From an uncultured Pelagibacteraceae bacterium (GTDB lineage Bacteria; Pseudomonadota; Alphaproteobacteria; Pelagibacterales; Pelagibacteraceae), in assembly GCA_902622245.1 (NCBI GenBank), contig CACNPC010000002.1, positions 1 through 64,000 of the forward strand: a DNA stretch of 64,000 nt. The letters run 5' to 3'. How positions within the stretch are numbered: the stretch's first letter is position 1; every line of letters starts with the position of its first letter. Positions 1-64,000 of the stretch are shown one piece after another. The notes under the pieces are model-generated. The model ran no database searches. It was given only the letters and a program-made list of their open reading frames with translations, and was not told the DNA's origin. The position numbers and the translations under genes are program-made.

Positions 1-115
1 CAAAAAAAAATCAGGGCATATTTGAGAGATTCTTTAACTTTTTTGGAAAATGATTGTATTTTCTTGTAATATTTATTGATTATTTCTCAAGGTTTCAAAA
101 ATATATATTAAAAAT

Positions 116-1036
116 GTGTCAGTTTTAAACCAAAAAACAATTGCAAAAAAGATAACTTTTGAAGGAGTTGGTATTCATTCTGGTAAATATGTAAAATTAA
201 ATATCCTACCAGGACTTCCAAATACTGGAATTTTTTTTAAGCGTATAGATATAGCTAAGAACAATATTGTATACCCAAATTATTATAACGTAACTGATAC
301 AACATTATGTACAACTATTTCTAATGAGCATGGAGTAAAAGTTTCAACAATTGAACACTTAATGGCTGCACTATATGCTATTGGTATAGATAATGCAGTT
401 ATAGAAATAAATTCACAAGAAGTGCCAATATTAGATGGATCAGCAAAACAATTTGTTGAAAGTATAAAAAATGTTGGCTTAAAAATAAGTGATCAACCAA
501 TAAAAATTATAAAAATTAATAAAGATATTAAAATCGAAGATGGGGAAAAATTTATCTCATTAAAAAAATCAAATGTAAGCGGAGATATTGATTTTGAAAT
601 AAAATACAAAAATCAAGTGATAGGAATACAAAAAAATAAAATAAATGTATTTGAAGATGAGTTAAACGATATTTTAAATTCAAGAACATTTTGTTTATTT
701 GAAGATATTGAAAAATTAAAAAAACTTAATCTTGGAAAAGGTGGAAGTCTAAAAAATGCAATAGTAATAAAAAATAACAAAATTCTTAATGATGGTGGCT
801 TGAGAAATAAGTTAGAATTTGTTAATCATAAAATACTTGATTGTATGGGCGATCTCTTTTTGTCAGGCTATAAAATTATTGGATCATTAAGATGTTCACA
901 AGGAGGACACAAATTAACAAATCAGTTGTTAAGAAAAGTGTTTGAAGATAAATCAAATTATTCCTTAATTGAAATTAAAGGTAAACAATTGCCACATTCG
1001 TTTGCTAATTACCAAAATCTAAAATCAATAGCTTAA
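116..1036 (+). CDS. lpxC: UDP-3-O-acyl-N-acetylglucosamine deacetylase
   Basis: LpxC is the zinc deacetylase that commits UDP-3-O-acyl-GlcNAc to lipid A synthesis in the cytoplasm. The 306-residue product has the family layout: an opening TIAKKITFEGVGIHSGK, the zinc-ligand segment STIEHLMAAL near residue 80, DGSAKQF, and the second metal segment ending in KLEFVNHKILDCMGDL near residue 240. A late histidine follows in GGHKLTNQLL. The start is GTG (residues MSV); the overlapping ATG at 114 is out of frame. It leads a plus-strand set with bamD and ligA, the usual alphaproteobacterial envelope/division neighbourhood. The 115 bases before it show no confident promoter, so the transcript may begin outside the window. 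Confidence 0.97.
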   Translation: MSVLNQKTIAKKITFEGVGIHSGKYVKLNILPGLPNTGIFFKRIDIAKNNIVYPNYYNVTDTTLCTTISNEHGVKVSTIEHLMAALYAIGIDNAVIEINSQEVPILDGSAKQFVESIKNVGLKISDQPIKIIKINKDIKIEDGEKFISLKKSNVSGDIDFEIKYKNQVIGIQKNKINVFEDELNDILNSRTFCLFEDIEKLKKLNLGKGGSLKNAIVIKNNKILNDGGLRNKLEFVNHKILDCMGDLFLSGYKIIGSLRCSQGGHKLTNQLLRKVFEDKSNYSLIEIKGKQLPHSFANYQNLKSIA

Positions 1037-1074
1037 AAGTTAGAATTTTTAAATTAATCTGTTAAAACAGACTA

Positions 1075-1911
1075 ATGAGTTCAGCTGTAAAATTAACTTA
1101 TATCATAATTTTTGTATTAGTTGTTGCATGCTCAAAAGAAGAAAAACCAGAAAACGTTTTAAAGGAAAAAGGTTTAGATGCTCAAATGATAGAAGTTTAT
1201 AATCAAGCAATGGAGGAATTTGAGAGAGGTGATGTAATTTACGCTGGAAAAAAATTTGGTGAAGCAGAATTACTTTATCCTCAGTCTATATGGGCACCTC
1301 GAGCAGTACTTATGTCTGCTTATGGATATTTTTCTCAAGGATATTATAATTATGCAATAAATGATTTAGAACGTTTTTTAGTCAAATACAAAAATCATCC
1401 TCAAACTGATTATGCTTATTATCTATTAGCTTTATGTCATTATGATCAAATAATAGATGAGAAAAAAGATATGAATGAGATTCTGGAGGCAAAAAAAAAT
1501 TTTGAATATATAATCAATAATTTTCCAAATACAGAATACGCAACAGACTCAAATTTTAAATTAGAGTTAATTACAGAAATAATGGCATCCAAAGAAATGT
1601 ATCTTGCAAGATATTATATAGATAGAGAAAAATGGATACCAGCAATCAATAGATTTAAAAAAGTTGTTAACGATTATGATAGAACAATTTATGTTGAAGA
1701 GGCACTTCATAGACTAGTTGAATTACATTATAAATTAGGAATGATAAGTGAAGCCCAAAAATATGCATCGCTATTAGGTTATAATTATAAGTCTAGTCAG
1801 TGGTATGAGGCTAGTTATATAATATTAAACAAAGATTATGAAAAAGAGAGAGTTTCAAAAAAAGATAATAGTGGATCAATTTTAAAAAAATTTAAAAAAC
1901 TTTTTAAATAA
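1075..1911 (+). CDS. bamD: Outer-membrane assembly lipoprotein BamD (ComL/YfiO)
   Basis: BamD is the essential lipoprotein of the BAM complex, which inserts beta-barrel proteins into the outer membrane. The product begins with a hydrophobic leader and the lipobox VVAC, placing the lipidated cysteine at residue 19. The mature part is made of TPR-like helical repeats, with tyrosine-rich pairs such as GYYNYAINDLERFL and YAYYLLALCHYDQI characteristic of this family. The 278-residue length is normal. It lies 38 bases after lpxC and 11 bases before ligA. Many Alphaproteobacteria carry recN between bamD and ligA; here nothing lies between them. Confidence 0.95.
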   Translation: MSSAVKLTYIIIFVLVVACSKEEKPENVLKEKGLDAQMIEVYNQAMEEFERGDVIYAGKKFGEAELLYPQSIWAPRAVLMSAYGYFSQGYYNYAINDLERFLVKYKNHPQTDYAYYLLALCHYDQIIDEKKDMNEILEAKKNFEYIINNFPNTEYATDSNFKLELITEIMASKEMYLARYYIDREKWIPAINRFKKVVNDYDRTIYVEEALHRLVELHYKLGMISEAQKYASLLGYNYKSSQWYEASYIILNKDYEKERVSKKDNSGSILKKFKKLFK

Positions 1912-1922
1912 TCAATAAATAA

Positions 1923-3935
1923 ATGCTCAAAAGTGGTATAAAAAAAAAATATCAAATTAAATTAGCGGAATTTAATAAGCATAACAAATTATACTACAAC
2001 AAAAGCAAGCCAATTATATCTGATAGTGAATTTGACGATTTAAAAAAAGAAATTATTGATTTAGAAAATAAGTATAAATTTTTAAAAAGTAAAAACTCTC
2101 CTAGTACAAGTATTGGTTATAAACCTTCTAAATCTTTTGAAAAATATAAACATAAAACGCCTATGTTATCTTTATCAAATGCTTTTGATAAAAATGACTT
2201 ATTAAATTTTGAAAAAAAAATTTATAATTACTTAAATAAGAATATTAATTTTGAATACAGTGTTGAACCTAAGATTGATGGAATATCAGCATCATTAACA
2301 TATAAAAATAATAAATTAGCCTATGGAGTTTCAAGAGGTGACGGTAATGTTGGTGAGATTATCACTGAAAATTTAAAAACTATACGAGATATTCCTTTAG
2401 AGATAAAAAATACTGATTTTCCAGATGAAATAGAAATAAGAGGAGAAGTATTTATAAAAAAAAAAGATTTTTTAAAAATCAAGGAAAACTTTGCAAATCC
2501 TAGAAATGCTGCTTCTGGAACACTAAGGCAAAAAGATCCTAATGAGACAAAAAAAATTCCTTTAAACTTTATTGCTTACACATTTGGATTTGTGAAACAA
2601 AATAACATTAAATATCAGTCTGAGTTTTTAAAAGCACTAAAATCATGGGGCTTTCAGGTTAACAAAGAAAATAAAGTTATAAAAACAATAAATGAATTGA
2701 TTGAATTTCATACTAAATTTGAAGATAAAAGATTTGATTTAGAATATGATGTAGATGGATTAGTTTATAAAGTAAATGATTTAAACTTGCAAAGTAGACT
2801 TGGTTTCACATCCAATTCTCCAAGATGGGCAATAGCACATAAATTTTCAGCGGACAGCGCTTATACAAAAATTATAAATATTGATATACAAGTTGGAAGA
2901 ACAGGCGCATTAACTCCAGTAGCTAAGGTAGAGCCAATAAATATTGGAGGTGTGATAGTTTCTAATGCCACGCTTCATAATGAAGATGAGATTGAGAGAA
3001 AAGATATTAGAGTTGGAGATGTGGTAAAAATTGAGAGAGCAGGTGATGTAATACCTCATGTTATAGAAGTCGATAAAAATCTTAGATCAAGTAAAACAAA
3101 AAAATTTTCTTTTCCTATAAAGTGCCCATCTTGTGGGTCAAATACTACTAAGGAATATAATAAAACAACAAAAAAATATGATGCAGTTAGAAGATGTACA
3201 AACGAAGGATACGAGTGTGAAAGGATAGCTGTAGAAAAAATAAAACATTTTATATCAAAAGATGCACTTAATATTGATGGTTTGGGGAAAAAGGTGGTCG
3301 AAAAGTTTTGGGATTTAAATTTAATAAAAGAACCACAAGATATATTTAGACTTAATTACAAAAAAATTGAACAATTAGAAGGATGGGGTAAATTATCTGT
3401 CAATAATTTAAAATTATCTATAGAAAAATCAAAAAAAGTTACATTACAAAGACTTATTTATTCGATAGGTATCAGACATATTGGGATTGAAAATGCAAAG
3501 CTTATTAGTGATAATGTAAAAAATATCTCTAACTTAATTGAAGTCATAAAACAAAATAACTTCGACAAATTTTTAAGTATAGATGGTATTGGTGAAACTC
3601 AAGTAAATTCTCTTAAGAGTTTTTTTTCCAATCAAAGCAATATCAATATTATAATTGATCTAAAAAAAATATTAGATATCGAAAGCCAAAGTTTAAATAA
3701 AAATGGAATATTAAGAAATAAAACTTTTATGTTTACTGGAAAATTAGAGGGAATGAGTAGAGCAGAAGCAAAATCTTTGATAGAAAAAAATGCTGGAGTA
3801 ACTTTAAGTGGGGTCAGCAAAAATCTAAATTATTTAATAATAGGGGACAAACCTACTAAAAAAAAAATAGATCAAGCTAAGAAACTTGGTATAAGAATAT
3901 TATCACAAAAAGATTTAAAAGAGTTACTTAATTAA
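1923..3935 (+). CDS. ligA: NAD-dependent DNA ligase
   Basis: LigA seals nicks in DNA during replication and repair, using NAD as adenylate donor. Visible in order: the NAD-binding N-terminal domain with DSEFDDLKKEI, the adenylated lysine in the KIDG motif near residue 118, and the OB fold. Next come the four-cysteine zinc finger (CPSCG, then RRCTNEGYEC, about residues 400-425), helix-hairpin-helix repeats, and a C-terminal BRCT domain beginning around NKTFMFTGKLEGMSRAEA. The 670-residue length is normal. The last 12 bases overlap the 3' end of the convergent pepP gene. A 62-residue minus-strand frame inside the BRCT region is a coding shadow. Confidence 0.98.
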   Translation: MLKSGIKKKYQIKLAEFNKHNKLYYNKSKPIISDSEFDDLKKEIIDLENKYKFLKSKNSPSTSIGYKPSKSFEKYKHKTPMLSLSNAFDKNDLLNFEKKIYNYLNKNINFEYSVEPKIDGISASLTYKNNKLAYGVSRGDGNVGEIITENLKTIRDIPLEIKNTDFPDEIEIRGEVFIKKKDFLKIKENFANPRNAASGTLRQKDPNETKKIPLNFIAYTFGFVKQNNIKYQSEFLKALKSWGFQVNKENKVIKTINELIEFHTKFEDKRFDLEYDVDGLVYKVNDLNLQSRLGFTSNSPRWAIAHKFSADSAYTKIINIDIQVGRTGALTPVAKVEPINIGGVIVSNATLHNEDEIERKDIRVGDVVKIERAGDVIPHVIEVDKNLRSSKTKKFSFPIKCPSCGSNTTKEYNKTTKKYDAVRRCTNEGYECERIAVEKIKHFISKDALNIDGLGKKVVEKFWDLNLIKEPQDIFRLNYKKIEQLEGWGKLSVNNLKLSIEKSKKVTLQRLIYSIGIRHIGIENAKLISDNVKNISNLIEVIKQNNFDKFLSIDGIGETQVNSLKSFFSNQSNINIIIDLKKILDIESQSLNKNGILRNKTFMFTGKLEGMSRAEAKSLIEKNAGVTLSGVSKNLNYLIIGDKPTKKKIDQAKKLGIRILSQKDLKELLN

Positions 3936-5600
3936 ACTTATTAACCATTTTTTTTCTTTATCATTTAAATATTTTGAAATTTTAGAATAAACATCTAAAT
4001 GATAATAAAATATGTATTTTTGTTCCTGTTTATTTAACATTTTAAAATTTATCATATCTATATCTATTGGGACTAATGTTAAATTTTTAAATATTAATTT
4101 TTTTTTCGACTCATCAACATAAATTAAATTTTCGATTCTTATACCGTATTTGTTATTCAAATAATATCCTGGCTCATTACTCAAAATCATACCTTTCCTT
4201 AAAGGGACTTTGTTGTATTTAGATATTGCTTGAGGACCTTCGTGAACATTTAAAAAAAAACCTACTCCATGTCCAGTCCCATGAGAATAGTCTAAACCAA
4301 CTTCATTCAAATATCTTCTTGCTAATTTATCAATTAGATAGCCATTTATTTTAAAGTTTAAGTTACAGTTTACAACTGCAATATGTCCTTTTAGAACTCT
4401 TGTGAAATTATTTTTTATTCTATTTGAAACTTCGCCTAAACATGTAGTTCTTGTAACGTCTGTTGTACCCCACTTATATTGTCCACCTGAATCAATTAAC
4501 AAAATATCTTTTTTCTTTAGTTTTCTATTCGTCATTTTATTAGATTTGTAATGTATAATAGATCCATTAGGGCCAGATCCTGCAATAGTATCAAAACTTG
4601 GATAGAGATAGTTCTTTGATTTTTTTCTAAATTTTTCCAATTTTTTTTCAATTTTGGCTTCTGTCATTTCATTTTTTTTAGTTTTAAACCAATAAAGGAA
4701 CTTTGTAACAGCTACACCATCTTCAATATGAGCCTTAATAGTATTTTTCAGCTCATTATTATTTTTTATTGATTTTAAATCGTATATAGGATCAATTTCA
4801 GAGACAATTTGAAACTTACTTTTTATTATTTGTTTTTCAAAAATTGAGCAAGTATTTTTATCTATAACAAAATTCTTTTTATTTAGATCACTTATTACTT
4901 CTAGAAAATTGTGTTCATTGCAAATTTTAATATTTTTAAAGTATTGATTTTTATTTTGTGGTAGTTTTTTTTTATCAATGAATAAGTACATCTTTCCTGA
5001 ATCTGAAACTATTAGTTTACAATTAATCAAAGGACTATTAGGAAGATCTTTACCCCTAATATTTAGAAGCCAATTAACATTTTCGCTTGCACTTACATAT
5101 AAATAATTAATTTTTTTAAGATTTAAAAATTTTTTAATTTTTTTTAATTTTTTTAAATACGTCTCACCTGTAATTGATTTATTCAAATGAAACATTTTAG
5201 TTATCTTTTTACCTTTTGTTTTAATAAAAGGATATATTATTGGTATTAGATCTACTTTTTTATCAAAGTATTTTGCCAGTGTAAGATCAGTAAATAATTT
5301 CGGGTCAAAACCAATTTTTGATTTTCGAATATTAGGTAGATCCTTAGGCCAGCTATATGGTATTTCTAAAATAGTAAATTTTTTTCCTGATTGTCTTTTT
5401 GCTTGTAATACGTATCTTCCATCAACATATAAATAATTTTTATTTTTTAGAATTAATGCAAATCCAGCAGATCCGGTAAAATCTGTTACTTTTTTTAAAT
5501 TATTTATATTAGAGTACTCAGTAAAGTATCTATCATTCTTTGGAATTATGTAGCCATCTAAATTATTATTAACAATAAATTTTTTTATTTTTTTTATCAT
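3924..5600 (-). CDS. pepP: Xaa-Pro aminopeptidase (M24 family)
   Basis: This cytosolic metallopeptidase removes N-terminal residues preceding proline. The product has two creatinase-type N-terminal domains and a C-terminal pita-bread domain. Metal ligands are recognisable in DSGGQYKWGTTDVTRT (two Asp), SHGTGHGVGFFLNVHEGP (His), LSNEPGYY (Glu) and GIRIENLIYV (Glu). I place the start at the ATG at 5600, giving 558 residues, because it overlaps the uvrD stop as ATGA, a translational-coupling arrangement. An in-frame ATG at 5627 would add nine residues (MDKISKKTK) inside uvrD. The 5' end of this gene is part of the sequence duplicated, inverted, at about 8.7 kb. Confidence 0.93.
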   Translation of the reverse strand: MIKKIKKFIVNNNLDGYIIPKNDRYFTEYSNINNLKKVTDFTGSAGFALILKNKNYLYVDGRYVLQAKRQSGKKFTILEIPYSWPKDLPNIRKSKIGFDPKLFTDLTLAKYFDKKVDLIPIIYPFIKTKGKKITKMFHLNKSITGETYLKKLKKIKKFLNLKKINYLYVSASENVNWLLNIRGKDLPNSPLINCKLIVSDSGKMYLFIDKKKLPQNKNQYFKNIKICNEHNFLEVISDLNKKNFVIDKNTCSIFEKQIIKSKFQIVSEIDPIYDLKSIKNNNELKNTIKAHIEDGVAVTKFLYWFKTKKNEMTEAKIEKKLEKFRKKSKNYLYPSFDTIAGSGPNGSIIHYKSNKMTNRKLKKKDILLIDSGGQYKWGTTDVTRTTCLGEVSNRIKNNFTRVLKGHIAVVNCNLNFKINGYLIDKLARRYLNEVGLDYSHGTGHGVGFFLNVHEGPQAISKYNKVPLRKGMILSNEPGYYLNNKYGIRIENLIYVDESKKKLIFKNLTLVPIDIDMINFKMLNKQEQKYIFYYHLDVYSKISKYLNDKEKKWLISLIK

Positions 5601-5661
5601 TTTAGTTTTTTTTGATATCTTATCCATCCAGGACTTCTTATTTCACTCTCAAAATCAATAT
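5583..5661 (-). repeat. Inverted repeat arm 1 (uvrD 3' end plus pepP start)
   Basis: Read on the minus strand, 5661 down to 5615 is identical over 47 bases to 8634-8680 on the plus strand. After one extra base here (C at 5614), the match continues through the uvrD stop and pepP ATG to about 5583, with a single mismatch. Overall about 77 of 79 columns agree. The last part is A-rich and therefore less informative than the first 47 bases. The two arms are separated by about 2.97 kb. Confidence 0.93.
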
Positions 5662-7621
5662 CTTGGTTAAATTCGAAATCATTCTCATCTTGTTCAACAA
5701 AACTATTATTTTTCTTTATAAATTCATCTGGAAGTTCGTCTACAAATCTTGAAGCAATACTATCCATCCAGTCCCCTTGATAAAATCTATTCATTGAAAA
5801 AGAAATTTTCGCTATTTTTTTTGCTCTTGTAATACCTACGTAAGCCAGTCTTCTTTCTTCCTCAAGTCCATTTTCACCCTTTTCCTCGATACTTTTTTGA
5901 TGCGGAAACAAACCTTCTTCCCAGCCTGGTAAATAAACAATGTTAAATTCTAGACCTTTCGAAGCATGTAAGGTCATTAAATTTACTTTTTCATTATCCC
6001 ATTCTTGATCTAGTGAGGTTGCTAAAGCCACATGCTCCAAAAAACTTTCTAAATTATCAAATTCTTTCATTGCATTAAGTAATTCCTTAATATTTTCTAG
6101 TTTATTTTCATTTTCTAAATCTTTTTTATTTTTTAACATTTCACTATATCCCGACTCATCTAAAACAATTTGTAATAATTTAGTATGATTTATTTTTCTC
6201 TTTAAATCGTATCTCCACTTTTCAAGTAAATTTAACAACGAGTTTAAGCCTATTTTTGTTTTTGGTTTAATTTTATTTTCTTCTATCAATTTTTTTGATG
6301 CTACTTCCAAAGAGAGTTTATTTTTTTTTGCGAATTCAGTTATATTTTTAATTGTTTGATCACCTATGGATCTCTTTGGTACATTAATTATTCTTTCAAA
6401 AGACAAGTCATCCATTGGTTGATGAATACATCTTAAGTATGCTACACAATCTTTTATTTCAGATCTTTCATAAAATTTAATTCCACCAATGATTCTGTAA
6501 GGAATGCCAACTTTTAAAAACCTTTCCTCAAATTCCCTGGTTTGAAAAATAGCTCTTACCAGAATTGCAATTTCATTTAATGAATTTTTTTTCTTATAGT
6601 CTTCAATAGTTGAGCTTATTTCTACAGCTTCATCTTTTACATTTCTAAAGCAGTCTAATGTAATAGGCTCACCATCTTCTTGAGTGGTGTATAATTTTTT
6701 TCCTACTCTATTTTGGTTATTTTCTATTAGTTTTGATGCAACATTTAAAATATTTTGTGTTGATCTGTAATTTTTCTCTAGTCTTATAATTTTTGTATCT
6801 TTGTAAGTTTTGTCAAATTCCAAAAAATTTTTAATTTCTGCGCCTCTCCAACTATAAATTGATTGATCATCATCACCAACACAACAAATATTTAAATTAG
6901 CTGAAGATAAATATTTTAACCATTCACTTTGTATATAATTAGTATCTTGATATTCATCTACTAAAATATATTTAAACTTTTTTGAGTAAATAGACGAAAT
7001 ATCTTGGTAGTTCTTAAAAATTTTGACTGTATGTAAAATTAAATCACTAAAATCAGCCGAATTTAAATCAATTAATTTTTCCTGGTAAATCTTGTAAATT
7101 TTTAAGAAGTTTTTTTCTAAAATTTCTTTTTTTTTTAATATTACATCGTCTGGATAAAAACCTTTATTTTTCCATTTATCGATAACAGCCAAAATATACT
7201 TTGGTGATATTTTTTTAATATCAATATTTTCGGATTTACAAATATTCTTAATTAACCTTGATTGGTCATCCTGGTCAATTATAGTAAAGTTTGATTTCAA
7301 TCCAACTGCCTCAGCATGCTTTCTTAAAATTTTTGCACTTATAGAGTGAAATGTACCCAACCAGGGCAATCCTGTTGCTTCTTTTCTTAGAAGTTTTGAT
7401 ACTCTTAGCTGCATTTCTTTTGCGGCTTTATTTGTGAAAGTAACTGCAAGAATTTGACTAGAAAAGGCTTTGTGACTTTTGATTATATGAGCAATTCTTG
7501 ATGTTAATACTTTTGTTTTACCTGATCCAGCTCCTGCAACGATAAGTAGTGGCCCATTTAAATGCAAAACTGCTTCCTGTTGCTTTTCATTTAAATTTAA
7601 CAAATAATCATTATTAAACAT
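5597..7621 (-). CDS. uvrD: UvrD/PcrA-type SF1A DNA helicase
   Basis: This is an ATP-dependent 3'-5' helicase of nucleotide-excision and mismatch repair. The SF1 motifs are clear: LNEKQQEAV (Q motif), AGAGSGKT (Walker A, near residue 32), DEYQDTN (motif II), GDDDQSIYSWRGA (motif III), a late VNLMTLHASKGLEF, and EERRLAYVGITRAK (motif VI). The 674 residues are in the normal range for UvrD/PcrA. The tail ends in SPGWIRYQKKLK; a W-x-R tail of this kind is usual in alphaproteobacterial UvrD, so this copy of the duplicated segment is probably the original. The stop overlaps the pepP start, suggesting a uvrD-pepP operon. The gene starts only 30 bases from the divergent AsmA-like gene. Confidence 0.96.
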   Translation of the reverse strand: MFNNDYLLNLNEKQQEAVLHLNGPLLIVAGAGSGKTKVLTSRIAHIIKSHKAFSSQILAVTFTNKAAKEMQLRVSKLLRKEATGLPWLGTFHSISAKILRKHAEAVGLKSNFTIIDQDDQSRLIKNICKSENIDIKKISPKYILAVIDKWKNKGFYPDDVILKKKEILEKNFLKIYKIYQEKLIDLNSADFSDLILHTVKIFKNYQDISSIYSKKFKYILVDEYQDTNYIQSEWLKYLSSANLNICCVGDDDQSIYSWRGAEIKNFLEFDKTYKDTKIIRLEKNYRSTQNILNVASKLIENNQNRVGKKLYTTQEDGEPITLDCFRNVKDEAVEISSTIEDYKKKNSLNEIAILVRAIFQTREFEERFLKVGIPYRIIGGIKFYERSEIKDCVAYLRCIHQPMDDLSFERIINVPKRSIGDQTIKNITEFAKKNKLSLEVASKKLIEENKIKPKTKIGLNSLLNLLEKWRYDLKRKINHTKLLQIVLDESGYSEMLKNKKDLENENKLENIKELLNAMKEFDNLESFLEHVALATSLDQEWDNEKVNLMTLHASKGLEFNIVYLPGWEEGLFPHQKSIEEKGENGLEEERRLAYVGITRAKKIAKISFSMNRFYQGDWMDSIASRFVDELPDEFIKKNNSFVEQDENDFEFNQDIDFESEIRSPGWIRYQKKLK

Positions 7622-7651
7622 TGTTTTTATTGTATAAACCTCGATATTTTA

Positions 7652-8692
7652 ATGAATAAAATAAAGCAAAACAAAATAACATTTTCTTTAATACTAATAG
7701 CTATTTTCATAACTTTTTCTTCATTAACAATTTTATCTTTACCAGTTTTATTTAATTATAAAAGCAAAGTTGCAATAATAGAAAAAAATTTTTACAAAAA
7801 TTTTAAGTTATATCTAAATTCAACAGGAAATATTTCATATAAGCCATTTCCAAAGCCACACTTGTTGGTAGAAAATGCCTCAATTAATTTGTTAAATTCA
7901 AATGATAAAGGCAGTACAAGTTTACTAAATATATCTAATTTAAAAATATTCATATCACTTAGAGATATATTTTTAAGATCTTTTGATAATTTTATCTCTT
8001 TAGAAATTTCAAATTCAAATTTAGATTTTAAAGTATCCGACTTAAAAGAAATAAGAAAACATTTATACAAAAGTATTAACAATCCAATTATATTTAATAA
8101 TTGTAAAATATTTATAAAAAATAGAAATGATGAAGTGATTATAATTTCTCCAATTAAAAAAATTTATTATAAAATAAACAATAAAAATAAAATTAAAAAT
8201 TTTACAATAGATGGAGAGATTTTTGGATTAATATTTAAATCTGAATGGAAAAGAAGTTATAACAATCCAGAAATTAGTACTCACAATATTAACTTATATA
8301 ATCCAAATATATTTATTAAAAACATATTTAAATTTAGAAATTCAAATAATTTTGTAGGTAAAACGGAAATAGAGTATATTCAAGACAAGTTGAAATATGA
8401 TATTATTTTTGAGAATAACATTATTAATATTACGTCTCCATCAATTGATAACACAAATTTTAATATAGATAGTAATATTAATCTTAACCCGTTTTATTTT
8501 AATGGGGAACTTAAAATTAAAAAGAAAAAAGTAGAAAAAATAATTGATAATATTTTATTAAATTTGTTCTTATATGATGAAAATTACTTGGGCAATTTTA
8601 ATGGTGTTTTAAAAATTAAATTTGAAGATCTAAATATTGATTTTGAGAGTGAAATAAGAAGTCCTGGATGGATAAGATATAAAAAAAACTAA
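7652..8692 (+). CDS. AsmA-like membrane-anchored protein, N-terminal part of an interrupted gene
   Basis: The 346-residue product begins with one membrane helix (about residues 10-34). It continues with the AsmA-type pattern: a short turn ISYKPFPKPHLLVENASI, then long runs of alternating beta strands. AsmA-like proteins are anchored in the inner membrane, extend into the periplasm and are linked to envelope lipid homeostasis. The ending is anomalous: the last 19 or so residues, IDFESEIRSPGWIRYKKN, copy the UvrD C-terminus and are encoded by the inverted repeat arm. The frame then stops, one base before another frame that looks like the missing AsmA C-terminal part. I read it as a broken gene; whether the truncated product is stable is unknown. 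Confidence 0.75.
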   Translation: MNKIKQNKITFSLILIAIFITFSSLTILSLPVLFNYKSKVAIIEKNFYKNFKLYLNSTGNISYKPFPKPHLLVENASINLLNSNDKGSTSLLNISNLKIFISLRDIFLRSFDNFISLEISNSNLDFKVSDLKEIRKHLYKSINNPIIFNNCKIFIKNRNDEVIIISPIKKIYYKINNKNKIKNFTIDGEIFGLIFKSEWKRSYNNPEISTHNINLYNPNIFIKNIFKFRNSNNFVGKTEIEYIQDKLKYDIIFENNIINITSPSIDNTNFNIDSNINLNPFYFNGELKIKKKKVEKIIDNILLNLFLYDENYLGNFNGVLKIKFEDLNIDFESEIRSPGWIRYKKN

Positions 8693-8711
8693 AATGAAAA
8701 AAAAAATAAAA
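8634..8711 (+). repeat. Inverted repeat arm 2 (copy of uvrD 3' end inside the AsmA-like gene)
   Basis: Positions 8634-8680 match the minus strand at 5661-5615 without a mismatch. The copy then lacks one C, which shifts the frame and gives the stop TAA at 8690-8692. It retains the ATG at 8694 that corresponds to the pepP start. The flanking codons (KIKFEDLN before, IKSQKAKFNLDKIG after) look like a continuous AsmA-type protein, so this arm appears to be the inserted or converted copy. Confidence 0.9.
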
Positions 8712-9044
8712 TCACAAAAAGCTAAATTTAATTTAGATAAAATTGGTAAAATGAGTACAGAAATTAAATATATAATTGATCAAGGTGAAATTAAATTTTT
8801 ATCAAAGAATCATTTGAATATTGAAAATCACATTGAATTTGCAAAAGTTTTTCAAGTAAGTTCAAAAAAAATAAAAAAAATTAAAAATTTGTATTTTGAT
8901 TTAGAAAAAAATATCGGCGATACCAATTTTTTAATTTCTAATGTTAAAGTCAATAATCTTGAAAAAAAAGAATTACAAAATGAAACTTTTCAAGTAAAAA
9001 ATATCCAAAATTTAAGATCACATATAAGACAAATTATTAACTAG
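8694..9044 (+). CDS. AsmA-like protein, C-terminal fragment
   Basis: This 116-residue frame has no signal peptide or membrane segment of its own. Its beta-rich, lysine/asparagine-rich sequence (KIKSQKAKFNLDKIG, then DQGEIKFLSKNHLNIENH) fits the C-terminal repeat region of an AsmA-like protein and continues the style of the frame ending at 8692. Its ATG is the transplanted counterpart of the pepP ATG (5600), one base after the upstream stop, so coupled translation is conceivable. The final four bases overlap the convergent fumC gene. I consider it the 3' part of a gene split by the duplication, not an independent protein. Confidence 0.6.
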   Translation: MKKKIKSQKAKFNLDKIGKMSTEIKYIIDQGEIKFLSKNHLNIENHIEFAKVFQVSSKKIKKIKNLYFDLEKNIGDTNFLISNVKVNNLEKKELQNETFQVKNIQNLRSHIRQIIN

Positions 9045-10429
9045 CTTGGATTTATCATTTTTATTGGATCAACTAGTAAATCATAATCTTTCTCTTTAAT
9101 TAAACCTGATTTAATTGCCTCATCTTTAAGTTTTGTATTATTTTTTAGAGCATTTTTTGCAATTTTTGCAGCATTATCGTAACCAATTTTTGGAGCTAGG
9201 GCAGTGACTAGCATCAATGAGTTGTCCAAGTGTTCTTTAATTTTCTTTTTATTGGCTTTTATTCCTTTGACACAGTAGAGGCTAAAATTTTTTACGCTAT
9301 CACCTAAAATATCAATTGATTGTAAGATGTTATAAGCAATTAGTGGTTTAAATACATTTAATTCAAAATGTCCATGACTACCTGCAACAGTTATACCAGT
9401 GTGATTTCCAATAACTTTAGCGCAAACCATGGTGACAGCTTCACATTGCGTAGGATTAACCTTTCCAGGCATAATGGAAGATCCAGGTTCGTTTTCTGGT
9501 AGCAAAAGTTCACCATAGCCTGCTCGTGGTCCTGAACCTAAAAATCTTATATCGTTTGAAATCTTCATTAGAGCAACTGCACATGAATTCAAAGATCCAG
9601 AAAAATTTACTATTGCATCATGAGCTGCTAATTCTGAAAATTTATTTGGAGCAGGTCTAAAATTTATTTTACAAAATTTTTTTATTTCTTTAATTATCTT
9701 TTTATCAAAATTCCTGCTTGAATTTATACCTGTTCCTACTGCAGTTCCACCCTGCGCCAAATAATAAATATCATTTAGACAATAATTTATTCTTTCTATA
9801 CTTTTTTTTACTTGTTCTTGATATCCAGAAAATTCTTGACCTAGTGACAAAGGTGTAGCATCTTGTAGATGTGTTCTTCCAATTTTGACTATTTTTTTAA
9901 ATTCTTTACTCTTTTTTGCCAATGAATTTTCTAATAATTTTAAACTCGGTAATAGTTTGTTTATAGTTTCAACTGCAATTGAGATATGCATTGCAGTTGG
10001 AAAAACATCATTAGTTGATTGCGATTTATTAACATGATCATTTGGATGAACAGGTTTCTTTGATCCCTTTTTTCCCTTCATAATTTCTATTGCTCTATTT
10101 GCAATTACTTCATTAACATTCATGTTTGTTTGAGTACCAGAACCTGTTTGCCAAACTTTTAAAGGAAAATTTTCTTTCATTTTGCCACTTATAACTTCAT
10201 TTGATGCTTTAATTATTGCTCTTGAAATTGTGGGTGAAATTAATCCATCTTCTTGATGAACTATAGCAGCACTTCGCTTAATGATTGCAATAGATCTTAT
10301 TATTGATTCTGGTACATATATTTTACCAATATTAAAAAATTTCTTTGATCTTTGAGTTGAAGCACCCCAATATTTATCATTTGGAACTTTTATGCCTCCT
10401 ATAGTATCAAATTCTTTTCTTGTTTTCAT
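9041..10429 (-). CDS. fumC: Fumarate hydratase class II
   Basis: FumC interconverts fumarate and malate in the citric acid cycle, as an iron-independent homotetramer in the cytosol. The family signature GSSIMPGKVNPTQCE (about residues 315-330) carries the mobile catalytic loop. Also visible are TGSGTQTNMNVNEVIANRA near residue 100, HPNDHVNKSQSTNDVFPTA near 130, and GRTHLQDATPLSLGQEFSG near 185. Class II is suited to an oxygenated surface organism because it has no labile iron-sulfur cluster. At 462 residues it is full length. It converges with the AsmA-like fragment and diverges from the NTP-pyrophosphohydrolase-like gene. Confidence 0.98.
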   Translation of the reverse strand: MKTRKEFDTIGGIKVPNDKYWGASTQRSKKFFNIGKIYVPESIIRSIAIIKRSAAIVHQEDGLISPTISRAIIKASNEVISGKMKENFPLKVWQTGSGTQTNMNVNEVIANRAIEIMKGKKGSKKPVHPNDHVNKSQSTNDVFPTAMHISIAVETINKLLPSLKLLENSLAKKSKEFKKIVKIGRTHLQDATPLSLGQEFSGYQEQVKKSIERINYCLNDIYYLAQGGTAVGTGINSSRNFDKKIIKEIKKFCKINFRPAPNKFSELAAHDAIVNFSGSLNSCAVALMKISNDIRFLGSGPRAGYGELLLPENEPGSSIMPGKVNPTQCEAVTMVCAKVIGNHTGITVAGSHGHFELNVFKPLIAYNILQSIDILGDSVKNFSLYCVKGIKANKKKIKEHLDNSLMLVTALAPKIGYDNAAKIAKNALKNNTKLKDEAIKSGLIKEKDYDLLVDPIKMINPS

Positions 10430-10490
10430 TTGTTTGAAAAAATAACTAAATAATTTATATACTAGTTTTTATTAATCTTACAGGAGTAAA

Positions 10491-10862
10491 ATGACAAATT
10501 TTCAAAAAGTAAAAAATTTTATGGAGACTTTTGGGCAAGAAGTTAAATCAAAACCATCTTTGAGTTCTGATAAAATTAATATGCTCAGGTATAATTTGAT
10601 AAAAGAGGAATTAGATGAGTTTAAACAAGCTTTAGATAATAATGATATCTTAGAAGCAGCTGATGCTTTAACAGATATTTTATATGTAACATATGGAGCA
10701 GGTCATGCATTTGGAATTGATTTAGACGCATGTTTCGATGAAGTTCAAAATTCTAATATGAGTAAACTTGGATCAGATGGTAAGCCAATCTATAACGATC
10801 AAGGTAAAGTAATGAAAGGTCCAAATTATTTTAAACCAGACTTATCTAAATATATCAAGTAA
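10491..10862 (+). CDS. All-alpha NTP pyrophosphohydrolase-like protein (MazG/PRA-PH superfamily)
   Basis: This is a 123-residue single-domain protein. The E-x-x-E pair in KEELDEF (about residues 38-44) and the D/E cluster in EAADALTDILYVTYG (about residues 54-68) are the magnesium-binding pattern of all-alpha NTP pyrophosphohydrolases, which hydrolyse nucleotide triphosphates or phosphoribosyl-ATP. The C-terminal SNMSKLGSDGKPIYN segment is typical of the subgroup annotated as phosphoribosyl-ATP pyrophosphohydrolase-like. Substrate cannot be assigned; house-cleaning of non-canonical nucleotides is the likeliest general role. A clear ribosome site (CAGGAG) precedes the ATG. The 3' end overlaps the convergent ygfZ by eight bases. 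Confidence 0.82.
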   Translation: MTNFQKVKNFMETFGQEVKSKPSLSSDKINMLRYNLIKEELDEFKQALDNNDILEAADALTDILYVTYGAGHAFGIDLDACFDEVQNSNMSKLGSDGKPIYNDQGKVMKGPNYFKPDLSKYIK

Positions 10863-11745
10863 TTCGAAGCCAATCTGGTTTTTTAACTTTTATTTTGGCA
10901 GAACCACAATTTAATATTTTATCAAAATCAAATTTTTCATTTTTTATTTTGATTATAGCGTAGGGGTAATCATCTTTAATTAATACTTTTCCTATTTCAT
11001 CTTTCTCAAAAGATATCACATCATCTTTTAGATCACCTTCTATTACTTCAATTGGAAAAAGACGTTTATTCAACTTATCTTTTAATTTAATCCTAGCAGT
11101 ATTCTCCTGACCCACGTAACAACCTTTTTTAAAGTCTATTGCTTTCAATTCATCAAAATTACACTCAATACCAAAAAGTTTATTTTGAAGTTTATCAGTA
11201 TTTTTTTGTGGAATACCAATTTCATGACTCAATTTGTAATATTCGTTTTTATCTGCACTTTGAAGCCCAAGTTTTTTTAATGATAAATATAATTTTTCTA
11301 AGTTCGTAACTAATCTAGCTCCGAGTTCTATATTTCTGGGGTCTAAAAAAATATTATCTTCTCTAAATTTAATTGTACAACCAGCATTAGAACTTGAATT
11401 TTCCATATCCAAAAATCTTTCTTTACTAATAACTGCAATTACAAATTCATTACTTAAATTTAAAATTTCTACTTTTGATCTTAGTTTGTATAAATTTAAT
11501 TGATTAAACAAATTATCTATATTTTTTTTCTCACAATCTAAAAAATATCCAGACTTATGTTTTAGTATATTGAAATCGTACAAATATTTTCCCTGCGGAG
11601 TAAGTAAAGCAGAATAGCACGAATTTTTTTCATCTACTTTGTTGATATTATTTGTGACTATATTTTGTAGAAATTCTTTACAGTCTTCACCCGAAACATA
11701 CAATAGTCCTCTGTCCTCTAAGATATAAACATTATTTTTTTTCAT
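10855..11745 (-). CDS. ygfZ: Folate-binding protein YgfZ (GcvT-like, iron-sulfur cluster assembly/repair)
   Basis: YgfZ/IBA57-type proteins use tetrahydrofolate to support maturation or repair of certain iron-sulfur enzymes. The diagnostic motif K-G-C-Y-x-G-Q-E is present as FKKGCYVGQENTAR, about residue 205. The N-terminal part, DRGLLYVSGEDCKEFLQNIVTNNI, matches the GcvT-like folate-binding fold. The 296-residue length is normal. It is short compared with the true aminomethyltransferase GcvT at 46 kb in this window, and the KGCYVGQE motif separates the two. It is divergent from the dihydroorotase gene, with a 43-base spacer. Confidence 0.92.
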   Translation of the reverse strand: MKKNNVYILEDRGLLYVSGEDCKEFLQNIVTNNINKVDEKNSCYSALLTPQGKYLYDFNILKHKSGYFLDCEKKNIDNLFNQLNLYKLRSKVEILNLSNEFVIAVISKERFLDMENSSSNAGCTIKFREDNIFLDPRNIELGARLVTNLEKLYLSLKKLGLQSADKNEYYKLSHEIGIPQKNTDKLQNKLFGIECNFDELKAIDFKKGCYVGQENTARIKLKDKLNKRLFPIEVIEGDLKDDVISFEKDEIGKVLIKDDYPYAIIKIKNEKFDFDKILNCGSAKIKVKKPDWLRIT

Positions 11746-11788
11746 GATTGATTGGTTTAAGATAATAATATAGTAACGATTTCATAAA

Positions 11789-13099
11789 ATGTTAGACCTT
11801 ATTATAAAAAATGGAGAGTGTTATATCGACGGAAAAATTAATAAGACTAATATTGGAATTCAGAATGGAAAAATCTCAATAATTGGTGATTTAAACAATG
11901 AACGAAGTAAAGAAACTATTGATGCAAGCAATTTATTAGTTTTACCTGGTTGCATGGATACCCAAGTTCATTTCCGTGAGCCTGGATCAACTAATGCAGA
12001 GGACTTACATACTGGAAGTAAAGCAGCTATTGCTGGTGGTATAACAAGTGTATTTGAGATGCCAAATACAAATCCCCCAACAGCAAATATGAAAGAATTT
12101 AATAACAAGTTAAATCTTGCTAAAAATAGGATGTATTCAAATTATGCTTTTTATTTTGGAGCAACTCCTGATAATTCAACTGATTTAGCAAAGCTTAAAG
12201 GTTTAGATGGATGTTGTGGAGTAAAGCTTTTTGCGGGTTCCTCAACTGGAAATTTATTAGTTGATAAAGAAGAAGATATTGAAAAGGTATTCCAAAATAC
12301 TTCAAAAATAGTTGCAGTTCATTCTGAAGATGAAGAAATAATTAATTTAAGAAAAAAATTAATTGAAAAAGGTAATGTTCAGACTCATCCTGTATGGAGG
12401 AATGAAGAATGTGCAATGTCATCTACAAGAAGGATTGTTGGGATTGCTAAAAGACTTAATAAAAAAGCACACATATTACATGTTACAACAAAAGAAGAAG
12501 TAGATTTTCTTTCTCAAAATAAAGGAAACATAACTTTTGAAATTACTCCACAACATCTAACAATATATGCACCAGATTGTTATGACAAACTTGGAACCTT
12601 TGCGCAGATGAACCCTCCTTTGAGAGACAAGTCTCATTATGATAGATTGTGGTACGCTATTCGAAATAACTATAATGATACTATCGGTTCAGACCATGCA
12701 CCGCACCTAAAAGAAAACAAATTAAAAGAATATCCTCAATCACCATCTGGTATGCCAGGTGTGCAAACATTATTACCCGTTATGCTAAATCATGTGAATG
12801 ACAAAAAACTTACTTTAGATCAGCTAATCAAACTTCTTTGTGAAAATCCAGTTTCAGTATTTGGTATTAAAAATAAGGGATTTATCAAAAAAGATTATGA
12901 TGCAGACTTTACAATAATAGATATGAATAGAACAATTGAAATAAAAAACGAAAATATTCACAGTAAATGTGGATGGAGCCCGTTTGATGGCTATAAATTT
13001 AAAGGTTCACCTGTTTATACAATTATTAATGGAGATATTAAAATGAAAGAAGATGAAATTTTAGGAGATCCTTCTGGTAAACCAATATTATTTGATTAA
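11789..13099 (+). CDS. pyrC: Dihydroorotase (amidohydrolase superfamily)
   Basis: This enzyme cyclises carbamoyl aspartate to dihydroorotate in pyrimidine synthesis. The product shows the amidohydrolase layout: metal site DTQVHFREPG near residue 56, FEMPNTNPPTAN near 91, a lysine in GVKLFAGSSTG near 145, HSEDEE near 178, HILHVTTKEE near 230, and TIGSDHAPH near 305. In the first motif most dihydroorotases have H-x-H; here a glutamine replaces the first histidine. I believe this variant occurs in other proteobacterial sequences, so activity is still plausible. At 436 residues it is full length. Allantoinase or hydantoinase is the main alternative, but the REPG motif and length favour dihydroorotase. 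Confidence 0.9.
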   Translation: MLDLIIKNGECYIDGKINKTNIGIQNGKISIIGDLNNERSKETIDASNLLVLPGCMDTQVHFREPGSTNAEDLHTGSKAAIAGGITSVFEMPNTNPPTANMKEFNNKLNLAKNRMYSNYAFYFGATPDNSTDLAKLKGLDGCCGVKLFAGSSTGNLLVDKEEDIEKVFQNTSKIVAVHSEDEEIINLRKKLIEKGNVQTHPVWRNEECAMSSTRRIVGIAKRLNKKAHILHVTTKEEVDFLSQNKGNITFEITPQHLTIYAPDCYDKLGTFAQMNPPLRDKSHYDRLWYAIRNNYNDTIGSDHAPHLKENKLKEYPQSPSGMPGVQTLLPVMLNHVNDKKLTLDQLIKLLCENPVSVFGIKNKGFIKKDYDADFTIIDMNRTIEIKNENIHSKCGWSPFDGYKFKGSPVYTIINGDIKMKEDEILGDPSGKPILFD

Positions 13100-13100
13100 G

Positions 13101-13433
13101 TTATATAGTTTTACTTGAATACATGTTTACAAGTGTTACTCCAACTACAATAAGAAACATACCTAATATAGCCTGCCAACTTAAAGATTGTTTAAAAAAA
13201 ATATATCCCAATATTGCAATAGTAAAAATACCAAGTCCACTCCATGTTCCATAAACAATTGCAATTGGTAATTTATCAACAACAAACGTAAGTAAATAAA
13301 AAGCAGATAAATAAAATCCAGCCAAAAATACTGTTGGTGTTACTTTTGTGAAGTTTTGAGTGACAGGAAGAAGCATTGTTCCACAAACTTCACAGATAAT
13401 TGCTCCTACTAAAAAAAGATATGTCTTAAGCAT
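13101..13433 (-). CDS. Small multidrug resistance (SMR/EmrE-type) transporter
   Basis: This 110-residue protein has four predicted membrane helices, the whole length of an SMR transporter. The single conserved membrane glutamate, which binds protons and cationic substrate, is visible in helix 1 (IICEVCGTML, residue 15). The family signature near helix 3 appears as AIVYGTWSGLG. SMR proteins work as dimers and export quaternary ammonium compounds, guanidinium or polyamines; the substrate cannot be read from sequence. It directly follows the prpE gene on the same strand with a one-base overlap, so it is probably co-transcribed with it. Confidence 0.9.
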   Translation of the reverse strand: MLKTYLFLVGAIICEVCGTMLLPVTQNFTKVTPTVFLAGFYLSAFYLLTFVVDKLPIAIVYGTWSGLGIFTIAILGYIFFKQSLSWQAILGMFLIVVGVTLVNMYSSKTI

Positions 13434-15328
13434 TATTTTAAAATATTGCTATTTATTAAGTTTTCTTTTATCTCATCAAGGATAGCAGGATCATCAATCG
13501 TTGCAGGCATTTTATATTCTTCTTTGTCAGCAATTTTTCTAATTGTTCCTCTTAAAATTTTTCCAGATCTAGTTTTGGGTAATCTTTTAACAACAATTGC
13601 TATTTTAAAAGCTGCAACAGGTCCAACTTTATCTCTAACCATTTGTACACACTCTTTTGAAATAGTCTCATTATCCTTAGAAACTCCTGCTTTTAGAGCA
13701 ATTAAACCAATTGGTAATTGTCCTTTCAGCTGATCTTTAATTCCTATCACTGCACATTCAGCAACAGACTGATGTTCAGACAAAACTTCTTCTATTGCAC
13801 CAGTTGAAAGTCTATGACCTGCAACATTTATTATGTCATCTGTTCTAGACATAATCCAAATATATCCATCATCATCAATATGCCCTGCATCGTAAGTTTG
13901 GTAGTAGCCATTATAATTTGACATATAATTTTCTTTATATCTCTCATCTGCATTCCACAAAGTTGGGAACGTACCTGGCGGTAATGGAAGTTTAACCACA
14001 ATATCTCCCATCTCATTTGGTTTAGCTATTGTTTGATCGGGTTTAATTATTTTTACATCATAACCTGGGACCGCTTTGCAAGCAGATCCATATTTTGTTT
14101 CTTGCATTTCTATTCCAGTACAATTTGAACTTATCGCCCAACTCGTTTCAGTTTGCCACCAATGGTCAATTACGGGAACTTTAAGTAAATTCTCAGCCCA
14201 TTTAATAGTATCAGGGTCTGCTCTTTCACCTGCTAAAAATAATGACTCAAATGAACTTAAATCATATTTAGAAAAAAACTTACCTTCTGGATCTTCTTTT
14301 TTTATTGCTCTAAATGCAGTTGGCGCTGTGAATAAAGATTTAATTTTATATTCTGAGATTATTCTCCAAAATACTCCAGCATCAGGAGTACCAACAGGTT
14401 TGCCCTCAAATAAAAGAGTTGTACAACCTTTGAATAACGGAGCATAGACAATATAGGAATGTCCTACTATCCAACCAATATCACTTGCTGACCACCATAC
14501 ATCATCTTGATCAATGTTATAAATATTTTTCATTGTCCATTTAAGAGCAACTATGTGACCACCAATATCTCGAACAATCCCCTTTGGAATACCAGTGGTT
14601 CCTGAAGTATAAAGGATGTAAGCATAATCATTGGCACCCATCTCAACACAATCTTTATCATCTGCTCCAGATAGTGCTTCATCCCAACTTATTTCTAATG
14701 GTTTATTTAATTTTACCTCGTGTCCTTTTCTTTGAAATAATATTACTTTTTCAACTTGGTGTTTTGCTAATTTTAAAGCCCCATCTACAAGTGGTCTATA
14801 TTCAACTGTTCTTCCAGGCTCAAATCCACATGATGCTGTAATTAAAATTTTAGCTTTACTATCATCAATTCTGCTAGCTAATTCATTTGAGGCAAAACCA
14901 CCGAATACAACAGAGTGAATTGCTCCAATTCTCCCACATGCAAGCATCGCAACCACCGCTTCTGGTATCATCGGCATATAAATTATTACTCGATCTCCTT
15001 TTTTAACTCCTTGCTTATCTAAAGCACCTGCAAATTTTGAAACTTTTTCTTTTAATTCTTTGAAAGTGAACTTTGCTTTACTTTCTGTTATAGGACTGTC
15101 ATAGATTAAAGCAGTTTTATCACCCCTTCCTTGATCAATGTGAAGGTCTAAGGCGTTGTAGCATGTATTTGTTACACCATCTTCAAACCATTTATAGAGA
15201 GGAGGGTTGTCTTTTTTTAAAATCTTAGTTGGTTTTTTGAACCAAAACACATCCTCAGAAACTTTCCGCCAAAATTCCTCAGGATTTTTTAGAGATTCGT
15301 CGTAAATTTCTTTGTATTTTCTGTTCAT
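13433..15328 (-). CDS. prpE: Propionyl-CoA synthetase (acyl-CoA synthetase family)
   Basis: PrpE activates propionate (and more weakly acetate) to the CoA thioester via an acyl-adenylate. The adenylate-forming signature YILYTSGTTGIPKGIVRD near residue 240 has the R-D that is typical of PrpE. Other motifs are the family-typical GWIVGHSYIVYAPL, the hinge MSRTDDIINVAGHRLSTG near residue 510, and PKTRSGKILRGTIR near 595, whose lysine is the usual acetylation-controlled catalytic residue. At 631 residues it is full length. Acetyl-CoA synthetase is the alternative; the N-terminal EEFWRKVSEDVFWFKKPTK region is more PrpE-like. It is divergent from the proteorhodopsin gene. Confidence 0.92.
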   Translation of the reverse strand: MNRKYKEIYDESLKNPEEFWRKVSEDVFWFKKPTKILKKDNPPLYKWFEDGVTNTCYNALDLHIDQGRGDKTALIYDSPITESKAKFTFKELKEKVSKFAGALDKQGVKKGDRVIIYMPMIPEAVVAMLACGRIGAIHSVVFGGFASNELASRIDDSKAKILITASCGFEPGRTVEYRPLVDGALKLAKHQVEKVILFQRKGHEVKLNKPLEISWDEALSGADDKDCVEMGANDYAYILYTSGTTGIPKGIVRDIGGHIVALKWTMKNIYNIDQDDVWWSASDIGWIVGHSYIVYAPLFKGCTTLLFEGKPVGTPDAGVFWRIISEYKIKSLFTAPTAFRAIKKEDPEGKFFSKYDLSSFESLFLAGERADPDTIKWAENLLKVPVIDHWWQTETSWAISSNCTGIEMQETKYGSACKAVPGYDVKIIKPDQTIAKPNEMGDIVVKLPLPPGTFPTLWNADERYKENYMSNYNGYYQTYDAGHIDDDGYIWIMSRTDDIINVAGHRLSTGAIEEVLSEHQSVAECAVIGIKDQLKGQLPIGLIALKAGVSKDNETISKECVQMVRDKVGPVAAFKIAIVVKRLPKTRSGKILRGTIRKIADKEEYKMPATIDDPAILDEIKENLINSNILK

Positions 15329-15376
15329 TTTGATTTGCTTTTTGGTGTCATTTTTCTATTGAATTTATGCAACAGG

Positions 15377-15406
15377 TTGTATTTAATTTTAAAAAGTCAG
15401 TAAAAT
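15377..15406 (+). promoter_or_regulatory. Possible sigma-70-type promoter upstream of proteorhodopsin
   Basis: TTGTAT at 15377-15382 and TAAAAT at 15401-15406 are separated by 18 bases. Transcription from here would give a 5' leader of about 125-130 bases containing the hairpin and palindrome described separately. In such AT-rich DNA this pairing can arise by chance, so it is only a candidate. Confidence 0.3.
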
Positions 15407-15473
15407 CAACACTTATAACGCGGCAAAAAGTCTTCAACAAACCAATTTAATTTGATATTAAGCCCCTAACTTT

Positions 15474-15514
15474 GGAGAAACCTTTGTGGTTTGTCCGTAG
15501 TTTAAATTTAAACT
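15474..15514 (+). promoter_or_regulatory. Structured leader before proteorhodopsin: hairpin plus 16-base palindrome
   Basis: 15474-15496 can fold as GGA-g-AAACC / GGTTT-g-TCC with loop TTTGT (eight pairs, one G-G mismatch). Two bases later, 15499-15514 is the perfect palindrome AGTTTAAATTTAAACT. The Shine-Dalgarno-like GAGGGAG follows at about 15531-15537 and the start codon is at 15544. No rho-independent T-run follows either element. They could protect the mRNA, tune translation or be a dimeric-regulator site. Confidence 0.5.
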
Positions 15515-15543
15515 AAAAAAAAACTAACGAGAGGGAGTTTTTT

Positions 15544-16314
15544 ATGAAAAAACTTAAAATGTTTGCATTGGCAGCAGTGGCTCTATTTGGTCTTACTGGT
15601 GCAGCAAACGCAGCAACTGCTATGTTAGCTTCTGACGACTTCGTTGGGATTTCCTTTTGGGTAATCGCAATGGGTATGGCAGCAGCTACAGTATTCTTCT
15701 TCATGGAAAGAAATACTGTTGCAGCAGGCTGGAAAACTTCAGTAACAGTAGCTGGTCTTGTAACTGGTGTTGCATTCATTCACTACATGTACATGAGAGA
15801 TGTATGGGTAATGACTGGAGATTCTCCAACAGTATATAGATATATTGATTGGTTAATCACTGTACCATTACAGATGATCGAGTTTTACTTAATTCTAGCA
15901 GCAGTTAAGAAAATCCCAGGAGCAATCTTCTGGAGATTATTAATTGGTTCGCTTGTGATGTTAATTGGTGGATACTTAGGAGAAGCAGGTTACATCAATG
16001 CTATGCTTGGTTTTATAGTCGGTATGGCTGGATGGATCTACATCTTATATGAAGTATTCTCTGGTGAAGCTGGAAAAATTGCAGCTAAAACTGGAAACAA
16101 GCCATTAGCAACTGCATGGGGTGCTATGAGAATGATCGTAACAATCGGTTGGGCTATTTACCCATTAGGTTACATTTTTGGTTACCTAGTAGGTGGAGTA
16201 GACGCTAACTCATTGAACGTGATTTACAACTTAGCAGACTTCATCAACAAAATTGCTTTTGGTCTAGTAATCTGGTCAGCAGCAGTTTCACAAGGTGGAG
16301 CACGAGCTAGATAA
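15544..16314 (+). CDS. Proteorhodopsin, blue-absorbing type
   Basis: This is a light-driven proton pump of the inner membrane with seven helices and retinal bound as a Schiff base. A signal peptide (about residues 1-23, ending AANA) precedes the first helix. Key residues by count: D102 (primary acceptor, in YRYIDWLITVPLQ), H80 (its partner), E113 (donor) and a lysine in DFINKIAFGLV about residue 236 (retinal attachment). Residue 110, the known spectral-tuning site, is glutamine, which predicts blue absorption. The 256-residue length is normal. Codon use is visibly less AT-extreme than in neighbours, consistent with high expression. It has its own leader and a strong terminator. No retinal-synthesis gene lies in this window. 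Confidence 0.98.
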   Translation: MKKLKMFALAAVALFGLTGAANAATAMLASDDFVGISFWVIAMGMAAATVFFFMERNTVAAGWKTSVTVAGLVTGVAFIHYMYMRDVWVMTGDSPTVYRYIDWLITVPLQMIEFYLILAAVKKIPGAIFWRLLIGSLVMLIGGYLGEAGYINAMLGFIVGMAGWIYILYEVFSGEAGKIAAKTGNKPLATAWGAMRMIVTIGWAIYPLGYIFGYLVGGVDANSLNVIYNLADFINKIAFGLVIWSAAVSQGGARAR

Positions 16315-16336
16315 TTAGCTTTTAATATTAAAAAGA

Positions 16337-16371
16337 GGCGGGTATGCTAAAACATACCTGCCTTTTTTTTT
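16337..16371 (+). terminator. Rho-independent terminator after proteorhodopsin
   Basis: A 10-pair stem, GGCGGGTATG / CATACCTGCC with one G-U pair, closes loop CTAAAA and is followed by nine T. It ends the proteorhodopsin transcript about 20 bases after its stop codon and separates it from the ferredoxin genes. Confidence 0.93.
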
Positions 16372-16405
16372 GGACTAAAAATAGAAAATGCTAAATTTCA
16401 AAAAT

Positions 16406-16433
16406 TTGCCGCAGTCACAAATTAGTTTATAAG
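16406..16433 (+). promoter_or_regulatory. Candidate promoter for the ferredoxin operon
   Basis: TTGCCG at 16406-16411 and TATAAG at 16428-16433 are separated by 16 bases and lie 16 bases before the ferredoxin ATG. A strong terminator sits immediately upstream, so the ferredoxin-reductase-GST genes need their own promoter; this is the best candidate in the gap. Confidence 0.45.
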
Positions 16434-16448
16434 AATTATTTATTAAAT

Positions 16449-16772
16449 ATGGCAAAAATCAAATATATAGAATTTAATGGTACAGAACACGAAGCAGATG
16501 TTGCTAATGGTCTTAGTGTAATGGAAGGTGCTATACAAAATGATATTCCAGGCATAGATGCAGATTGTGGAGGAGGAATGTCATGTGCAACTTGTCATGT
16601 ATATATTAATGATGACGAATGGTTCAGAAAACTCCCAGAAAAAGAAATGGGTGAAGATGATATGTTAGATCAAGCCTTTGAACCCAAATCTAATAGCAGA
16701 TTAAGTTGCCAATTAATCGTCTCTGATGATTTAGATGGATTGACAGTCCATATGCCGGAGAAACAAGTTTAA
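16449..16772 (+). CDS. [2Fe-2S] ferredoxin (adrenodoxin/putidaredoxin type)
   Basis: This is a 107-residue soluble electron carrier. The cluster ligands are visible as C-x5-C-x2-C in DCGGGMSCATCHVY (about residues 38-47) and a fourth cysteine in RLSCQLIVSDDLDGL near residue 85. The surrounding acidic residues fit the adrenodoxin group, which accepts electrons from an FAD-dependent reductase. The next gene, overlapping by one base, is such a reductase. SAR11 genomes typically keep this pair next to proteorhodopsin. The electron acceptor is not evident from this window; no cytochrome P450 is present. Confidence 0.95.
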   Translation: MAKIKYIEFNGTEHEADVANGLSVMEGAIQNDIPGIDADCGGGMSCATCHVYINDDEWFRKLPEKEMGEDDMLDQAFEPKSNSRLSCQLIVSDDLDGLTVHMPEKQV

Positions 16773-17788
16773 TGATTAAAACAGATGTAGTCATTATTGG
16801 AGCAGGACCTACAGGTTTATTCTGTGCACACCAATTAGGGATAATCGGATTAAAATGTGAAATTGTAGACAATTTAGATAAAATTGGAGGACAATGTATT
16901 GAGCTTTATCCAGAAAAACCAATTTATGATATTCCTGCAGTTCCTAAATGTACAGGAGAAGAGCTTACAAATAATTTAATTGAACAAATAAAACCTTTTA
17001 ATTTTAACTTTCATTTAAGTGACAGAGTTCAAGAATTAAAAAATGAAAACAATAAATGGTTAGTTAAAACATTAAATGGAAAAGAATTTGAAACACCTAA
17101 TATTGTCATAGCAGGTGGCGTAGGTTCTTTTGAACCAAGAAAATTCCCAACTAAAAGTGCTGAAAAGTATGACGGAAAATCAGTTTTATATTCAATAAAA
17201 GACAAAACTATTTTTAAAGATAAATCAGTAGTTATTTTTGGAGGTGGAGATAGTGCTCTTGATTGGGCTATAGAATTATCTAATTCATCAAAAGTAACAC
17301 TTGTTCACAGAAGAGATGAGTTTAGAGGAGCTCCCGCAAGTGTTCAAAAAATAAAAGAATTAAGTGATAATAAAACTATTGATTTAATCACTAAATATTC
17401 AATCAAAGATGTTAAAGGAAATGGCTCATTAGAAAGTGTCGAAATCAAAAGTGAATCAGGTGAAAGTAAAGTTATAAAAGCTGATTATGTATTAGGTTTT
17501 TTTGGATTAATAATGCAATTAGGACCAATCGCGGAGTGGGGTTTAAATTTAGATAAAAAAACAATTCCAGTAAATACAGAAAATTTTGAAACAAATAAAA
17601 AAGGAATATTTGCAATTGGGGATATATGCACTTATCCAGGAAAATTAAAGTTAATACTTTCAGGTTTTCATGAAGGAGCTTTAGCTGCAAGAGGCTGCTT
17701 TAAATATGCAAGACCAGATGAAAAATATAGATTTGAATTTACAACTGCATCCAGCACTATCAAAGATAGATTGGGTGTAAAAGAATGA
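16772..17788 (+). CDS. Ferredoxin--NADP(+) reductase, thioredoxin-reductase-like
   Basis: This is a two-domain flavoprotein moving electrons between NADPH and ferredoxin. The FAD-binding motif VVIIGAGPTGLFCAHQLG opens the protein and the NADPH motif FGGGDSALDWAIEL lies near residue 155. The CxxC redox pair of thioredoxin reductases is absent; the IGGQCIELYPEKPIYDIPA segment and the C-terminal STIKDRLGV tail are typical of the TrxR-like FNR subgroup. The 338-residue length fits. The start codon shares a base with the ferredoxin stop, so the two proteins are probably made together and act as partners. Confidence 0.93.
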   Translation: MIKTDVVIIGAGPTGLFCAHQLGIIGLKCEIVDNLDKIGGQCIELYPEKPIYDIPAVPKCTGEELTNNLIEQIKPFNFNFHLSDRVQELKNENNKWLVKTLNGKEFETPNIVIAGGVGSFEPRKFPTKSAEKYDGKSVLYSIKDKTIFKDKSVVIFGGGDSALDWAIELSNSSKVTLVHRRDEFRGAPASVQKIKELSDNKTIDLITKYSIKDVKGNGSLESVEIKSESGESKVIKADYVLGFFGLIMQLGPIAEWGLNLDKKTIPVNTENFETNKKGIFAIGDICTYPGKLKLILSGFHEGALAARGCFKYARPDEKYRFEFTTASSTIKDRLGVKE

Positions 17789-18408
17789 TAGAGCTCTTTA
17801 CTGCTGATACTCCCAATGGCTGGAAAATTAGCATAATGCTCGAGGAAATTGATTTTAAATACAAACTTACAAAAGTTAATTTGAGTGGAGATCAATTTAA
17901 ACCAGAATTTAAAAAAATAAGTCCCTTTAATAAAATTCCTGTAATTATAGATCATGAGAATGATAAGACTGTATTCGAGTCTGGAGTTATACTTATGTAT
18001 TTAGGTGAGAAAAGTAAGAAACTTTATCCCGAAGCAGATAGGCTAGAGATAAATCAGTGGTTGATGGCTCAAATGGCTATCGTTGGTCCAATGATAGGAC
18101 AACATCACCAATTTCATTATTATCACCAAGGAAAAAGTGACTGGGGCGAAGAAAGATACTTCAAAATCACCAGAAAGATTTATGAAGATCTTGAAGCTAG
18201 ATTGGCTCAAAGTAAATTTTTAGCAAATGATAAATATTCTATTGCTGATATTGCTACATGGTCGTGGATTGCAAGACACAAAAGACACGATATTGGATTA
18301 AATAATTTTGAAAATCTATCCAGGTGGTTTGTTGAAATTGCTAAACGTCCAGCTGTAATCAAAGGCTTTAAAGCATTAAACAAAGATGCTGAAATAGATT
18401 TTCCTTAA
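17785..18408 (+). CDS. Glutathione S-transferase, YfcG/Ure2-like
   Basis: This 207-residue GST has the thioredoxin-fold opening MIELFTADTPNGWKISIMLEE, in which the T-P-N-G-W-K string is characteristic of the YfcG/Ure2-like (Nu class) group. FNKIPVIIDHE follows, with the conserved cis-proline, then FESGVILMYLGEK. The helical C-terminal domain contains SIADIATWSW. Members of this class often have disulfide-reductase or peroxidase activity with glutathione. It overlaps the reductase by four bases (ATGA), placing it in the same redox operon. Substrate is unknown. Confidence 0.92.
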   Translation: MIELFTADTPNGWKISIMLEEIDFKYKLTKVNLSGDQFKPEFKKISPFNKIPVIIDHENDKTVFESGVILMYLGEKSKKLYPEADRLEINQWLMAQMAIVGPMIGQHHQFHYYHQGKSDWGEERYFKITRKIYEDLEARLAQSKFLANDKYSIADIATWSWIARHKRHDIGLNNFENLSRWFVEIAKRPAVIKGFKALNKDAEIDFP

Positions 18409-18821
18409 TCGTCAGCGTAAACTTTTTCGTCTTTTTCGTGTTTTTCTTGAGCTGCAATGCAAAGAGTTGCAACTGGTCTTGCCATTAATCTTTTTAAACC
18501 TATAGGTTCACCAGTTTCTTCACAAAATCCATAAGTTCCATCTTGGATTTTCTTTAATGCACCATCTATTTTAGAAATTAATTTGATTTGTCTATTAATA
18601 GCTCTCATCTCTACATTCTTTTCAGTGTATGAACTTGCTTGATCAACTATGTCAGCTGATGCACTATTATCATCCATGGACGCTTGAAAAATCGCTTCAT
18701 TATTAGATCTCTTTAAATCTTTTTTCCACTCCATTAATTTCATCTTAAAATATGCTAAATGTTTAGCACACATGTATTTCTCTTTTTCTTTTGGAGTATA
18801 AGTTTTTGAAATTCTTACCAT
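18405..18821 (-). CDS. dksA: DksA/TraR-family transcription factor with reduced zinc-finger cysteines
   Basis: DksA binds RNA polymerase through the secondary channel and, with ppGpp, redirects transcription during starvation. The 138-residue product has a long coiled coil with the tip motif DIVDQAS (D-x-x-D-x-A, about residue 58). The C-terminal globular domain contains YGFCEETGEPIGLKRLMARPVATLCIAAQE. Only two of the four zinc-binding cysteines of E. coli DksA remain (in FCEET and LCIAA), a pattern of zinc-independent DksA versions also seen in other Alphaproteobacteria. It is divergent from the GT39 gene and converges by four bases with the GST gene. Confidence 0.92.
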   Translation of the reverse strand: MVRISKTYTPKEKEKYMCAKHLAYFKMKLMEWKKDLKRSNNEAIFQASMDDNSASADIVDQASSYTEKNVEMRAINRQIKLISKIDGALKKIQDGTYGFCEETGEPIGLKRLMARPVATLCIAAQEKHEKDEKVYADD

Positions 18822-18852
18822 ACCTAGCTATTTTGAGTTGGTGAATATATTC

Positions 18853-18886
18853 ATGAATAAATGAGTGTCAAGAACGGTTTATTCAT
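18853..18886. repeat. Inverted repeat in the dksA/GT39 divergent spacer
   Basis: ATGAATAAA (18853-18861) and TTTATTCAT (18878-18886) are a perfect nine-base inverted repeat with a 16-base centre, between the divergent starts at 18821 and 18895. The arm centres are 25 bases apart. It could be an operator or a hairpin in the GT39 leader; AT-rich chance matches cannot be excluded. Confidence 0.35.
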
Positions 18887-18894
18887 ATAGATTG

Positions 18895-20220
18895 ATGAAA
18901 ATGGCCTTAAACAAAAGAAATATAAATAATATTTTTTATATTTTTGTAACGACTCACTTAATTCTATGGACAGTTGTTCCAACTATCACAAACTCAAATT
19001 TACCTTTGGATACAATTGAAGCTTTGGCCTGGGGTAGTAATTTAGATTGGGGATTTAACAAACATCCTCCATTAAGTGCGTTTTTTCCAGAAGTTTTTTT
19101 TCAAATATTTGGACCACAAGATTGGGTTTATTATTTTTTAAGTCAAATTTTTGTAGTTGTGTCTTTTTTCATTATTTTTAAATTATCACAGGAAATTCTT
19201 AATGATGGCACTTTGAGTTTGTTATCAGTTTTTCTTATTGAAGGGATATACTTCTATAATTTCACAACTCCAGAATTTAATGTAAATATTTGTCAATTAC
19301 CTTTTTGGTGTTTGACGGTTTATTATACTTGGAAAATATATATCAGTAAAAAAATTGAGCTTTATGATTGTATCTTGTTAGGAGCTGTAGCAGCATTTGG
19401 TATTTTATCAAAATATCTTTTTATATATTTATTAGTCGCAATAGATTTATTGTTTGCATATTTAATATTTTTTAAAAAATCAAAAAAATTTGATTTTAAA
19501 TATTTAGTTTCTTTAGAAGTATTTTTTGTAATTTTAATTCCACATATAATTTGGTTATTCAACAACGATTTTATTACTATCAAGTATGGTTTTGCTCGTG
19601 CAGGTTTGGATGAAGGACAAATAATAAATCATCTTAAATATCCATTGATATTCACATTGAAACAAATTGGTATTTTAATACCATTTTTAATTTTAGTTTG
19701 GTTACTAATGAAAAAAATACCCAAAAAATTAAATTTAAAAGATGAGAAACTTTTATTTTTAATATTTATTAATTTAGTCCCTATAATATTAGTATTTATG
19801 ACTGCGTTAATAACTGGATCAAAGATTAGAACCATGTGGATGACACCTTTTTACTTATTCTTTGGAACTTTATTTATTTACCTTTTAAAAACTCAAATAA
19901 ACATTAAGAAACTAAATTCTTTTTTAATAGGATTTATATTTTTATTTTTATTATCTCCAATTTTGTACGGTTATGTCTCAATATCTCAGACTGATAAGAG
20001 GACTGATTATCCTGGAAGAGATATAGCTATAAAAGTTCAAATGGCATGGCACGAACAACATGATGAACCTATTAAATATGTCCTTGGTGATGAATGGACA
20101 GCTGGAAATTTATCATATCACATTAATTCAAGGCCTATTTGGAAAGGCTTTGTTACAAAGGAAAAATTGAATTCATTTGATAAATATATGTGTATTGATA
20201 AGATTTGTGTTGGGTCATAG
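18895..20220 (+). CDS. Integral-membrane glycosyltransferase of the GT39/PMT-ArnT type
   Basis: The protein has about ten predicted membrane helices. It opens with a helix followed by a loop with acidic and aromatic residues (PLDTIEALAWGSNLDWGFNK, then HPPLSAFFPE), the pattern of PMT_2/ArnT glycosyltransferases that take a sugar from a polyprenyl phosphate donor. The acceptor could be lipid A, another glycan or protein. I choose the ATG at 18895 (441 residues) over an upstream GTG at 18865, whose ten extra residues would lie in the inverted repeat. The neighbouring GT2 gene resembles the enzyme that makes such donors, so the two likely form one pathway. Confidence 0.82.
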   Translation: MKMALNKRNINNIFYIFVTTHLILWTVVPTITNSNLPLDTIEALAWGSNLDWGFNKHPPLSAFFPEVFFQIFGPQDWVYYFLSQIFVVVSFFIIFKLSQEILNDGTLSLLSVFLIEGIYFYNFTTPEFNVNICQLPFWCLTVYYTWKIYISKKIELYDCILLGAVAAFGILSKYLFIYLLVAIDLLFAYLIFFKKSKKFDFKYLVSLEVFFVILIPHIIWLFNNDFITIKYGFARAGLDEGQIINHLKYPLIFTLKQIGILIPFLILVWLLMKKIPKKLNLKDEKLLFLIFINLVPIILVFMTALITGSKIRTMWMTPFYLFFGTLFIYLLKTQINIKKLNSFLIGFIFLFLLSPILYGYVSISQTDKRTDYPGRDIAIKVQMAWHEQHDEPIKYVLGDEWTAGNLSYHINSRPIWKGFVTKEKLNSFDKYMCIDKICVGS

Positions 20221-20222
20221 TT

Positions 20223-20327
20223 ATGAAATTCAATAAAAACATACTATTCATCGTCTTTATTGTTGTAATAATAGAGTTGTCTGGACATGGAATTGTAGCC
20301 TCATTACTGAGGTTGCTTGCAAGTTAA
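20223..20327 (+). CDS. 34-residue single-helix membrane protein between two glycosyltransferases
   Basis: The frame translates as MKFNKNILFIVFIVVIIELS followed by GHGIVASLLRLLAS, then TAA. It has a basic start, one strongly hydrophobic helix of about 17 residues and a short tail. The ATG is two bases after the GT39 stop, and the stop is four bases before the GT2 ATG at 20332, the tight packing expected for a real gene in this operon. I do not recognise a family. It could be a small subunit of the glycosyltransferase complex. A remnant is possible, but the frame fills the gap almost exactly. Confidence 0.55.
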   Translation: MKFNKNILFIVFIVVIIELSGHGIVASLLRLLAS

Positions 20328-20331
20328 ATTA

Positions 20332-21201
20332 ATGAAAATTACTATTTTAACACCAGTTTATAATGACTGGAAATCAGCTTCAAAATTAATTGAAGAAATA
20401 AATACAATTGTAAAAGACTTAGATGCAGAATTTTCTCTTGTCATTGTTAATGATGCATCAACTGAAGAAAAACCAACCTCTATCTCCAATACAGAAAATT
20501 TATTATCGATTGAAATTTTAAATATTAAAAACAATCAAGGACATGGAAGATGTATTGCAACAGGACTTAAATATATATTTCAAAATAAAGAATTTGATTA
20601 CGTAATTCCAATGGACTCGGATGGTGAAGATAGACCTGAAGAAATCAAAAGTTTTCTAGAATACATAAAATATGACGAAGGAAAACCAATAGTTGGAGAA
20701 AGAGTAAAAAGATCTGAAAATTTCATTTTTAAAACTTGTTACCATTTACATAAAATAATAACTTATGTATTTACTGGTCATTCGATAAAATTTGGAAATT
20801 ATACGTGTCTTCCAAAGTCAACTGTTGAAAAATTAATAAACGATAAATCTACTTGGTGCAGCTTTTCAGGAGCATTGGCAAAATTAGAGAAAGATAGATC
20901 TTCATCTCCATCTATAAGGGGTACAAGATATTTTGGTCCTTCTAAAATGAGTTTTAAAAATTTAATTAAGCATTCTTTAGCAATTATAGCTGTTTTTAAA
21001 TCTACAGTTATTATTCGTTCAATTTTATTTTATGCTATTTATTTAATTTTAATGGCTGATTACATAAGTTATGTTACAGCTATCCCCTTAGCTTTAGTCA
21101 TCGCTTTTGGATTATCAGTGGTAATGATTGGAAGAAGAGAAAATTTAGAGGAATTAAATAATTCTTTAAATAATATTGGAAGTATTGATACTATAAAATA
21201 A
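20332..21201 (+). CDS. Family 2 glycosyltransferase, polyprenyl-phosphate sugar synthase-like
   Basis: The GT-A fold starts at MKITILTPVYNDW and has the acid motif MDSDGEDRPEEI near residue 97, which binds metal and the nucleotide sugar. Two C-terminal hydrophobic segments (about residues 215-265) resemble the membrane anchor of DPM1/GtrB-type enzymes that load a sugar onto polyprenyl phosphate. The ATG at 20332 is preferred over a TTG at 20317 that falls inside the 34-residue frame; this gives 289 residues. It is the logical donor-making partner of the GT39 enzyme two genes upstream. Confidence 0.86.
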   Translation: MKITILTPVYNDWKSASKLIEEINTIVKDLDAEFSLVIVNDASTEEKPTSISNTENLLSIEILNIKNNQGHGRCIATGLKYIFQNKEFDYVIPMDSDGEDRPEEIKSFLEYIKYDEGKPIVGERVKRSENFIFKTCYHLHKIITYVFTGHSIKFGNYTCLPKSTVEKLINDKSTWCSFSGALAKLEKDRSSSPSIRGTRYFGPSKMSFKNLIKHSLAIIAVFKSTVIIRSILFYAIYLILMADYISYVTAIPLALVIAFGLSVVMIGRRENLEELNNSLNNIGSIDTIK

Positions 21202-21217
21202 ATTAATATAAAAAATT

Positions 21218-22228
21218 ATGAAAAAAACTTTACTAATATTATCTGTATCTTTGTTCTTATTTTCAAATTTTTCATACGCAGAAAAACAACACACAAAAAT
21301 GAAAAAAAAAGAGAAAAAAGATTTTGCACATTTCGTGCTTAAGGCCCAATTAGATAATAAAATGGTTTTTACTAAAAGAAATGTACCTAATCGTAAAGGT
21401 CTGTATAAGTTTTTTGATAAATTCGAGGATAATATGGGTGTCTCTGAAAAAGGAATTGAATTTAATTTAAGTTATTCAGACATAGGTGACAAGAATGATT
21501 GGGTCAGATGGGGTAAACCTGGTTTTGCTCAAAGGTTTCAAATTATGGAGCCTTACAAAGAAACTACAAAAAAAGGCAAAACAAAATGGTATAGGATTGC
21601 TTATTTTATTCCTAATGAAATAGATACTGAGCAACACAATATCTCTTTATTTGATTTTAAGATGCTTTACGGAAAACCTGAAAAAGCAGTAGGACCTAGT
21701 TTCAACTATAACAATAATAAATTTATTTGGTTATTTAATGGTCCTAATTATAGAGTCGCTAAAAATGAAGTTGGGGAGCAATATTTCTTTGAAGGTTATG
21801 TTGTTCATTTTGATCAAAAATTTAAACCACTAAAAGGAAAATGGGTAAATATTTTAGTTAATGCTAAATGGGCAAAAGATGGATTTTTGCATTTATGGAT
21901 TGATGGAAAGTTAAGATCTAGTTATTTTGGAGATGTATTAGGTGGAGCTTCTAGTGTTAGGTTTAAATTTGGACCGTACAGAAATTATATGACTGCTGCT
22001 ACAGATAAAGGTTTAAAAATAAAAGATGCAATTATTCGTTATTCTAACGTTGGTAAAGCTGATACCTGTGATGAGTTATGGAGTGGCTGTGACGAAGTAA
22101 AAGGACAACTAAAAAATCAATCTCAAGTTCATGGTGCAATTGGTGTTGCTCTCTGTAAACCAGCTGACGAGGATAAAGAGGGTACTTGTGAAGATCTCGG
22201 CTATCCAGGAAACCCTAGACCTTTTTAA
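21218..22228 (+). CDS. Secreted polysaccharide-lyase-like protein
   Basis: The 336-residue product begins with a signal peptide ending in NFSYA, cleaved about residue 21. The mature region is a beta-rich domain with FAQRFQIMEPYK, WYRIAYFIPNE, then KGKWVNILVNAKWAKDGF, LHLWIDGKL and FKFGPYRNYM. These are features of the heparin-lyase-I-like polysaccharide lyase fold (Polysacc_lyase domain; PL13/PL20-like). Four late cysteines (residues about 285-325) may form disulfides. Such proteins bind or cleave acidic polysaccharides in the periplasm or outside the cell. Following two glycan-transfer genes, it may modify or trim the glycan they make. Fold assignment is by pattern only; activity is unproven. 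Confidence 0.62.
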   Translation: MKKTLLILSVSLFLFSNFSYAEKQHTKMKKKEKKDFAHFVLKAQLDNKMVFTKRNVPNRKGLYKFFDKFEDNMGVSEKGIEFNLSYSDIGDKNDWVRWGKPGFAQRFQIMEPYKETTKKGKTKWYRIAYFIPNEIDTEQHNISLFDFKMLYGKPEKAVGPSFNYNNNKFIWLFNGPNYRVAKNEVGEQYFFEGYVVHFDQKFKPLKGKWVNILVNAKWAKDGFLHLWIDGKLRSSYFGDVLGGASSVRFKFGPYRNYMTAATDKGLKIKDAIIRYSNVGKADTCDELWSGCDEVKGQLKNQSQVHGAIGVALCKPADEDKEGTCEDLGYPGNPRPF

Positions 22229-23506
22229 TTAAGCTCTAATTGTCGGCAAACAATAGAAATCAGCAGTATCTATCTTTGAGTTATAATCCCTTTTCATGCT
22301 CCATGATTTTCTAACACCAGCACTTGCAAGACTTAGTGTAGATCTACCATATCTATAATTTGTATTATCAATTGATCTCATTAATCTATTAATCCTCTCA
22401 TCTTTCGCTGATGAAAATAAGTTTTCATTATTTTCAGCATCTGTTAATCCGGTTAGCATCACTCCTGCTTTTTGATAACGATGCCCTTTCCTAAAGATTA
22501 CTTTTAAGACAGATAAGGCATTTTTTACGATCTCTATACTATTGTTAGTTGCTATAGGAAAATCAACAGTTCTGGAGTTTGAATAAAAACCAAATTGTTT
22601 TTGAAAAGGACTGGTTCTAACAAATACCATAACGGCTTTTGCAACGAGGTTTTCAGATCTTATCTTTTCTGATGCATTTAAACAATAACTAGCAACAGCT
22701 TCTTCAAGTTCTTGAAATTTTTCTATTCTTTTTCCAAATGATCTTGACACTACACAGCTTTTTCTTTTTGATGCAGTTTTTTCTAAATCAATACAAGGCA
22801 CACCTCTAAGTTCCATTGCAGTTCTTGAACTTAGAACATTCGAAGATTTTTTAATCCAGGTGTTTGATTTATTTTTTAATTGTTTGGCATTATAAATTCC
22901 ATTTTTTTGATAAAACTTTGTCATTTGTCTTCCAACACCCCAAACATCGTTAATATCAATTTTTTCAAGAATAGGATCAAGATTTTCTATTCCAATTAAA
23001 CTTGTAACACCTGATTGTTTTTTCTTTGCTATATGATTTGCAACTTTGCTTAAAGTTTTAGTTTTAGCTATTCCTATACTTGTTGGAATACCAGTCCACT
23101 TTAAAACTGTTTCTCTAATTTCTCTTCCAACTTGCTCTACTTCATTGTCAGAAAAATTTGATAAATCCATAAATGCCTCATCAATTGAATAAACTTCAAT
23201 ATCAGAGTTAAATCTTTTTAAAGTTCTCATTACTCTTCTAGATAAATCTCCATACAAAGAATAATTTGATGAGAATACTTGTACATCATTTTTGATAATA
23301 ATATCTTTTGCTTTAAAGTAGGGCTCACCCATTTTAATTCCCAAAGCTTTTGCTTCAGTAGATCTTGAAACTATACAGCCATCATTATTAGATAAAACTA
23401 CAACAGGTTTTTTCCTTATTTTTGGATTAAATAATCTTTCGCAAGAGACATAGAAAGAATTGCAGTCAACCAATGCTAATTTTTTAGTGTACTGAATGTA
23501 TGACAT
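22229..23506 (-). CDS. umuC: DNA polymerase V catalytic subunit UmuC (Y family)
   Basis: UmuC, with processed UmuD, is an error-prone translesion polymerase. The Y-family core is clear: LALVDCNSFYVSCERLFNP (first catalytic Asp), VVVLSNNDGCIVSRSTEAK, and the second acidic motif YSIDEAFMDLS near residue 106. Then come GIPTSIGIAKTKTLSKVAN, the helix-hairpin-helix IDINDVWGVGRQMTKF and a little-finger domain. The 425-residue length matches E. coli UmuC. Its 5' end overlaps the end of umuD by 23 bases, so the pair is one transcript under the SOS-type promoter upstream of umuD. It converges head-on with the lyase-like gene with no spacer. Confidence 0.96.
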   Translation of the reverse strand: MSYIQYTKKLALVDCNSFYVSCERLFNPKIRKKPVVVLSNNDGCIVSRSTEAKALGIKMGEPYFKAKDIIIKNDVQVFSSNYSLYGDLSRRVMRTLKRFNSDIEVYSIDEAFMDLSNFSDNEVEQVGREIRETVLKWTGIPTSIGIAKTKTLSKVANHIAKKKQSGVTSLIGIENLDPILEKIDINDVWGVGRQMTKFYQKNGIYNAKQLKNKSNTWIKKSSNVLSSRTAMELRGVPCIDLEKTASKRKSCVVSRSFGKRIEKFQELEEAVASYCLNASEKIRSENLVAKAVMVFVRTSPFQKQFGFYSNSRTVDFPIATNNSIEIVKNALSVLKVIFRKGHRYQKAGVMLTGLTDAENNENLFSSAKDERINRLMRSIDNTNYRYGRSTLSLASAGVRKSWSMKRDYNSKIDTADFYCLPTIRA

Positions 23507-23879
23507 AGGTAACTACTCCCCAAATAAAAATATCTTGTTCTTCATTAATTAAAATTCGATCAGAAAATTCTTTAGATCCTGACGTTAAAAATTGTTTATC
23601 TTTTTCTTTAACTAAAGTTTTAACGACGAGTTCATCGTGAACATTTGCTATGACAGTTGAAAAATTTTTTGGAGTTAAACTTTTGTCTACAACTAATAAA
23701 TCACCATCATTTATTCCAACATCCACCATTGATTTTCCTTGAACTCTTATGATGAAAGTTGCTGGAACATTTTTGATTAGATGTACGTTTAAATCTATAT
23801 CTTCTTCTATGTAGTCAGTTGCAGGGGAAGGAAAACCAGCTCCCGCTTTATGCAAATAATAAGGTATTGTTAGCTTCAT
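23484..23879 (-). CDS. umuD: UmuD-type S24 peptidase, SOS mutagenesis accessory subunit
   Basis: UmuD is a LexA-like serine peptidase that cleaves itself when RecA is activated and then joins UmuC. The product shows the cleavage region AGAGFPSPATDY near residues 12-23 (an Ala-Gly bond where E. coli has Cys-Gly), the catalytic serine in VQGKSMVDVGI near residue 50, and a lysine in DELVVKTLVK near 85. I choose the ATG at 23879 (131 residues). The longer frame from 23930 begins with the TTG of a -35 box and runs through the -10 box and LexA site, so it cannot be the natural start. Its 3' end overlaps umuC. Confidence 0.93.
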   Translation of the reverse strand: MKLTIPYYLHKAGAGFPSPATDYIEEDIDLNVHLIKNVPATFIIRVQGKSMVDVGINDGDLLVVDKSLTPKNFSTVIANVHDELVVKTLVKEKDKQFLTSGSKEFSDRILINEEQDIFIWGVVTYVIHSVH

Positions 23880-23883
23880 AAGT

Positions 23884-23898
23884 GTTCTTGTTTTGTTC
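23884..23898 (-). promoter_or_regulatory. LexA (SOS) box before umuDC
   Basis: On the minus strand the site reads GAAC-AAAACAA-GAAC, a perfect match to the alphaproteobacterial LexA box GAAC-N7-GAAC (equivalently GTTC-N7-GTTC). It sits at the predicted transcription start, five bases before the umuD ATG, an ideal position for repression. Confidence 0.85.
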
Positions 23899-23901
23899 TT
23901 A

Positions 23902-23930
23902 TTAGTACATGAGTTATACAATAGTGTCAA
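23902..23930 (-). promoter_or_regulatory. umuDC promoter
   Basis: TTGACA (23930-23925) and TACTAA (23907-23902) are separated by exactly 17 bases on the minus strand. The predicted start falls in the adjacent LexA box. The very short leader and absence of a Shine-Dalgarno sequence suggest near-leaderless translation. Confidence 0.75.
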
Positions 23931-23953
23931 TTAGGTTGTATTTTGAGTCTGTA

Positions 23954-23983
23954 AGTGAATCAAAAGTGAATCAAAACGTGAAC
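23954..23983. repeat. Short tandem direct repeat upstream of the cupin gene
   Basis: AGTGAATCAAA occurs twice head to tail (23954-23964 and 23965-23975), followed by a partial third unit CGTGAAC. The 11-base period is about one helical turn. The array lies between the umuD promoter (minus) and the cupin gene (plus) and could bind a regulator of either gene. Confidence 0.45.
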
Positions 23984-24068
23984 ATCCAAAACCATATTTT
24001 GTGCTATTGTGGATAACTTAAACCATTAGTAGTCTATGATCTAAATTTAATTATAAAAGGAGAAGGGT

Positions 24069-24419
24069 ATGAGTTCAATTGAAGTTAAAAGTTTTGATAA
24101 TCCAGATGAAAGCAATACCAGTTTCAACAATGCTAAAATGGATATCGTAAAAGTGGGAGATCAAAGAGTAATGAGATTAGTTTTGCAGCCAGGATGGAAA
24201 TGGTCACAAGATATTAAACCAACTGTAGGCACTGATAGCTGTAAAGCAAAACATCTTGGAGTAATAGTTTCAGGAGCAGTTTGTGCTAAACATGATGATG
24301 GAACAGAATTAACATATAAAGCAGGCGATGCATATTCAATTGACCCAGGTCATGACGGCTGGGTAGTTGGTGATAAGCCAGCAGTTGTTTATGAGTTTCA
24401 TGGAAAATGGGGAGAATAA
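24069..24419 (+). CDS. Small cupin-domain protein
   Basis: This 116-residue single-domain beta-barrel protein has cupin motif 1 near residues 55-75, with WKWSQDIKP, then KAKHLGVIVSGAVCAKHDDG. Motif 2 lies in YKAGDAYSIDPGHDGWVVGD. Histidines in KAKHLG and GHDGW could bind a metal, though the full metal-binding set is not conserved in an obvious way. The function is not known; similar proteins are annotated as cupin or ethanolamine-utilisation-like. A good ribosome site (AGGAGAAGGG) precedes the ATG, and the GFA-like gene follows three bases later. Confidence 0.72.
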   Translation: MSSIEVKSFDNPDESNTSFNNAKMDIVKVGDQRVMRLVLQPGWKWSQDIKPTVGTDSCKAKHLGVIVSGAVCAKHDDGTELTYKAGDAYSIDPGHDGWVVGDKPAVVYEFHGKWGE

Positions 24420-24422
24420 TTA

Positions 24423-24788
24423 ATGCCGAAACTAACATGTCATTGTGGATGTGTAGAAGCAGAAATTAATGTTCCAATTAATGAATTACCAAAAATTGTA
24501 AGATGTAACTGCTCTATATGTAAAAGAAAAAATGCAACAATGGGAATGGTTAAAAATGAAGATTTTAAAGTTACTAAGGGAGAAGATAAATTAAAACTTT
24601 ATCAGTACCATACAAAAGTTGCTAATCATTACTTTTGTATTGAATGTGGAATTTACACACATCATAACCCAAGAAGTGCACCCACCATGACCGGATTTAA
24701 TTTAGGTTGTGTAGATGAAGTTAAAGTCGACGATTTAAAAGATGTTGTTTTCTTTGATGGTTTAAACCATCCACTTGACCAAAAATAA
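24423..24788 (+). CDS. GFA/CENP-V-family zinc protein
   Basis: This 121-residue protein has the cysteine pattern of the glutathione-dependent formaldehyde-activating (GFA) family: CHCGCVEAEI at the start, RCNCSICKRKNAT near residues 28-40, and YFCIECGIYTHHNPR near 70-84. In the characterised member the zinc site binds S-hydroxymethylglutathione, but most family members have no proven substrate. It follows the cupin gene immediately and precedes the kinase gene by six bases, likely in one transcript. A link to formaldehyde or one-carbon metabolism is inference only. Confidence 0.85.
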   Translation: MPKLTCHCGCVEAEINVPINELPKIVRCNCSICKRKNATMGMVKNEDFKVTKGEDKLKLYQYHTKVANHYFCIECGIYTHHNPRSAPTMTGFNLGCVDEVKVDDLKDVVFFDGLNHPLDQK

Positions 24789-24794
24789 AATTAA

Positions 24795-25721
24795 ATGATT
24801 TCAGTTGAGGATTGTTTAAATAAAGTAAAAAAAGATTGTTATAAGTTTATAAAAACACAAGAAACATCTTCAGATAAATTTAAAAATAAAGACAAGATGT
24901 TAAAAGATTATCTTGTCCCAATGAGTTTCTGGATTGCAAAAAAAACAAATTTTAAGAAACCTTATATTGTTGGTTTAACAGGAGGGCAGGGCACTGGAAA
25001 AACTACTATAAGCTCTATCTTAATGATAATTTTAAAAAAATACTTTAAGTTAAACGTTTTCAAAATATCAATTGATGATATTTACAAAACTAAGAAAGAT
25101 AGAATAAAATTATCCAAGAAAATTCATCCATTATTATTAACAAGAGGTGTTCCAGGAACTCATGACATAAGTTATATGTCTAGGTTTATTAAAAAAGCAA
25201 ACTCTAGAAAATTTAAATCAATTATATTACCCAAGTTCGACAAGGCAATTGATGACAGATTTACAAAAAAAAATTGGTACAAAGTAAATAGCAGACCAGA
25301 TGTAATTATTTTTGAAGGTTGGTGTGTTGGAGCAAGACCTGAAAGCTTAAAAACATTAAAAAAAAGTGTAAATTCGATGGAAAAAAATGATGATAATAAA
25401 TTAATCTGGAGAAAACATGTTAATGACCAGCTAAAAAAAGGATACAAGAAACTTTATAGTAAGCTCGATTGTTTATTATTTTTAAGGGCAAAAAATTTTA
25501 GTTTATTACAAAAGTGGAGAGTTATTCAGGAAAAAAAACTTAAATTAAAAAATAAGAATAAAAAAACAAAACAAAAAATTATGACAAAAAAGGAAGTTTT
25601 AAAATTTATGCAAACTTACCAGAGAATTACGCAGAATATGTTTAAATATGCGCCAAAATACGCATCTATAGTTATTAAATTAAATTCTAATCATCAAATT
25701 AATTCTGTAAAGTACAACTAA
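24795..25721 (+). CDS. P-loop kinase of the D-glycerate 3-kinase type
   Basis: The 308-residue product has a Walker A motif GLTGGQGTGKTT near residue 62. ISIDDIYKTKKDRIKL follows, then RGVPGTHDISYM near 120, the P-G-T-H-D string typical of the plant GLYK/yeast YGR205W-like family. IIFEGWCVGARPE lies near residue 175. Plant GLYK phosphorylates D-glycerate to 3-phosphoglycerate, closing the photorespiratory salvage of glycolate. In this genome that would connect glycolate/glycine-derived carbon to central metabolism. Pantothenate kinase/uridine-kinase-like alternatives share the fold but not the PGTHD motif. It overlaps tolC by one base. Confidence 0.83.
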   Translation: MISVEDCLNKVKKDCYKFIKTQETSSDKFKNKDKMLKDYLVPMSFWIAKKTNFKKPYIVGLTGGQGTGKTTISSILMIILKKYFKLNVFKISIDDIYKTKKDRIKLSKKIHPLLLTRGVPGTHDISYMSRFIKKANSRKFKSIILPKFDKAIDDRFTKKNWYKVNSRPDVIIFEGWCVGARPESLKTLKKSVNSMEKNDDNKLIWRKHVNDQLKKGYKKLYSKLDCLLFLRAKNFSLLQKWRVIQEKKLKLKNKNKKTKQKIMTKKEVLKFMQTYQRITQNMFKYAPKYASIVIKLNSNHQINSVKYN

Positions 25722-27013
25722 TGAAAAAAATATTAATAATAATTTTTAGTTTTTTTTGCTTAACAGCTCAATCGCTTGCTGTCACATTATATGAAGCATT
25801 AAATGAAACTTACAATAACAATAAACAATTAAATGCTGAGAGAGAAAATATAAAAGCCTCAGAAGAAGATCTGAATATTTCAAAAGCCGATTATATGCCT
25901 TCCTTGAGTTTAAGTGGGTCAAAGAGCCTTGAGGAAACAAATAAACTGACAAATCAGAGTGGTGGTGATGCAACTATTAGTGATTCGGATCCATTCACAA
26001 CATCCATAAAATTAGAGCAAACCTTATTGGATTTTGGAAGAGACCTTAATTATGAAAAAAATTTAATAGGTTTAGAACTTTCAAAAGCAAAATTATTTAA
26101 AAAAGAACAAGATGTTCTTTATAGTGCTATAGAAGCTTTTACATCTATAATTTTATCAAGAGAAAAAGTTGAGATTAATAGACAAAACTTAAACTTACTT
26201 ATTAAACAACTTGAAAATGATAAAGTTAGATTAGATAGAGGACAAATAAAAACTGCAGATTTATCACAAACTGAATCTTCTTTAGCTGGAGCGAGCGCTC
26301 AACTAACTCAAGCAAGAAGTGAATTAATGATTAACAAATTAAATTACGAAAATATTATTGGTAAACTTTTAAATACAAATGAATTAAAAAAGACAAACAG
26401 AGCAATTGTAGGAGTTCCAAGCGAACTTAGTACGGCAATCAATTTAGCAAAAGAGAACAACCCAGATATAATGATTGCTAAAATAGAATTAAATCAGTCC
26501 GAAATGGATATTGCTATTGCTGAAAGTGACCTAAAACCTAGCGCATCTTTATCTTTAGAAAGATCATATGCTGAGGATTTTAGTTCAACTTATGATCAAA
26601 GAGAAAAGGATACACTTAAAGCAACAATTAGCTGGCCATTTTATTCAGGTGGGAGTAAACGTGCAAAAATAAACAAGAATACAAATCTAAAAACTAGAAA
26701 AATTTTGTTATTTGAGTACGCTGTAAAAACTACTGAAAAGAATGTTGGAAGCGCTTGGTCGAATCTCGAAGCATCTAAAAGTTTTTTAAATTCTGTAAGA
26801 TCTCAAGTTAGAGCAGCAAAAATTGCTAACGAAGGAATAGCTGCAGAATATGAAAGAGGTTCGAGAACAACGCTAGATGTTATTCAATCAAACTCTTTGT
26901 TGTTGGCTGCAAAAATTTCCCTAGCAGAATCTGAGAGAAATAATCTTATCGCTCAATATAATGTTCTAAAAGCCATTGGCTTATTGAATAGCGAATATCT
27001 AAAACTTAAGTAA
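25721..27013 (+). CDS. tolC: TolC-family outer-membrane efflux protein
   Basis: TolC trimers form the outer-membrane channel for type I secretion and tripartite efflux. A signal peptide ends near residue 20 (AQSLA). Two duplicated outer-membrane-efflux domains follow, each with long coiled-coil helices; the typical segments LEQTLLDFGRDLNYEKNLIG and ISWPFYSGGSKRAKINKN mark the two beta-strand regions. YERGSRTTLDVIQSNSLLLA lies near residue 385, a highly conserved TolC signature. The 430-residue length is normal. No inner-membrane partner is adjacent, so it probably serves transporters encoded elsewhere. Confidence 0.93.
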   Translation: MKKILIIIFSFFCLTAQSLAVTLYEALNETYNNNKQLNAERENIKASEEDLNISKADYMPSLSLSGSKSLEETNKLTNQSGGDATISDSDPFTTSIKLEQTLLDFGRDLNYEKNLIGLELSKAKLFKKEQDVLYSAIEAFTSIILSREKVEINRQNLNLLIKQLENDKVRLDRGQIKTADLSQTESSLAGASAQLTQARSELMINKLNYENIIGKLLNTNELKKTNRAIVGVPSELSTAINLAKENNPDIMIAKIELNQSEMDIAIAESDLKPSASLSLERSYAEDFSSTYDQREKDTLKATISWPFYSGGSKRAKINKNTNLKTRKILLFEYAVKTTEKNVGSAWSNLEASKSFLNSVRSQVRAAKIANEGIAAEYERGSRTTLDVIQSNSLLLAAKISLAESERNNLIAQYNVLKAIGLLNSEYLKLK

Positions 27014-27044
27014 TTTAACGATTTTAGGTTATTTTGAGAAATGT

Positions 27045-27073
27045 ATTGCTAATGAGAACAAAATGTGTACATT
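27045..27073 (+). promoter_or_regulatory. Candidate recA promoter with a LexA-like element in its spacer
   Basis: TTGCTA (27045-27050) and TACATT (27068-27073) are separated by 17 bases. Within the spacer lies GAAC (27055-27058) followed eight bases later by GTAC, a degenerate resemblance to the umuD LexA box (GAACAAAA start shared) but with one extra base and a mismatched second half. The promoter is plausible; the operator is weak. Confidence 0.4.
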
Positions 27074-27120
27074 TAAATTCATGATTCGAGTGTTAAAAAA
27101 AGCAAAAAAAGAGGCAAAAA

Positions 27121-28245
27121 ATGACTAAAAATAACCTAAAAGTGGTGAAAACCGCAAAAGATAAAGAATTGGAAAACAAAGAGAAAAATAAAGCACTAGA
27201 CGCAGCAATCAGCCAAATTACAGATAGCTTCGGAAAAGGTTCAGTAATGAAGCTTGGTGAACAAAAAGCTATGGATGTTGAGTCTATCTCAACTGGATCT
27301 TTAAGCTTAGATCTTGCTTTAGGAATTGGTGGATTACCAAAAGGGAGAATTATTGAAATTTATGGACCAGAGTCTTCAGGAAAAACTACATTAGCATTAC
27401 AAGTAGTTGCAGAAGCTCAAAAGGCAGGTGGAATTTGTGGTTTCGTTGATGCAGAACACGCTTTAGATCCAGTGTATGCAAAGAAATTAGGTGTAAATAC
27501 TGAAGAGTTACTAATTTCTCAACCAGACACAGGTGAACAAGCTTTAGAAATTACTGATACATTAATTAAATCTGGCTCAATGTCAGTTCTTGTTGTGGAC
27601 TCTGTAGCTGCATTAACGCCAAGAGCTGAAATTGAAGGTGATATGGGTGATACTCATGTTGGTTTGCAAGCCAGATTGATGTCTCAAGCATTGAGAAAAT
27701 TAACAGGCTCAATTTCACGAACTAATACAATGGTTATTTTCATTAACCAAATTAGAATGAAAATTGGTGTTATGTTTGGAAGCCCAGAAACAACATCAGG
27801 CGGAAATTCTTTAAAATTCTACTCATCAGTTAGAATGGACATTAGAAGAATTGGAGCAATCAAAGATAAAGATAATATCGTTGGTAACACAACAAGAGTT
27901 AAAGTTGTGAAAAATAAAGTTGCTCCACCATTTAAAGTTGTTGAGTTTGACTTAATGTATGGAAAAGGAATTAGTAAAGTAGGGGAACTAATAGACCTAG
28001 GTGCCAAAGCAGATATTGTAGAGAAATCTGGAGCTTGGTATGCTTATAAAGGTGAAAAAATTGGTCAAGGTAGAGAAAATGCTAAACTTTACCTTGAACA
28101 AAATCCTAAAGCCGCTGCTGAAATTGAAATGGCAATCAGAGAAAAGGCTGGTGTGATTTCAAAGAAAATTGAAGGAAATCCACTAAGCGAGGAAAAAGTA
28201 GAGGCTCAAAAAAAAGAAGAAGATATTCCTACTAAAAAAAATTAG
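27121..28245 (+). CDS. recA: Recombinase RecA
   Basis: RecA forms filaments on single-stranded DNA for homologous recombination and triggers LexA/UmuD self-cleavage. Motifs: Walker [14 protein letters not shown] near residue 82, the Walker B region [18 protein letters not shown] near residue 160, loop L1 [38 protein letters not shown] near loop L2, and an acidic, lysine-rich tail. The 374 residues include an N-terminal extension of about 20 residues rich in Lys/Glu. It stands alone, between a possible LexA-regulated promoter and a strong terminator. Its presence with umuDC supports a functional SOS response. Confidence 0.99.
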
Positions 28246-28265
28246 CAGATAACTTTTAGTTATTA

Positions 28266-28293
28266 AAAAGGCGCTCGAAAGGGCGCCTTTTTT
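28266..28293 (+). terminator. Rho-independent terminator after recA
   Basis: GGCGCTC / GGGCGCC (7 pairs including one T-G) closes a GAAA tetraloop at 28277-28280, extended by A-T pairs, and is followed by six T. It is 20 bases past the recA stop and insulates alaS. Confidence 0.95.
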
Positions 28294-28342
28294 CCCTTCA
28301 GAGGTGTAGACATCAATAGAAAAAGCTGTATTTTAAAAAAAT

Positions 28343-31006
28343 ATGGCAAAAACTTTAAACGAGATTAGATCAACTTTTTTAGATTATTTTGAAAAAAATG
28401 ATCACAAGATAGTTGAGTCTAGCAACTTGGTTCCAAATAATGATCCAACATTAATGTTTGCAAATTCTGGAATGGTCCAGTTTAAGAATGTTTTTACTGG
28501 ATTAGAAAAAAGGGATTACCAAAGAGCTACTACCTCTCAAAAATGTGTAAGAGCAGGAGGTAAACACAACGATCTAGAAAATGTTGGTTACACTCCAAGA
28601 CATCACACGTTTTTTGAAATGCTAGGAAATTTCTCTTTTGGAGATTATTTCAAAGAAAGGGGAATTGAACTTGCTTGGAATTTAATTACTAAAGATTTTG
28701 GATTAAATAAAGATAGATTATATGTAACAGTATTTCATGAGGACGATGAAGCTTTCAATTTTTGGAAGAAAATAGCGGGTTTTAGCGAAGATAGAATTAT
28801 TAGGATAGCAACTTCAGATAACTTTTGGTCAATGGGAGAAACGGGCCCTTGCGGACCTTGTTCAGAGATATTTTATGATCATGGAGATCATTTAAAAGGT
28901 GGTTTACCTGGAACCAAAGATGAAGACGGCGATAGATATATTGAGATATGGAATTTAGTCTTCATGCAATTTGAGCAAGTTTCAAAAGATAAGAGAATTA
29001 ATCTTCCAAAACCTTCAGTTGATACTGGAATGGGTTTAGAGAGAATTGCAGCATTACTTCAGGGCACACATGATAATTATGAAACAGATCATTTTAAAAA
29101 ATTAATTAGTTCTATTTCTGATTTTACAAAAGTAAAACAAGATGAAAATAATTTATCAAGTTTTAGAGTAATAGCAGATCACTTAAGGGCTAGCTCATTT
29201 CTTCTTGCAGAAGGAGTATTGCCCTCAAATGAAGGCAGAGGTTATGTTCTTAGAAGAATAATGAGAAGAGGAATGAGACATTCTCATTTGCTAGGTTCTA
29301 AAGAACCAGTTTTCAATAAAATCTTTGATACATTGAAAGATGAAATGAAAGGAAATTATCCTGAATTAGAAAGATCAGAAACTTTAATTAAAGAAACGTT
29401 AAAAATGGAAGAAGAAAAATTTTTAGTATTACTTGATAGAGGAATAAAAATATTGAACGATGAAATTTCAAAAATAAAAAAAGTTTTACCAGGTGAAATA
29501 GCGTTCAAATTATATGATACTTATGGTTTCCCATTAGACTTAACAGAAGATATTTTAAAAAATAAATCTTTGACCGTTGATCAAAATAAATTTGATGAAT
29601 TAATGAAAAAAAGTAAAGAGCTAGCAAAACAAAATTGGAAAGGTTCTGGAGATGCCTCTGAAGAAGAAATCTGGTTTGGTATAAAAGATAAAATAGGACC
29701 TACAGAGTTTCTTGGGTATGAGTTTAACCAATCAGAAGGAGTGGTGTTATCTATAATTAAAAATAATAAAGAAGTACAAAATATTTCAAATGGTGAGAAA
29801 GGAATAATTATTACTAATCAAACACCGTTTTATGGAGAGTCTGGTGGACAAGTTGGAGATCAAGGAACAATAGTATCTGGTAATTCAGTATTTGAGGTTA
29901 CAGATACTCAAAAAAAACTTGGAGATCTGTTTATACATCATGGAATTCTAAAATCTGGTGAGATTAAGACTAAAGATGTTGTAGAAATGAAAATAGATAT
30001 TGAAAGACGTAACAATCTTAAGGCGTATCATTCTGCAACTCATTTATTACATGAGTCTTTGAGAAGAACATTGGGAAAACACGTTATGCAAAAAGGATCT
30101 TTAGTTGCGCCTGATAGACTAAGATTTGATTTTAGTCATATGAAACCAATTACTGAGGATGAGCTAACAATTATTGATAAATTAGTTAATGAATACGTAC
30201 AAAACAAAACTGATGTAACTACAAGAATTATGACAACAAAAGCTGCAATTGAAAAAGGTGCTTTAGCTTTTTTTGGTGAAAAATATGGAGAAGAAGTGAG
30301 AGTAGTTTCTATGGGAGCAGAGAATAACTCATATTTTTCAACAGAATTATGTGGTGGAACACATGTAAAAAATACGGGAGATATTGGAAAATTTAAAACT
30401 GTTAGCCAATCCTCAATAGCTGCTGGAGTGAGAAGGGTTGAAGCTTTAAGAGACAAACAACTCGAAATATTCTTAAAAAATAAGGAAAAAATGTCAAACC
30501 TTTCTGCACAAAAGGATGAAGACAGCATTAAAGAAATATCTGCTCAAATTATTAAATTAGGTGGAAAACCAAATCTAGAAAATAAAGATACTAAAGGATT
30601 AATTAAAGACCTTAATAAACAACTAGAACATTTAAATGTTCAATCAGTTTTAGGTGATAAAACAAAAAATATAACTAAAGATGAAAGTATTAATGGTACA
30701 AAAATTAGATTGCAAAAAGTTCAAGATTTATCTCCAAAAGACTTAAGAAAACTTGTTGATGCAGGTAAAAAAGAATTAGGTGAGGGAATAGTAGTAGTAT
30801 TTGCAAATAAGGATGAGAAAGTTGGTCTTGCTGTAGGTGTGACTGAAAATTTAACAAATAAGTACGACGCAGTTAAATTTGCAAAACTAGGATCTGAAAT
30901 TATAGGTGGAAAAGGCGGTGGAGGTCGTAAAGACTTTGCACAAGCTGGGGGTCAAGATTCAAATAAAATCGATGAAGCTTTAGAAAAACTAAAATCGTTA
31001 ATTTAA
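28343..31006 (+). CDS. alaS: Alanyl-tRNA synthetase
   Basis: AlaS charges tRNA-Ala and edits mischarged Ser/Gly. The class II catalytic core includes [19 protein letters not shown] near residue 90 and NRGxGLERI-like [16 protein letters not shown] near 230. The editing domain has the zinc ligands in [14 protein letters not shown] near 570 and [14 protein letters not shown] near 672. A C-Ala domain ends with the glycine-rich [16 protein letters not shown]. The 887-residue length is normal. Upstream, TAGACA-N16-TATTTT (28307-28334) is a possible promoter just before the start codon. Its 3' end overlaps the convergent icd by nine bases. Confidence 0.98.
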
Positions 31007-32212
31007 TTTTTGTTTTAAACTTCCATCAATTACATCTAAAAACTGGTTAGTTGTTAAATATTTTGTAGAAGGACCAATTAGTATAGCTAAATCTTTGGTC
31101 ATTGAACCTGATTCAACTGACTCAACACATACTTCTTCAAGTATTTTAGAAAATTTAATTAATTCATCATTACTATCTAACTTTCCTCTGTGCGCCAAAC
31201 CCCTTGTCCAAGCAAATATAGATGCAATTGGATTTGTTGATGTTTCTTTACCTTGTTGATGCATCCTAAAATGTCGAGTTACAGTTCCGTGAGCTGCTTC
31301 AGCTTCCATTGTTCTGCCATCAGGTGCCAACAAAACGCTAGTCATTAAACCTAAAGAACCATAACCTTGAGCAACAGTGTCTGACTGAACATCACCATCA
31401 TAATTTTTACATGCCCAGATATACTTGCCATGCCACTTCATTGCACAAGCAACCATATCATCAATTAACCTATGTTCATAAGTTATGTTATTTTTTTCAA
31501 ATTCTGATTTAAAATCTCTTTCAAAAACATTTTGAAATATATCTTTAAATCTACCATCATATTTTTTTAGTATAGTATTCTTAGTTGATAAATATACTGG
31601 CCATTTTTTTATTAGGCCATAATTGAAACATGATCTTGCAAAGTCCTCAATTGATTTATCTAAATTATACATTGAAAGAGCAATACCTGGCCCTGGAAAA
31701 TCAAATACTTCATACTTTTTTTCATTACTTCCATCTTCCGATGTCCACTTTACTTCTAATTTACCTTTTCCTGGAACCAAAAAATCTGTAGCTCTATATT
31801 GATCACCAAAAGCATGCCTTCCAATAATTAATGGATCCGTCCAAGATGGGACAAGTTTAGGAATATTTTTACAAATTATTGGTTCTCTAAATACTGTTCC
31901 TCCAATAATATTTCTTATTGTTCCATTCGGAGATCTCCACATTTTCTTTAATTTAAATTCTTCAACTCTCGCCTCGTCAGGAGTAATAGTTGCGCATTTG
32001 ATACCTACTCCATTTTTCTTGATTGCATTAGCACAGTCGATGGTAATTTTATCATTAGTATCATCTCTACTTTTCATTCCTAGATCGTAATACTCAATGC
32101 CTAAATCTAAATAAGGTAGAATTAATTTGTTTTTGATGAATTCCCAAATTACTCTTGTCATTTCATCGCCGTCTAGCTCGACAATGGGATTTTTTACCTT
32201 AATTTTGCTCAT
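30998..32212 (-). CDS. icd: Isocitrate dehydrogenase (NADP), eukaryotic-type subfamily
   Basis: This enzyme oxidatively decarboxylates isocitrate to 2-oxoglutarate in the citric acid cycle. The sequence [20 protein letters not shown] at the start, [21 protein letters not shown] near residue 90 (substrate site), and [24 protein letters not shown] near 265 (metal Asp) identify the homodimeric subfamily II type found in mitochondria and Alphaproteobacteria. I place the start at the ATG at 32212, giving 404 residues. The frame extends 15 codons further to 32257, but that part (MYIKSINS...) lies outside the conserved domain. The divergent psd gene begins 75 bases away. Confidence 0.97.
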
Positions 32213-32286
32213 TTTTTGATGTATCTTAATAATTGAATTTATACTTTTTATATACATATTAATCCAGAATTATCAATTGAACGATT

Positions 32287-32934
32287 ATGATAGACAAAAT
32301 TTTTCCAAAGATTCATAACGAAGGCTATAAATTTATAGTAATTTTCGTAGTAGCAACGATCATTCTATATTTCATTCATGGTTTTTTAGGTTTCATAGGT
32401 TTGGTCTTAAGTATTTGGTGTTATTATTTTTTTAGAGATCCAGAGAGAATTCCAATAAATGACGAGAACTATTTAACAAGTCCTGCTGACGGATTAGTTT
32501 TACAAGTTTTAGATACAAACGGACCAAAAGAATTGGGCCTTGAAAATAAAAAATTTAAGAAAGTAAGTATATTTATGAATGTATTTGACTGTCATGTGAA
32601 TAGATCTCCATGTTCAGGAAAAATTGAAGAAATTTTATACAAACCTGGAAAATTTATTAATGCATCTCTTGATAAAGCAAGTGAGGATAATGAAAGAAAT
32701 TATTATAAAATTAAAAATTCTCATGGTGAAGAGATAATTGTAGTTCAAATCGCAGGACTGGTTGCTCGGAGAATAGTAACAGATACCTCAGTTGAAGAAA
32801 ATGTTGATCAAGGATCTAGAATAGGAATGATTAGATTTGGAAGTAGAGCAGATTTATATTTTGAAAACTACGAACCATTAGTAAAAGTTAATCAAAGAGC
32901 AGTTGCTGGCGAAACATTGATAGCTAAAAGATAA
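32287..32934 (+). CDS. psd: Phosphatidylserine decarboxylase, short proenzyme type
   Basis: Psd converts phosphatidylserine to phosphatidylethanolamine in the inner membrane. The proenzyme cleaves itself at a Gly-Ser bond to generate the pyruvoyl cofactor. Here the site is MIRFGSRADLYFE near residue 182, the form typical of the short alphaproteobacterial/archaeal class. An N-terminal hydrophobic hairpin (about residues 17-45) anchors the protein. FMNVFDCHVNRSPCSGKI near 95 is the conserved core. At 215 residues it is full length for this class. pssA follows without a gap, so substrate and product enzymes are co-expressed. Confidence 0.97.
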   Translation: MIDKIFPKIHNEGYKFIVIFVVATIILYFIHGFLGFIGLVLSIWCYYFFRDPERIPINDENYLTSPADGLVLQVLDTNGPKELGLENKKFKKVSIFMNVFDCHVNRSPCSGKIEEILYKPGKFINASLDKASEDNERNYYKIKNSHGEEIIVVQIAGLVARRIVTDTSVEENVDQGSRIGMIRFGSRADLYFENYEPLVKVNQRAVAGETLIAKR

Positions 32935-33732
32935 ATGGAGAATCCAAAAAAAAATATAAGATTAGTTTCAAATAAAAATTCAAGAGTTATTTTGCCTAAT
33001 ATTATGACACTGGTTGGAGTGTGTATTGGCTTAACTTCAATTAAATTTGCATTTGATGGAAGATTTGAATTATCAGTTATTGCAGTTTTAATTGCTGCAA
33101 TCATTGATGGTTTAGATGGAAGAATTGCAAGATTAATTAAAGCCACATCAAAAGTTGGAAAAGAATTAGACTCATTAACGGATGTAATTAGTTTTGGAGT
33201 TGCGCCAGCATTCATAATGTATTTCTGGGCGCTAGATAATATCGGCAGATTTGGTTGGTTAATATCTTTAATATATGTGGTTTGTGTTGCCTTAAGACTC
33301 GCAAGATTTAATGTTTCAACAGGAGGTGAACCTTCATGGAGAGATAATTTTTTTGAAGGTATTCCATCACCAGCAGGTGGAGTATTGGTATTAATGCCAT
33401 TAATTTATAGTTTTAGCGAAGTTCAGTTTATAAATATTAATAAAAATATTATTGTTCCATCTTTATTCATTGTTATTTCTGTACTTTTGATAAGTAAAAT
33501 TCCTACATACTCTTTTAAAAGAATTGTTGTTCCAAGAAGTACTTCAATATTTCTTTTATTTGGAATAATTTTATATTTTGGTTTGTTGCTAATATATACC
33601 TTTAATACAATTATAATTTCAGGAATTATTTATTTATTAATGATTCCAGCAAGTTCAATTCATTACTTATTTTTAAAAAAACAAAATAAAGAAAAAGATG
33701 ATGGCGTTGATCATCATGAAGATATTTTGTAA
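32935..33732 (+). CDS. pssA: CDP-diacylglycerol--serine O-phosphatidyltransferase
   Basis: PssA makes phosphatidylserine from CDP-diacylglycerol and serine. The CDP-alcohol phosphotransferase signature D-G-x2-(A)R-x8-G-x3-D-x3-D is seen as DGLDGRIARLIKATSKVGKE followed by LDSLTD near residue 60. The remainder has about seven hydrophobic helices. At 265 residues it is a normal membrane-type PssA. The ATG immediately follows the psd stop and the next gene overlaps by one base. The psd-pssA pair is the usual alphaproteobacterial arrangement for phosphatidylethanolamine synthesis. Confidence 0.96.
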   Translation: MENPKKNIRLVSNKNSRVILPNIMTLVGVCIGLTSIKFAFDGRFELSVIAVLIAAIIDGLDGRIARLIKATSKVGKELDSLTDVISFGVAPAFIMYFWALDNIGRFGWLISLIYVVCVALRLARFNVSTGGEPSWRDNFFEGIPSPAGGVLVLMPLIYSFSEVQFININKNIIVPSLFIVISVLLISKIPTYSFKRIVVPRSTSIFLLFGIILYFGLLLIYTFNTIIISGIIYLLMIPASSIHYLFLKKQNKEKDDGVDHHEDIL

Positions 33733-34646
33733 TGAAAGAGAATGTAATTATTTCTCTAGCAGATTCTAATTACTTTGAATTGCTAAATGAATTAATAGAC
33801 TCTATTAAACAATTCAATCACAGTGAAAAGGTTGCTATTTGTATACTTGATGCGGGTTTAACAGAGGAGCAAACCGCTCTTCTAAAAAATAAAGTAGACG
33901 AGATCAAAAAAGCTGAATGGGATATTGAGGTTCCACAATCTAAAGTTAAAGGTAAAGAATGGCTAAAAAGTCAGGTATCAAGAGCGTTTCTTCCAAAATA
34001 TTTTCCAAACTATAAAAAATACCTGTGGATCGATTGTGATGCTTGGGTTCAAGATTGGAGTTCAATAGACTTATATTTTAAAGCTTGTGATAATGGTAAA
34101 CTTGGCATTACCCAGACAATGACACCTGGATATAGAATATTAAGTAACGTTAATTGGTTATTTGGAAAATTAGCAATTATAAAATCTCAAAATTTTAAAC
34201 ATGCTATTAAATCTAAAATTGATATTAATAAAGCAAGAAAGTTAGCATTTGCTCCGCATATTAATATTGGTGTTTTCTCATTAGAAAAAGACTCTAGGTG
34301 TTGGAATGTTTGGCAAAAAAATTTAAAAACCACTCTTAGTCATGGCCAAATATTTGGTTCAGAGCAACTAGCAATAAATATATGCGTATATATTGATAAT
34401 GTAGATGTTGAATTTCTTCCTCATAATTGCAACTGGTTAGCTAGCAACTTACTTCCAAAGTTTGATGAAAAGAATAAAATTTTCGTGGAACCTTTTTTAC
34501 CAAATCATAAAATTGGAATTATACATTTGGCCAGTGGTATTAAAGTAAATGATAAAGATATGAGAAACGAGAAAAATCTAGAGATAGAATTAAATACTCT
34601 GGATAATAATAAAATTTCAAAATCTTTAAGGTTCAAAACTAATTGA
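33732..34646 (+). CDS. Glycosyltransferase family 8-like protein
   Basis: This 304-residue soluble protein opens with VIISLADSNYFELLNELIDSI, and has a D-x-D-type motif in KKYLWIDCDAWVQDW near residue 100. FAPHINIGVFSLEKDS lies near 177 and GSEQLAINICVYI near 215. This arrangement matches GT8-type glycosyltransferases, which transfer sugars from nucleotide donors with retention. The acceptor is unknown. It shares a base with the pssA stop and overlaps rlmE by four bases, so it belongs to the psd-pssA transcript; glycosylation of a lipid or envelope glycan is possible. Family assignment is moderate. Confidence 0.68.
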   Translation: MKENVIISLADSNYFELLNELIDSIKQFNHSEKVAICILDAGLTEEQTALLKNKVDEIKKAEWDIEVPQSKVKGKEWLKSQVSRAFLPKYFPNYKKYLWIDCDAWVQDWSSIDLYFKACDNGKLGITQTMTPGYRILSNVNWLFGKLAIIKSQNFKHAIKSKIDINKARKLAFAPHINIGVFSLEKDSRCWNVWQKNLKTTLSHGQIFGSEQLAINICVYIDNVDVEFLPHNCNWLASNLLPKFDEKNKIFVEPFLPNHKIGIIHLASGIKVNDKDMRNEKNLEIELNTLDNNKISKSLRFKTN

Positions 34647-35254
34647 AAAAAAATAAAATCTCAAAAAATTGGATTAATAAGCAGAGAAGAGATATTTATG
34701 TTAGACAATCAAAAGTTGAAGGATATAGATCAAGAGCTGTTTATAAATTAAAAGAAATTAACGAAAAATTTAAATTTTTAAAAAATAATATATCAGTAAT
34801 AGACCTTGGAGCTGCTCCTGGAAGCTGGTCTCAATATATATCAAGTAATTTAAAATGTAATAAGCATTTAGCAATAGATTTAAAAGAAATAGATGAAATA
34901 AAGAATGTAAAAATTATAAAAGGAGATTTTACAGATACTGAACAACAAAATAAAATTAGTAATTATTTTGGAGGAAAAATTGACCTGATTATTTCAGATA
35001 TGGCAGTCAATACTACGGGAAATAAAAATCTAGACTCTATGGTAACTGGAGAATTAGTTTTAGAAGCTTTGGATTTTGCTAGAAAAATGATGAAGCCTAA
35101 TGGCTATTTTGTCTCAAAATTATTTATGGGAACTTCATTTAATGAGATAATTGCATTTTCAAAAAAGAATTTTGTAAAATTTAATGTTTACAAGCCTCCC
35201 GCAAGTAGAAAAGACTCTAAAGAAAGTTTTTTAATCTGCAAAAATTTAAGATAG
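34643..35254 (+). CDS. rlmE: 23S rRNA 2'-O-methyltransferase (RlmE/FtsJ)
   Basis: RlmE methylates the 2'-OH of a uridine in the ribosomal A loop. The SAM-binding motif DLGAAPGSWSQYI lies near residue 55 and the catalytic K-D-K-E tetrad is compatible with SRAVYKLKEI, ISDMAVNTTG and FVSKLFMG. The start is TTG within TTGA, overlapping the previous stop. No later start keeps the conserved WINKQRRDIYVRQSKVEGYR segment, so the rare start is needed. The 203-residue length is typical. It is the last gene of a run beginning at psd, with 37 bases to guaB. Confidence 0.95.
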   Translation: MKKNKISKNWINKQRRDIYVRQSKVEGYRSRAVYKLKEINEKFKFLKNNISVIDLGAAPGSWSQYISSNLKCNKHLAIDLKEIDEIKNVKIIKGDFTDTEQQNKISNYFGGKIDLIISDMAVNTTGNKNLDSMVTGELVLEALDFARKMMKPNGYFVSKLFMGTSFNEIIAFSKKNFVKFNVYKPPASRKDSKESFLICKNLR

Positions 35255-35291
35255 ACACTTTAATTTTTTTAAGAATCGTTTATATAAGGAC

Positions 35292-36356
35292 ATGGATCCT
35301 ATCAAAGAAGCACTCACTTTCGATGATGTAACTTTAGCACCAAATTATTCTGAAATTTTACCTTCAGAAGTAAAGACAGAAATTAAATTATCAAAACACT
35401 TAAATATTTCTATACCCATTCTAACCTCAGCAATGGATACTGTAACAGAGTCTAATATGGCTATTTCAATCGGTAAAAAGGGTGGAATAGGTGTTATACA
35501 TAGAAATTTATCAATAAATGATCAGATAAAAGAAATAAGAAAAGTAAAAGCAAAAAAAATGTTAGTTGGTGCAGCGGTTGGTGCAAGTACAAACGAACAC
35601 ATAAGAGCTCAAAAGGTTTTAAAAGAAAATATAGATTTAATTGTGGTTGATACAGCTCACGGTCACACAAAAAAAGTAGCCGAAATAATAAAAAAAATTA
35701 AAAAAATGAAACCGACTAAAACAGCTTTATGTGCAGGCAATATTGCTACAGCAGAAGCAGCTAAATTTCTGATTAAGCAAGGAGTAGATATTATAAAAGT
35801 TGGAATTGGACCGGGATCTATATGTACTACAAGATTAGTTGCGGGAATAGGAGTTCCACAATTAAGCGCAATTTTAGATGTAAAAAGAGGTATGGGCAAA
35901 AGTAAAACAACATTAATAGCTGATGGAGGTATCAAATTTTCTGGGGATATTGCAAAAGCACTTGCAGCAGGGGCAGATGCGGTGATGATTGGATCATTAT
36001 TTGCTGGAACAGATCAGGCTCCAGGTAGAATTATAAAAAGAGGTGGTAAATTATTTAAAAGTTTCAGGGGAATGGGATCTATTGGAGCAATGAATAAAGG
36101 ATCAGCAGATAGATATTTTCAATCAAAACAAAAAGATACTTCAAAATATGTAGCAGAAGGGGTTGAAGGTTTTGTCAAATACAAAGGCACAGTTGAAAAA
36201 ATCATTTACCAACTAGTAGGGGGTTTAAAATCATCTATGGGTTACTTAGGTGCAAAAAGAATTAAAGATCTCAGAAAAAAACCAAAATTTGTCAAAATTA
36301 CTAAAGCGGGTTTTTATGAAAGTATGGTACATAACATAGACGAAATAAAAAGATGA
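35292..36356 (+). CDS. guaB: IMP dehydrogenase lacking the CBS domains
   Basis: GuaB oxidises IMP to XMP, the committed step to GMP. The barrel is intact: ALTFDDVTLAPNYSEILP, SAMDTVTE, the catalytic cysteine loop GIGPGSICTTRLVAGIGVPQ near residue 182, the flap FRGMGSIGAMNKGSADRYFQ near 260, and GGLKSSMGYLGAKRI. The usual CBS pair (roughly 120 residues) is absent: EIRKVKAKK runs straight into LVGAAVGAS. This gives 354 residues instead of about 490. GMP reductase also lacks CBS, but the CTTRLVAGIGVPQ and Tyr-Phe-Gln flap sequences are those of IMP dehydrogenase. guaA follows one gene downstream. Confidence 0.93.
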   Translation: MDPIKEALTFDDVTLAPNYSEILPSEVKTEIKLSKHLNISIPILTSAMDTVTESNMAISIGKKGGIGVIHRNLSINDQIKEIRKVKAKKMLVGAAVGASTNEHIRAQKVLKENIDLIVVDTAHGHTKKVAEIIKKIKKMKPTKTALCAGNIATAEAAKFLIKQGVDIIKVGIGPGSICTTRLVAGIGVPQLSAILDVKRGMGKSKTTLIADGGIKFSGDIAKALAAGADAVMIGSLFAGTDQAPGRIIKRGGKLFKSFRGMGSIGAMNKGSADRYFQSKQKDTSKYVAEGVEGFVKYKGTVEKIIYQLVGGLKSSMGYLGAKRIKDLRKKPKFVKITKAGFYESMVHNIDEIKR

Positions 36357-36787
36357 TAAAAAAAATTACCTTAGCAATAATTTTACTTTTTAATTTAATT
36401 TTTAATGTTAGCGCGGAGAAAGTTAATTTTTTTGATGAAGCAAAAAATCTTTTTGAAAACGAAAAATATGAAGATTCAAAATTTTTATTTCAAAGAAATA
36501 TTGTATACAATCCTAAGGACTCAAAGTCATATCTATATTTAGCAAAAATATTTAAAAACGAAGAAAATAAAACAGAACTAGAAAAAAATATAAATACAGT
36601 CTTACTACTCGAGCCAAACAACGAAGAGGCAATGTATCTATTAATAGATATTGAGTTAGAAAGATCTAATTTTTCTAAAGTAGAGGAACTTAGAGAAGAT
36701 TTTAAGAAAATATGCTCGAACCTTTGTGATAAAATCGCATCTATAAACAAACGCCTAAAAGAGTTTGAAAAAAAAGATGCGTCTTGA
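36353..36787 (+). CDS. Exported TPR-type small protein
   Basis: The 144-residue product starts with a signal peptide ending in FNVSA (residue 21). The rest is helical with two to three tetratricopeptide-like repeats ([20 protein letters not shown], then [20 protein letters not shown] and [20 protein letters not shown]). TPR domains mediate protein contacts; as an exported protein it would act in the periplasm. It is sandwiched between guaB (four-base overlap) and guaA (11-base overlap), which indicates co-transcription but gives no functional hint. No specific family recognised. Confidence 0.72.
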
Positions 36788-38336
36788 AAATAATCTAGAT
36801 AAAATTTTAATAATCGATTTTGGGTCTCAGTTTACACAATTAATTGCAAGAAAAGTAAGAGAATTAAATGTTTTTTGTGAAATTATAAGTCACAACAAAC
36901 TTAAAAACTACAAAAATGAAAAAAATGTGAAAGGCATCATTTTATCGGGTGGTCCCTTAAATGTTTATCAAAATAAAAAAGTTAAATTCAATAAAAGTAT
37001 ATTAAGTTTAAATATTCCAATTTTAGGTATTTGTTTTGGCCACCAGATAATCTCTAAAGAATTAGGAGGTAAAGTAAAACGAGCAAAATCAAGAGAATTC
37101 GGGTTAGCAAAAGTTACAAAATTAAAAAAAAGCGCTTTAACCGAAAATTTCTTTTCAAAAAAATCTACTAATGTATGGATGAGTCATGGAGATGAGGTAA
37201 TTAAATTACCTAAAGGTTTTAAAGTTATAGCAAAAACCTCAAATTCGAAATTATGCATGATAGAAAATTTAAAAAAAAAAATATATGGCATACAGTTTCA
37301 TCCAGAAGTATCCCATACAGTTAAAGGCAAAGTAATATTAAAAAACTTTGTAATTAAAATTTGTAAAATTAAAAAAAATTGGACATCAAAAAATCAAAAA
37401 TCCAAACTTATGCAGCAAATTAAAGAACAAGTCGGAAATTCTAAAGTAATTTGTGCATTATCTGGTGGAGTAGATAGTAGTGTAGTAGCAAAATTAATTA
37501 GTAATGCGATTGGTAAAAACTTAACTTGTATATTCGTCAATACTGGTCTGCTCAGAAAAAATGAAGAAAAACAAGTAGTCAATACTTTTAAAAAAAAATT
37601 TAAATTGAATTTAATTTATGTAAATGCTGAACAATTATTCATTAGCAAATTAAAAAATGTAACGGATCCAGAAAAAAAAAGAAAAATTATTGGAAATTTA
37701 TTTATCAAACTTTTTGAAAAATACGCAAAAAAAATAAAAAATGTAAAATTTTTAGCTCAAGGAACTCTATACCCTGATCTAATTGAAAGTAAGTCTGTTA
37801 CAGGAAGTCAAACTTCAAAAATTAAGTCTCATCATAATGTTGGTGGTCTGCCAAAAAGAATGAAATTAAAATTAGTTGAACCACTGAAGTATTTGTTTAA
37901 AGACGAAGTTAGAATGTTAGGTTTAGAATTAAATTTAAGTAAAGAAATTATTTCTAGACATCCTTTTCCTGGTCCAGGTTTAGCCATTAGAATGCCAGGT
38001 ATAATTACTAAAGAAAAAATAAAAATTTTAAAAGAAGCGGATAATTATTTTGTAAATGCATTAAGAGAACACAATCTATATCATAAGATATGGCAGGCTT
38101 ATGCCGCATTACTACCTGTTAAAACAGTTGGTGTAATGGGAGACAATAGAACCTATGAATATTTATGCTTGCTAAGAGCAATCACATCTGAAGATGGAAT
38201 GACAGCAGATTATTTTCAATTTAATAAATCATTTATGCAAATGGTATCAAATAAAATAGTTAACAACATTAGAGGTATAAATAGAGTTGTCTACGATGTA
38301 ACCTCTAAACCACCAAGTACTATTGAACTAGAATAA
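36777..38336 (+). CDS. guaA: GMP synthase (glutamine-hydrolysing)
   Basis: GuaA aminates XMP to GMP with ammonia released from glutamine. The class I amidotransferase domain has the nucleophile in [16 protein letters not shown] near residue 80 and the His-Glu pair in [12 protein letters not shown] near 170. The ATP pyrophosphatase domain has the P-loop [15 protein letters not shown] near 223, and the C-terminal dimerisation domain ends in [14 protein letters not shown] prefer the ATG at 36777 (519 residues, [18 protein letters not shown]) over a TTG four codons upstream. With guaB two genes earlier, this operon makes GMP from IMP. Confidence 0.98.
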
Positions 38337-38356
38337 AAATAAATTATAATTTTACT

Positions 38357-38776
38357 ATGAAATATTTACACACAATGATCAGAATTTCTAATATAGAGGA
38401 GTCTTTAAAATTTTTTTGTGATGGACTGGGTTTAAAAGAGACAAAAAGAATGGAAAATGAAAAAGGTAGATATACATTAATTTTTTTAGCTGCACCAAAC
38501 GACAATGATGCAGAAATTGAACTTACTTATAATTGGGACGGAGATAACTTAGGAGAGGGATCTAGAAATTTTGGTCACTTAGCTTATAGAGTTAAAAATA
38601 TATACGAAGTATGCCAAAGATTAATGGATATGGGTTATACAATTAATAGACCACCTAGAGATGGTCATATGGCATTTGTGAAATCACCAGATAAAATATC
38701 AATAGAAATACTTCAGGAAGGCAATCTTCCCCCTAAAGAGCCTTGGTCATCGATGGAAAATACTGGAACTTGGTAA
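38357..38776 (+). CDS. gloA: Lactoylglutathione lyase (glyoxalase I)
   Basis: GloA isomerises the methylglyoxal-glutathione hemithioacetal to lactoylglutathione, detoxifying methylglyoxal. The VOC-fold markers are HTMIRISNIEESLKFFCDGL (metal His), ELTYNWD (metal Glu), FGHLAYRVKNIYEV (metal His) and SIEILQ (metal Glu). The 139-residue length matches bacterial nickel/cobalt-type enzymes. It follows guaA by 20 bases and converges with terC two bases away. Together with the glutathione-linked GST and GFA-like genes, it fits a glutathione-using cell. Confidence 0.94.
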   Translation: MKYLHTMIRISNIEESLKFFCDGLGLKETKRMENEKGRYTLIFLAAPNDNDAEIELTYNWDGDNLGEGSRNFGHLAYRVKNIYEVCQRLMDMGYTINRPPRDGHMAFVKSPDKISIEILQEGNLPPKEPWSSMENTGTW

Positions 38777-38778
38777 TA

Positions 38779-39390
38779 TTAGAAATACTTTATATATTTC
38801 TCATTAATATTTAAAATTTCTAAATCGACTAGTCCACCTATTACTAATTGAATAGCAACCAATAGTATAAAACCTAGACCTATATAAGCTATCCATAAAT
38901 GTTTTTGTATATAATTTGCTAAATAAGTAGCTAAAGCTCCAGTAAGAACTACTGATAATACTAAACCAAAAATCATAAAACCAAAATTGCCTTTGGCTGC
39001 GCCCACAACTCCAATAACGTTATCAAAACTAATTGTAATATCTGCAAATAAAACCTTGTAAATACTTTTGATAAATGAAGGCTCCATAGATTTCTTTTTA
39101 GGAGACTTTATTTTTTGAATTTCAAATAAATCTTTTCTTAAGTCGTTAACAATCCAAATTAAAAGTAACCCTCCAAGAATTTTAATGAAGTAAAATTTAA
39201 ATAAATATGTTGCAAATATTGCAAATATAACTTTGAAAACTAACGCTCCAACTACTCCCCAAAATATTATTTTTTTTCTATTTTTTGGGACAAAATTGGC
39301 TGCAATCAATCCTATTATAATTGCATTATCTGCCGCAAGAATAATATCTATAAATATAATTTGCAGTAAAATGAGTGATTGTTCGATCAA
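38779..39390 (-). CDS. TerC-family integral membrane protein
   Basis: The 203-residue protein has six to seven hydrophobic helices and the TerC hallmarks: the acidic membrane motif IDIILAADNAIIIGLI near residue 15 and the repeated ADITISFDNVIGVVGAA near residue 115. TerC relatives are linked to manganese export and metal loading of secreted proteins. The two conserved Asp-Asn motifs could form the ion site. Its neighbours (gloA and the TRAP genes) give no further hint. It is divergent from the TRAP operon with 112 bases between the starts. Confidence 0.9.
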   Translation of the reverse strand: MIEQSLILLQIIFIDIILAADNAIIIGLIAANFVPKNRKKIIFWGVVGALVFKVIFAIFATYLFKFYFIKILGGLLLIWIVNDLRKDLFEIQKIKSPKKKSMEPSFIKSIYKVLFADITISFDNVIGVVGAAKGNFGFMIFGLVLSVVLTGALATYLANYIQKHLWIAYIGLGFILLVAIQLVIGGLVDLEILNINEKYIKYF

Positions 39391-39423
39391 GATGTTAATA
39401 TAATAGTAATTATTTATTATTTT

Positions 39424-39451
39424 TCAATAAAACATCAAAAATTTTTATTGA
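39424..39451. repeat. Inverted repeat upstream of dctP
   Basis: TCAATAAAA (39424-39432) and TTTTATTGA (39443-39451) form a perfect nine-base inverted repeat around ten bases, in the spacer between terC and dctP. It may be an operator for the transporter genes. AT-only composition makes chance occurrence possible. Confidence 0.35.
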
Positions 39452-39502
39452 TTTAAGTTTTAATACATAAAAAGATATGTTTTTTAGAAATATGGAGGAT
39501 TT

Positions 39503-40474
39503 ATGAAACTTTTCAAAATTTTGCTCTCTGTTTTATTTTCTGTTATTTTATCTGCTAATGCTTTTGCCGCAGAAAAATGGGATATGGCACTAGCATATGG
39601 TGCAAGCAACTTCCATTCTGCTAATGCAGCTGAATTTGCTAAAAATGTTTCAGAAAAAAGTGGGGGGAAATTAACAATAGTAACACACCCAGGTGGATCT
39701 CTATTTAAAGGTGGAGAGATATTTAGAGCTGTTAGGACTGGACAAGCTCAAATTGGTGAGAGATTTATGTCGGCTCTAGGTAAAGAGGATCCGTTATTAG
39801 AGATTGATTCACAACCATTTCTTGCTACATCTTATGATGATGCTATGAAACTGTATCAAGCATCTAAGCCTGCAATAATTAAAGGTCTAGATCAAAAAGG
39901 TCTTGTATTTTTGTACGCTGTACCATGGCCTGCGCAAGGTCTTTATAGTAAAAAGGAAATTAATAGTGTTGCTGATTTAAAAGGTTTAAAATTTAGAGCA
40001 TATAATTCTGCAACTATTAGAATGGCCGAGTTGACAGGTATGGCTCCTACAAAAATTGAAGCAGCTGAAATAAGCCAAGCATTCTCAACTGGTGCGGTTG
40101 AAAGTATGATTACTTCACCAACTACTGGTAAGAACAGTAAAATTTGGGAAAATGGAGTAAAGTATTTTTATGATATTGCAGCTTGGTTTCCAAAAAATAT
40201 GATTGTAGCTCACAGAGGTTCTTGGAATAAATTAGATAAAGCTACACAAAAAATGATTATGGAAGAGGCAGCAGTTGCTGAGAAAAAAGGTTGGGCACTT
40301 TCAAAAAAAGGAAATGTTGCTGATAAAAAAGCTTTAGCTGATGCTGGAATGAAAGTAGGCAAAGTAAATGCAGCCCTTGAAAGTCATTTCAAAAAAGTTG
40401 GTGCTACAATGGCAGAAGAATGGAAGAAAAAAGCTGGCGATAGAGGTGCTAGTGTTCTTGCTGCTTATAATTAA
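39503..40474 (+). CDS. dctP: TRAP transporter substrate-binding protein (DctP family)
   Basis: This periplasmic binding protein delivers an organic acid to the TRAP permease. A signal peptide ends AFAA (about residue 23). The mature protein has the DctP pattern: IFRAVRTGQAQIGERFMSA near residue 78, DLKGLKFRAYNSATIRMAEL near 155 (the arginine that pairs with substrate carboxylate), and EISQAFSTGAVESMITSP near 195. The 323-residue length is typical. A very good ribosome site (GGAGG) precedes the ATG and a hairpin follows the stop, matching high expression of the binding protein. Proximity to 5-oxoprolinase genes suggests pyroglutamate as ligand; this is inference. Confidence 0.93.
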   Translation: MKLFKILLSVLFSVILSANAFAAEKWDMALAYGASNFHSANAAEFAKNVSEKSGGKLTIVTHPGGSLFKGGEIFRAVRTGQAQIGERFMSALGKEDPLLEIDSQPFLATSYDDAMKLYQASKPAIIKGLDQKGLVFLYAVPWPAQGLYSKKEINSVADLKGLKFRAYNSATIRMAELTGMAPTKIEAAEISQAFSTGAVESMITSPTTGKNSKIWENGVKYFYDIAAWFPKNMIVAHRGSWNKLDKATQKMIMEEAAVAEKKGWALSKKGNVADKKALADAGMKVGKVNAALESHFKKVGATMAEEWKKKAGDRGASVLAAYN

Positions 40475-40486
40475 ATCATTATAATT

Positions 40487-40513
40487 AAAAAGGCCGTATT
40501 AAACGGCCTTTTT
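40487..40513 (+). terminator. Intercistronic terminator-like hairpin between dctP and dctQ
   Basis: GGCCGT / ACGGCC around loop ATTAA, extended by five A-T pairs (AAAAA upstream, TTTTT downstream), lies between the dctP stop and the dctQ ATG at 40516. It is a canonical rho-independent terminator that probably acts as a partial attenuator, giving more binding protein than permease. Confidence 0.88.
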
Positions 40514-40515
40514 AT

Positions 40516-41007
40516 ATGTTCAATAAAGTCAATAAATTTTTAAATAATCTTTATAGTTACTCAGGCTATATCGCTGCATTCTTTCTTATTTTGGTTGCAG
40601 TTTTTATTTTAATTGGAATTTCATCTAGAATATTTGGTTTTTATATAAGAGGCCTAGCTGAATATTCTGGATATTGTATGGCTGCCTCATCTTTTTTTGC
40701 TTTATCTTATACTTTTGTAGAAGGTGGTCACATTAGAATTACTTTATTTTTAGAAAAAGCTACTGGGATTAAAAAGAGATTTTTGGAATTATGGAGTTTG
40801 ATAGTTGCAACTATATTTTCTGGTTATCTAGCATTCTATTTTTTGAAAATGCTAAAAATATCTTATGAATTTCAAGAGAGAAGTGAAGGAGCTGATGAAA
40901 TTTTAATTTGGATACCGCAAACTAGTGTTGCTTTAGGATCACTAATATTTTTCATATGTGTATCTCATCAATTAGTTTTGAAAATACAAACAAAAAAAAA
41001 TGACTGA
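40516..41007 (+). CDS. dctQ: TRAP transporter small permease (DctQ)
   Basis: This 163-residue inner-membrane protein has four hydrophobic helices (about residues 16-38, 52-70, 92-112, 130-155), the standard topology of the TRAP small subunit that stabilises the large permease. Typical segments are GFYIRGLAEYSGYCMAASSF and FVEGGHIRITLFLE. It begins three bases after the hairpin that follows dctP and overlaps dctM by eight bases, so translation of the two membrane subunits is probably coupled. Confidence 0.93.
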   Translation: MFNKVNKFLNNLYSYSGYIAAFFLILVAVFILIGISSRIFGFYIRGLAEYSGYCMAASSFFALSYTFVEGGHIRITLFLEKATGIKKRFLELWSLIVATIFSGYLAFYFLKMLKISYEFQERSEGADEILIWIPQTSVALGSLIFFICVSHQLVLKIQTKKND

Positions 41008-42310
41008 AATTTTACTTACTATATTTTTCATAAGTGTTCTCTTGATATTTTTAGGCTCAGGAATTTGGGTTGCTATAAGCATGGTTGGTGTTTCATCTAT
41101 AGGAATGATGCTGTTCACCACAAGGCCAGTTGGTGATGCGATGGCAACAACAATTTGGGGAGCCTCATCTTCATGGACTTTAACTGCACTCCCTTTATTT
41201 GTTTGGATGGGTGAAATTTTATTTCGGACGAAGTTATCTGAAAATTTATTTGAAGGATTATCCCCATGGATGCAGAAACTACCCGGTGGCTTAGTACATG
41301 TTAATGTAGTTGGATGTGCTTTATTTGCAGCTATTTCTGGATCTTCTGCAGCAACTGTAGCCACAGTCGGAAAAATGTCTATTCCAGAATTAAGAAAAAG
41401 AAAATATCCAGAAAGCATTCTACTTGGAAGTTTAGCTGGTTCTGGAACGCTGGGTCTTTTAATTCCACCTTCAATTATTTTAATTATTTATGGCGTGACT
41501 GTCCAAGAGTCGATAGCAAAACTATTTATCGCAGGAATTTTACCAGGAATAATGATTGCGTTAATCTTTATGACATATGTAATGATTTGGTCGTCAATAA
41601 ACAAAAAATCCATGCCTACTTTTAAACAAGACTTCACACTTATGGAAAAGGTAAGGAAATCAGGAAAACTAATACCTGTAATATTATTAATAGTTTCAGT
41701 TATTGGCTCAATTTATACTGGTATAGCAACTGCAACTGAAGCAGCTTCTTTGGGTGTAGTAGGTGCATTAATTTTATCATATTTTCAAAAGAGTTTGTCT
41801 TTAAAAACATTTAAAGAGTCACTCTTGGGTGCTACTAAAACTTCTTGTATGATAGCTTTTATATTAGCAGGAGCCACTTTTTTATCTTTGGCAATGGGAT
41901 TTACGGGATTGCCAAGAAATCTTGCTCTATGGATTGAAGGAATGGAACTTTCTCCATATGTTTTAATTTTTGTTTTAATGATTTTTTATATAATTCTTGG
42001 AATGTTTCTTGATGGTATCTCTGCTGTAGTTTTAACAATGGCTATAATTGAACCAATGATTAGACAAGCAGGTTTTGATATGATTTGGTTTGGTGTTTTT
42101 CTAGTTATTGTCGTCGAAATGGCTCAGATCACGCCGCCGGTTGGTTTTAATCTTTTTGTTCTTCAGGGTATGGCTAATAAAGATATGGGTTATATAGCAA
42201 GAAGCGCGTTTCCACTCTTCTTGCTAATGATTTTTGCTGTTATTTTGGTTGTGATATTTCCAGAAATTGCTCTTTGGATGCCTGAACAAATGATAAAAAA
42301 TATAAACTAG
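41000..42310 (+). CDS. dctM: TRAP transporter large permease (DctM)
   Basis: The 436-residue protein has about twelve hydrophobic segments and the DctM signature regions. These include FAAISGSSAATVATVGKMSI near residue 112, GSLAGSGTLGLLIPPSIILI near 145, IYTGIATATEAASLGVVGAL near 230, and IILGMFLDGISAVVLTM near 335. It carries out sodium-coupled import of the ligand delivered by DctP. The 3' end overlaps the convergent TPR gene by four bases. The 5-oxoprolinase genes begin beyond that gene, about 0.5 kb downstream. Confidence 0.95.
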   Translation: MTEILLTIFFISVLLIFLGSGIWVAISMVGVSSIGMMLFTTRPVGDAMATTIWGASSSWTLTALPLFVWMGEILFRTKLSENLFEGLSPWMQKLPGGLVHVNVVGCALFAAISGSSAATVATVGKMSIPELRKRKYPESILLGSLAGSGTLGLLIPPSIILIIYGVTVQESIAKLFIAGILPGIMIALIFMTYVMIWSSINKKSMPTFKQDFTLMEKVRKSGKLIPVILLIVSVIGSIYTGIATATEAASLGVVGALILSYFQKSLSLKTFKESLLGATKTSCMIAFILAGATFLSLAMGFTGLPRNLALWIEGMELSPYVLIFVLMIFYIILGMFLDGISAVVLTMAIIEPMIRQAGFDMIWFGVFLVIVVEMAQITPPVGFNLFVLQGMANKDMGYIARSAFPLFLLMIFAVILVVIFPEIALWMPEQMIKNIN

Positions 42311-42795
42311 TATTTTGATTTTTTAGATCCGTCTATAACACCCTTTAGCTGATTGTATTCCTCACAATTACATCCCTCTAGAACACTCAATCTTTCTTTT
42401 GCTAAATTCATCCTATTTGTTGCAACATATAATTCACCAAGATATTCGTTAATTCCTATGTGATTTGGCTCAATAGCTAAACCTTGAAGATAATATTTCT
42501 CACCATTTTCAAAATCACCAGTTTTTCTAGTTGCAAATCCAAGATAATTTAATGTATCTGCTTTATTTGGCTTCATCTTATTTGACTTTACTAAAAATTT
42601 AATTGCTCTTTCGTATCTTTTGATTGCTTTCTCTGTTTTACCTTTTTTTTCTAATTTTTTTGCATCTTTAATCAATTTCACTGCCTTATCATAATGGCTT
42701 TCTTTTGATCCAGAATCACTACTAGATCCAGCAGCAAAAGATGTTCCTGCTAAAAAAATTAAAAAGAACATTGAAAAAAATATTTTCTTTATCAT
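42307..42795 (-). CDS. Exported TPR protein
   Basis: This 162-residue product has a signal peptide (FLAGTSFAA, about residues 1-22), then a serine-rich linker and three tetratricopeptide repeats. Examples are AIKRYERAIKFLVKSNKMKP, ADTLNYLGFATRKTGDFENG and EKYYLQGLAIEPNHIGINEY, followed by NRMNLAKERLSVLEGCNC. It probably sits in the periplasm. It shares a base with the upstream pxpA stop on the same strand, so it is co-transcribed with pxpA, but no role in oxoproline use is established. The tail contains CNCEEY, two close cysteines of unknown purpose. Confidence 0.75.
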   Translation of the reverse strand: MIKKIFFSMFFLIFLAGTSFAAGSSSDSGSKESHYDKAVKLIKDAKKLEKKGKTEKAIKRYERAIKFLVKSNKMKPNKADTLNYLGFATRKTGDFENGEKYYLQGLAIEPNHIGINEYLGELYVATNRMNLAKERLSVLEGCNCEEYNQLKGVIDGSKKSKY

Positions 42796-43568
42796 TATTT
42801 AAATTTCCTTAAGTTAGTTAGTGTTTTTAGTTCTAACCCATTATCTATTAAATTATTTTTTATAGATAAAGCAGTTGCTAGAGAACTAGAATTATCTCCA
42901 TGTATGCACACAGAGTCTATTTCACAAGGTATTTGCTTTCCGCTGTGACAATTAATGGCTTGGTTCTGAACCATGCTTAAAACGTGACTTTTTGCTTTAT
43001 CTGGATCTGTAATAAGTGCATGAGGTTCTTTTCTAGATACTAAGTTTCCATTATCTTCATAATTTCTGTCTGCAAAAATCTCACATGCTATCCTCATATC
43101 AAATTTCTTTGCTGCTTCTTCCATCTTTGAACCTGTAGGCACTAAATAAATTAAATCTTTATTAAAATTGCAGATTGATTTTGCAATGATTGTTGCAAGC
43201 TCAATATCTTCGCAAGCCATATTATTTAATGCACCATGTGGTTTAATATGTGTAACGATCTCACCATGTTTTTCAGCTATATTTTGTAAAATTTCATACT
43301 GATCAATTAATAATTTATTTATTTCATCTGACGATAAATTTAGTCTTTTACGTCCAAAGTTTTCTGGATCATTAAATGATGGATGCGCACCTATGCTAAC
43401 ACCGTTTTTCTTACAAATTTTTACAACTTGGTTCATGCTATCTTCATCACCAGCATGATAACCACAAGCAACATTAGCTGAATTGACAATTTCTAGTAAT
43501 TTTGGATCATTTTCGTCTGAATGATGCTTTGATTTTTCACCTAAATCACAATTGATATTAATTTCCAT
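42795..43568 (-). CDS. pxpA: 5-oxoprolinase subunit A (LamB/YcsF family)
   Basis: PxpA, with PxpB and PxpC, forms the bacterial ATP-dependent 5-oxoprolinase that opens pyroglutamate to glutamate. The product begins MEININCDLGEK, then has NVACGYHAGDEDSMNQVVKI near residue 34, GAHPSFNDPENFGRK near 58, IKPHGALNNMAC near 108 and CIHGDN near 222, all typical of the family. It runs opposite to pxpBC from a 27-base spacer, an unusual arrangement because these genes are normally co-directional. Confidence 0.95.
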   Translation of the reverse strand: MEININCDLGEKSKHHSDENDPKLLEIVNSANVACGYHAGDEDSMNQVVKICKKNGVSIGAHPSFNDPENFGRKRLNLSSDEINKLLIDQYEILQNIAEKHGEIVTHIKPHGALNNMACEDIELATIIAKSICNFNKDLIYLVPTGSKMEEAAKKFDMRIACEIFADRNYEDNGNLVSRKEPHALITDPDKAKSHVLSMVQNQAINCHSGKQIPCEIDSVCIHGDNSSSLATALSIKNNLIDNGLELKTLTNLRKFK

Positions 43569-43595
43569 ACTAATAAATCATAAGTATAACATGGT

Positions 43596-44270
43596 ATGAT
43601 AAAAAATATATTAAATCTTGGTGACGCAGCTTTGTATTGTGACTTTGGAAGTGATGTAAATCAAGAAATTAATTCAAATGTTATCAAATATTTTTATCAT
43701 ATAAAAAAATTAAATTTAAAAGGTATTACAAACTTAACTCCATCTTATAATAAATTAATAATTTCATATGATTTAAATATACATTCTTTTTTATCTTTAA
43801 AAAAAAAAATTGAAAATATAGAGATTAAAGAAAACAATAAATTAGAAAAAAACCTAATCGAAATTCCAGTATGTTGTGATAACGTCTTTGCATTAGATAT
43901 TGAAAGAGTTGAAAACAAATTAAAATTAAAATCAGAAATAATCCTAGAAAAATTTTTTAGTAAAAATTACTTTTGTTATATGACAGGATTTGTTGCTGGT
44001 ATGCCTTTTCTTGGTGATCTCGACCAGGAGATGAGATTAAAAAGAATAGAAACACCAAGAGTTAAAGTTCCAAAAGGTTCAGTTGGAATAACAGAACAAT
44101 TTTGCAACATATACTCTTTTGAGACACCTGGGGGATGGAATATTTTGGGAAATACACCACAAAATATTTTCGACTCATCTAATCAATCAAACCCAAATCT
44201 AGTTAATCCTGGTGATACAATAAAATTTTATCGAATAACTTTAGATCAATATAATGAAATCAAAAGATAG
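43596..44270 (+). CDS. pxpB: 5-oxoprolinase subunit B (KipI family)
   Basis: The 224-residue product matches the KipI/allophanate-hydrolase subunit 1 domain: LNLGDAALYCDFGSDVNQEI at the start, IEIPVCCDN mid-protein, and FCYMTGFVAGMPFLGDLDQE near residue 128. RIETPRVKVPKGSVGITEQF and the TPGGWNILGNTP segment follow. With PxpC it forms the catalytic half of 5-oxoprolinase. It overlaps pxpC by 17 bases. KipI of Bacillus inhibits a sporulation kinase, but no such pathway exists here; the pxpA and pxpC neighbours decide the call. Confidence 0.94.
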   Translation: MIKNILNLGDAALYCDFGSDVNQEINSNVIKYFYHIKKLNLKGITNLTPSYNKLIISYDLNIHSFLSLKKKIENIEIKENNKLEKNLIEIPVCCDNVFALDIERVENKLKLKSEIILEKFFSKNYFCYMTGFVAGMPFLGDLDQEMRLKRIETPRVKVPKGSVGITEQFCNIYSFETPGGWNILGNTPQNIFDSSNQSNPNLVNPGDTIKFYRITLDQYNEIKR

Positions 44271-45210
44271 AAACTACTTTAAAATTTTAAGAGCTGGTAT
44301 CAACACCACATATCAAGACTTAGGAAGAAATAATTTATACCATATTGGTATTCCTTTTAGTGGAGCGATGGATAAAAGAAATTTTCAATTGTTAAACTCA
44401 CTTCTACAAAATGATTACAATTCACCTGTAATAGAATTTGCTTATCAAGGCCCGCATTTGAAGTATTTTGGAAAAGATATTTTTTTTTGTATTTCTGGAA
44501 ATGTATCATTTAAAATTATAACAAAAGAGGGTGTTATTGATGGTAATTCCTACCAATGTTATTTGTTAAAAAATGGTGATGAAGTCGATATTCATTCAAC
44601 CAACAAGTCTGTTTATGGATATTTTTCGATTAATGGAACTTTTGGTGTTGATTATTATTGGGGAAGCTGTTCAATAAATACCCAAGCTCAAATTGGACCA
44701 AATAACGGGAATAAATTTTCTAAAGATTTAGAAATTGAAATAATTGATATTAATAATTCTTTTAACAAAAGAAAACTTGATTACTTAGGTAGCACTATTG
44801 AAAATATAAGGGTCATTAAAGGCACAAACTATGATTATTTTTCTGAGTCTTCACAAAATAAATTCTTTAAAGAAAGTTTTAAAATTACAAAACTTTCAGA
44901 CAGGATGGGAATGAGATTAGAAGGTCCAAAAATTGAAAATATCGTTGATCCTAATATAAAATCTGAAGGTTTGGTAAAAGGTGTAATTCAAATAACATCT
45001 GCTGGAGATCCAATAATTATGTTATCAGATCATGGGACTATTGGTGGATATCCGAAGATTGCAACCGTCATATCTGCTGACTATGATCGACTGGTACAAT
45101 TAACACCAGGATCTAATATTAAATTTAAAGATGTAAGTTTAGAGGATGCTGAAACATTATATAAACTCTATCAGATGGAGACTAATAATATTATTTCTCA
45201 AATTAAATGA
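44254..45210 (+). CDS. pxpC: 5-oxoprolinase subunit C (KipA family)
   Basis: The 318-residue product has the KipA/allophanate-hydrolase subunit 2 pattern. It runs LRAGINTTYQDLGRNNLYHI, GIPFSGAMDKRNFQLLNSLL, then KITKLSDRMGMRLEGPKI near residue 215, EGLVKGVIQITSAGDPIIML and DHGTIGGYPKIATVISADYD. This subunit partners PxpB in binding and hydrolysing 5-oxoproline. It overlaps pxpB by 17 bases and the DMT permease gene by four, forming a compact pxpB-pxpC-permease transcript. Confidence 0.94.
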   Translation: MKSKDRNYFKILRAGINTTYQDLGRNNLYHIGIPFSGAMDKRNFQLLNSLLQNDYNSPVIEFAYQGPHLKYFGKDIFFCISGNVSFKIITKEGVIDGNSYQCYLLKNGDEVDIHSTNKSVYGYFSINGTFGVDYYWGSCSINTQAQIGPNNGNKFSKDLEIEIIDINNSFNKRKLDYLGSTIENIRVIKGTNYDYFSESSQNKFFKESFKITKLSDRMGMRLEGPKIENIVDPNIKSEGLVKGVIQITSAGDPIIMLSDHGTIGGYPKIATVISADYDRLVQLTPGSNIKFKDVSLEDAETLYKLYQMETNNIISQIK

Positions 45211-46079
45211 ATTTAATTACAAAATTACCAGGACCGCTTTTGATTTTTTTTGGTGCTTTCAGTTTAAGTTTTGGAGGTTTGATAGTCAAATCTTTCGAAG
45301 GTTCCACTCTATGGCAGATACTATTTTGGAGATCAGTTTTTTTTATAATTGTAGTTCTGATCTTTCTAATTATTAGTTATAAGCAAAATTTTATTTCGGC
45401 ATTTTATAAATCTGGAATCCCTGGTCTTATTGGAGGTATTATACTTGCCTGTGGCTTTAGTGGTTATGTTTTTGCGATGTATAATACTACTGTAGCAAAT
45501 ACTAATTTTATAATTCAAACCCAAACATTATTTTTAGCAATCTTTGGATATATATTTTTAAAAGAAAAAATAAACTTAATAACATTAACTTCTATAGCTT
45601 TAGCAATTTCAGGAATAATTTTGATGGTTGGAAGCTCATTAACAATTGGACAAATGAGTGGAAATATTGCTGCTTTTATTATGCCAATATCATTCGCAAC
45701 ATTAATTTTAATAGTTAGAAAATTTCCAAGTGTAGATATGGTTCCATTACAATTTATTGCAGGTGTTATTGCTTTGATCATTGGATATTATATGTCTAAA
45801 ACGATCTTTATATCTTTAAATGACATTTTTTTGGGATTTTTAGCTGGTTTTTTCCAACTTGGTTTTGGTTTTATTTTTATTACAATCGGTGCAAGATCTA
45901 CACCTTCAGCCTTAGTTGGAATAATAATGTTATCAGAGGCAGTTTTAGGACCTTTTTGGGCCTGGATGTTTATAAATGAAAATCCTCCAACCAGCGTTTT
46001 AATTGGTGGTTTAATAGTGATATTTGCAGTTTTAATACAATTTCTTTCACTTATGAAAAAAAAAAGTGCAACAAATTAG
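45207..46079 (+). CDS. EamA/DMT-family transporter
   Basis: This 290-residue protein with ten hydrophobic helices forms two EamA repeats. The first contains FSLSFGGLIVKSFEGSTLWQ and FLKEKINLITLTSIALAISG near residue 120; the second contains LVGIIMLSEAVLGPFWAWMF followed by INENPPTSVLIGG near residue 245. DMT permeases move amino acids, nucleosides or other metabolites. The four-base overlap with pxpC suggests an amino-acid-related or oxoproline-related substrate, but direction and ligand cannot be read. A similar protein is encoded at 60.8 kb. The gcv riboswitch begins about 40 bases after the stop. Confidence 0.88.
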   Translation: MNLITKLPGPLLIFFGAFSLSFGGLIVKSFEGSTLWQILFWRSVFFIIVVLIFLIISYKQNFISAFYKSGIPGLIGGIILACGFSGYVFAMYNTTVANTNFIIQTQTLFLAIFGYIFLKEKINLITLTSIALAISGIILMVGSSLTIGQMSGNIAAFIMPISFATLILIVRKFPSVDMVPLQFIAGVIALIIGYYMSKTIFISLNDIFLGFLAGFFQLGFGFIFITIGARSTPSALVGIIMLSEAVLGPFWAWMFINENPPTSVLIGGLIVIFAVLIQFLSLMKKKSATN

Positions 46080-46117
46080 AGCTATAAATTTATATTAGTT
46101 ATGTTATAAGAATTTAT

Positions 46118-46269
46118 ACGGGAGAGACTACTTTTGTAGCGCCGAAGGAGCAACCACCCCGGAAACTCTCAGGCAAATGGACCGTACATATTAACTCTGG
46201 AAAGAGAATTATTCTCGCCGAAGGAGCAAATCTCTCAGGCAAAAAGACAGAGGGGGCATAAAGAGTTAA
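46118..46269 (+). ncRNA. Tandem glycine riboswitch controlling gcvTHP
   Basis: Two consecutive aptamers are visible. Aptamer 1 (about 46118-46186) has CGGGAGAGACTA, GCCGAAGGAGCAA and GGAAACTCTCAGGCAAATGG. Aptamer 2 (about 46191-46269) has GGAAAGAGAATT, GCCGAAGGAGCAA and ATCTCTCAGGCAAAAAGACA. The outer arms of aptamer 2, TTAACTCT at 46191-46198 and AGAGTTAA at 46262-46269, are exactly complementary and end one base before the gcvT ATG at 46271. Glycine riboswitches turn on the glycine cleavage system when glycine is abundant. No T-run terminator lies between aptamer 2 and the ATG, so control is probably at translation initiation. Confidence 0.95.
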
Positions 46270-46270
46270 T

Positions 46271-47377
46271 ATGAGTATAAAAAAAACATCGTTAAATAAT
46301 CTCCACATTAAGTATGGCGCAAAGCTTGTAGAATTTGCTGGATATCAAATGCCCATCCAATATAAAGATGGAATTATACAAGAGCATAAATACACACGTT
46401 CACACTCTGGTATTTTTGATGTTTCTCATATGGGTCAATTATTTATATCGGGTGGTGATGATCTTACAAATGATCTTGAGAAGATTTTTCCTGCAGATTT
46501 GAAAAAATTGAAAACTAATCAAAGTAAATATTCATTTTTAATGAATAACAAAGGAGGAATTCAGGACGATCTGATAATTACCAAAACATCTGATGGATTT
46601 TTAATTATCTTGAATGCTGCATGTAAGTATAATGATTATGAAGTAATAAAATCTAAACTTAATAATCAATATAAATTAAATCTTGACGAGTCATTGTCAT
46701 TAATTGCATTACAGGGCCCCGAAGCAAAAAATGTTTTAAATAAAGTTATACCTGGTTGTGACAGTCTAAAATTTATGAACGGAAACAACTATGTCTATAA
46801 AAATGAAAAAGTATACATAACTAGATCAGGATATACTGGTGAGGATGGATTTGAAATTTCTATAAAACATAGTGATGTTGAAACTTTTGTAGAAAGTTTG
46901 ATAGAAAATGGATCTAAATTGATTGGTTTAGGAGCAAGAGATACATTAAGAATGGAAGCTGGACTCTGCTTGTATGGAAATGATTTAGACAACGATACAA
47001 GTCCTATCGAAGCTAATCTAAAATGGGCAATACCTAAGAGCAGAATTGAGACTGAATTTGTTGGATCAGAAGTTTTAAAAAACCAATTTCAAAGCGGAGT
47101 AAAAAAATTGAGAGTTGGCATAAAACCAGACAGCAAAGTAATTGCTAGAGGAAATACCAAAATTTACAATGATAAAAATCAAGAAATTGGGAAAGTAACA
47201 AGTGGCACATTTGGACCAAGCGTTGAACATCCAATAGCAATGGGATATGTCGATAATAGTTATTCAACTGTAAATACAAAAATATTTCTTGAAGTTAGAG
47301 GAAAAAAAATTCCTGCAAATATTTGTAACTTACCATTTTATAAAAAAAATTACGTAAAAGGGGAAATTAATGTCTGA
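46271..47377 (+). CDS. gcvT: Aminomethyltransferase, glycine cleavage T protein
   Basis: GcvT releases ammonia from the aminomethyl group on lipoyl-GcvH and passes the one-carbon unit to tetrahydrofolate. The product has [20 protein letters not shown] near residue 22, [15 protein letters not shown] near 47, [15 protein letters not shown] near 182 and [20 protein letters not shown] near 220, with the catalytic Asp in the last motif. The 368-residue length is normal. It begins directly after the glycine riboswitch and overlaps gcvH by eight bases, so the whole gcvTHP operon is under glycine control. Confidence 0.98.
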
Positions 47378-47750
47378 AGTTAAATATTCAAAAGAACATG
47401 AGTGGATTAAACTAGATGGAGAAGAAGCTACAATCGGAATAACAAAGCATGCAACAGAAATGCTTGGGGATATAGTATTTGCTGAACTACCAGAGAAAGG
47501 TTCTAATGTTGATAAAGATGGAACTGCTGGAGTGGTTGAGTCAACGAAAGCTGCTAGCGATGTTTACACTCCTGTTAGTGGAGAAGTTATAGATACAAAT
47601 CAAATGATAGTTGATGATCCATCAAAAATAAATGAAGACCCAGAGGAGTCTGCATGGTTTTTTAAACTTAAAATAAAAGACAAATCTGAAATGGATAGTC
47701 TTATGAGTAAAGAAGAATATGAAAAATTTGCAAAGGAGACGTCAGCATAA
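47370..47750 (+). CDS. gcvH: Glycine cleavage system H protein
   Basis: GcvH carries the aminomethyl intermediate on a lipoyl group and shuttles between P, T and L proteins. The 126-residue product has the lipoylation lysine in [20 protein letters not shown], about residue 61, in the family-typical hairpin. [19 protein letters not shown] opens the protein. A ribosome site (AAGGGGA) lies inside the end of gcvT. The stop overlaps the gcvP ATG by one base. The L protein (dihydrolipoamide dehydrogenase) is not in this window and is normally shared with other complexes. Confidence 0.98.
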
Positions 47751-50620
47751 TGTTACCAAATTCAGAGAAAGATTTTATAAAAAGACACATTGGACCTTCT
47801 AAGGAAGACCAATCAAAAATGTTAAAAAAATTAAATTATCAATCAATAGATGATTTAATGAATAACACTGTTCCAGAAAAAATAATGTTTAAAGGTGAGC
47901 TTAATATCGGAGAGTCTAATTCAGAATATGAGGCGTTAAGAAAATTAAGAGCAATTTCAAAAAAAAATCATGTTTACTCAAATTTTATTGGAATGGGTTA
48001 TTATGGAACTTATACGCCATATGTAATTTTAAGAAATATTTTAGAAAATCCAGGTTGGTATACATCATATACACCTTATCAGCCTGAAGTAGCTCAAGGA
48101 AGACTTGAGATGTTGCTAAACTTTCAACAAATGATTGTTGATTTTACTGGAATGGATATCGCTAATGCTTCTTTATTAGATGAAGGTACAGCAGCAGCAG
48201 AAGCCATGGGTCTTAGTCATAGATTAAATAAAAAAGATAGTAATTTAGTTTTTGTATCTGAGGATTGCCATCCTCAAACAATAAATGTAATTCAAACTAG
48301 AGCTGAACCAATGGGTTTAAAAGTTTTAGTTGGAAAAGAAGACGAAGTTTTAGACCAATTAAAAGAAGATCTAGTTTGTGGAATTTTACAATATCCTGGA
48401 ACTTTAGGAGATATTAAAGACCCAAGTGAAGCAATTAGCAAAATTCACAAAAAAAACGGTAAGGCTGTATTAGCTTGTGATTTATTAGCTTTAGCAAAAT
48501 TAAAAACACCAAGAGAACTTGGTGCTGATATAGCAGTAGGAAGCTCTCAGCGATTTGGAATACCGATGGGGTATGGAGGTCCACATGCAGCATTTTTTGC
48601 AACTAAAGACGAGTATAAGAGATCGATGCCTGGTAGAATTGTAGGTGTGTCAGTTGATAGACATGGTAACAAGGCATACAGATTATCTTTACAAACTAGA
48701 GAGCAACACATTAGAAGAGATAAGGCGACAAGCAATATTTGTACTGCACAAGCTTTATTAGCAATTGTTTCAGCAGCATATGCTATTTATCATGGTCCAG
48801 ATGGAATTAAAAATATTTCTGAAAGAGTTTCTCAATTAGCAAAAAGTTTTGCTGATAAAATAAAACAGTCAGGTTATGAAATTTATTCTGATTATTTTTT
48901 TGATACTGTTACAATTATTACCAAAGAAAAGACTGATCAAATTTATAAAAATGCTCTAAATCAGAAAGTTAATATACGAAAAGTAAATTCTGAAATGCTT
49001 GCTGTCTCTTTTGATGAAAGAAAAAACGTTTATAGAGTAAATCAATTATTAAAAATTTTTAATGCTGCAGAATCAATAAAAAAAGAGGATCCTTCAGTTA
49101 AATTACCCAATTTACCAAAAAATTTATTAAGAACTTCAAAATATTTAGAGCATCCAATTTTTAACTTATATCATTCAGAAACTGAAATGCTTAGATATCT
49201 TAAAAAGCTAGAGGATAAGGATATAGCGTTGAATAGAACTATGATAGCACTTGGTTCGTGCACAATGAAGTTAAATGCTGCTGCTGAAATGATCCCGATT
49301 TCTTGGAAAGAATTTGCAGAACCTCATCCTTTTGTTCCAGTTGAACAAATGGAAGGTTTTAGAGATTTGTTTACTGATTTAAAAAATTGGTTGAGATCTA
49401 TAACAGGTTTTTCCGGTGTTTCTCTACAACCTAATGCAGGCGCCCAAGGAGAATATGCAGGTCTAATGGTTATAAGAAAGTACCACTTAGATAGAGATGA
49501 TGCTCATCGTAATATATGTTTAATCCCAAGTTCAGCACATGGTACAAATCCAGCAAGCGCACAAATGGTTGGAATGAAAGTCGTTGTTGTTAATTGTGAT
49601 AAAGAGGGAAATGTAGATTTCGATGATTTAAAGAAAAAAGTAGAGCAACATTCAGAAAATCTTGCAGCTTTAATGGTAACTTACCCATCTACCCATGGAG
49701 TATTTGAGGAAAAAATAACTGATATTTGTGAGTTAGTTCATAAACATGGTGGACAGGTCTATATGGATGGAGCAAATTTAAATGCCCTTGTTGGAGTTGC
49801 AAAGCCTGGAAATTTTGGTCCAGATGTTTGTCATATTAATCTGCATAAAACATTTTGTATTCCACACGGTGGCGGTGGACCTGGAATGGGACCTATAGCT
49901 TGTAAAAAACATTTACAAGTTTATCTGCCTAATCATCCAGTAATAAAAGATTGCGGACCAACAAGTGGAATTGGAGCAGTATCAGCAGCTCCTTGGGGTA
50001 GTTCAAGTATTCTATCAATCTCTTGGATGTATATTAAAATGATGGGATCAGAAGGATTAAAGCTTGCTACTCAAGTTGCAATTTTAAACGCAAATTATAT
50101 TGCTCATAGACTTAAAGATCACTTTCCTATTTTGTACAAAGGTGCAAATGGCAATGTTGCACACGAGTGCATAATTGATATTAGAAATATTAAATCTGAA
50201 ACAGGGGTAACTGAAGAAGATATTGCAAAAAGAATGATAGATTTTGGATTTCACGCACCAACTATGTCATGGCCTGTAGCTGGCACTATGATGATAGAGC
50301 CAACTGAAAGCGAAGGTTTATCAGAAATAGACAGATTTTGTGACACTTTAATTAAGATTAAACAAGAAATTGAAAAAATTAAATCAGGTGAATTTGATAA
50401 AATTGATAATCCAATTAAAAACGCTCCTCACACTGATACTGAATTATCATCAGATGTATGGGAACATAAATATTCAAGACAAGAAGCAGCATATCCTGCA
50501 AGTTTTTTAAAACAAAACAAATTTTGGCCTCCAGTTGCTCGGGTAGACAATGTTTATGGAGATAAAAATATATTCTGCACATGTCCAAGTATGGATGAAT
50601 TTAAAGAAGACGCAGCATAG
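47750..50620 (+). CDS. gcvP: Glycine dehydrogenase (decarboxylating), P protein
   Basis: GcvP is the PLP enzyme that decarboxylates glycine and transfers the remaining aminomethyl to GcvH. The 956-residue single chain joins the two homologous halves (the two-subunit form would be split). The PLP lysine is in HINLHKTFCIPHGGGGPGMG near residue 700. Other markers are FIGMGYYGTYTPYVILRNIL near 92 and YQPEVAQGRLEMLLNFQQ near 118. Together with GcvT and GcvH it yields methylene-tetrahydrofolate, CO2, ammonia and NADH. It is the last gene of the riboswitch-controlled operon. Confidence 0.99.
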   Translation: MLPNSEKDFIKRHIGPSKEDQSKMLKKLNYQSIDDLMNNTVPEKIMFKGELNIGESNSEYEALRKLRAISKKNHVYSNFIGMGYYGTYTPYVILRNILENPGWYTSYTPYQPEVAQGRLEMLLNFQQMIVDFTGMDIANASLLDEGTAAAEAMGLSHRLNKKDSNLVFVSEDCHPQTINVIQTRAEPMGLKVLVGKEDEVLDQLKEDLVCGILQYPGTLGDIKDPSEAISKIHKKNGKAVLACDLLALAKLKTPRELGADIAVGSSQRFGIPMGYGGPHAAFFATKDEYKRSMPGRIVGVSVDRHGNKAYRLSLQTREQHIRRDKATSNICTAQALLAIVSAAYAIYHGPDGIKNISERVSQLAKSFADKIKQSGYEIYSDYFFDTVTIITKEKTDQIYKNALNQKVNIRKVNSEMLAVSFDERKNVYRVNQLLKIFNAAESIKKEDPSVKLPNLPKNLLRTSKYLEHPIFNLYHSETEMLRYLKKLEDKDIALNRTMIALGSCTMKLNAAAEMIPISWKEFAEPHPFVPVEQMEGFRDLFTDLKNWLRSITGFSGVSLQPNAGAQGEYAGLMVIRKYHLDRDDAHRNICLIPSSAHGTNPASAQMVGMKVVVVNCDKEGNVDFDDLKKKVEQHSENLAALMVTYPSTHGVFEEKITDICELVHKHGGQVYMDGANLNALVGVAKPGNFGPDVCHINLHKTFCIPHGGGGPGMGPIACKKHLQVYLPNHPVIKDCGPTSGIGAVSAAPWGSSSILSISWMYIKMMGSEGLKLATQVAILNANYIAHRLKDHFPILYKGANGNVAHECIIDIRNIKSETGVTEEDIAKRMIDFGFHAPTMSWPVAGTMMIEPTESEGLSEIDRFCDTLIKIKQEIEKIKSGEFDKIDNPIKNAPHTDTELSSDVWEHKYSRQEAAYPASFLKQNKFWPPVARVDNVYGDKNIFCTCPSMDEFKEDAA

Positions 50621-50625
50621 CCTTA

Positions 50626-51864
50626 ATGCGAATTGCAGTAATCGGATCAGGAATCTCTGGTTTATCAGCAGCACAAAAGCTTTCCAAAAAACATCATGTT
50701 GATTTATTCGAAAGCGAAGATCATTTTGGTGGTCATTCATATACTTTAGATACTTTAATTAATGGAAAAAAAGTTCCTGTAGATATTGGCTTTATTGTTT
50801 TTAATCATGAAACTTATCCAAATCTCATAAATTTTTTTAACGAATTAAAAATTGAAATTGAAAAAAGCGATATGTCATTTTCTGTTTCTGTAAAAGATAC
50901 AAATTATGAATATTGTGGTAGAGGTTTAAACGGAATTTTTGCAAATAAAGCTAATCTTTTTAATTTAAAATTTTTAAAAATGTTTTTTGATATTATAAAT
51001 TTCTACAAAAAGTGTGATCAAATTAAAAGTTTAAATGAAGAGATTACTCTTGGTGAATTTCTTGAAAAAAATAAATGGTCAAAAAATTTTATTAATTTTC
51101 ATCTAATCCCAATGGTTTCTGCTATCTGGTCTATGCCCCCAGTAGAAGCAAATCAAATGCCAATTAAATTTTTTTTAAAATTTTTTCAAAATCATGGACT
51201 TTTTAAATTAAAAAATAGACCACAATGGTACACAGTCACCAACAGAAGTAGAACTTATGTAGAGAAAGTATTAACTCAAATAAGTGGAGAATATTTTAAA
51301 AATTATAAGATTAGTTCGATAAAAAGAAATAAAATTGGTGTTCAAATATATTACGGTGCTAGTAACGAATTTTTTGACTATGATAAAGTTGTCATCGCTA
51401 CTCATGCAGATGATGCATTGAAAATTTTGAGTGAGCCGACTGAGGATGAAAAAAAAATACTTTCAAATTTTAAATATAAATCCAATCTAGCAGTAATACA
51501 TACTGACGATGTATGTATGCCAAACAATAAAAAAGTTTGGTCTTCATGGAATTCCTCAGTTGATAAATCAGATATTAGTAAGACATCATTAACTTATTGG
51601 TTGAACTTATTACAAAATCTGAAGACAGAAAAAAATATTTTCTTAACCTTAAATCCTTTTTTTGAAATAGATCAAAAAAAAATCCTACAAAAAGTTACTT
51701 TTACCCACCCTTATTTTGATCAAGATGCTTTGAATAATCAAAAATTATTAAAAGAAATACAAAATAAAAGAAATGTATTGTTTTGTGGAAGTTATTTTGG
51801 TTACGGTTTTCATGAAGATGGAATAAAATCATCCATTAATATGATTGAAAACCTAAATGATTAA
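50626..51864 (+). CDS. FAD-dependent amine-oxidase-like protein of a Cfa-type lipid operon
   Basis: The 412-residue flavoprotein begins with the dinucleotide-binding motif IAVIGSGISGLSAAQKLSKK and a second FAD segment HVDLFESEDHFGGHSYTLDT. FIVFNHETYPNLINFFNELK lies near residue 57, and the C-terminal CGSYFGYGFHEDGIKSSINM closes the FAD site. These proteins regularly precede DUF1365 and cyclopropane-fatty-acid synthase genes, as here. In Rhodobacter a related flavoprotein (UfaD) desaturates a phospholipid acyl chain before methylation, on the route to furan fatty acids. That role here is inference from context. The 3' end overlaps the next gene by eight bases. Confidence 0.85.
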   Translation: MRIAVIGSGISGLSAAQKLSKKHHVDLFESEDHFGGHSYTLDTLINGKKVPVDIGFIVFNHETYPNLINFFNELKIEIEKSDMSFSVSVKDTNYEYCGRGLNGIFANKANLFNLKFLKMFFDIINFYKKCDQIKSLNEEITLGEFLEKNKWSKNFINFHLIPMVSAIWSMPPVEANQMPIKFFLKFFQNHGLFKLKNRPQWYTVTNRSRTYVEKVLTQISGEYFKNYKISSIKRNKIGVQIYYGASNEFFDYDKVVIATHADDALKILSEPTEDEKKILSNFKYKSNLAVIHTDDVCMPNNKKVWSSWNSSVDKSDISKTSLTYWLNLLQNLKTEKNIFLTLNPFFEIDQKKILQKVTFTHPYFDQDALNNQKLLKEIQNKRNVLFCGSYFGYGFHEDGIKSSINMIENLND

Positions 51865-52624
51865 AAATTCCAATATTTACGAAGGTAAAGTAATTCATAA
51901 AAGATTTAAGCCAAAATATCACTTTTTTAAATACAACGTTTTCTCACTCTTTTTAGATCTTGATGAAATTAATTTGATACAAAAAAAAATTAAAATTTTT
52001 TCTAACAATAGTTTTAATATTTTAAGTTTTTATGACAAAGATCACGGACCTAGAGATGGTAGTGATTTAAAAGCCTGGGTAATAGAAAATTTAAAATCAA
52101 ACAACATTCAATTTGAAAACATAAAGGTAAAATTGCTTTGTTATCCTAGAATATTTGGTTACGTATTTAATCCATTAAGTATTTTTTTCGTTTATGATAA
52201 TCATTCAAAAATTATAGCTATATTGTATGAAGTTAAAAATACATTTGGCGAGCAACATACTTATATATTTAAAGTCAACGACGAAAAAATAATTACAAAT
52301 AGCTGTGAGAAGAAGTTTTTCGTTTCACCATTTATCGAAATGAAAAGTAAATACAATTTTAGAATCCTCAAACCTGAAAAAATGTTATCCGTAATAATTG
52401 ATCAAAGTGATAAGGAGGGAAAATTGTTATATGCTTCACAAGATGGGGTTGCAAAAGAAATTAACAATAAAAATATGCTTATATCTTATATTTCTCACCC
52501 TTTAATGACCTTTAAAGTTATTGCCGCAATTCATTTTGAAGCATTAAAATTATGGTTAAAGGGAGTTAAGTTAGTTAAAAAAAACATAAAAATAAAAAAT
52601 AATATTACGTTTGAAAAAAAATGA
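51857..52624 (+). CDS. DUF1365-family protein
   Basis: The 255-residue product matches the DUF1365 pattern: IYEGKVIHKRFKPKYHFFKY at the start, FNILSFYDKDHGPRDGSDL near residue 52, and CYPRIFGYVFNPLSIFFVYD near 93. EVKNTFGEQHTYIF follows near residue 125, and FVSPFIEMKSKYNFRI near 155. Its biochemical role is not established. It is a constant companion of the flavoprotein and Cfa-like methylase on either side, so a role in the same acyl-chain modification is likely. It overlaps both neighbours (eight and four bases), indicating tight co-expression. Confidence 0.88.
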   Translation: MIKNSNIYEGKVIHKRFKPKYHFFKYNVFSLFLDLDEINLIQKKIKIFSNNSFNILSFYDKDHGPRDGSDLKAWVIENLKSNNIQFENIKVKLLCYPRIFGYVFNPLSIFFVYDNHSKIIAILYEVKNTFGEQHTYIFKVNDEKIITNSCEKKFFVSPFIEMKSKYNFRILKPEKMLSVIIDQSDKEGKLLYASQDGVAKEINNKNMLISYISHPLMTFKVIAAIHFEALKLWLKGVKLVKKNIKIKNNITFEKK

Positions 52625-53802
52625 ATTTTAATCTTTTGTCAGATAAAATCGTATTTAATTCTCTAAAACTAATAAAGCATGGATTTCTTGAAATTCAAAA
52701 TCATGACAGCAAAATATATAAGTTTGGTAATGAGAGTGAACAATTAAGAGCAAAGATTAAAATTAACAAACCTGGTTTAACACTTCAAATAATAAAATCG
52801 GGAAGTGTAGGACTTGCAGAAGCATACATGCGAAATGAATTTGAAACAGATAATCTAACTAATCTAATAGAAATAACAGCTAAAAATATAAAAATTGTCT
52901 ATAAATTTTCAGGTATTTTTGATTTATCAATGATTAATAAATTAAAGAGTATTTTCATAAAAAATAATAAGAGTAGAAGTAAGAAAAATATTTCAAAACA
53001 TTATGATTTAGGAAATGATTTCTTTTCATTATGGTTGGATCCTTCACTTACTTATTCAAGTGCAATTTTTGAAAAACAAAAAGACGATTTATTTTCTGCT
53101 CAACTAAATAAATATAAAAAGCTTACAGAATTAATAAAGCCAAACGTAGGAAATAAAATTTTAGAAATTGGCTGTGGCTGGGGTGGCTTTGCTGAATATG
53201 TGGGTAAAAATTATGATGTAAAATTAGATTGTATAACAATTTCTAAAGAGCAATTTGAATTTTCAAAAAAAAGAATATTTGAAAATGGATTGAATGAAAA
53301 AGTGAATATATTTTTGAAAGATTATAGAGATGTAAAAGACAAATATGACTCTATCGCATCTATAGAAATGATAGAAGCGGTTGGGCAAAATTATTTAGTC
53401 AATTATTTTAAAAGTATTAAAAAAAATCTATCTGAGAATGGAAGGGCCGCGATACAAGCGATAACAATCGATGATAGTTTATTTGACAGATATAAAACCA
53501 AAGAAGACTTTATACAAAAATACATATTTCCTGGAGGTTTTTTGCCATCAAAAAGAAAATTATATGATTTATCTAGTAGCAACGGTTTAGAAATTAAAAA
53601 ATATGAGTCATATGGCTCTCACTACTCCAATACTTTAAAAATATGGAGAGATGAATTCCTAAAAAAATGGGAAGAGATTTCAAAACATGGATTTGATAAT
53701 AAATTTAAACGTATGTGGCATTTTTATTTGTCATATTGTGAAGCTGGGTTTAAATCAAAGAATATAGATTTAATTCAATTTTCCATGCAAAATAAAATTT
53801 AA
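52621..53802 (+). CDS. cfa: Cyclopropane-fatty-acyl-phospholipid synthase-like methyltransferase
   Basis: Enzymes of this family transfer a methyl or methylene from SAM to unsaturated acyl chains of membrane phospholipids. The SAM site ILEIGCGWGGFAEYVGKNYD lies near residue 180. SRSKKNISKHYDLGNDFFSL and WLDPSLTYSSAIFE are the family substrate-site regions near residue 130, and SIEMIEAVGQNYLVNYFKSI lies near 248. It could make cyclopropane acids or, if paired with the upstream flavoprotein as in furan-fatty-acid synthesis, act as a UfaM-like C-methylase; sequence alone does not decide. The 393-residue length is normal. Confidence 0.92.
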   Translation: MNFNLLSDKIVFNSLKLIKHGFLEIQNHDSKIYKFGNESEQLRAKIKINKPGLTLQIIKSGSVGLAEAYMRNEFETDNLTNLIEITAKNIKIVYKFSGIFDLSMINKLKSIFIKNNKSRSKKNISKHYDLGNDFFSLWLDPSLTYSSAIFEKQKDDLFSAQLNKYKKLTELIKPNVGNKILEIGCGWGGFAEYVGKNYDVKLDCITISKEQFEFSKKRIFENGLNEKVNIFLKDYRDVKDKYDSIASIEMIEAVGQNYLVNYFKSIKKNLSENGRAAIQAITIDDSLFDRYKTKEDFIQKYIFPGGFLPSKRKLYDLSSSNGLEIKKYESYGSHYSNTLKIWRDEFLKKWEEISKHGFDNKFKRMWHFYLSYCEAGFKSKNIDLIQFSMQNKI

Positions 53803-53803
53803 T

Positions 53804-54352
53804 ATGATTAACAAAAAATTTTTTAAAGTATTTTTATTGATAATTTTCACAGGATTAATTACAAGCTGTATAAATAATCAATCTATGAAACCAGAAGATT
53901 TTAAAGATCAAAAACCAAGACTAATAATTGAAGAATATTTAAGCGGAAACGTCAAAGCTTGGGGTATACTACAAAACAGATCAGGTAAAGTTACAAGACA
54001 ATTCTCAGCAGACCTAGACGGTAAGTGGGATGGCAAACAACTTATATTAGACGAAAAATTTATTTGGAATGATGGTGAAATACAAAATAGGCAATGGGTA
54101 ATAGATAAAATTGATGAACATAATTACGAGGGAACTGCAGGCGATGTAGTTGGTAAGGCTAGGGGGTATTCATATGGCCCAGCATTTAAATTTGAGTATG
54201 TTTTGTTAGTTCCTGTGAAAGGAAAAAATATCAAAATTACTTTTGATGATTGGATATTTATGCAAGACGAAAGAGTAGCTATCAACAGAGCTAAAATGAC
54301 AAAATTTGGAATTAAAGTTGCAGAGTTGACCGTGATGTTTGTTAAAGATTAA
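53804..54352 (+). CDS. DUF3833-family lipoprotein
   Basis: The product has a lipoprotein signal ending in ITSC (cysteine 22). The mature domain contains YLSGNVKAWGILQNRSGKVT, RQFSADLDGKWDGKQLILDE, WNDGEIQNRQWVIDKIDEHN and YEGTAGDVVGKARGYSYGPA, a pattern I recognise as DUF3833. The function is unknown. Such genes are repeatedly found with Cfa, DUF1365, SDR and flavoprotein genes, so it probably serves lipid modification or transport at the envelope. It follows cfa by one base and converges with the SDR gene. Confidence 0.82.
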   Translation: MINKKFFKVFLLIIFTGLITSCINNQSMKPEDFKDQKPRLIIEEYLSGNVKAWGILQNRSGKVTRQFSADLDGKWDGKQLILDEKFIWNDGEIQNRQWVIDKIDEHNYEGTAGDVVGKARGYSYGPAFKFEYVLLVPVKGKNIKITFDDWIFMQDERVAINRAKMTKFGIKVAELTVMFVKD

Positions 54353-54354
54353 TT

Positions 54355-55113
54355 TTATTTTTTTTGTAATTTAGTTAATTTCCGTATTAAATAAAAATAT
54401 AATCGATCAGGAATTATTTTTAAAAATTTAAGGATCAAAGTTAATTCTTTTGGGTAATGTATTTCAAAATTAGAACCATTAATAAGCCCATCATAAATTT
54501 TGTCTGCCGAGAATTCTGGAGTTTTTAGAAAAGGCATCTTAAAATCATTCTTATCAGTCATTGGTGTTTTTATAAAACCTGGAGAAACTAAACAAACCCT
54601 CACGCCATATCTTCCAAAATCAAAATGTAAACTTTCAGCAAGATTACTTAAAGCAGCTTTGGATGGTCCATAGCCACTTGAGTTAGGTAAGCCTTTATAT
54701 CCTGCAATCGAAGATACAATGGTAATAATACCTTTTCCTCTTTCTCGAAAATGAGTTTCAACTGCTTTTATACAATTTAATGTTCCAAAAAAATTTACTT
54801 TAAATACATTTTCAATTTGCTCTACATCAATTTCTTTTTCTTTTTTTGGATCCCAAGTTCCCGTAGAAAAAAAACAAATTTCAACATCCCCAATTTCCTT
54901 TTTTATATTTTCAAAAACAGACTTACACTTTTCCTTATCATTTACATCAAGTGGAAAAGATTTAATATTTTGATGCTTATCTTCGATTTCTTTTAATAAA
55001 TTTTCTCTTCTTGCAGAAATAGCAACTGTCCATCCATTATTAGCAAATTTTAACGCAAGTGCCTTGCCAATTCCTGTACTTCCACCGGTGATCCAAATTA
55101 CTTTTTTATTCAT
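54355..55113 (-). CDS. Short-chain dehydrogenase/reductase
   Basis: The 252-residue Rossmann-fold enzyme has the NAD(P) motif GGSTGIGKALA near residue 9, the catalytic serine in IVSSIAGYKG near 140, and the Y-x3-K pair in SGYGPSKAALSNLAESLHF near 155. NFFGTLNCIKAV is seen mid-protein. The C-terminus is basic and hydrophobic, hinting at membrane association. Substrate is unknown. Although on the opposite strand, it lies inside the flavoprotein-Cfa-DUF3833-TspO group, and SDR genes are common members of such clusters. Confidence 0.9.
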   Translation of the reverse strand: MNKKVIWITGGSTGIGKALALKFANNGWTVAISARRENLLKEIEDKHQNIKSFPLDVNDKEKCKSVFENIKKEIGDVEICFFSTGTWDPKKEKEIDVEQIENVFKVNFFGTLNCIKAVETHFRERGKGIITIVSSIAGYKGLPNSSGYGPSKAALSNLAESLHFDFGRYGVRVCLVSPGFIKTPMTDKNDFKMPFLKTPEFSADKIYDGLINGSNFEIHYPKELTLILKFLKIIPDRLYFYLIRKLTKLQKK

Positions 55114-55137
55114 ATTTAACTGCTGTATAGTACTTAA

Positions 55138-55605
55138 ATGCTAAAAAATAAAATTTTATCTTTTATTCTCTTTGCAATTACTACGTTTTCAGCTTCATTT
55201 ATTGGAGGTTTGGTTACTATAAATTTTAAAGAACCTTGGTATTCAAATTTATCTAAACCTCAATACAATCCACCAGATTGGATATTTGGGCCAGTATGGA
55301 CATTACTTTATTTATTTATGACAATAGCCATATGGAATGCGTGGCATAAAAACACGAAAAATTTAAATATTGTATTTTTATATTTCATTCATCTTTTTTT
55401 TAATACAACTTGGAGTGTTGTTTTCTTTGGTTTCCATAATATTTCTTTAGCAATTTTAAATCTTGTTGTGTTAATTATATTTATTGTTTTATTGGTATTT
55501 AAATATAAGAATATAAGTCAATTAAGCATGTATTTGATGATTCCATACTTGTTATGGTGTTGTTTTGCATTGCTTTTAAATATAAACATTTTTTTGATAA
55601 ACTAA
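55138..55605 (+). CDS. tspO: TspO/MBR-family membrane protein
   Basis: TspO binds porphyrins and related ligands and in Rhodobacter modulates photosynthetic gene expression and stress responses. The 155-residue product has five helices and the family segments FIGGLVTINFKEPWYSNLSK, PQYNPPDWIFGPVWTLLYLF and FNTTWSVVFFGFHNISLAIL, with the tryptophan-rich ligand pocket. It starts 24 bases from the divergent SDR gene and sits next to the Cfa-type operon, supporting a light or oxidative-stress connection. It abuts the DAO-type gene with one base between. Confidence 0.94.
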   Translation: MLKNKILSFILFAITTFSASFIGGLVTINFKEPWYSNLSKPQYNPPDWIFGPVWTLLYLFMTIAIWNAWHKNTKNLNIVFLYFIHLFFNTTWSVVFFGFHNISLAILNLVVLIIFIVLLVFKYKNISQLSMYLMIPYLLWCCFALLLNINIFLIN

Positions 55606-55606
55606 T

Positions 55607-56710
55607 ATGGATGATGTTGTAATAGTAGGTGGTGGTATAATTGGAGCTGCAACTGCATACTTTATGTCCAAAGAAGGCAGAAAAGTAAAAGTCATTGAAA
55701 GGGATCCAACTTATAAAACTGCGTCATTCCCATTATCACTTGGTGGATTTAGACGACAGTTTTTTCAAAAAGAAAATATTCTTTTAGGAAAATTTGCAAG
55801 GGAATTTATATTCCAAATACCAGAATTATTAAAAACTGAAAAAAATCCAAATCCAACAGCTAGCATGGTGCCTAATGGATACCTTCTAATGTTTGGACCA
55901 GATCATGCAGAAGAGCAATACAGAGCTTTAGAAAATCATAAAGAATGTGAAGCGGGTACAAAAAATATTAAAGGTTCTGAATTGAAAAAATATTTTCCTT
56001 ACATTAATGAGGAAGGAATTGAAACTGCAACATTTACTGATAACAAGAGCGAGGGATGGATTGATCCATTTTTATTTCATAGCGCATTAAAGCATAAAGC
56101 AATTGATCTTGGGGCAGAATTCATTAAGGGAGAAGTTAAGAGCCTATCTGAAATTAATGCAAAGACAATTATTTCTGCAGCTGGGTGTTGGACTAAAGAA
56201 CTACTTGAAGATATTCCTGTAGTACCTCAAAAACATACAGTCTTTAGAGTTAAATGTCCTAAACATATTCCAGAGATGCCATTATCCGGAGATCTAACAA
56301 CAGGAGTATATTGGCGACCAGAAGGAAAAGAATATTTAGCAGGTTCTCCAATTTCAGTATTTGATGCAGAAGATCTTGAACCTGCATGGAATGATTTTGA
56401 AGAATTAGTTTGGCCTGCTCTTGCAAAAAGAATACCAGCATTTGAAGAACTAAAGTTAACAGGTGGATGGGCTGGATATTATGATTGTAACAAATTAGAT
56501 AATAATGCTGTAGTTGGAAAACATCCAAAATATGAAAATGTTTACATGGCCTCAGGATTTACCGGCAGAGGTTTAATGCAAGCACCAGGAATTGGTAGAG
56601 CTCTAACTGAATTAATTACTACAGGCAATTATCAAACTATAGATATTAGTGTTTTTGCAGTCGAAAGAGTATTAAATAGCTCAGCAAGACCCGAGCCCTA
56701 CGTCTTATAA
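55607..56710 (+). CDS. FAD-dependent oxidoreductase of the DAO family
   Basis: The 367-residue product has the DAO fold: VVIVGGGIIGAATAYFMSKE at the start, TASFPLSLGGFRRQFFQKEN near residue 38, FTDNKSEGWIDPFLFHSALK near 145 and TIISAAGCWTKELLEDIPVV near 185. The C-terminal ASGFTGRGLMQAPGIGRALT near residue 315 binds the flavin. Members oxidise secondary or small amino acids such as sarcosine, dimethylglycine, glycine or proline. In this genome, rich in glycine/one-carbon genes, a sarcosine- or glycine-like substrate is plausible but not shown. The last six bases overlap a small minus-strand gene. Confidence 0.86.
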   Translation: MDDVVIVGGGIIGAATAYFMSKEGRKVKVIERDPTYKTASFPLSLGGFRRQFFQKENILLGKFAREFIFQIPELLKTEKNPNPTASMVPNGYLLMFGPDHAEEQYRALENHKECEAGTKNIKGSELKKYFPYINEEGIETATFTDNKSEGWIDPFLFHSALKHKAIDLGAEFIKGEVKSLSEINAKTIISAAGCWTKELLEDIPVVPQKHTVFRVKCPKHIPEMPLSGDLTTGVYWRPEGKEYLAGSPISVFDAEDLEPAWNDFEELVWPALAKRIPAFEELKLTGGWAGYYDCNKLDNNAVVGKHPKYENVYMASGFTGRGLMQAPGIGRALTELITTGNYQTIDISVFAVERVLNSSARPEPYVL

Positions 56711-56875
56711 TTTTTTTACGTAAACTCCCATCATCCCATTAAAAAAAGATACAGCAATTATAAGAATTTGACCTTTTAGTGAGTAAAAATCAAATGATGG
56801 ATAAAAACTGATAGCTATACTCAAAAAAATATAGGTTAATAAAAAGGGTCTATAAAACTTCTTTAAAAATTTCAT
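56705..56875 (-). CDS. 56-residue two-helix membrane protein
   Basis: The frame starts MKFLKKFYRPFLLTYIFLSI, continues AISFYPSFDFYSLKGQILII and ends AVSFFNGMMGVYVKKL, then TAA. It has a basic N-terminus and two hydrophobic segments (about residues 10-27 and 36-52), with a basic C-terminus, typical of a small inner-membrane hairpin. The frame fills an otherwise empty spacer between the DAO gene and the MDR gene, which is on the same strand 11 bases upstream of the ATG. I recognise no family. Co-transcription with the MDR oxidoreductase and msrA is likely. Confidence 0.62.
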   Translation of the reverse strand: MKFLKKFYRPFLLTYIFLSIAISFYPSFDFYSLKGQILIIAVSFFNGMMGVYVKKL

Positions 56876-56886
56876 AAAAATTCTAA

Positions 56887-57894
56887 TTAAATTTTTACAA
56901 GCATTTTTCCTATGTTTTTACCTTCTAATAAATCAATGAATGATTTTGGCGTATTTTCTATACCTTCGTAAACAGTTTCTTTAAATTTAATTTTATCTTC
57001 TAATAACCATTTAGTCATATCGGTTTCAAACTGTTCTCTATCATTTTCATGATCAAAAATTATAAAACCTTTAATAGTTAGTCTTTTTACAAGAACATGA
57101 GCCATATTTTTTAAACCAGAGCCAGGATTAGTTGCATTCATTTGGGATATCCTTCCACAAATTACAATCCTTCCAAAGTTCTTCATTTGAAAAATAGCTG
57201 ACTCTAAGAAATCACCACCTACATTATCAAAATATAAATCAAATCCTTCAGGACAAACTTCTTTAAGATGCAAAACAAGATTTTCAATTTTTTTATAGTT
57301 AAACGCATGATCAATTTTTAAATCATTTTTCAGCCATTTAACTTTTTCATCAGATCCTGTACTTGCAATTACTTTACAACCCATATTTTTTGCAATTTGA
57401 CAAACAGTAGATCCAACACTACCTCCAGCTGAAGAAACAAGGATTGTTTGACCTGGTTTTAATTCACCATGTTTAAAAAGTCCTATATAAGCTGTATGAC
57501 CTGTCATTCCAAGTGGACCCAGATATGTTTGAATAGGAATATTCATTGGCTCAATTTTTTTTAGATCATTGGAATTACAAACAAAGTAATCTCTCATTCC
57601 GAAATTACTAAAAACAATATCTCCTTCTTTAAAATTTTTGTCTTTAGACTCTTTAACTATACCTAAAGCATAACCTTCCATCTCTTCACCAATATTAAAA
57701 GGCGGTTTATAGTTTTTTCTTTCAGTCATCCTTGCCCTCATATAAGGATCAACTGAAATCCATAAATTTAAAACCAATATATTGTTCTTGGCATCTAAAG
57801 ATATCTCTTTTGTTTTTATTTCAAAGTCAGTTTGTTTTGGCAGACCTGTAGGGATATAGTTTTTTAAAGCTACGAATTTGCTTGTTACAGGCAT
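56887..57894 (-). CDS. NADP-dependent MDR-superfamily oxidoreductase (CurA/LTB4DH-like)
   Basis: This 335-residue zinc-free medium-chain reductase is recognised by WISVDPYMRARMTERKNYKP near residue 47 and LGPLGMTGHTAYIGLFKHGE near 127. The nucleotide-binding segment TILVSSAGGSVGSTVCQIAK lies near 152 and YFDNVGGDFLESAI near 225. Relatives reduce alpha,beta-unsaturated carbonyls such as 2-alkenals, which arise from lipid peroxidation. Next to msrA this fits a defence against oxidative damage. It starts three bases downstream of the msrA stop on the same strand. Confidence 0.9.
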   Translation of the reverse strand: MPVTSKFVALKNYIPTGLPKQTDFEIKTKEISLDAKNNILVLNLWISVDPYMRARMTERKNYKPPFNIGEEMEGYALGIVKESKDKNFKEGDIVFSNFGMRDYFVCNSNDLKKIEPMNIPIQTYLGPLGMTGHTAYIGLFKHGELKPGQTILVSSAGGSVGSTVCQIAKNMGCKVIASTGSDEKVKWLKNDLKIDHAFNYKKIENLVLHLKEVCPEGFDLYFDNVGGDFLESAIFQMKNFGRIVICGRISQMNATNPGSGLKNMAHVLVKRLTIKGFIIFDHENDREQFETDMTKWLLEDKIKFKETVYEGIENTPKSFIDLLEGKNIGKMLVKI

Positions 57895-57897
57895 TAA

Positions 57898-58470
57898 TTA
57901 TGATCCCCAAATAATATCAAGTATTCTCTCTCTTTTGCATGCTTTCTTATATTTTAAATAATTTTCTAAATATACTTGATAGTAATCTTGATGTTTATCC
58001 TCTGCTTTGTAAAAAATCTCAAATTCTTTAACATATGTGACTACCTTCTTTTTAAATTTCTTTTCTAATCTTCTTATATCTTTCTCAATTAAATCTTTCT
58101 GATAATCGTTTTCATAAAATGCTACAGATCTGTAGCTGTATCCTTTATCGCAAAACTGGCCATAAGCATCAAATGGATCAATATTAAGCCAGAAGTTTTT
58201 TAAGAGTTCTTTATAGGATATTTTCTCTTTGTCATAAATTATTTCAACAACCTCAAAATGACCAGTATCTCCATAGGTGACTTCTCTATATGTTGGATTT
58301 GCAGTGATCCCTCCTGAGTAACCTGATATAACTTCTTCTACACCTTCCAACATTTCAAAAGATTCTTCCATGCACCAGAAGCAACCTCCTGCAAAATACG
58401 CTTTATCTTTTGAATGAGAGAATGATGTCGATACAAGAAATAATAGTAAAAAGTAGTAAAATAACCTCAT
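57898..58470 (-). CDS. msrA: Peptide methionine-S-sulfoxide reductase MsrA, exported form
   Basis: MsrA reduces the S-epimer of methionine sulfoxide in proteins. The catalytic motif GCFWCMEESFEMLEGV lies near residue 30, with GYSGGITANPTYREVTYGDT and GHFEVVEIIYD following; the C-terminal region contains CKRER, a possible resolving cysteine. A signal peptide (about residues 1-20, LFLVSTSFSHS) implies action in the periplasm rather than the cytosol, which is less usual for MsrA. The 190-residue length suits one MsrA domain with no MsrB fusion. An 18-pair hairpin lies between it and the upstream fdh gene. Confidence 0.94.
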   Translation of the reverse strand: MRLFYYFLLLFLVSTSFSHSKDKAYFAGGCFWCMEESFEMLEGVEEVISGYSGGITANPTYREVTYGDTGHFEVVEIIYDKEKISYKELLKNFWLNIDPFDAYGQFCDKGYSYRSVAFYENDYQKDLIEKDIRRLEKKFKKKVVTYVKEFEIFYKAEDKHQDYYQVYLENYLKYKKACKRERILDIIWGS

Positions 58471-58507
58471 ATCTAAAATATATAATAATGAGGGTTTAAA
58501 TCTATGG

Positions 58508-58548
58508 TATTAAAGGTAGCTACTTATTTAAGTAGCATACCTTTAATA
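58508..58548 (-). promoter_or_regulatory. Strong hairpin between fdh and msrA
   Basis: TATTAAAGGTA and TACCTTTAATA pair around an inner stem GCTACTT / AAGTAGC with loop ATTT and a single bulged base, giving 18 pairs. On the minus strand it lies just after the fdh stop but is not followed by a T-run. It is more likely a 3'-end stabiliser, processing site or partial terminator than a classic terminator. Confidence 0.6.
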
Positions 58549-58556
58549 AATCTATT

Positions 58557-59756
58557 TTATTTTTTTTGATATTTAGCAGCTTCTTCTGATCCACTAGTTG
58601 CAGACCCTTTACTGTAAGAATGCGCACCCATTCCTGCTAATTGGCCATCTTTTACGATCAAATATTGATTTCTAATTTCTTTTCCTTCAAAGAAACATTC
58701 CAATATTTCTCTTACACCATCTGCATATCTTGCTTGAGCAGATAAAGATGTACCAGAAGTGTGAGGTGTCATTCCATGATTTGGCATTGTTCTCCATACA
58801 TGGTCATTTGGAGCAGGCTGTGGAAACCATACATCACCTGCGTAACCACTTAGCTGTCCACTTTTTAGGGCTTTAGCTATTGCATCTCGATTACAAATTT
58901 TACCTCTTGCAGTGTTAACTATGTATGCTCCTTTTTTCATTTTACTTATCATTTCATCATCAAACAAATTTTCAGTTTCAGGATGAAGTGGGCAATTAAT
59001 TGTAACAACGTCGCAAACTTTTACCATAGACTCCACTGATTCATGAAAAGTTAAGTTTAGTTCTTTTTCAACACTGTCAGGTAATTTATGTCTGTCAAAA
59101 TAGTGCAAATGAACATCAAATGGTTTCATTTTTCTAAGTGCATCTAATCCGATTCTTCCAGCGGCAACGGTTCCTATATGCATTCCTTCAACGTCATAAC
59201 TTCTCTGAACAGCATCTGCAATATTCCATCCACCTTCATTAACTATTCTATGTTGATTGTGATAATCTCTAACCATTGAAACAATCATCATTACTATGTG
59301 TTCAGCAACTGATCTAGAATTACAGAAAGTTACTTCAACAACATCAATTTTATTATCCATTGCTGCTTGTAAATCAACGTGATCAGAACCTATTCCTGCT
59401 GTTATTGCCATCTTAAGGTTTTTAGCTTTAGCGATTCTTTCTTTAGTTAAATAATAAGGGAAAAATGGTTGAGAGATAACAATGTCAGCATCAACAATAT
59501 GTTTATCCGCTTCGCATCCATCTCCATCTTTACTGTTAGTAACAACCAATTCGTGTCCATTACTCTCTAAAAACTTTCTCAAACCAAGTTCACCTGAAAC
59601 ACAACCAAGTAATTGGCCTGGTGTAAAATCTCTTCCTTTAGGCGATGGCAATGTCATTCCATCTGGATATTTCTCTAATTTTGGTAAATCCGACAGAGGA
59701 TAAGATTTAGGCATTCCTCCTTTTGGATCATCATACAATACACAAAGTACTTTCAT
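58557..59756 (-). CDS. fdh: NAD-dependent formate dehydrogenase
   Basis: This metal-free enzyme of the D-2-hydroxyacid dehydrogenase family oxidises formate to CO2 with reduction of NAD. Markers include QPFFPYYLTKERI near residue 99, AGIGSDHVDLQAAM near 120, VTFCNSRSVAEHIVMMIVSM near 142 (the formate-binding Asn), the Rossmann segment GTVAAGRIGLDALRKMKPFD near 195, and the catalytic-His motif MTPHTSGTSLSAQARYADG near 330. The 399-residue length matches bacterial FDH. In SAR11 such enzymes end one-carbon oxidation pathways, drawing formate from the tetrahydrofolate pool that GcvTHP feeds. A ribosome site (AGGAG) precedes the ATG. Confidence 0.97.
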   Translation of the reverse strand: MKVLCVLYDDPKGGMPKSYPLSDLPKLEKYPDGMTLPSPKGRDFTPGQLLGCVSGELGLRKFLESNGHELVVTNSKDGDGCEADKHIVDADIVISQPFFPYYLTKERIAKAKNLKMAITAGIGSDHVDLQAAMDNKIDVVEVTFCNSRSVAEHIVMMIVSMVRDYHNQHRIVNEGGWNIADAVQRSYDVEGMHIGTVAAGRIGLDALRKMKPFDVHLHYFDRHKLPDSVEKELNLTFHESVESMVKVCDVVTINCPLHPETENLFDDEMISKMKKGAYIVNTARGKICNRDAIAKALKSGQLSGYAGDVWFPQPAPNDHVWRTMPNHGMTPHTSGTSLSAQARYADGVREILECFFEGKEIRNQYLIVKDGQLAGMGAHSYSKGSATSGSEEAAKYQKK

Positions 59757-59810
59757 TTTTACTCCTATTACTAGCTTCTCTAAGCTGAATTATTAATTAT
59801 TATTTGAAAA

Positions 59811-59838
59811 GACTAGCACAAGTTAAATAGGACTAGCA
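59811..59838. repeat. Direct repeat upstream of fdh
   Basis: GACTAGCA occurs at 59811-59818 and again at 59831-59838, exactly 20 bases apart (about two helical turns), 55-82 bases upstream of the fdh start. On the minus strand it reads TGCTAGTC twice. The spacing would put both copies on one face of the DNA, as for a regulator binding site. Confidence 0.4.
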
Positions 59839-59850
59839 AACAAATTGTGT

Positions 59851-60315
59851 TTATTTTGGGTAATTCCTTTTAGCAATAAATTTGTTCAAGATTATGCCAA
59901 AAACTATCACAATAATTGATCCGCTTATAACTGGGGAAATTAAATATTCAAATGAAACTGACCCCATGATCACAATTATAGGATTTCCTCCTGCAGGAGG
60001 GTGGGTTACATTAAGAATAATCATTAATCCGACACCTATTCCAACAGCAACAGGTATAATAATATATATCGGAAGTGGAACGAAATTCACAAATATCACA
60101 CCAACAAGTGAAGTTAAAAAATGACCAAAAAATATATTTTTAGGTTTTGCAAAAGGACTTTCTGGATACCCATAAAGCAAAACCATTGTAGAACCATAGG
60201 AAGCAATCAAAAATAATCCATAAGGTGTTTTATAAGTAAGCAATGACAAAACCCCAATTGTCATAGTAGAAAATATTGCAGCGATAGCAGGTTTTTTAAT
60301 ATCTAAATTATTCAT
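59851..60315 (-). CDS. HPP-family membrane protein
   Basis: The protein has four hydrophobic helices and the namesake motif in LNVTHPPAGGNPIIVIMGSV near residue 108. FGHFLTSLVGVIFVNFVPLP lies near residue 75. HPP-family proteins are integral membrane proteins; plant/cyanobacterial members are associated with nitrite transport, but bacterial functions are mostly open. I place the start at the ATG at 60315 (154 residues, MNNLDIKKPAIAAIF), which overlaps the end of the upstream IscU-like gene. An alternative start at 60339 would add eight residues. Confidence 0.87.
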   Translation of the reverse strand: MNNLDIKKPAIAAIFSTMTIGVLSLLTYKTPYGLFLIASYGSTMVLLYGYPESPFAKPKNIFFGHFLTSLVGVIFVNFVPLPIYIIIPVAVGIGVGLMIILNVTHPPAGGNPIIVIMGSVSFEYLISPVISGSIIVIVFGIILNKFIAKRNYPK

Positions 60316-60709
60316 CAATGCTGAGTTTCTTAATTGCAATTAATGGCATTAATACACAGTTTTTTCTAGATATATTTTTTTTATTAAACAATTTATTAAA
60401 TTTATTTAGATTTTTTGGCAAAGGTTTAATTTCATTTTCAAAATAATCGATAAGATTTTTTAATAAATAATTAATTTTATTTTTACTTTTTTTGATAAGT
60501 TTATGAGATATTAAGCTTGCAGAAGCTTGACAGTAAATACAGGATTTTGTCTGATACCCAATATCTTGTATTATATTTTTCTTAATATTAACTCTCATTT
60601 CAATTATATCGCCACAAGTTTTATTTTTATATTTCGATCTATGAGTGTAATCTTTCAATATTTTATTATTAGTCGTGTCGGATGCAATTTTTATTATATC
60701 TAAATCCAT
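60308..60709 (-). CDS. IscU/SufU/NifU-N-like protein
   Basis: This 133-residue protein has the scaffold-domain pattern: CGDIIEMRVNI near residue 32, then KSCIYCQASASLISHKLIKK near 56 and a third conserved cysteine in RKNCVLMPLIAIKKL near the C-terminus. IscU-like proteins assemble or hand over iron-sulfur clusters using three such cysteines. A stand-alone copy outside an isc or suf operon suggests an accessory role. Its neighbour is an HPP membrane protein with an eight-base overlap, giving no firm clue. A zinc-binding SufU-type sulfur acceptor is the main alternative. Confidence 0.78.
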   Translation of the reverse strand: MDLDIIKIASDTTNNKILKDYTHRSKYKNKTCGDIIEMRVNIKKNIIQDIGYQTKSCIYCQASASLISHKLIKKSKNKINYLLKNLIDYFENEIKPLPKNLNKFNKLFNKKNISRKNCVLMPLIAIKKLSIDE

Positions 60710-60756
60710 ATTTATTTAATAATATCACTAAAAATTTATAAAAAATAAATTAATTT

Positions 60757-61662
60757 ATGCCTGATTTAAAAAATCCTAAAGTAGCTATTCCAATTGTTTT
60801 ATTTGCAGGCATACTTTGGTCATTTGGACCATATGTTGTAAGACATATAGACCAACCCGAAACTGTCCCTTGGCAATACTTATTTGCAAGAGGCATTGTT
60901 ATTTTTTTATTGCTGAATATTTACTTATTTCTGGAAGAAGGAATTTCATTTTATAAAAATTATTTTAAAATTGGGATATCTGGAATTATAGGTGGTGTCG
61001 GTTTAGGAACAGCAATGATAACTTTTATTTGGTCAATTACTAACACGACAGCAGCAGTAACTTTATTATGTTTAGCTGCAATGCCTTTTATAACCGCGCT
61101 ACTTGGTTTTCTATTTTTGAAAGAAAAAATTTCAATCACAGTTTGGATATCAATTTTAGTCGCTGCATTTGGTATAATAGTAATGGCCTACGGTAATACC
61201 GAAGAAAATTCTTTAATGGGTCTAATTTTTGGATTAGTATCTGCACTAGGTTTTTCAATTTTTTCAGTAAGTCTGAGATGGAGAAAACAAACTCCTAAGT
61301 TTACAACTGTTGCTATAGCAGGATTATTTTGTTTTTTATTTTCAACAGTTATGCTTTTAAATAACGATGCAAATTTCTTATCTTCAAATAAAAATGAAGC
61401 ATTATTTGCCACTCATGGAACACTTGTGTGCATGGGCTTAATTCTTTATTCAATTGGGTCTAAACATATTCCTGCAGCTGATTTAACGCTATTGTCTTTG
61501 ACTGAAGTAATAGGAGGAATATTTTGGGTTTGGCTTCCATGGCTTGGAATAAATGAAATTCCTTCAACTAATACAATTATTGGTGGCTTCTTTATTTTTT
61601 TAGCTATTTTTTATTATAGTATGATAATGCAATCTAATAGAAGATTTATTGGATTAAATTAA
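60757..61662 (+). CDS. EamA/DMT-family transporter
   Basis: This 301-residue protein has ten hydrophobic helices in two EamA repeats. IPIVLFAGILWSFGPYVVRH opens the first; the repeat ends with FLKEKISITVWISILVAAFG near residue 125, and LTLLSLTEVIGGIFWVWLPW with LGINEIPSTNTIIGG marks the second near residue 250. It is related to the protein at 45.2 kb. The amidinotransferase gene starts six bases after the stop, so the transporter may move a substrate or product of that enzyme, for example a guanidino compound or amino acid. This is only a positional inference. Confidence 0.88.
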   Translation: MPDLKNPKVAIPIVLFAGILWSFGPYVVRHIDQPETVPWQYLFARGIVIFLLLNIYLFLEEGISFYKNYFKIGISGIIGGVGLGTAMITFIWSITNTTAAVTLLCLAAMPFITALLGFLFLKEKISITVWISILVAAFGIIVMAYGNTEENSLMGLIFGLVSALGFSIFSVSLRWRKQTPKFTTVAIAGLFCFLFSTVMLLNNDANFLSSNKNEALFATHGTLVCMGLILYSIGSKHIPAADLTLLSLTEVIGGIFWVWLPWLGINEIPSTNTIIGGFFIFLAIFYYSMIMQSNRRFIGLN

Positions 61663-61668
61663 TTTTAC

Positions 61669-62784
61669 ATGGTTCAAAATAATAAGATTGTTAATAGTTG
61701 GAATGAATGGGATCCATTAAAACATGTAATTGTTGGAAGAGCAGATGGTACTTGTATTCCAGCACCTGAACCTGCTTTAGATGCTAAAGTTCCAGAAGAC
61801 TCTGATATGCGAGGAACTTATGGTCCAAGAACTAAGGACACTGTCGATAGAGCTAATGAACTATTAGATAACTTTTCAAATGTGCTTGAAAAAAGGGGGA
61901 TAAAAGTTGATAGACCAACACCTTTAGATTTTAATCAACCAACATCAACTCCTGACTGGAAAGCCGAAACTATGTTTGGATGTATGCCACCTAGAGATGT
62001 TTTATTAACTGTGGGAAATGAAATATTAGAAGCTACAATGAGCTACAGGTGCAGATGGTTTGAGTACCTATGTTACAGACCTTTATTAAAAGACTATTAT
62101 AATAAAGATCCAAATATGAGACATGAGTCAGCACCAAAGCCTAGATTAACAGATGCAGATTATAGAAAAGACTATTTATCAGATAAAATTGGTGTAACTA
62201 AAAGACTTGAATGGACAGAAAATAAATACTTTGTCACAACTGAGGAAGAGCCATTATTTGATGCCGCAGATATTCTAAGGTTTGGAAAGGATTTGGTTGT
62301 ACAACACGGATTTACAACTAACTTAAAAGGAATTGATTGGATAAAAAGACATTTTAAGGATCATAGAGTTCATGCTGTAAATTTCCCAGGCGATCCTTAT
62401 CCAATTCATATTGATGCAACCTTTACCCCAATTAAAGAAGGGTTAATTATAAATAATCCACAACGAAGACTTCCAAAAGAACAAAGAAAATTATTTGAAG
62501 ATAATGGATGGGAAATTATTGATGCTGCACAACCTGCTCATAATACCCCACCACCACTTTGTTACTCTTCAGTATGGCTATCAATGAATGTTTTAGTTCT
62601 TGACCCTAAAACTGTATGCGTTGAAAAAAGTGAAAAATATCAAGCTGAACAGTTAGATAAATTAGGTATGGAAGTTATCCCTGTAGAATTGAGAGATGCA
62701 TATGCTTTTGGTGGAGGCCTTCATTGTTGTACAGCCGATGTTTATAGAGAAGGTACTTTAAAAGATTATTTTCCAAAACAATAA
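61669..62784 (+). CDS. Glycine amidinotransferase-like enzyme
   Basis: The 371-residue product matches the AGAT/amidinotransferase family. It begins NSWNEWDPLKHVIVGRADGT, has LFDAADILRFGKDLVVQ near residue 195 (catalytic Asp), HAVNFPGDPYPIHIDATFTP near 240 (catalytic His), and FGGGLHCCTADVYREG near 348 (active-site Cys). AGAT moves the amidino group of arginine to glycine, giving guanidinoacetate and ornithine; bacterial relatives can use other acceptors. The enzyme would link arginine and glycine pools. It is followed two bases later by a threonine-aldolase-like gene that could supply or consume glycine. Confidence 0.9.
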   Translation: MVQNNKIVNSWNEWDPLKHVIVGRADGTCIPAPEPALDAKVPEDSDMRGTYGPRTKDTVDRANELLDNFSNVLEKRGIKVDRPTPLDFNQPTSTPDWKAETMFGCMPPRDVLLTVGNEILEATMSYRCRWFEYLCYRPLLKDYYNKDPNMRHESAPKPRLTDADYRKDYLSDKIGVTKRLEWTENKYFVTTEEEPLFDAADILRFGKDLVVQHGFTTNLKGIDWIKRHFKDHRVHAVNFPGDPYPIHIDATFTPIKEGLIINNPQRRLPKEQRKLFEDNGWEIIDAAQPAHNTPPPLCYSSVWLSMNVLVLDPKTVCVEKSEKYQAEQLDKLGMEVIPVELRDAYAFGGGLHCCTADVYREGTLKDYFPKQ

Positions 62785-62785
62785 A

Positions 62786-63835
62786 ATGAACGCAAAAATT
62801 AATACAAAACGTAAAAGAGTAAAATTTGCTTCAGATAATGTGACAGGAGCTTGTCCAGAAGTTTTGGATGCAATTATCAAAGCAAATGATGGTATTGCTC
62901 CTCCGTATGGTAACGATGAAATTTCAGGTGTGTTACAAGAAAAATTTTCTAAAATTTTCGAAAAGGATGTAATTGTTTACCCCACAGCATCAGGAACTGC
63001 ATCAAATGCTTTAGCACTTTCTGCTATTTCTCCATCATTTGGAAATATTTATTGCCATAAATTTTCTCATATCAATGTTGATGAGTGTGGAGCCCCTGAA
63101 TTTTATACAGGTGGAGCAAAACTTGTTCCATTAAACGGTAAAGACGGCAAAATAACAGTTGATGAGCTAAATGATAATATTGGAGGGTTTGGAATTGTGC
63201 ATCATACTCAACCATCTATTGTTAGCATAACTCAAGCAACAGAAACTGGTGAAGTTTATACTTTAGATCAAATTAGAAATATCTCTGAAATTGCACATAA
63301 AAAAAAATTAAAAGTACATATGGATGGTGCTAGGTTCGCTAATGCGCTTGTTTCACTTGATGTTACACCTGCAGAAATGACATGGAAATCAGGAATTGAC
63401 ATATTATCTTTTGGGGCAACGAAGAACGGATGTATAGCAGCTGAAGCAATTATTATATTTAATAAGGAATTAGTTGGCAATTTACCTTTTTTGTTAAAAA
63501 GATCCGGTCATCTATTGTCTAAAATGCGTTTTGTTTCTGCACAATTAGATGGATATATCTCAAATGATGTTTGGTTAAAAAATGCAAGACATGCAAATCT
63601 GATGGCAAAAAAATTAAGCGATGGTTTAGTTTCTAGTAATCAAGTTAAACTTGAATATCCAACTGAGGCAAATGAAGTTTTTGTTAAACTGCCAAAAAAG
63701 ATGGTTGAGCATTTAAATTCAGAAGAATATATGATGAGCAATGAGGAATTAGGCGGTAAGACGGTTAGACTTGTTACAGCTTGGAATACCAAAAGTAGTG
63801 AAGTAGAAGAGTTTCTAAAAACTATATCTAATTAA
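62786..63835 (+). CDS. ltaE: Low-specificity L-threonine aldolase-like PLP enzyme
   Basis: This 349-residue fold-type I PLP enzyme is recognised by ASDNVTGACPEVLDAIIKAN at the start, YPTASGTASNALALSAISP near residue 70, VHMDGARFANALVSLDV near 180 (Asp of the cofactor site) and the PLP lysine in LSFGATKNGCIAAEAII near 212. LTA cleaves threonine to glycine and acetaldehyde, or 3-hydroxy amino acids generally. Beside an amidinotransferase it may provide glycine, which matters because SAR11 cells are described as needing glycine or serine. A related beta-eliminating lyase is the alternative. The final bases overlap the convergent partial gene. Confidence 0.9.
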   Translation: MNAKINTKRKRVKFASDNVTGACPEVLDAIIKANDGIAPPYGNDEISGVLQEKFSKIFEKDVIVYPTASGTASNALALSAISPSFGNIYCHKFSHINVDECGAPEFYTGGAKLVPLNGKDGKITVDELNDNIGGFGIVHHTQPSIVSITQATETGEVYTLDQIRNISEIAHKKKLKVHMDGARFANALVSLDVTPAEMTWKSGIDILSFGATKNGCIAAEAIIIFNKELVGNLPFLLKRSGHLLSKMRFVSAQLDGYISNDVWLKNARHANLMAKKLSDGLVSSNQVKLEYPTEANEVFVKLPKKMVEHLNSEEYMMSNEELGGKTVRLVTAWNTKSSEVEEFLKTISN

Positions 63836-63999
63836 CTAGGATTTTCTTTTAAAAATTTAATATAGTTGATTACTTCATCAAATTTGTCATCAGGAATATC
63901 TTTATAAGTAGAATTAAATTTGTTTTTTACACATATTGCTACATGAGCATATGGATTTCTTCCTTTTGGATGATTTGGGTGATCAGGAAGTTGACCATC
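63832..63999 (-). CDS. 3' end of an unidentified gene (truncated by the window edge)
   Basis: The last 55 codons of a minus-strand gene are visible, beginning DGQLPDHPNHPKGRNPYAHV, then AICVKNKFNSTYKDI and PDDKFDEVINYIKFLKENPS, then TAA. The stop overlaps the threonine-aldolase-like stop (63833-63835). The histidine/proline-rich segment followed by an amphipathic helix is distinctive, but I do not recognise the family. Its composition and the lack of stops over the whole visible length support coding. The start lies beyond base 64000. Confidence 0.6.
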   Translation of the reverse strand, partial: DGQLPDHPNHPKGRNPYAHVAICVKNKFNSTYKDIPDDKFDEVINYIKFLKENPS

Positions 64000-64000
64000 C

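Follow-up and report, generated by a model that had tools for sequence, protein, structure and literature searches.

The window, a stretch of 64,000 nucleotides from an uncultured Pelagibacteraceae bacterium, lies at the beginning of contig 2 (231,559 bp) in an assembly of 17 contigs totaling 1,337,460 bp, with a completeness of 97.66%. The part studied here contains, in order, a pepP-like aminopeptidase gene on the minus strand (3924–5600; recognized by Pfam PF00557, E = 1.3e-49, and by its sequence), uvrD, also on the minus strand (5597–7621; 674 aa, identified from relatives and from Pfam PF00580, E = 2.3e-90, and PF13361, E = 3.6e-69), and a plus-strand gene that is present in two pieces. 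The 5' part of the latter is an open reading frame of 346 aa (7652–8692), and its 3' part encodes 116 aa (8694–9044). The ATG of the pepP-like gene at 5600 overlaps the uvrD stop in the form of an ATGA at 5597–5600. The mechanically called pepP reading frame begins at 5627, within uvrD; the overlap is the likelier start because 46 of 52 relatives have ATGA or GTGA where uvrD stops (ATGA in 26 and GTGA in 20, the remaining 6 having ATAA).

The 3' end of uvrD recurs, inverted, within the split gene. Positions 8634–8680 of the plus strand are identical to positions 5661–5615 of the minus strand over 47 nt, and the local alignment extends across plus 8634–8711 and minus 5661–5583. Along it, the 47 exact nucleotides are followed by a 1-nt gap, where one uvrD C is absent from the plus arm after 8680, by 17 exact nucleotides, by a mismatch at 8698 and by 13 exact nucleotides up to 8711. 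The inverted near-identity of the uvrD 3' end and the neighboring gene, with its single gap and mismatch, was thus just as the initial annotation had described it. In the repeat search, the pair was recorded as 78 nt long with 87% identity without gaps. The arms lie 3,019 nt apart.

Inverted repeats in the genome and its relatives

All 28 inverted exact 20-mer matches in the window belong to the pair 5661–5615 and 8634–8680. Across the unmasked 1.34 Mb of the genome (5,000 masked bases were excluded from the scan), the 47-nt pair is the longest inverted exact repeat and the only one above 26 nt; the next longest are two of 26 nt, and the remainder are at most 24 nt. When the distance between arms was limited to 15 kb, the other exact inverted repeats of the same genome reached 23 nt at most, those of a single-contig congener (1.2 Mb, with 5,000 bases masked) at most 21 nt, and those of 52 related loci (589,495 nt) 18 nt, while 20 order-4 Markov versions of contig 2 gave a longest exact inverted repeat of 17–20 nt. 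As these background maxima are only 17–23 nt, the 47-nt repeat is far beyond chance, and its length against genome, relatives and Markov sequences rules out a chance origin.

Two further repeats were seen outside the window. On contig 2, a 23-nt exact inverted pair (209482–209504 and 211076–211098, 1.6 kb apart) is the only other inverted pair of at least 20 nt within 15 kb in this genome; it is partly not low-complexity and could be a similar, smaller event or a chance match. Contig 3 carries direct repeats of 48 and 41 nt close to each other (137799/139483 and 140351/144271), which by their appearance resemble the ends of tRNA genes and possibly mark a tRNA-linked variable region.

Donor, recipient and boundaries of the copy

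The 52 related loci share the local gene arrangement, with uvrD placed divergently beside the second gene in all of them. The SPGW tail of UvrD, followed by Gln, is at its native place in each of the 52, and when all six frames are considered the tail motif occurs once per locus. The neighboring gene is a single intact frame of 450–457 codons in all 40 relatives that cover the site; the other 12 loci stop short of it, with the frame open up to their ends. An NKLIK-like segment is found at the site in all 40, variable in sequence and partly absent in one locus (L070), and the native stretch at the replaced site is the conserved NKLIK-x-GEI. This segment is unrelated to the uvrD tail. Because the tail is native in every relative and the neighbor is intact wherever the site is covered, sequence comparison identifies uvrD as the donor and the neighboring gene as the recipient. 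Of the comparisons proposed in the initial annotation, that with other genomes gave the direction of copying, from uvrD to its neighbor, and alignment with intact homologues revealed an unbroken recipient in 40 of 40, with a segment replaced in the window. We rejected the recipient arm as a donor, given that each of the 52 relatives has the tail in uvrD, a single time per locus. Descent or convergence as the source of a shared protein tail was likewise rejected, as the identity extends to the DNA, over 47 nt, and none of the 40 relatives has the tail in its recipient gene.

The donor tract (5597–5661, minus strand) is the 3' end of uvrD including the stop codon that overlaps the likely pepP start as ATGA. 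The copied tract (8634–8697, plus strand) is its inverted copy and displaces about 42 native nucleotides; it starts at 8634–8637 and ends at about 8697. In the left switch zone (8632–8636, plus strand), comparison with three relatives (L039–L041) shows 1–3 nt common to donor and recipient, the shared bases being ATA if the ancestor resembled L041. In the right switch zone (8696–8711, plus strand), a shared GA is followed by one mismatch and then by the 13-nt block AAAAAAAATAAAA, which consists of A and T only and which the donor shares with the unaltered recipient genes of L040 and L041. The native recipient of these two relatives contains the A-tract GAAAAAAAAATAAAATC. The final 14 nt (8698–8711) match owing to an A-tract that the recipient itself possesses, and the sequence changes from donor-like to recipient-like at 8697/8698. 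The copied tract is therefore about 60–64 nt long and not 79: the 79 bases given in the initial annotation hold for the span of the alignment, but the copied part ends at 8697. Similarly, its term "duplication" is apt in that an inverted uvrD copy is present, but the event is a replacement since about 42 native nucleotides are gone. In comparison with L040, 42 nt (NKLIKSGEIDFKIK) were lost and 61 nt gained, namely 60 copied nucleotides and one extra A in the A-tract, for a net change of +19.

The two arms differ by one absent base over about 64, whereas dS to the nearest relatives is 0.40–0.49, and by this measure the event is young compared with the divergence of the species. It is also private. 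Among the matches listed from 399 genomes of the genus, of which 150 matched, the left junction with the copy was found in its own genome only, the others covering the uvrD tail or an intact recipient with the expected gap. A search with the junction pattern, allowing up to three mismatches, found it in 1 of 394 genomes, again its own, although a diverged copy could escape the pattern; the two genome sets overlap and contain one genome per species. The right junction was present in 3 of 253 loci, every one from the same genome, and the exact junction pattern was absent from viral contigs. No same-species genome was found.

Effects on the recipient gene and its protein

The net gain of 19 nt shifts the reading frame of the recipient. 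With the copy came the stop region of uvrD and the ATG of pepP, but because one donor C is absent, the first frame misses the copied uvrD TGA and ends instead at the TAA at 8690–8692; the final 18 residues of the 346-aa part derive from the copied tract. The copied ATG at 8694 then opens the remainder of the recipient in its native frame. A run of eight As (8681–8688, plus strand) precedes the TAA, and according to a script translation, a one-base slip at this run would merge both frames into a product of 463 aa. PMC1088944 infers slippage at nine As in many bacteria and suggests it at eight As for some IS elements. The resemblance lies in an A8 run at a frame break where a one-base slip would yield one long frame; the difference is that nine As are the usual threshold in that study, while the run here has eight.

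The recipient belongs to a conserved family of proteins of about 455 aa encoded beside uvrD (7652–9044 in the window; L039–L090), for which we found no credible Pfam or NCBIfam family. The label "AsmA-like" had been attached to it by the initial annotation and was not confirmed by Pfam, NCBIfam or fold search. Among 34 intact homologues, no AsmA model from Pfam or NCBIfam matched at E = 1 or better, though strong divergence could hide a relation. The matches obtained were incidental: PCNA_Inhib in 5 of the 34 (best E = 3.9e-4), a sliding-clamp model in one (E = 0.0012), DACNH in one (E = 0.01) and MinC_N in two (best E = 0.026). In the AsmA family, an N-terminal membrane helix leads into a long beta groove. 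The predicted model of the intact homologue L040 (mean pLDDT 74, below 50 for residues 39–113) has a helix at residues 2–50 followed mostly by strands forming a large beta sheet, and the helix is probably a membrane anchor. With this model, a fold search of the PDB returned no chain at E = 0.001 or better, a TamAB entry ranking 50th (E = 0.22), and no AsmA chain was among the best 50 rows of either structural search. The best structural alignments were large-rmsd matches to barrels, the highest VIA Z score being 10.1, for a BamA barrel (rmsd 14.3 over 197 residues). An AsmA-type architecture is a possibility.

The segment lost in the window corresponds to residues 329–342 of the L040 model and covers the predicted strand 332–342. 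That the function of the recipient is lost or strongly reduced would be the simplest expectation. The 116-aa product would probably remain in the cytoplasm because it is devoid of the N-terminal helix. At the same time, both parts look as if they are still constrained. With the frames joined and the copied tract excluded, dN/dS between the window and L039–L041 was 0.146–0.213 for the 5' part and 0.15–0.202 for the 3' part, and among the intact L039–L041 it was 0.196–0.221 and 0.171–0.326, respectively; in comparison with these relatives, neither part showed a sign of decay. We regard it as improbable that a natural, kilobase-range double switch carried the uvrD stop and pepP start into the neighboring gene, making two adjacent frames of one gene at a stroke, and that a product is still made from both frames. 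Such expression would proceed by restart at the copied ATG or by a fused 463-aa chain produced through slippage at the A8 run. If this were true, a peptide derived from uvrD would substitute for one predicted beta strand in the fused product.

Probable double template switching, in the cell or in the tube

The layout of the recipient, collinear sequence, the reverse complement of another segment and collinear sequence again, is that of the four-point model described in PMC7954356, where a short inverted copy lies between two switch points. An inverted replacement by two template switches is in our assessment highly probable. The growing strand would have left the recipient template, its 3' end pairing by means of a short homology with the opposite strand some 3 kb distant, where uvrD meets pepP. 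There, about 60 nt of the uvrD 3' end would have been copied in the inverse orientation before the strand resumed on the recipient, leaving out 42 nt; travel may have been in either direction. Both the single continuous event and the polymerase are inferred. The shared bases at the ends (GA and the 13-nt block AAAAAAAATAAAA on the right, 1–3 nt on the left) argue for such a process, as do the native tail in uvrD in all 52 relatives, the intact recipient in all 40, a tract length far above chance and a private junction. On the other side, two switches alone leave the absent C unexplained, so that a further error or a subsequent mutation must be assumed, no more than 1–3 nt are common to both partners at the left junction, their number depending on the ancestral sequence, and the 3-kb jump exceeds the fork dimension of 1.5 kb quoted for Escherichia coli in PMC3161906. 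With arms 3,019 nt apart, the patch behaves like a four-point switch, yet falls outside the short-range class that a single fork would accommodate.

Events of this type are already known, and the patch is a new instance. In E. coli, two inverted switches, each with 3–30 bp of microhomology, are described in PMC3161906, and the embedded inverted duplications of starved cells share with our case the two inverted junctions with microhomology; the segments reported there are 5.2–42.6 kb long and accompanied by amplification, whereas the patch here is about 60 nt. Short-range template-switch mutations have been reported for yeast (PMC8604942) and apes (PMC7954356). The homogenization of inverted repeats in yeast similarly renders the arms identical, but the spacers of those events are at most 70 nt, and the ape study concerns short-range events, in contrast to arms about 3 kb apart.

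Other readings of the repeat fare worse. RecA-type gene conversion between pre-existing inverted repeats would also leave a tract homogenized between the arms, and the 13-nt block was probably common to them beforehand. RecA recombination, however, usually needs homology longer than 13 nt, the recipient segment of the relatives bears no relation to the uvrD tail and, bar the AT-only block, the 52 related loci hold no exact inverted match above 18 nt; we consider conversion very unlikely. A functional element, be it a mobile element, a regulatory site or an inversion site, could account for near-perfect inverted arms on both sides of 3 kb, but one of the arms is the conserved end of the uvrD coding sequence and the gene order is not inverted relative to the relatives. 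At such length, the arms have no further copies in the genome, which excludes a repeat family or mobile element, and the functional reading as a whole is extremely improbable. An inversion of the 3-kb segment, which the initial annotation had thought the arms might support, was not seen, the order and strands of uvrD and the recipient matching those of 52 of 52 relatives. An artefact made purely by the assembler, also envisaged there, is unlikely because a misjoin at a repeat presupposes that the repeat is already present, and the junction sequences must have existed in molecules.

This leaves short-template copying and amplification chimerism, both among the origins first suggested for the repeat, with the direction of copying now added from the relatives. 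For the double switch, an origin in the tube and one in the cell are about equally likely. We give an even chance to a switch in the phi29 (MDA) reaction of a single amplified genome, in which case the allele would be absent from nature. All 52 related loci carry AG numbers, which we take to denote single-cell genomes, though 19 of the 52 titles begin with "MAG:". In none of the 34 contig ends do the terminal 200 nt contain a 21-mer found anywhere else, a pattern expected of coverage gaps and not of repeats, and the assembly resembles that of a single amplified genome, which this genome presumably is. Every one of the 40 relatives has the gene whole, and only this genome has it broken. The patch fits the rules for MDA chimeras, too: according to PMC1855051, 85% of chimeras are inverted, 83% of the inversions join sites less than 10 kb apart, 76.8% of junctions are primed on at least 2 and up to 21 complementary nucleotides, and about one junction arises per 22 kb of product. 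Our case is likewise an inverted join, over 3 kb, with short complementarity at its ends (GA and the 13-nt block; 1–3 nt). Nevertheless, the chimeras described there join two sequences with an intervening deletion, whereas here the strand returns and the flanks on either side are normal. One molecule would have to undergo two switches some 60 nt apart and then dominate the assembly, and the absent C would be an additional error for a high-fidelity polymerase. The patch is also the sole inverted exact repeat above 26 nt in its genome, and the 52 loci believed to come from single cells show none above 18 nt. Counting toward an origin in the tube, a benchmark of the marine single-cell workflow (PMC11247762) gave, per 100 kb, 1.5 misassemblies, 3.0 indels and 5.0 mismatches.

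A switch in the cell during replication or repair, by fork template switching or an MMBIR-like process, would make the patch a real and recent strain-level allele, and we rate its chance at slightly under even. It is in keeping with the microhomology-guided double inverted switches of E. coli (PMC3161906) and the short-range switch mutations of yeast (PMC8604942) and apes (PMC7954356), and the absent C could have arisen through faulty repair synthesis or by mutation afterwards. The apparent constraint on both gene parts, with dN/dS similar to that of the intact relatives, fits a recent event. Against an allele of natural origin, the event disrupts a gene under purifying selection, the junction is confined to its own genome both among the matches listed from 399 genomes and in the pattern search of 394, and 1.2 Mb of the single-contig congener contains no comparable repeat.

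If the patch is natural, one event moved a stop and a start codon into another gene of a wild bacterium, across a distance greater than a replication fork. If it was made in the tube, consensus assemblies of single cells can hold small inverted patches with two junctions, which contamination checks are presumably not designed to detect. Screening for near inverted repeats is a simple way to find such patches, because in the AT-rich sequence examined the background ends at about 18–23 nt.
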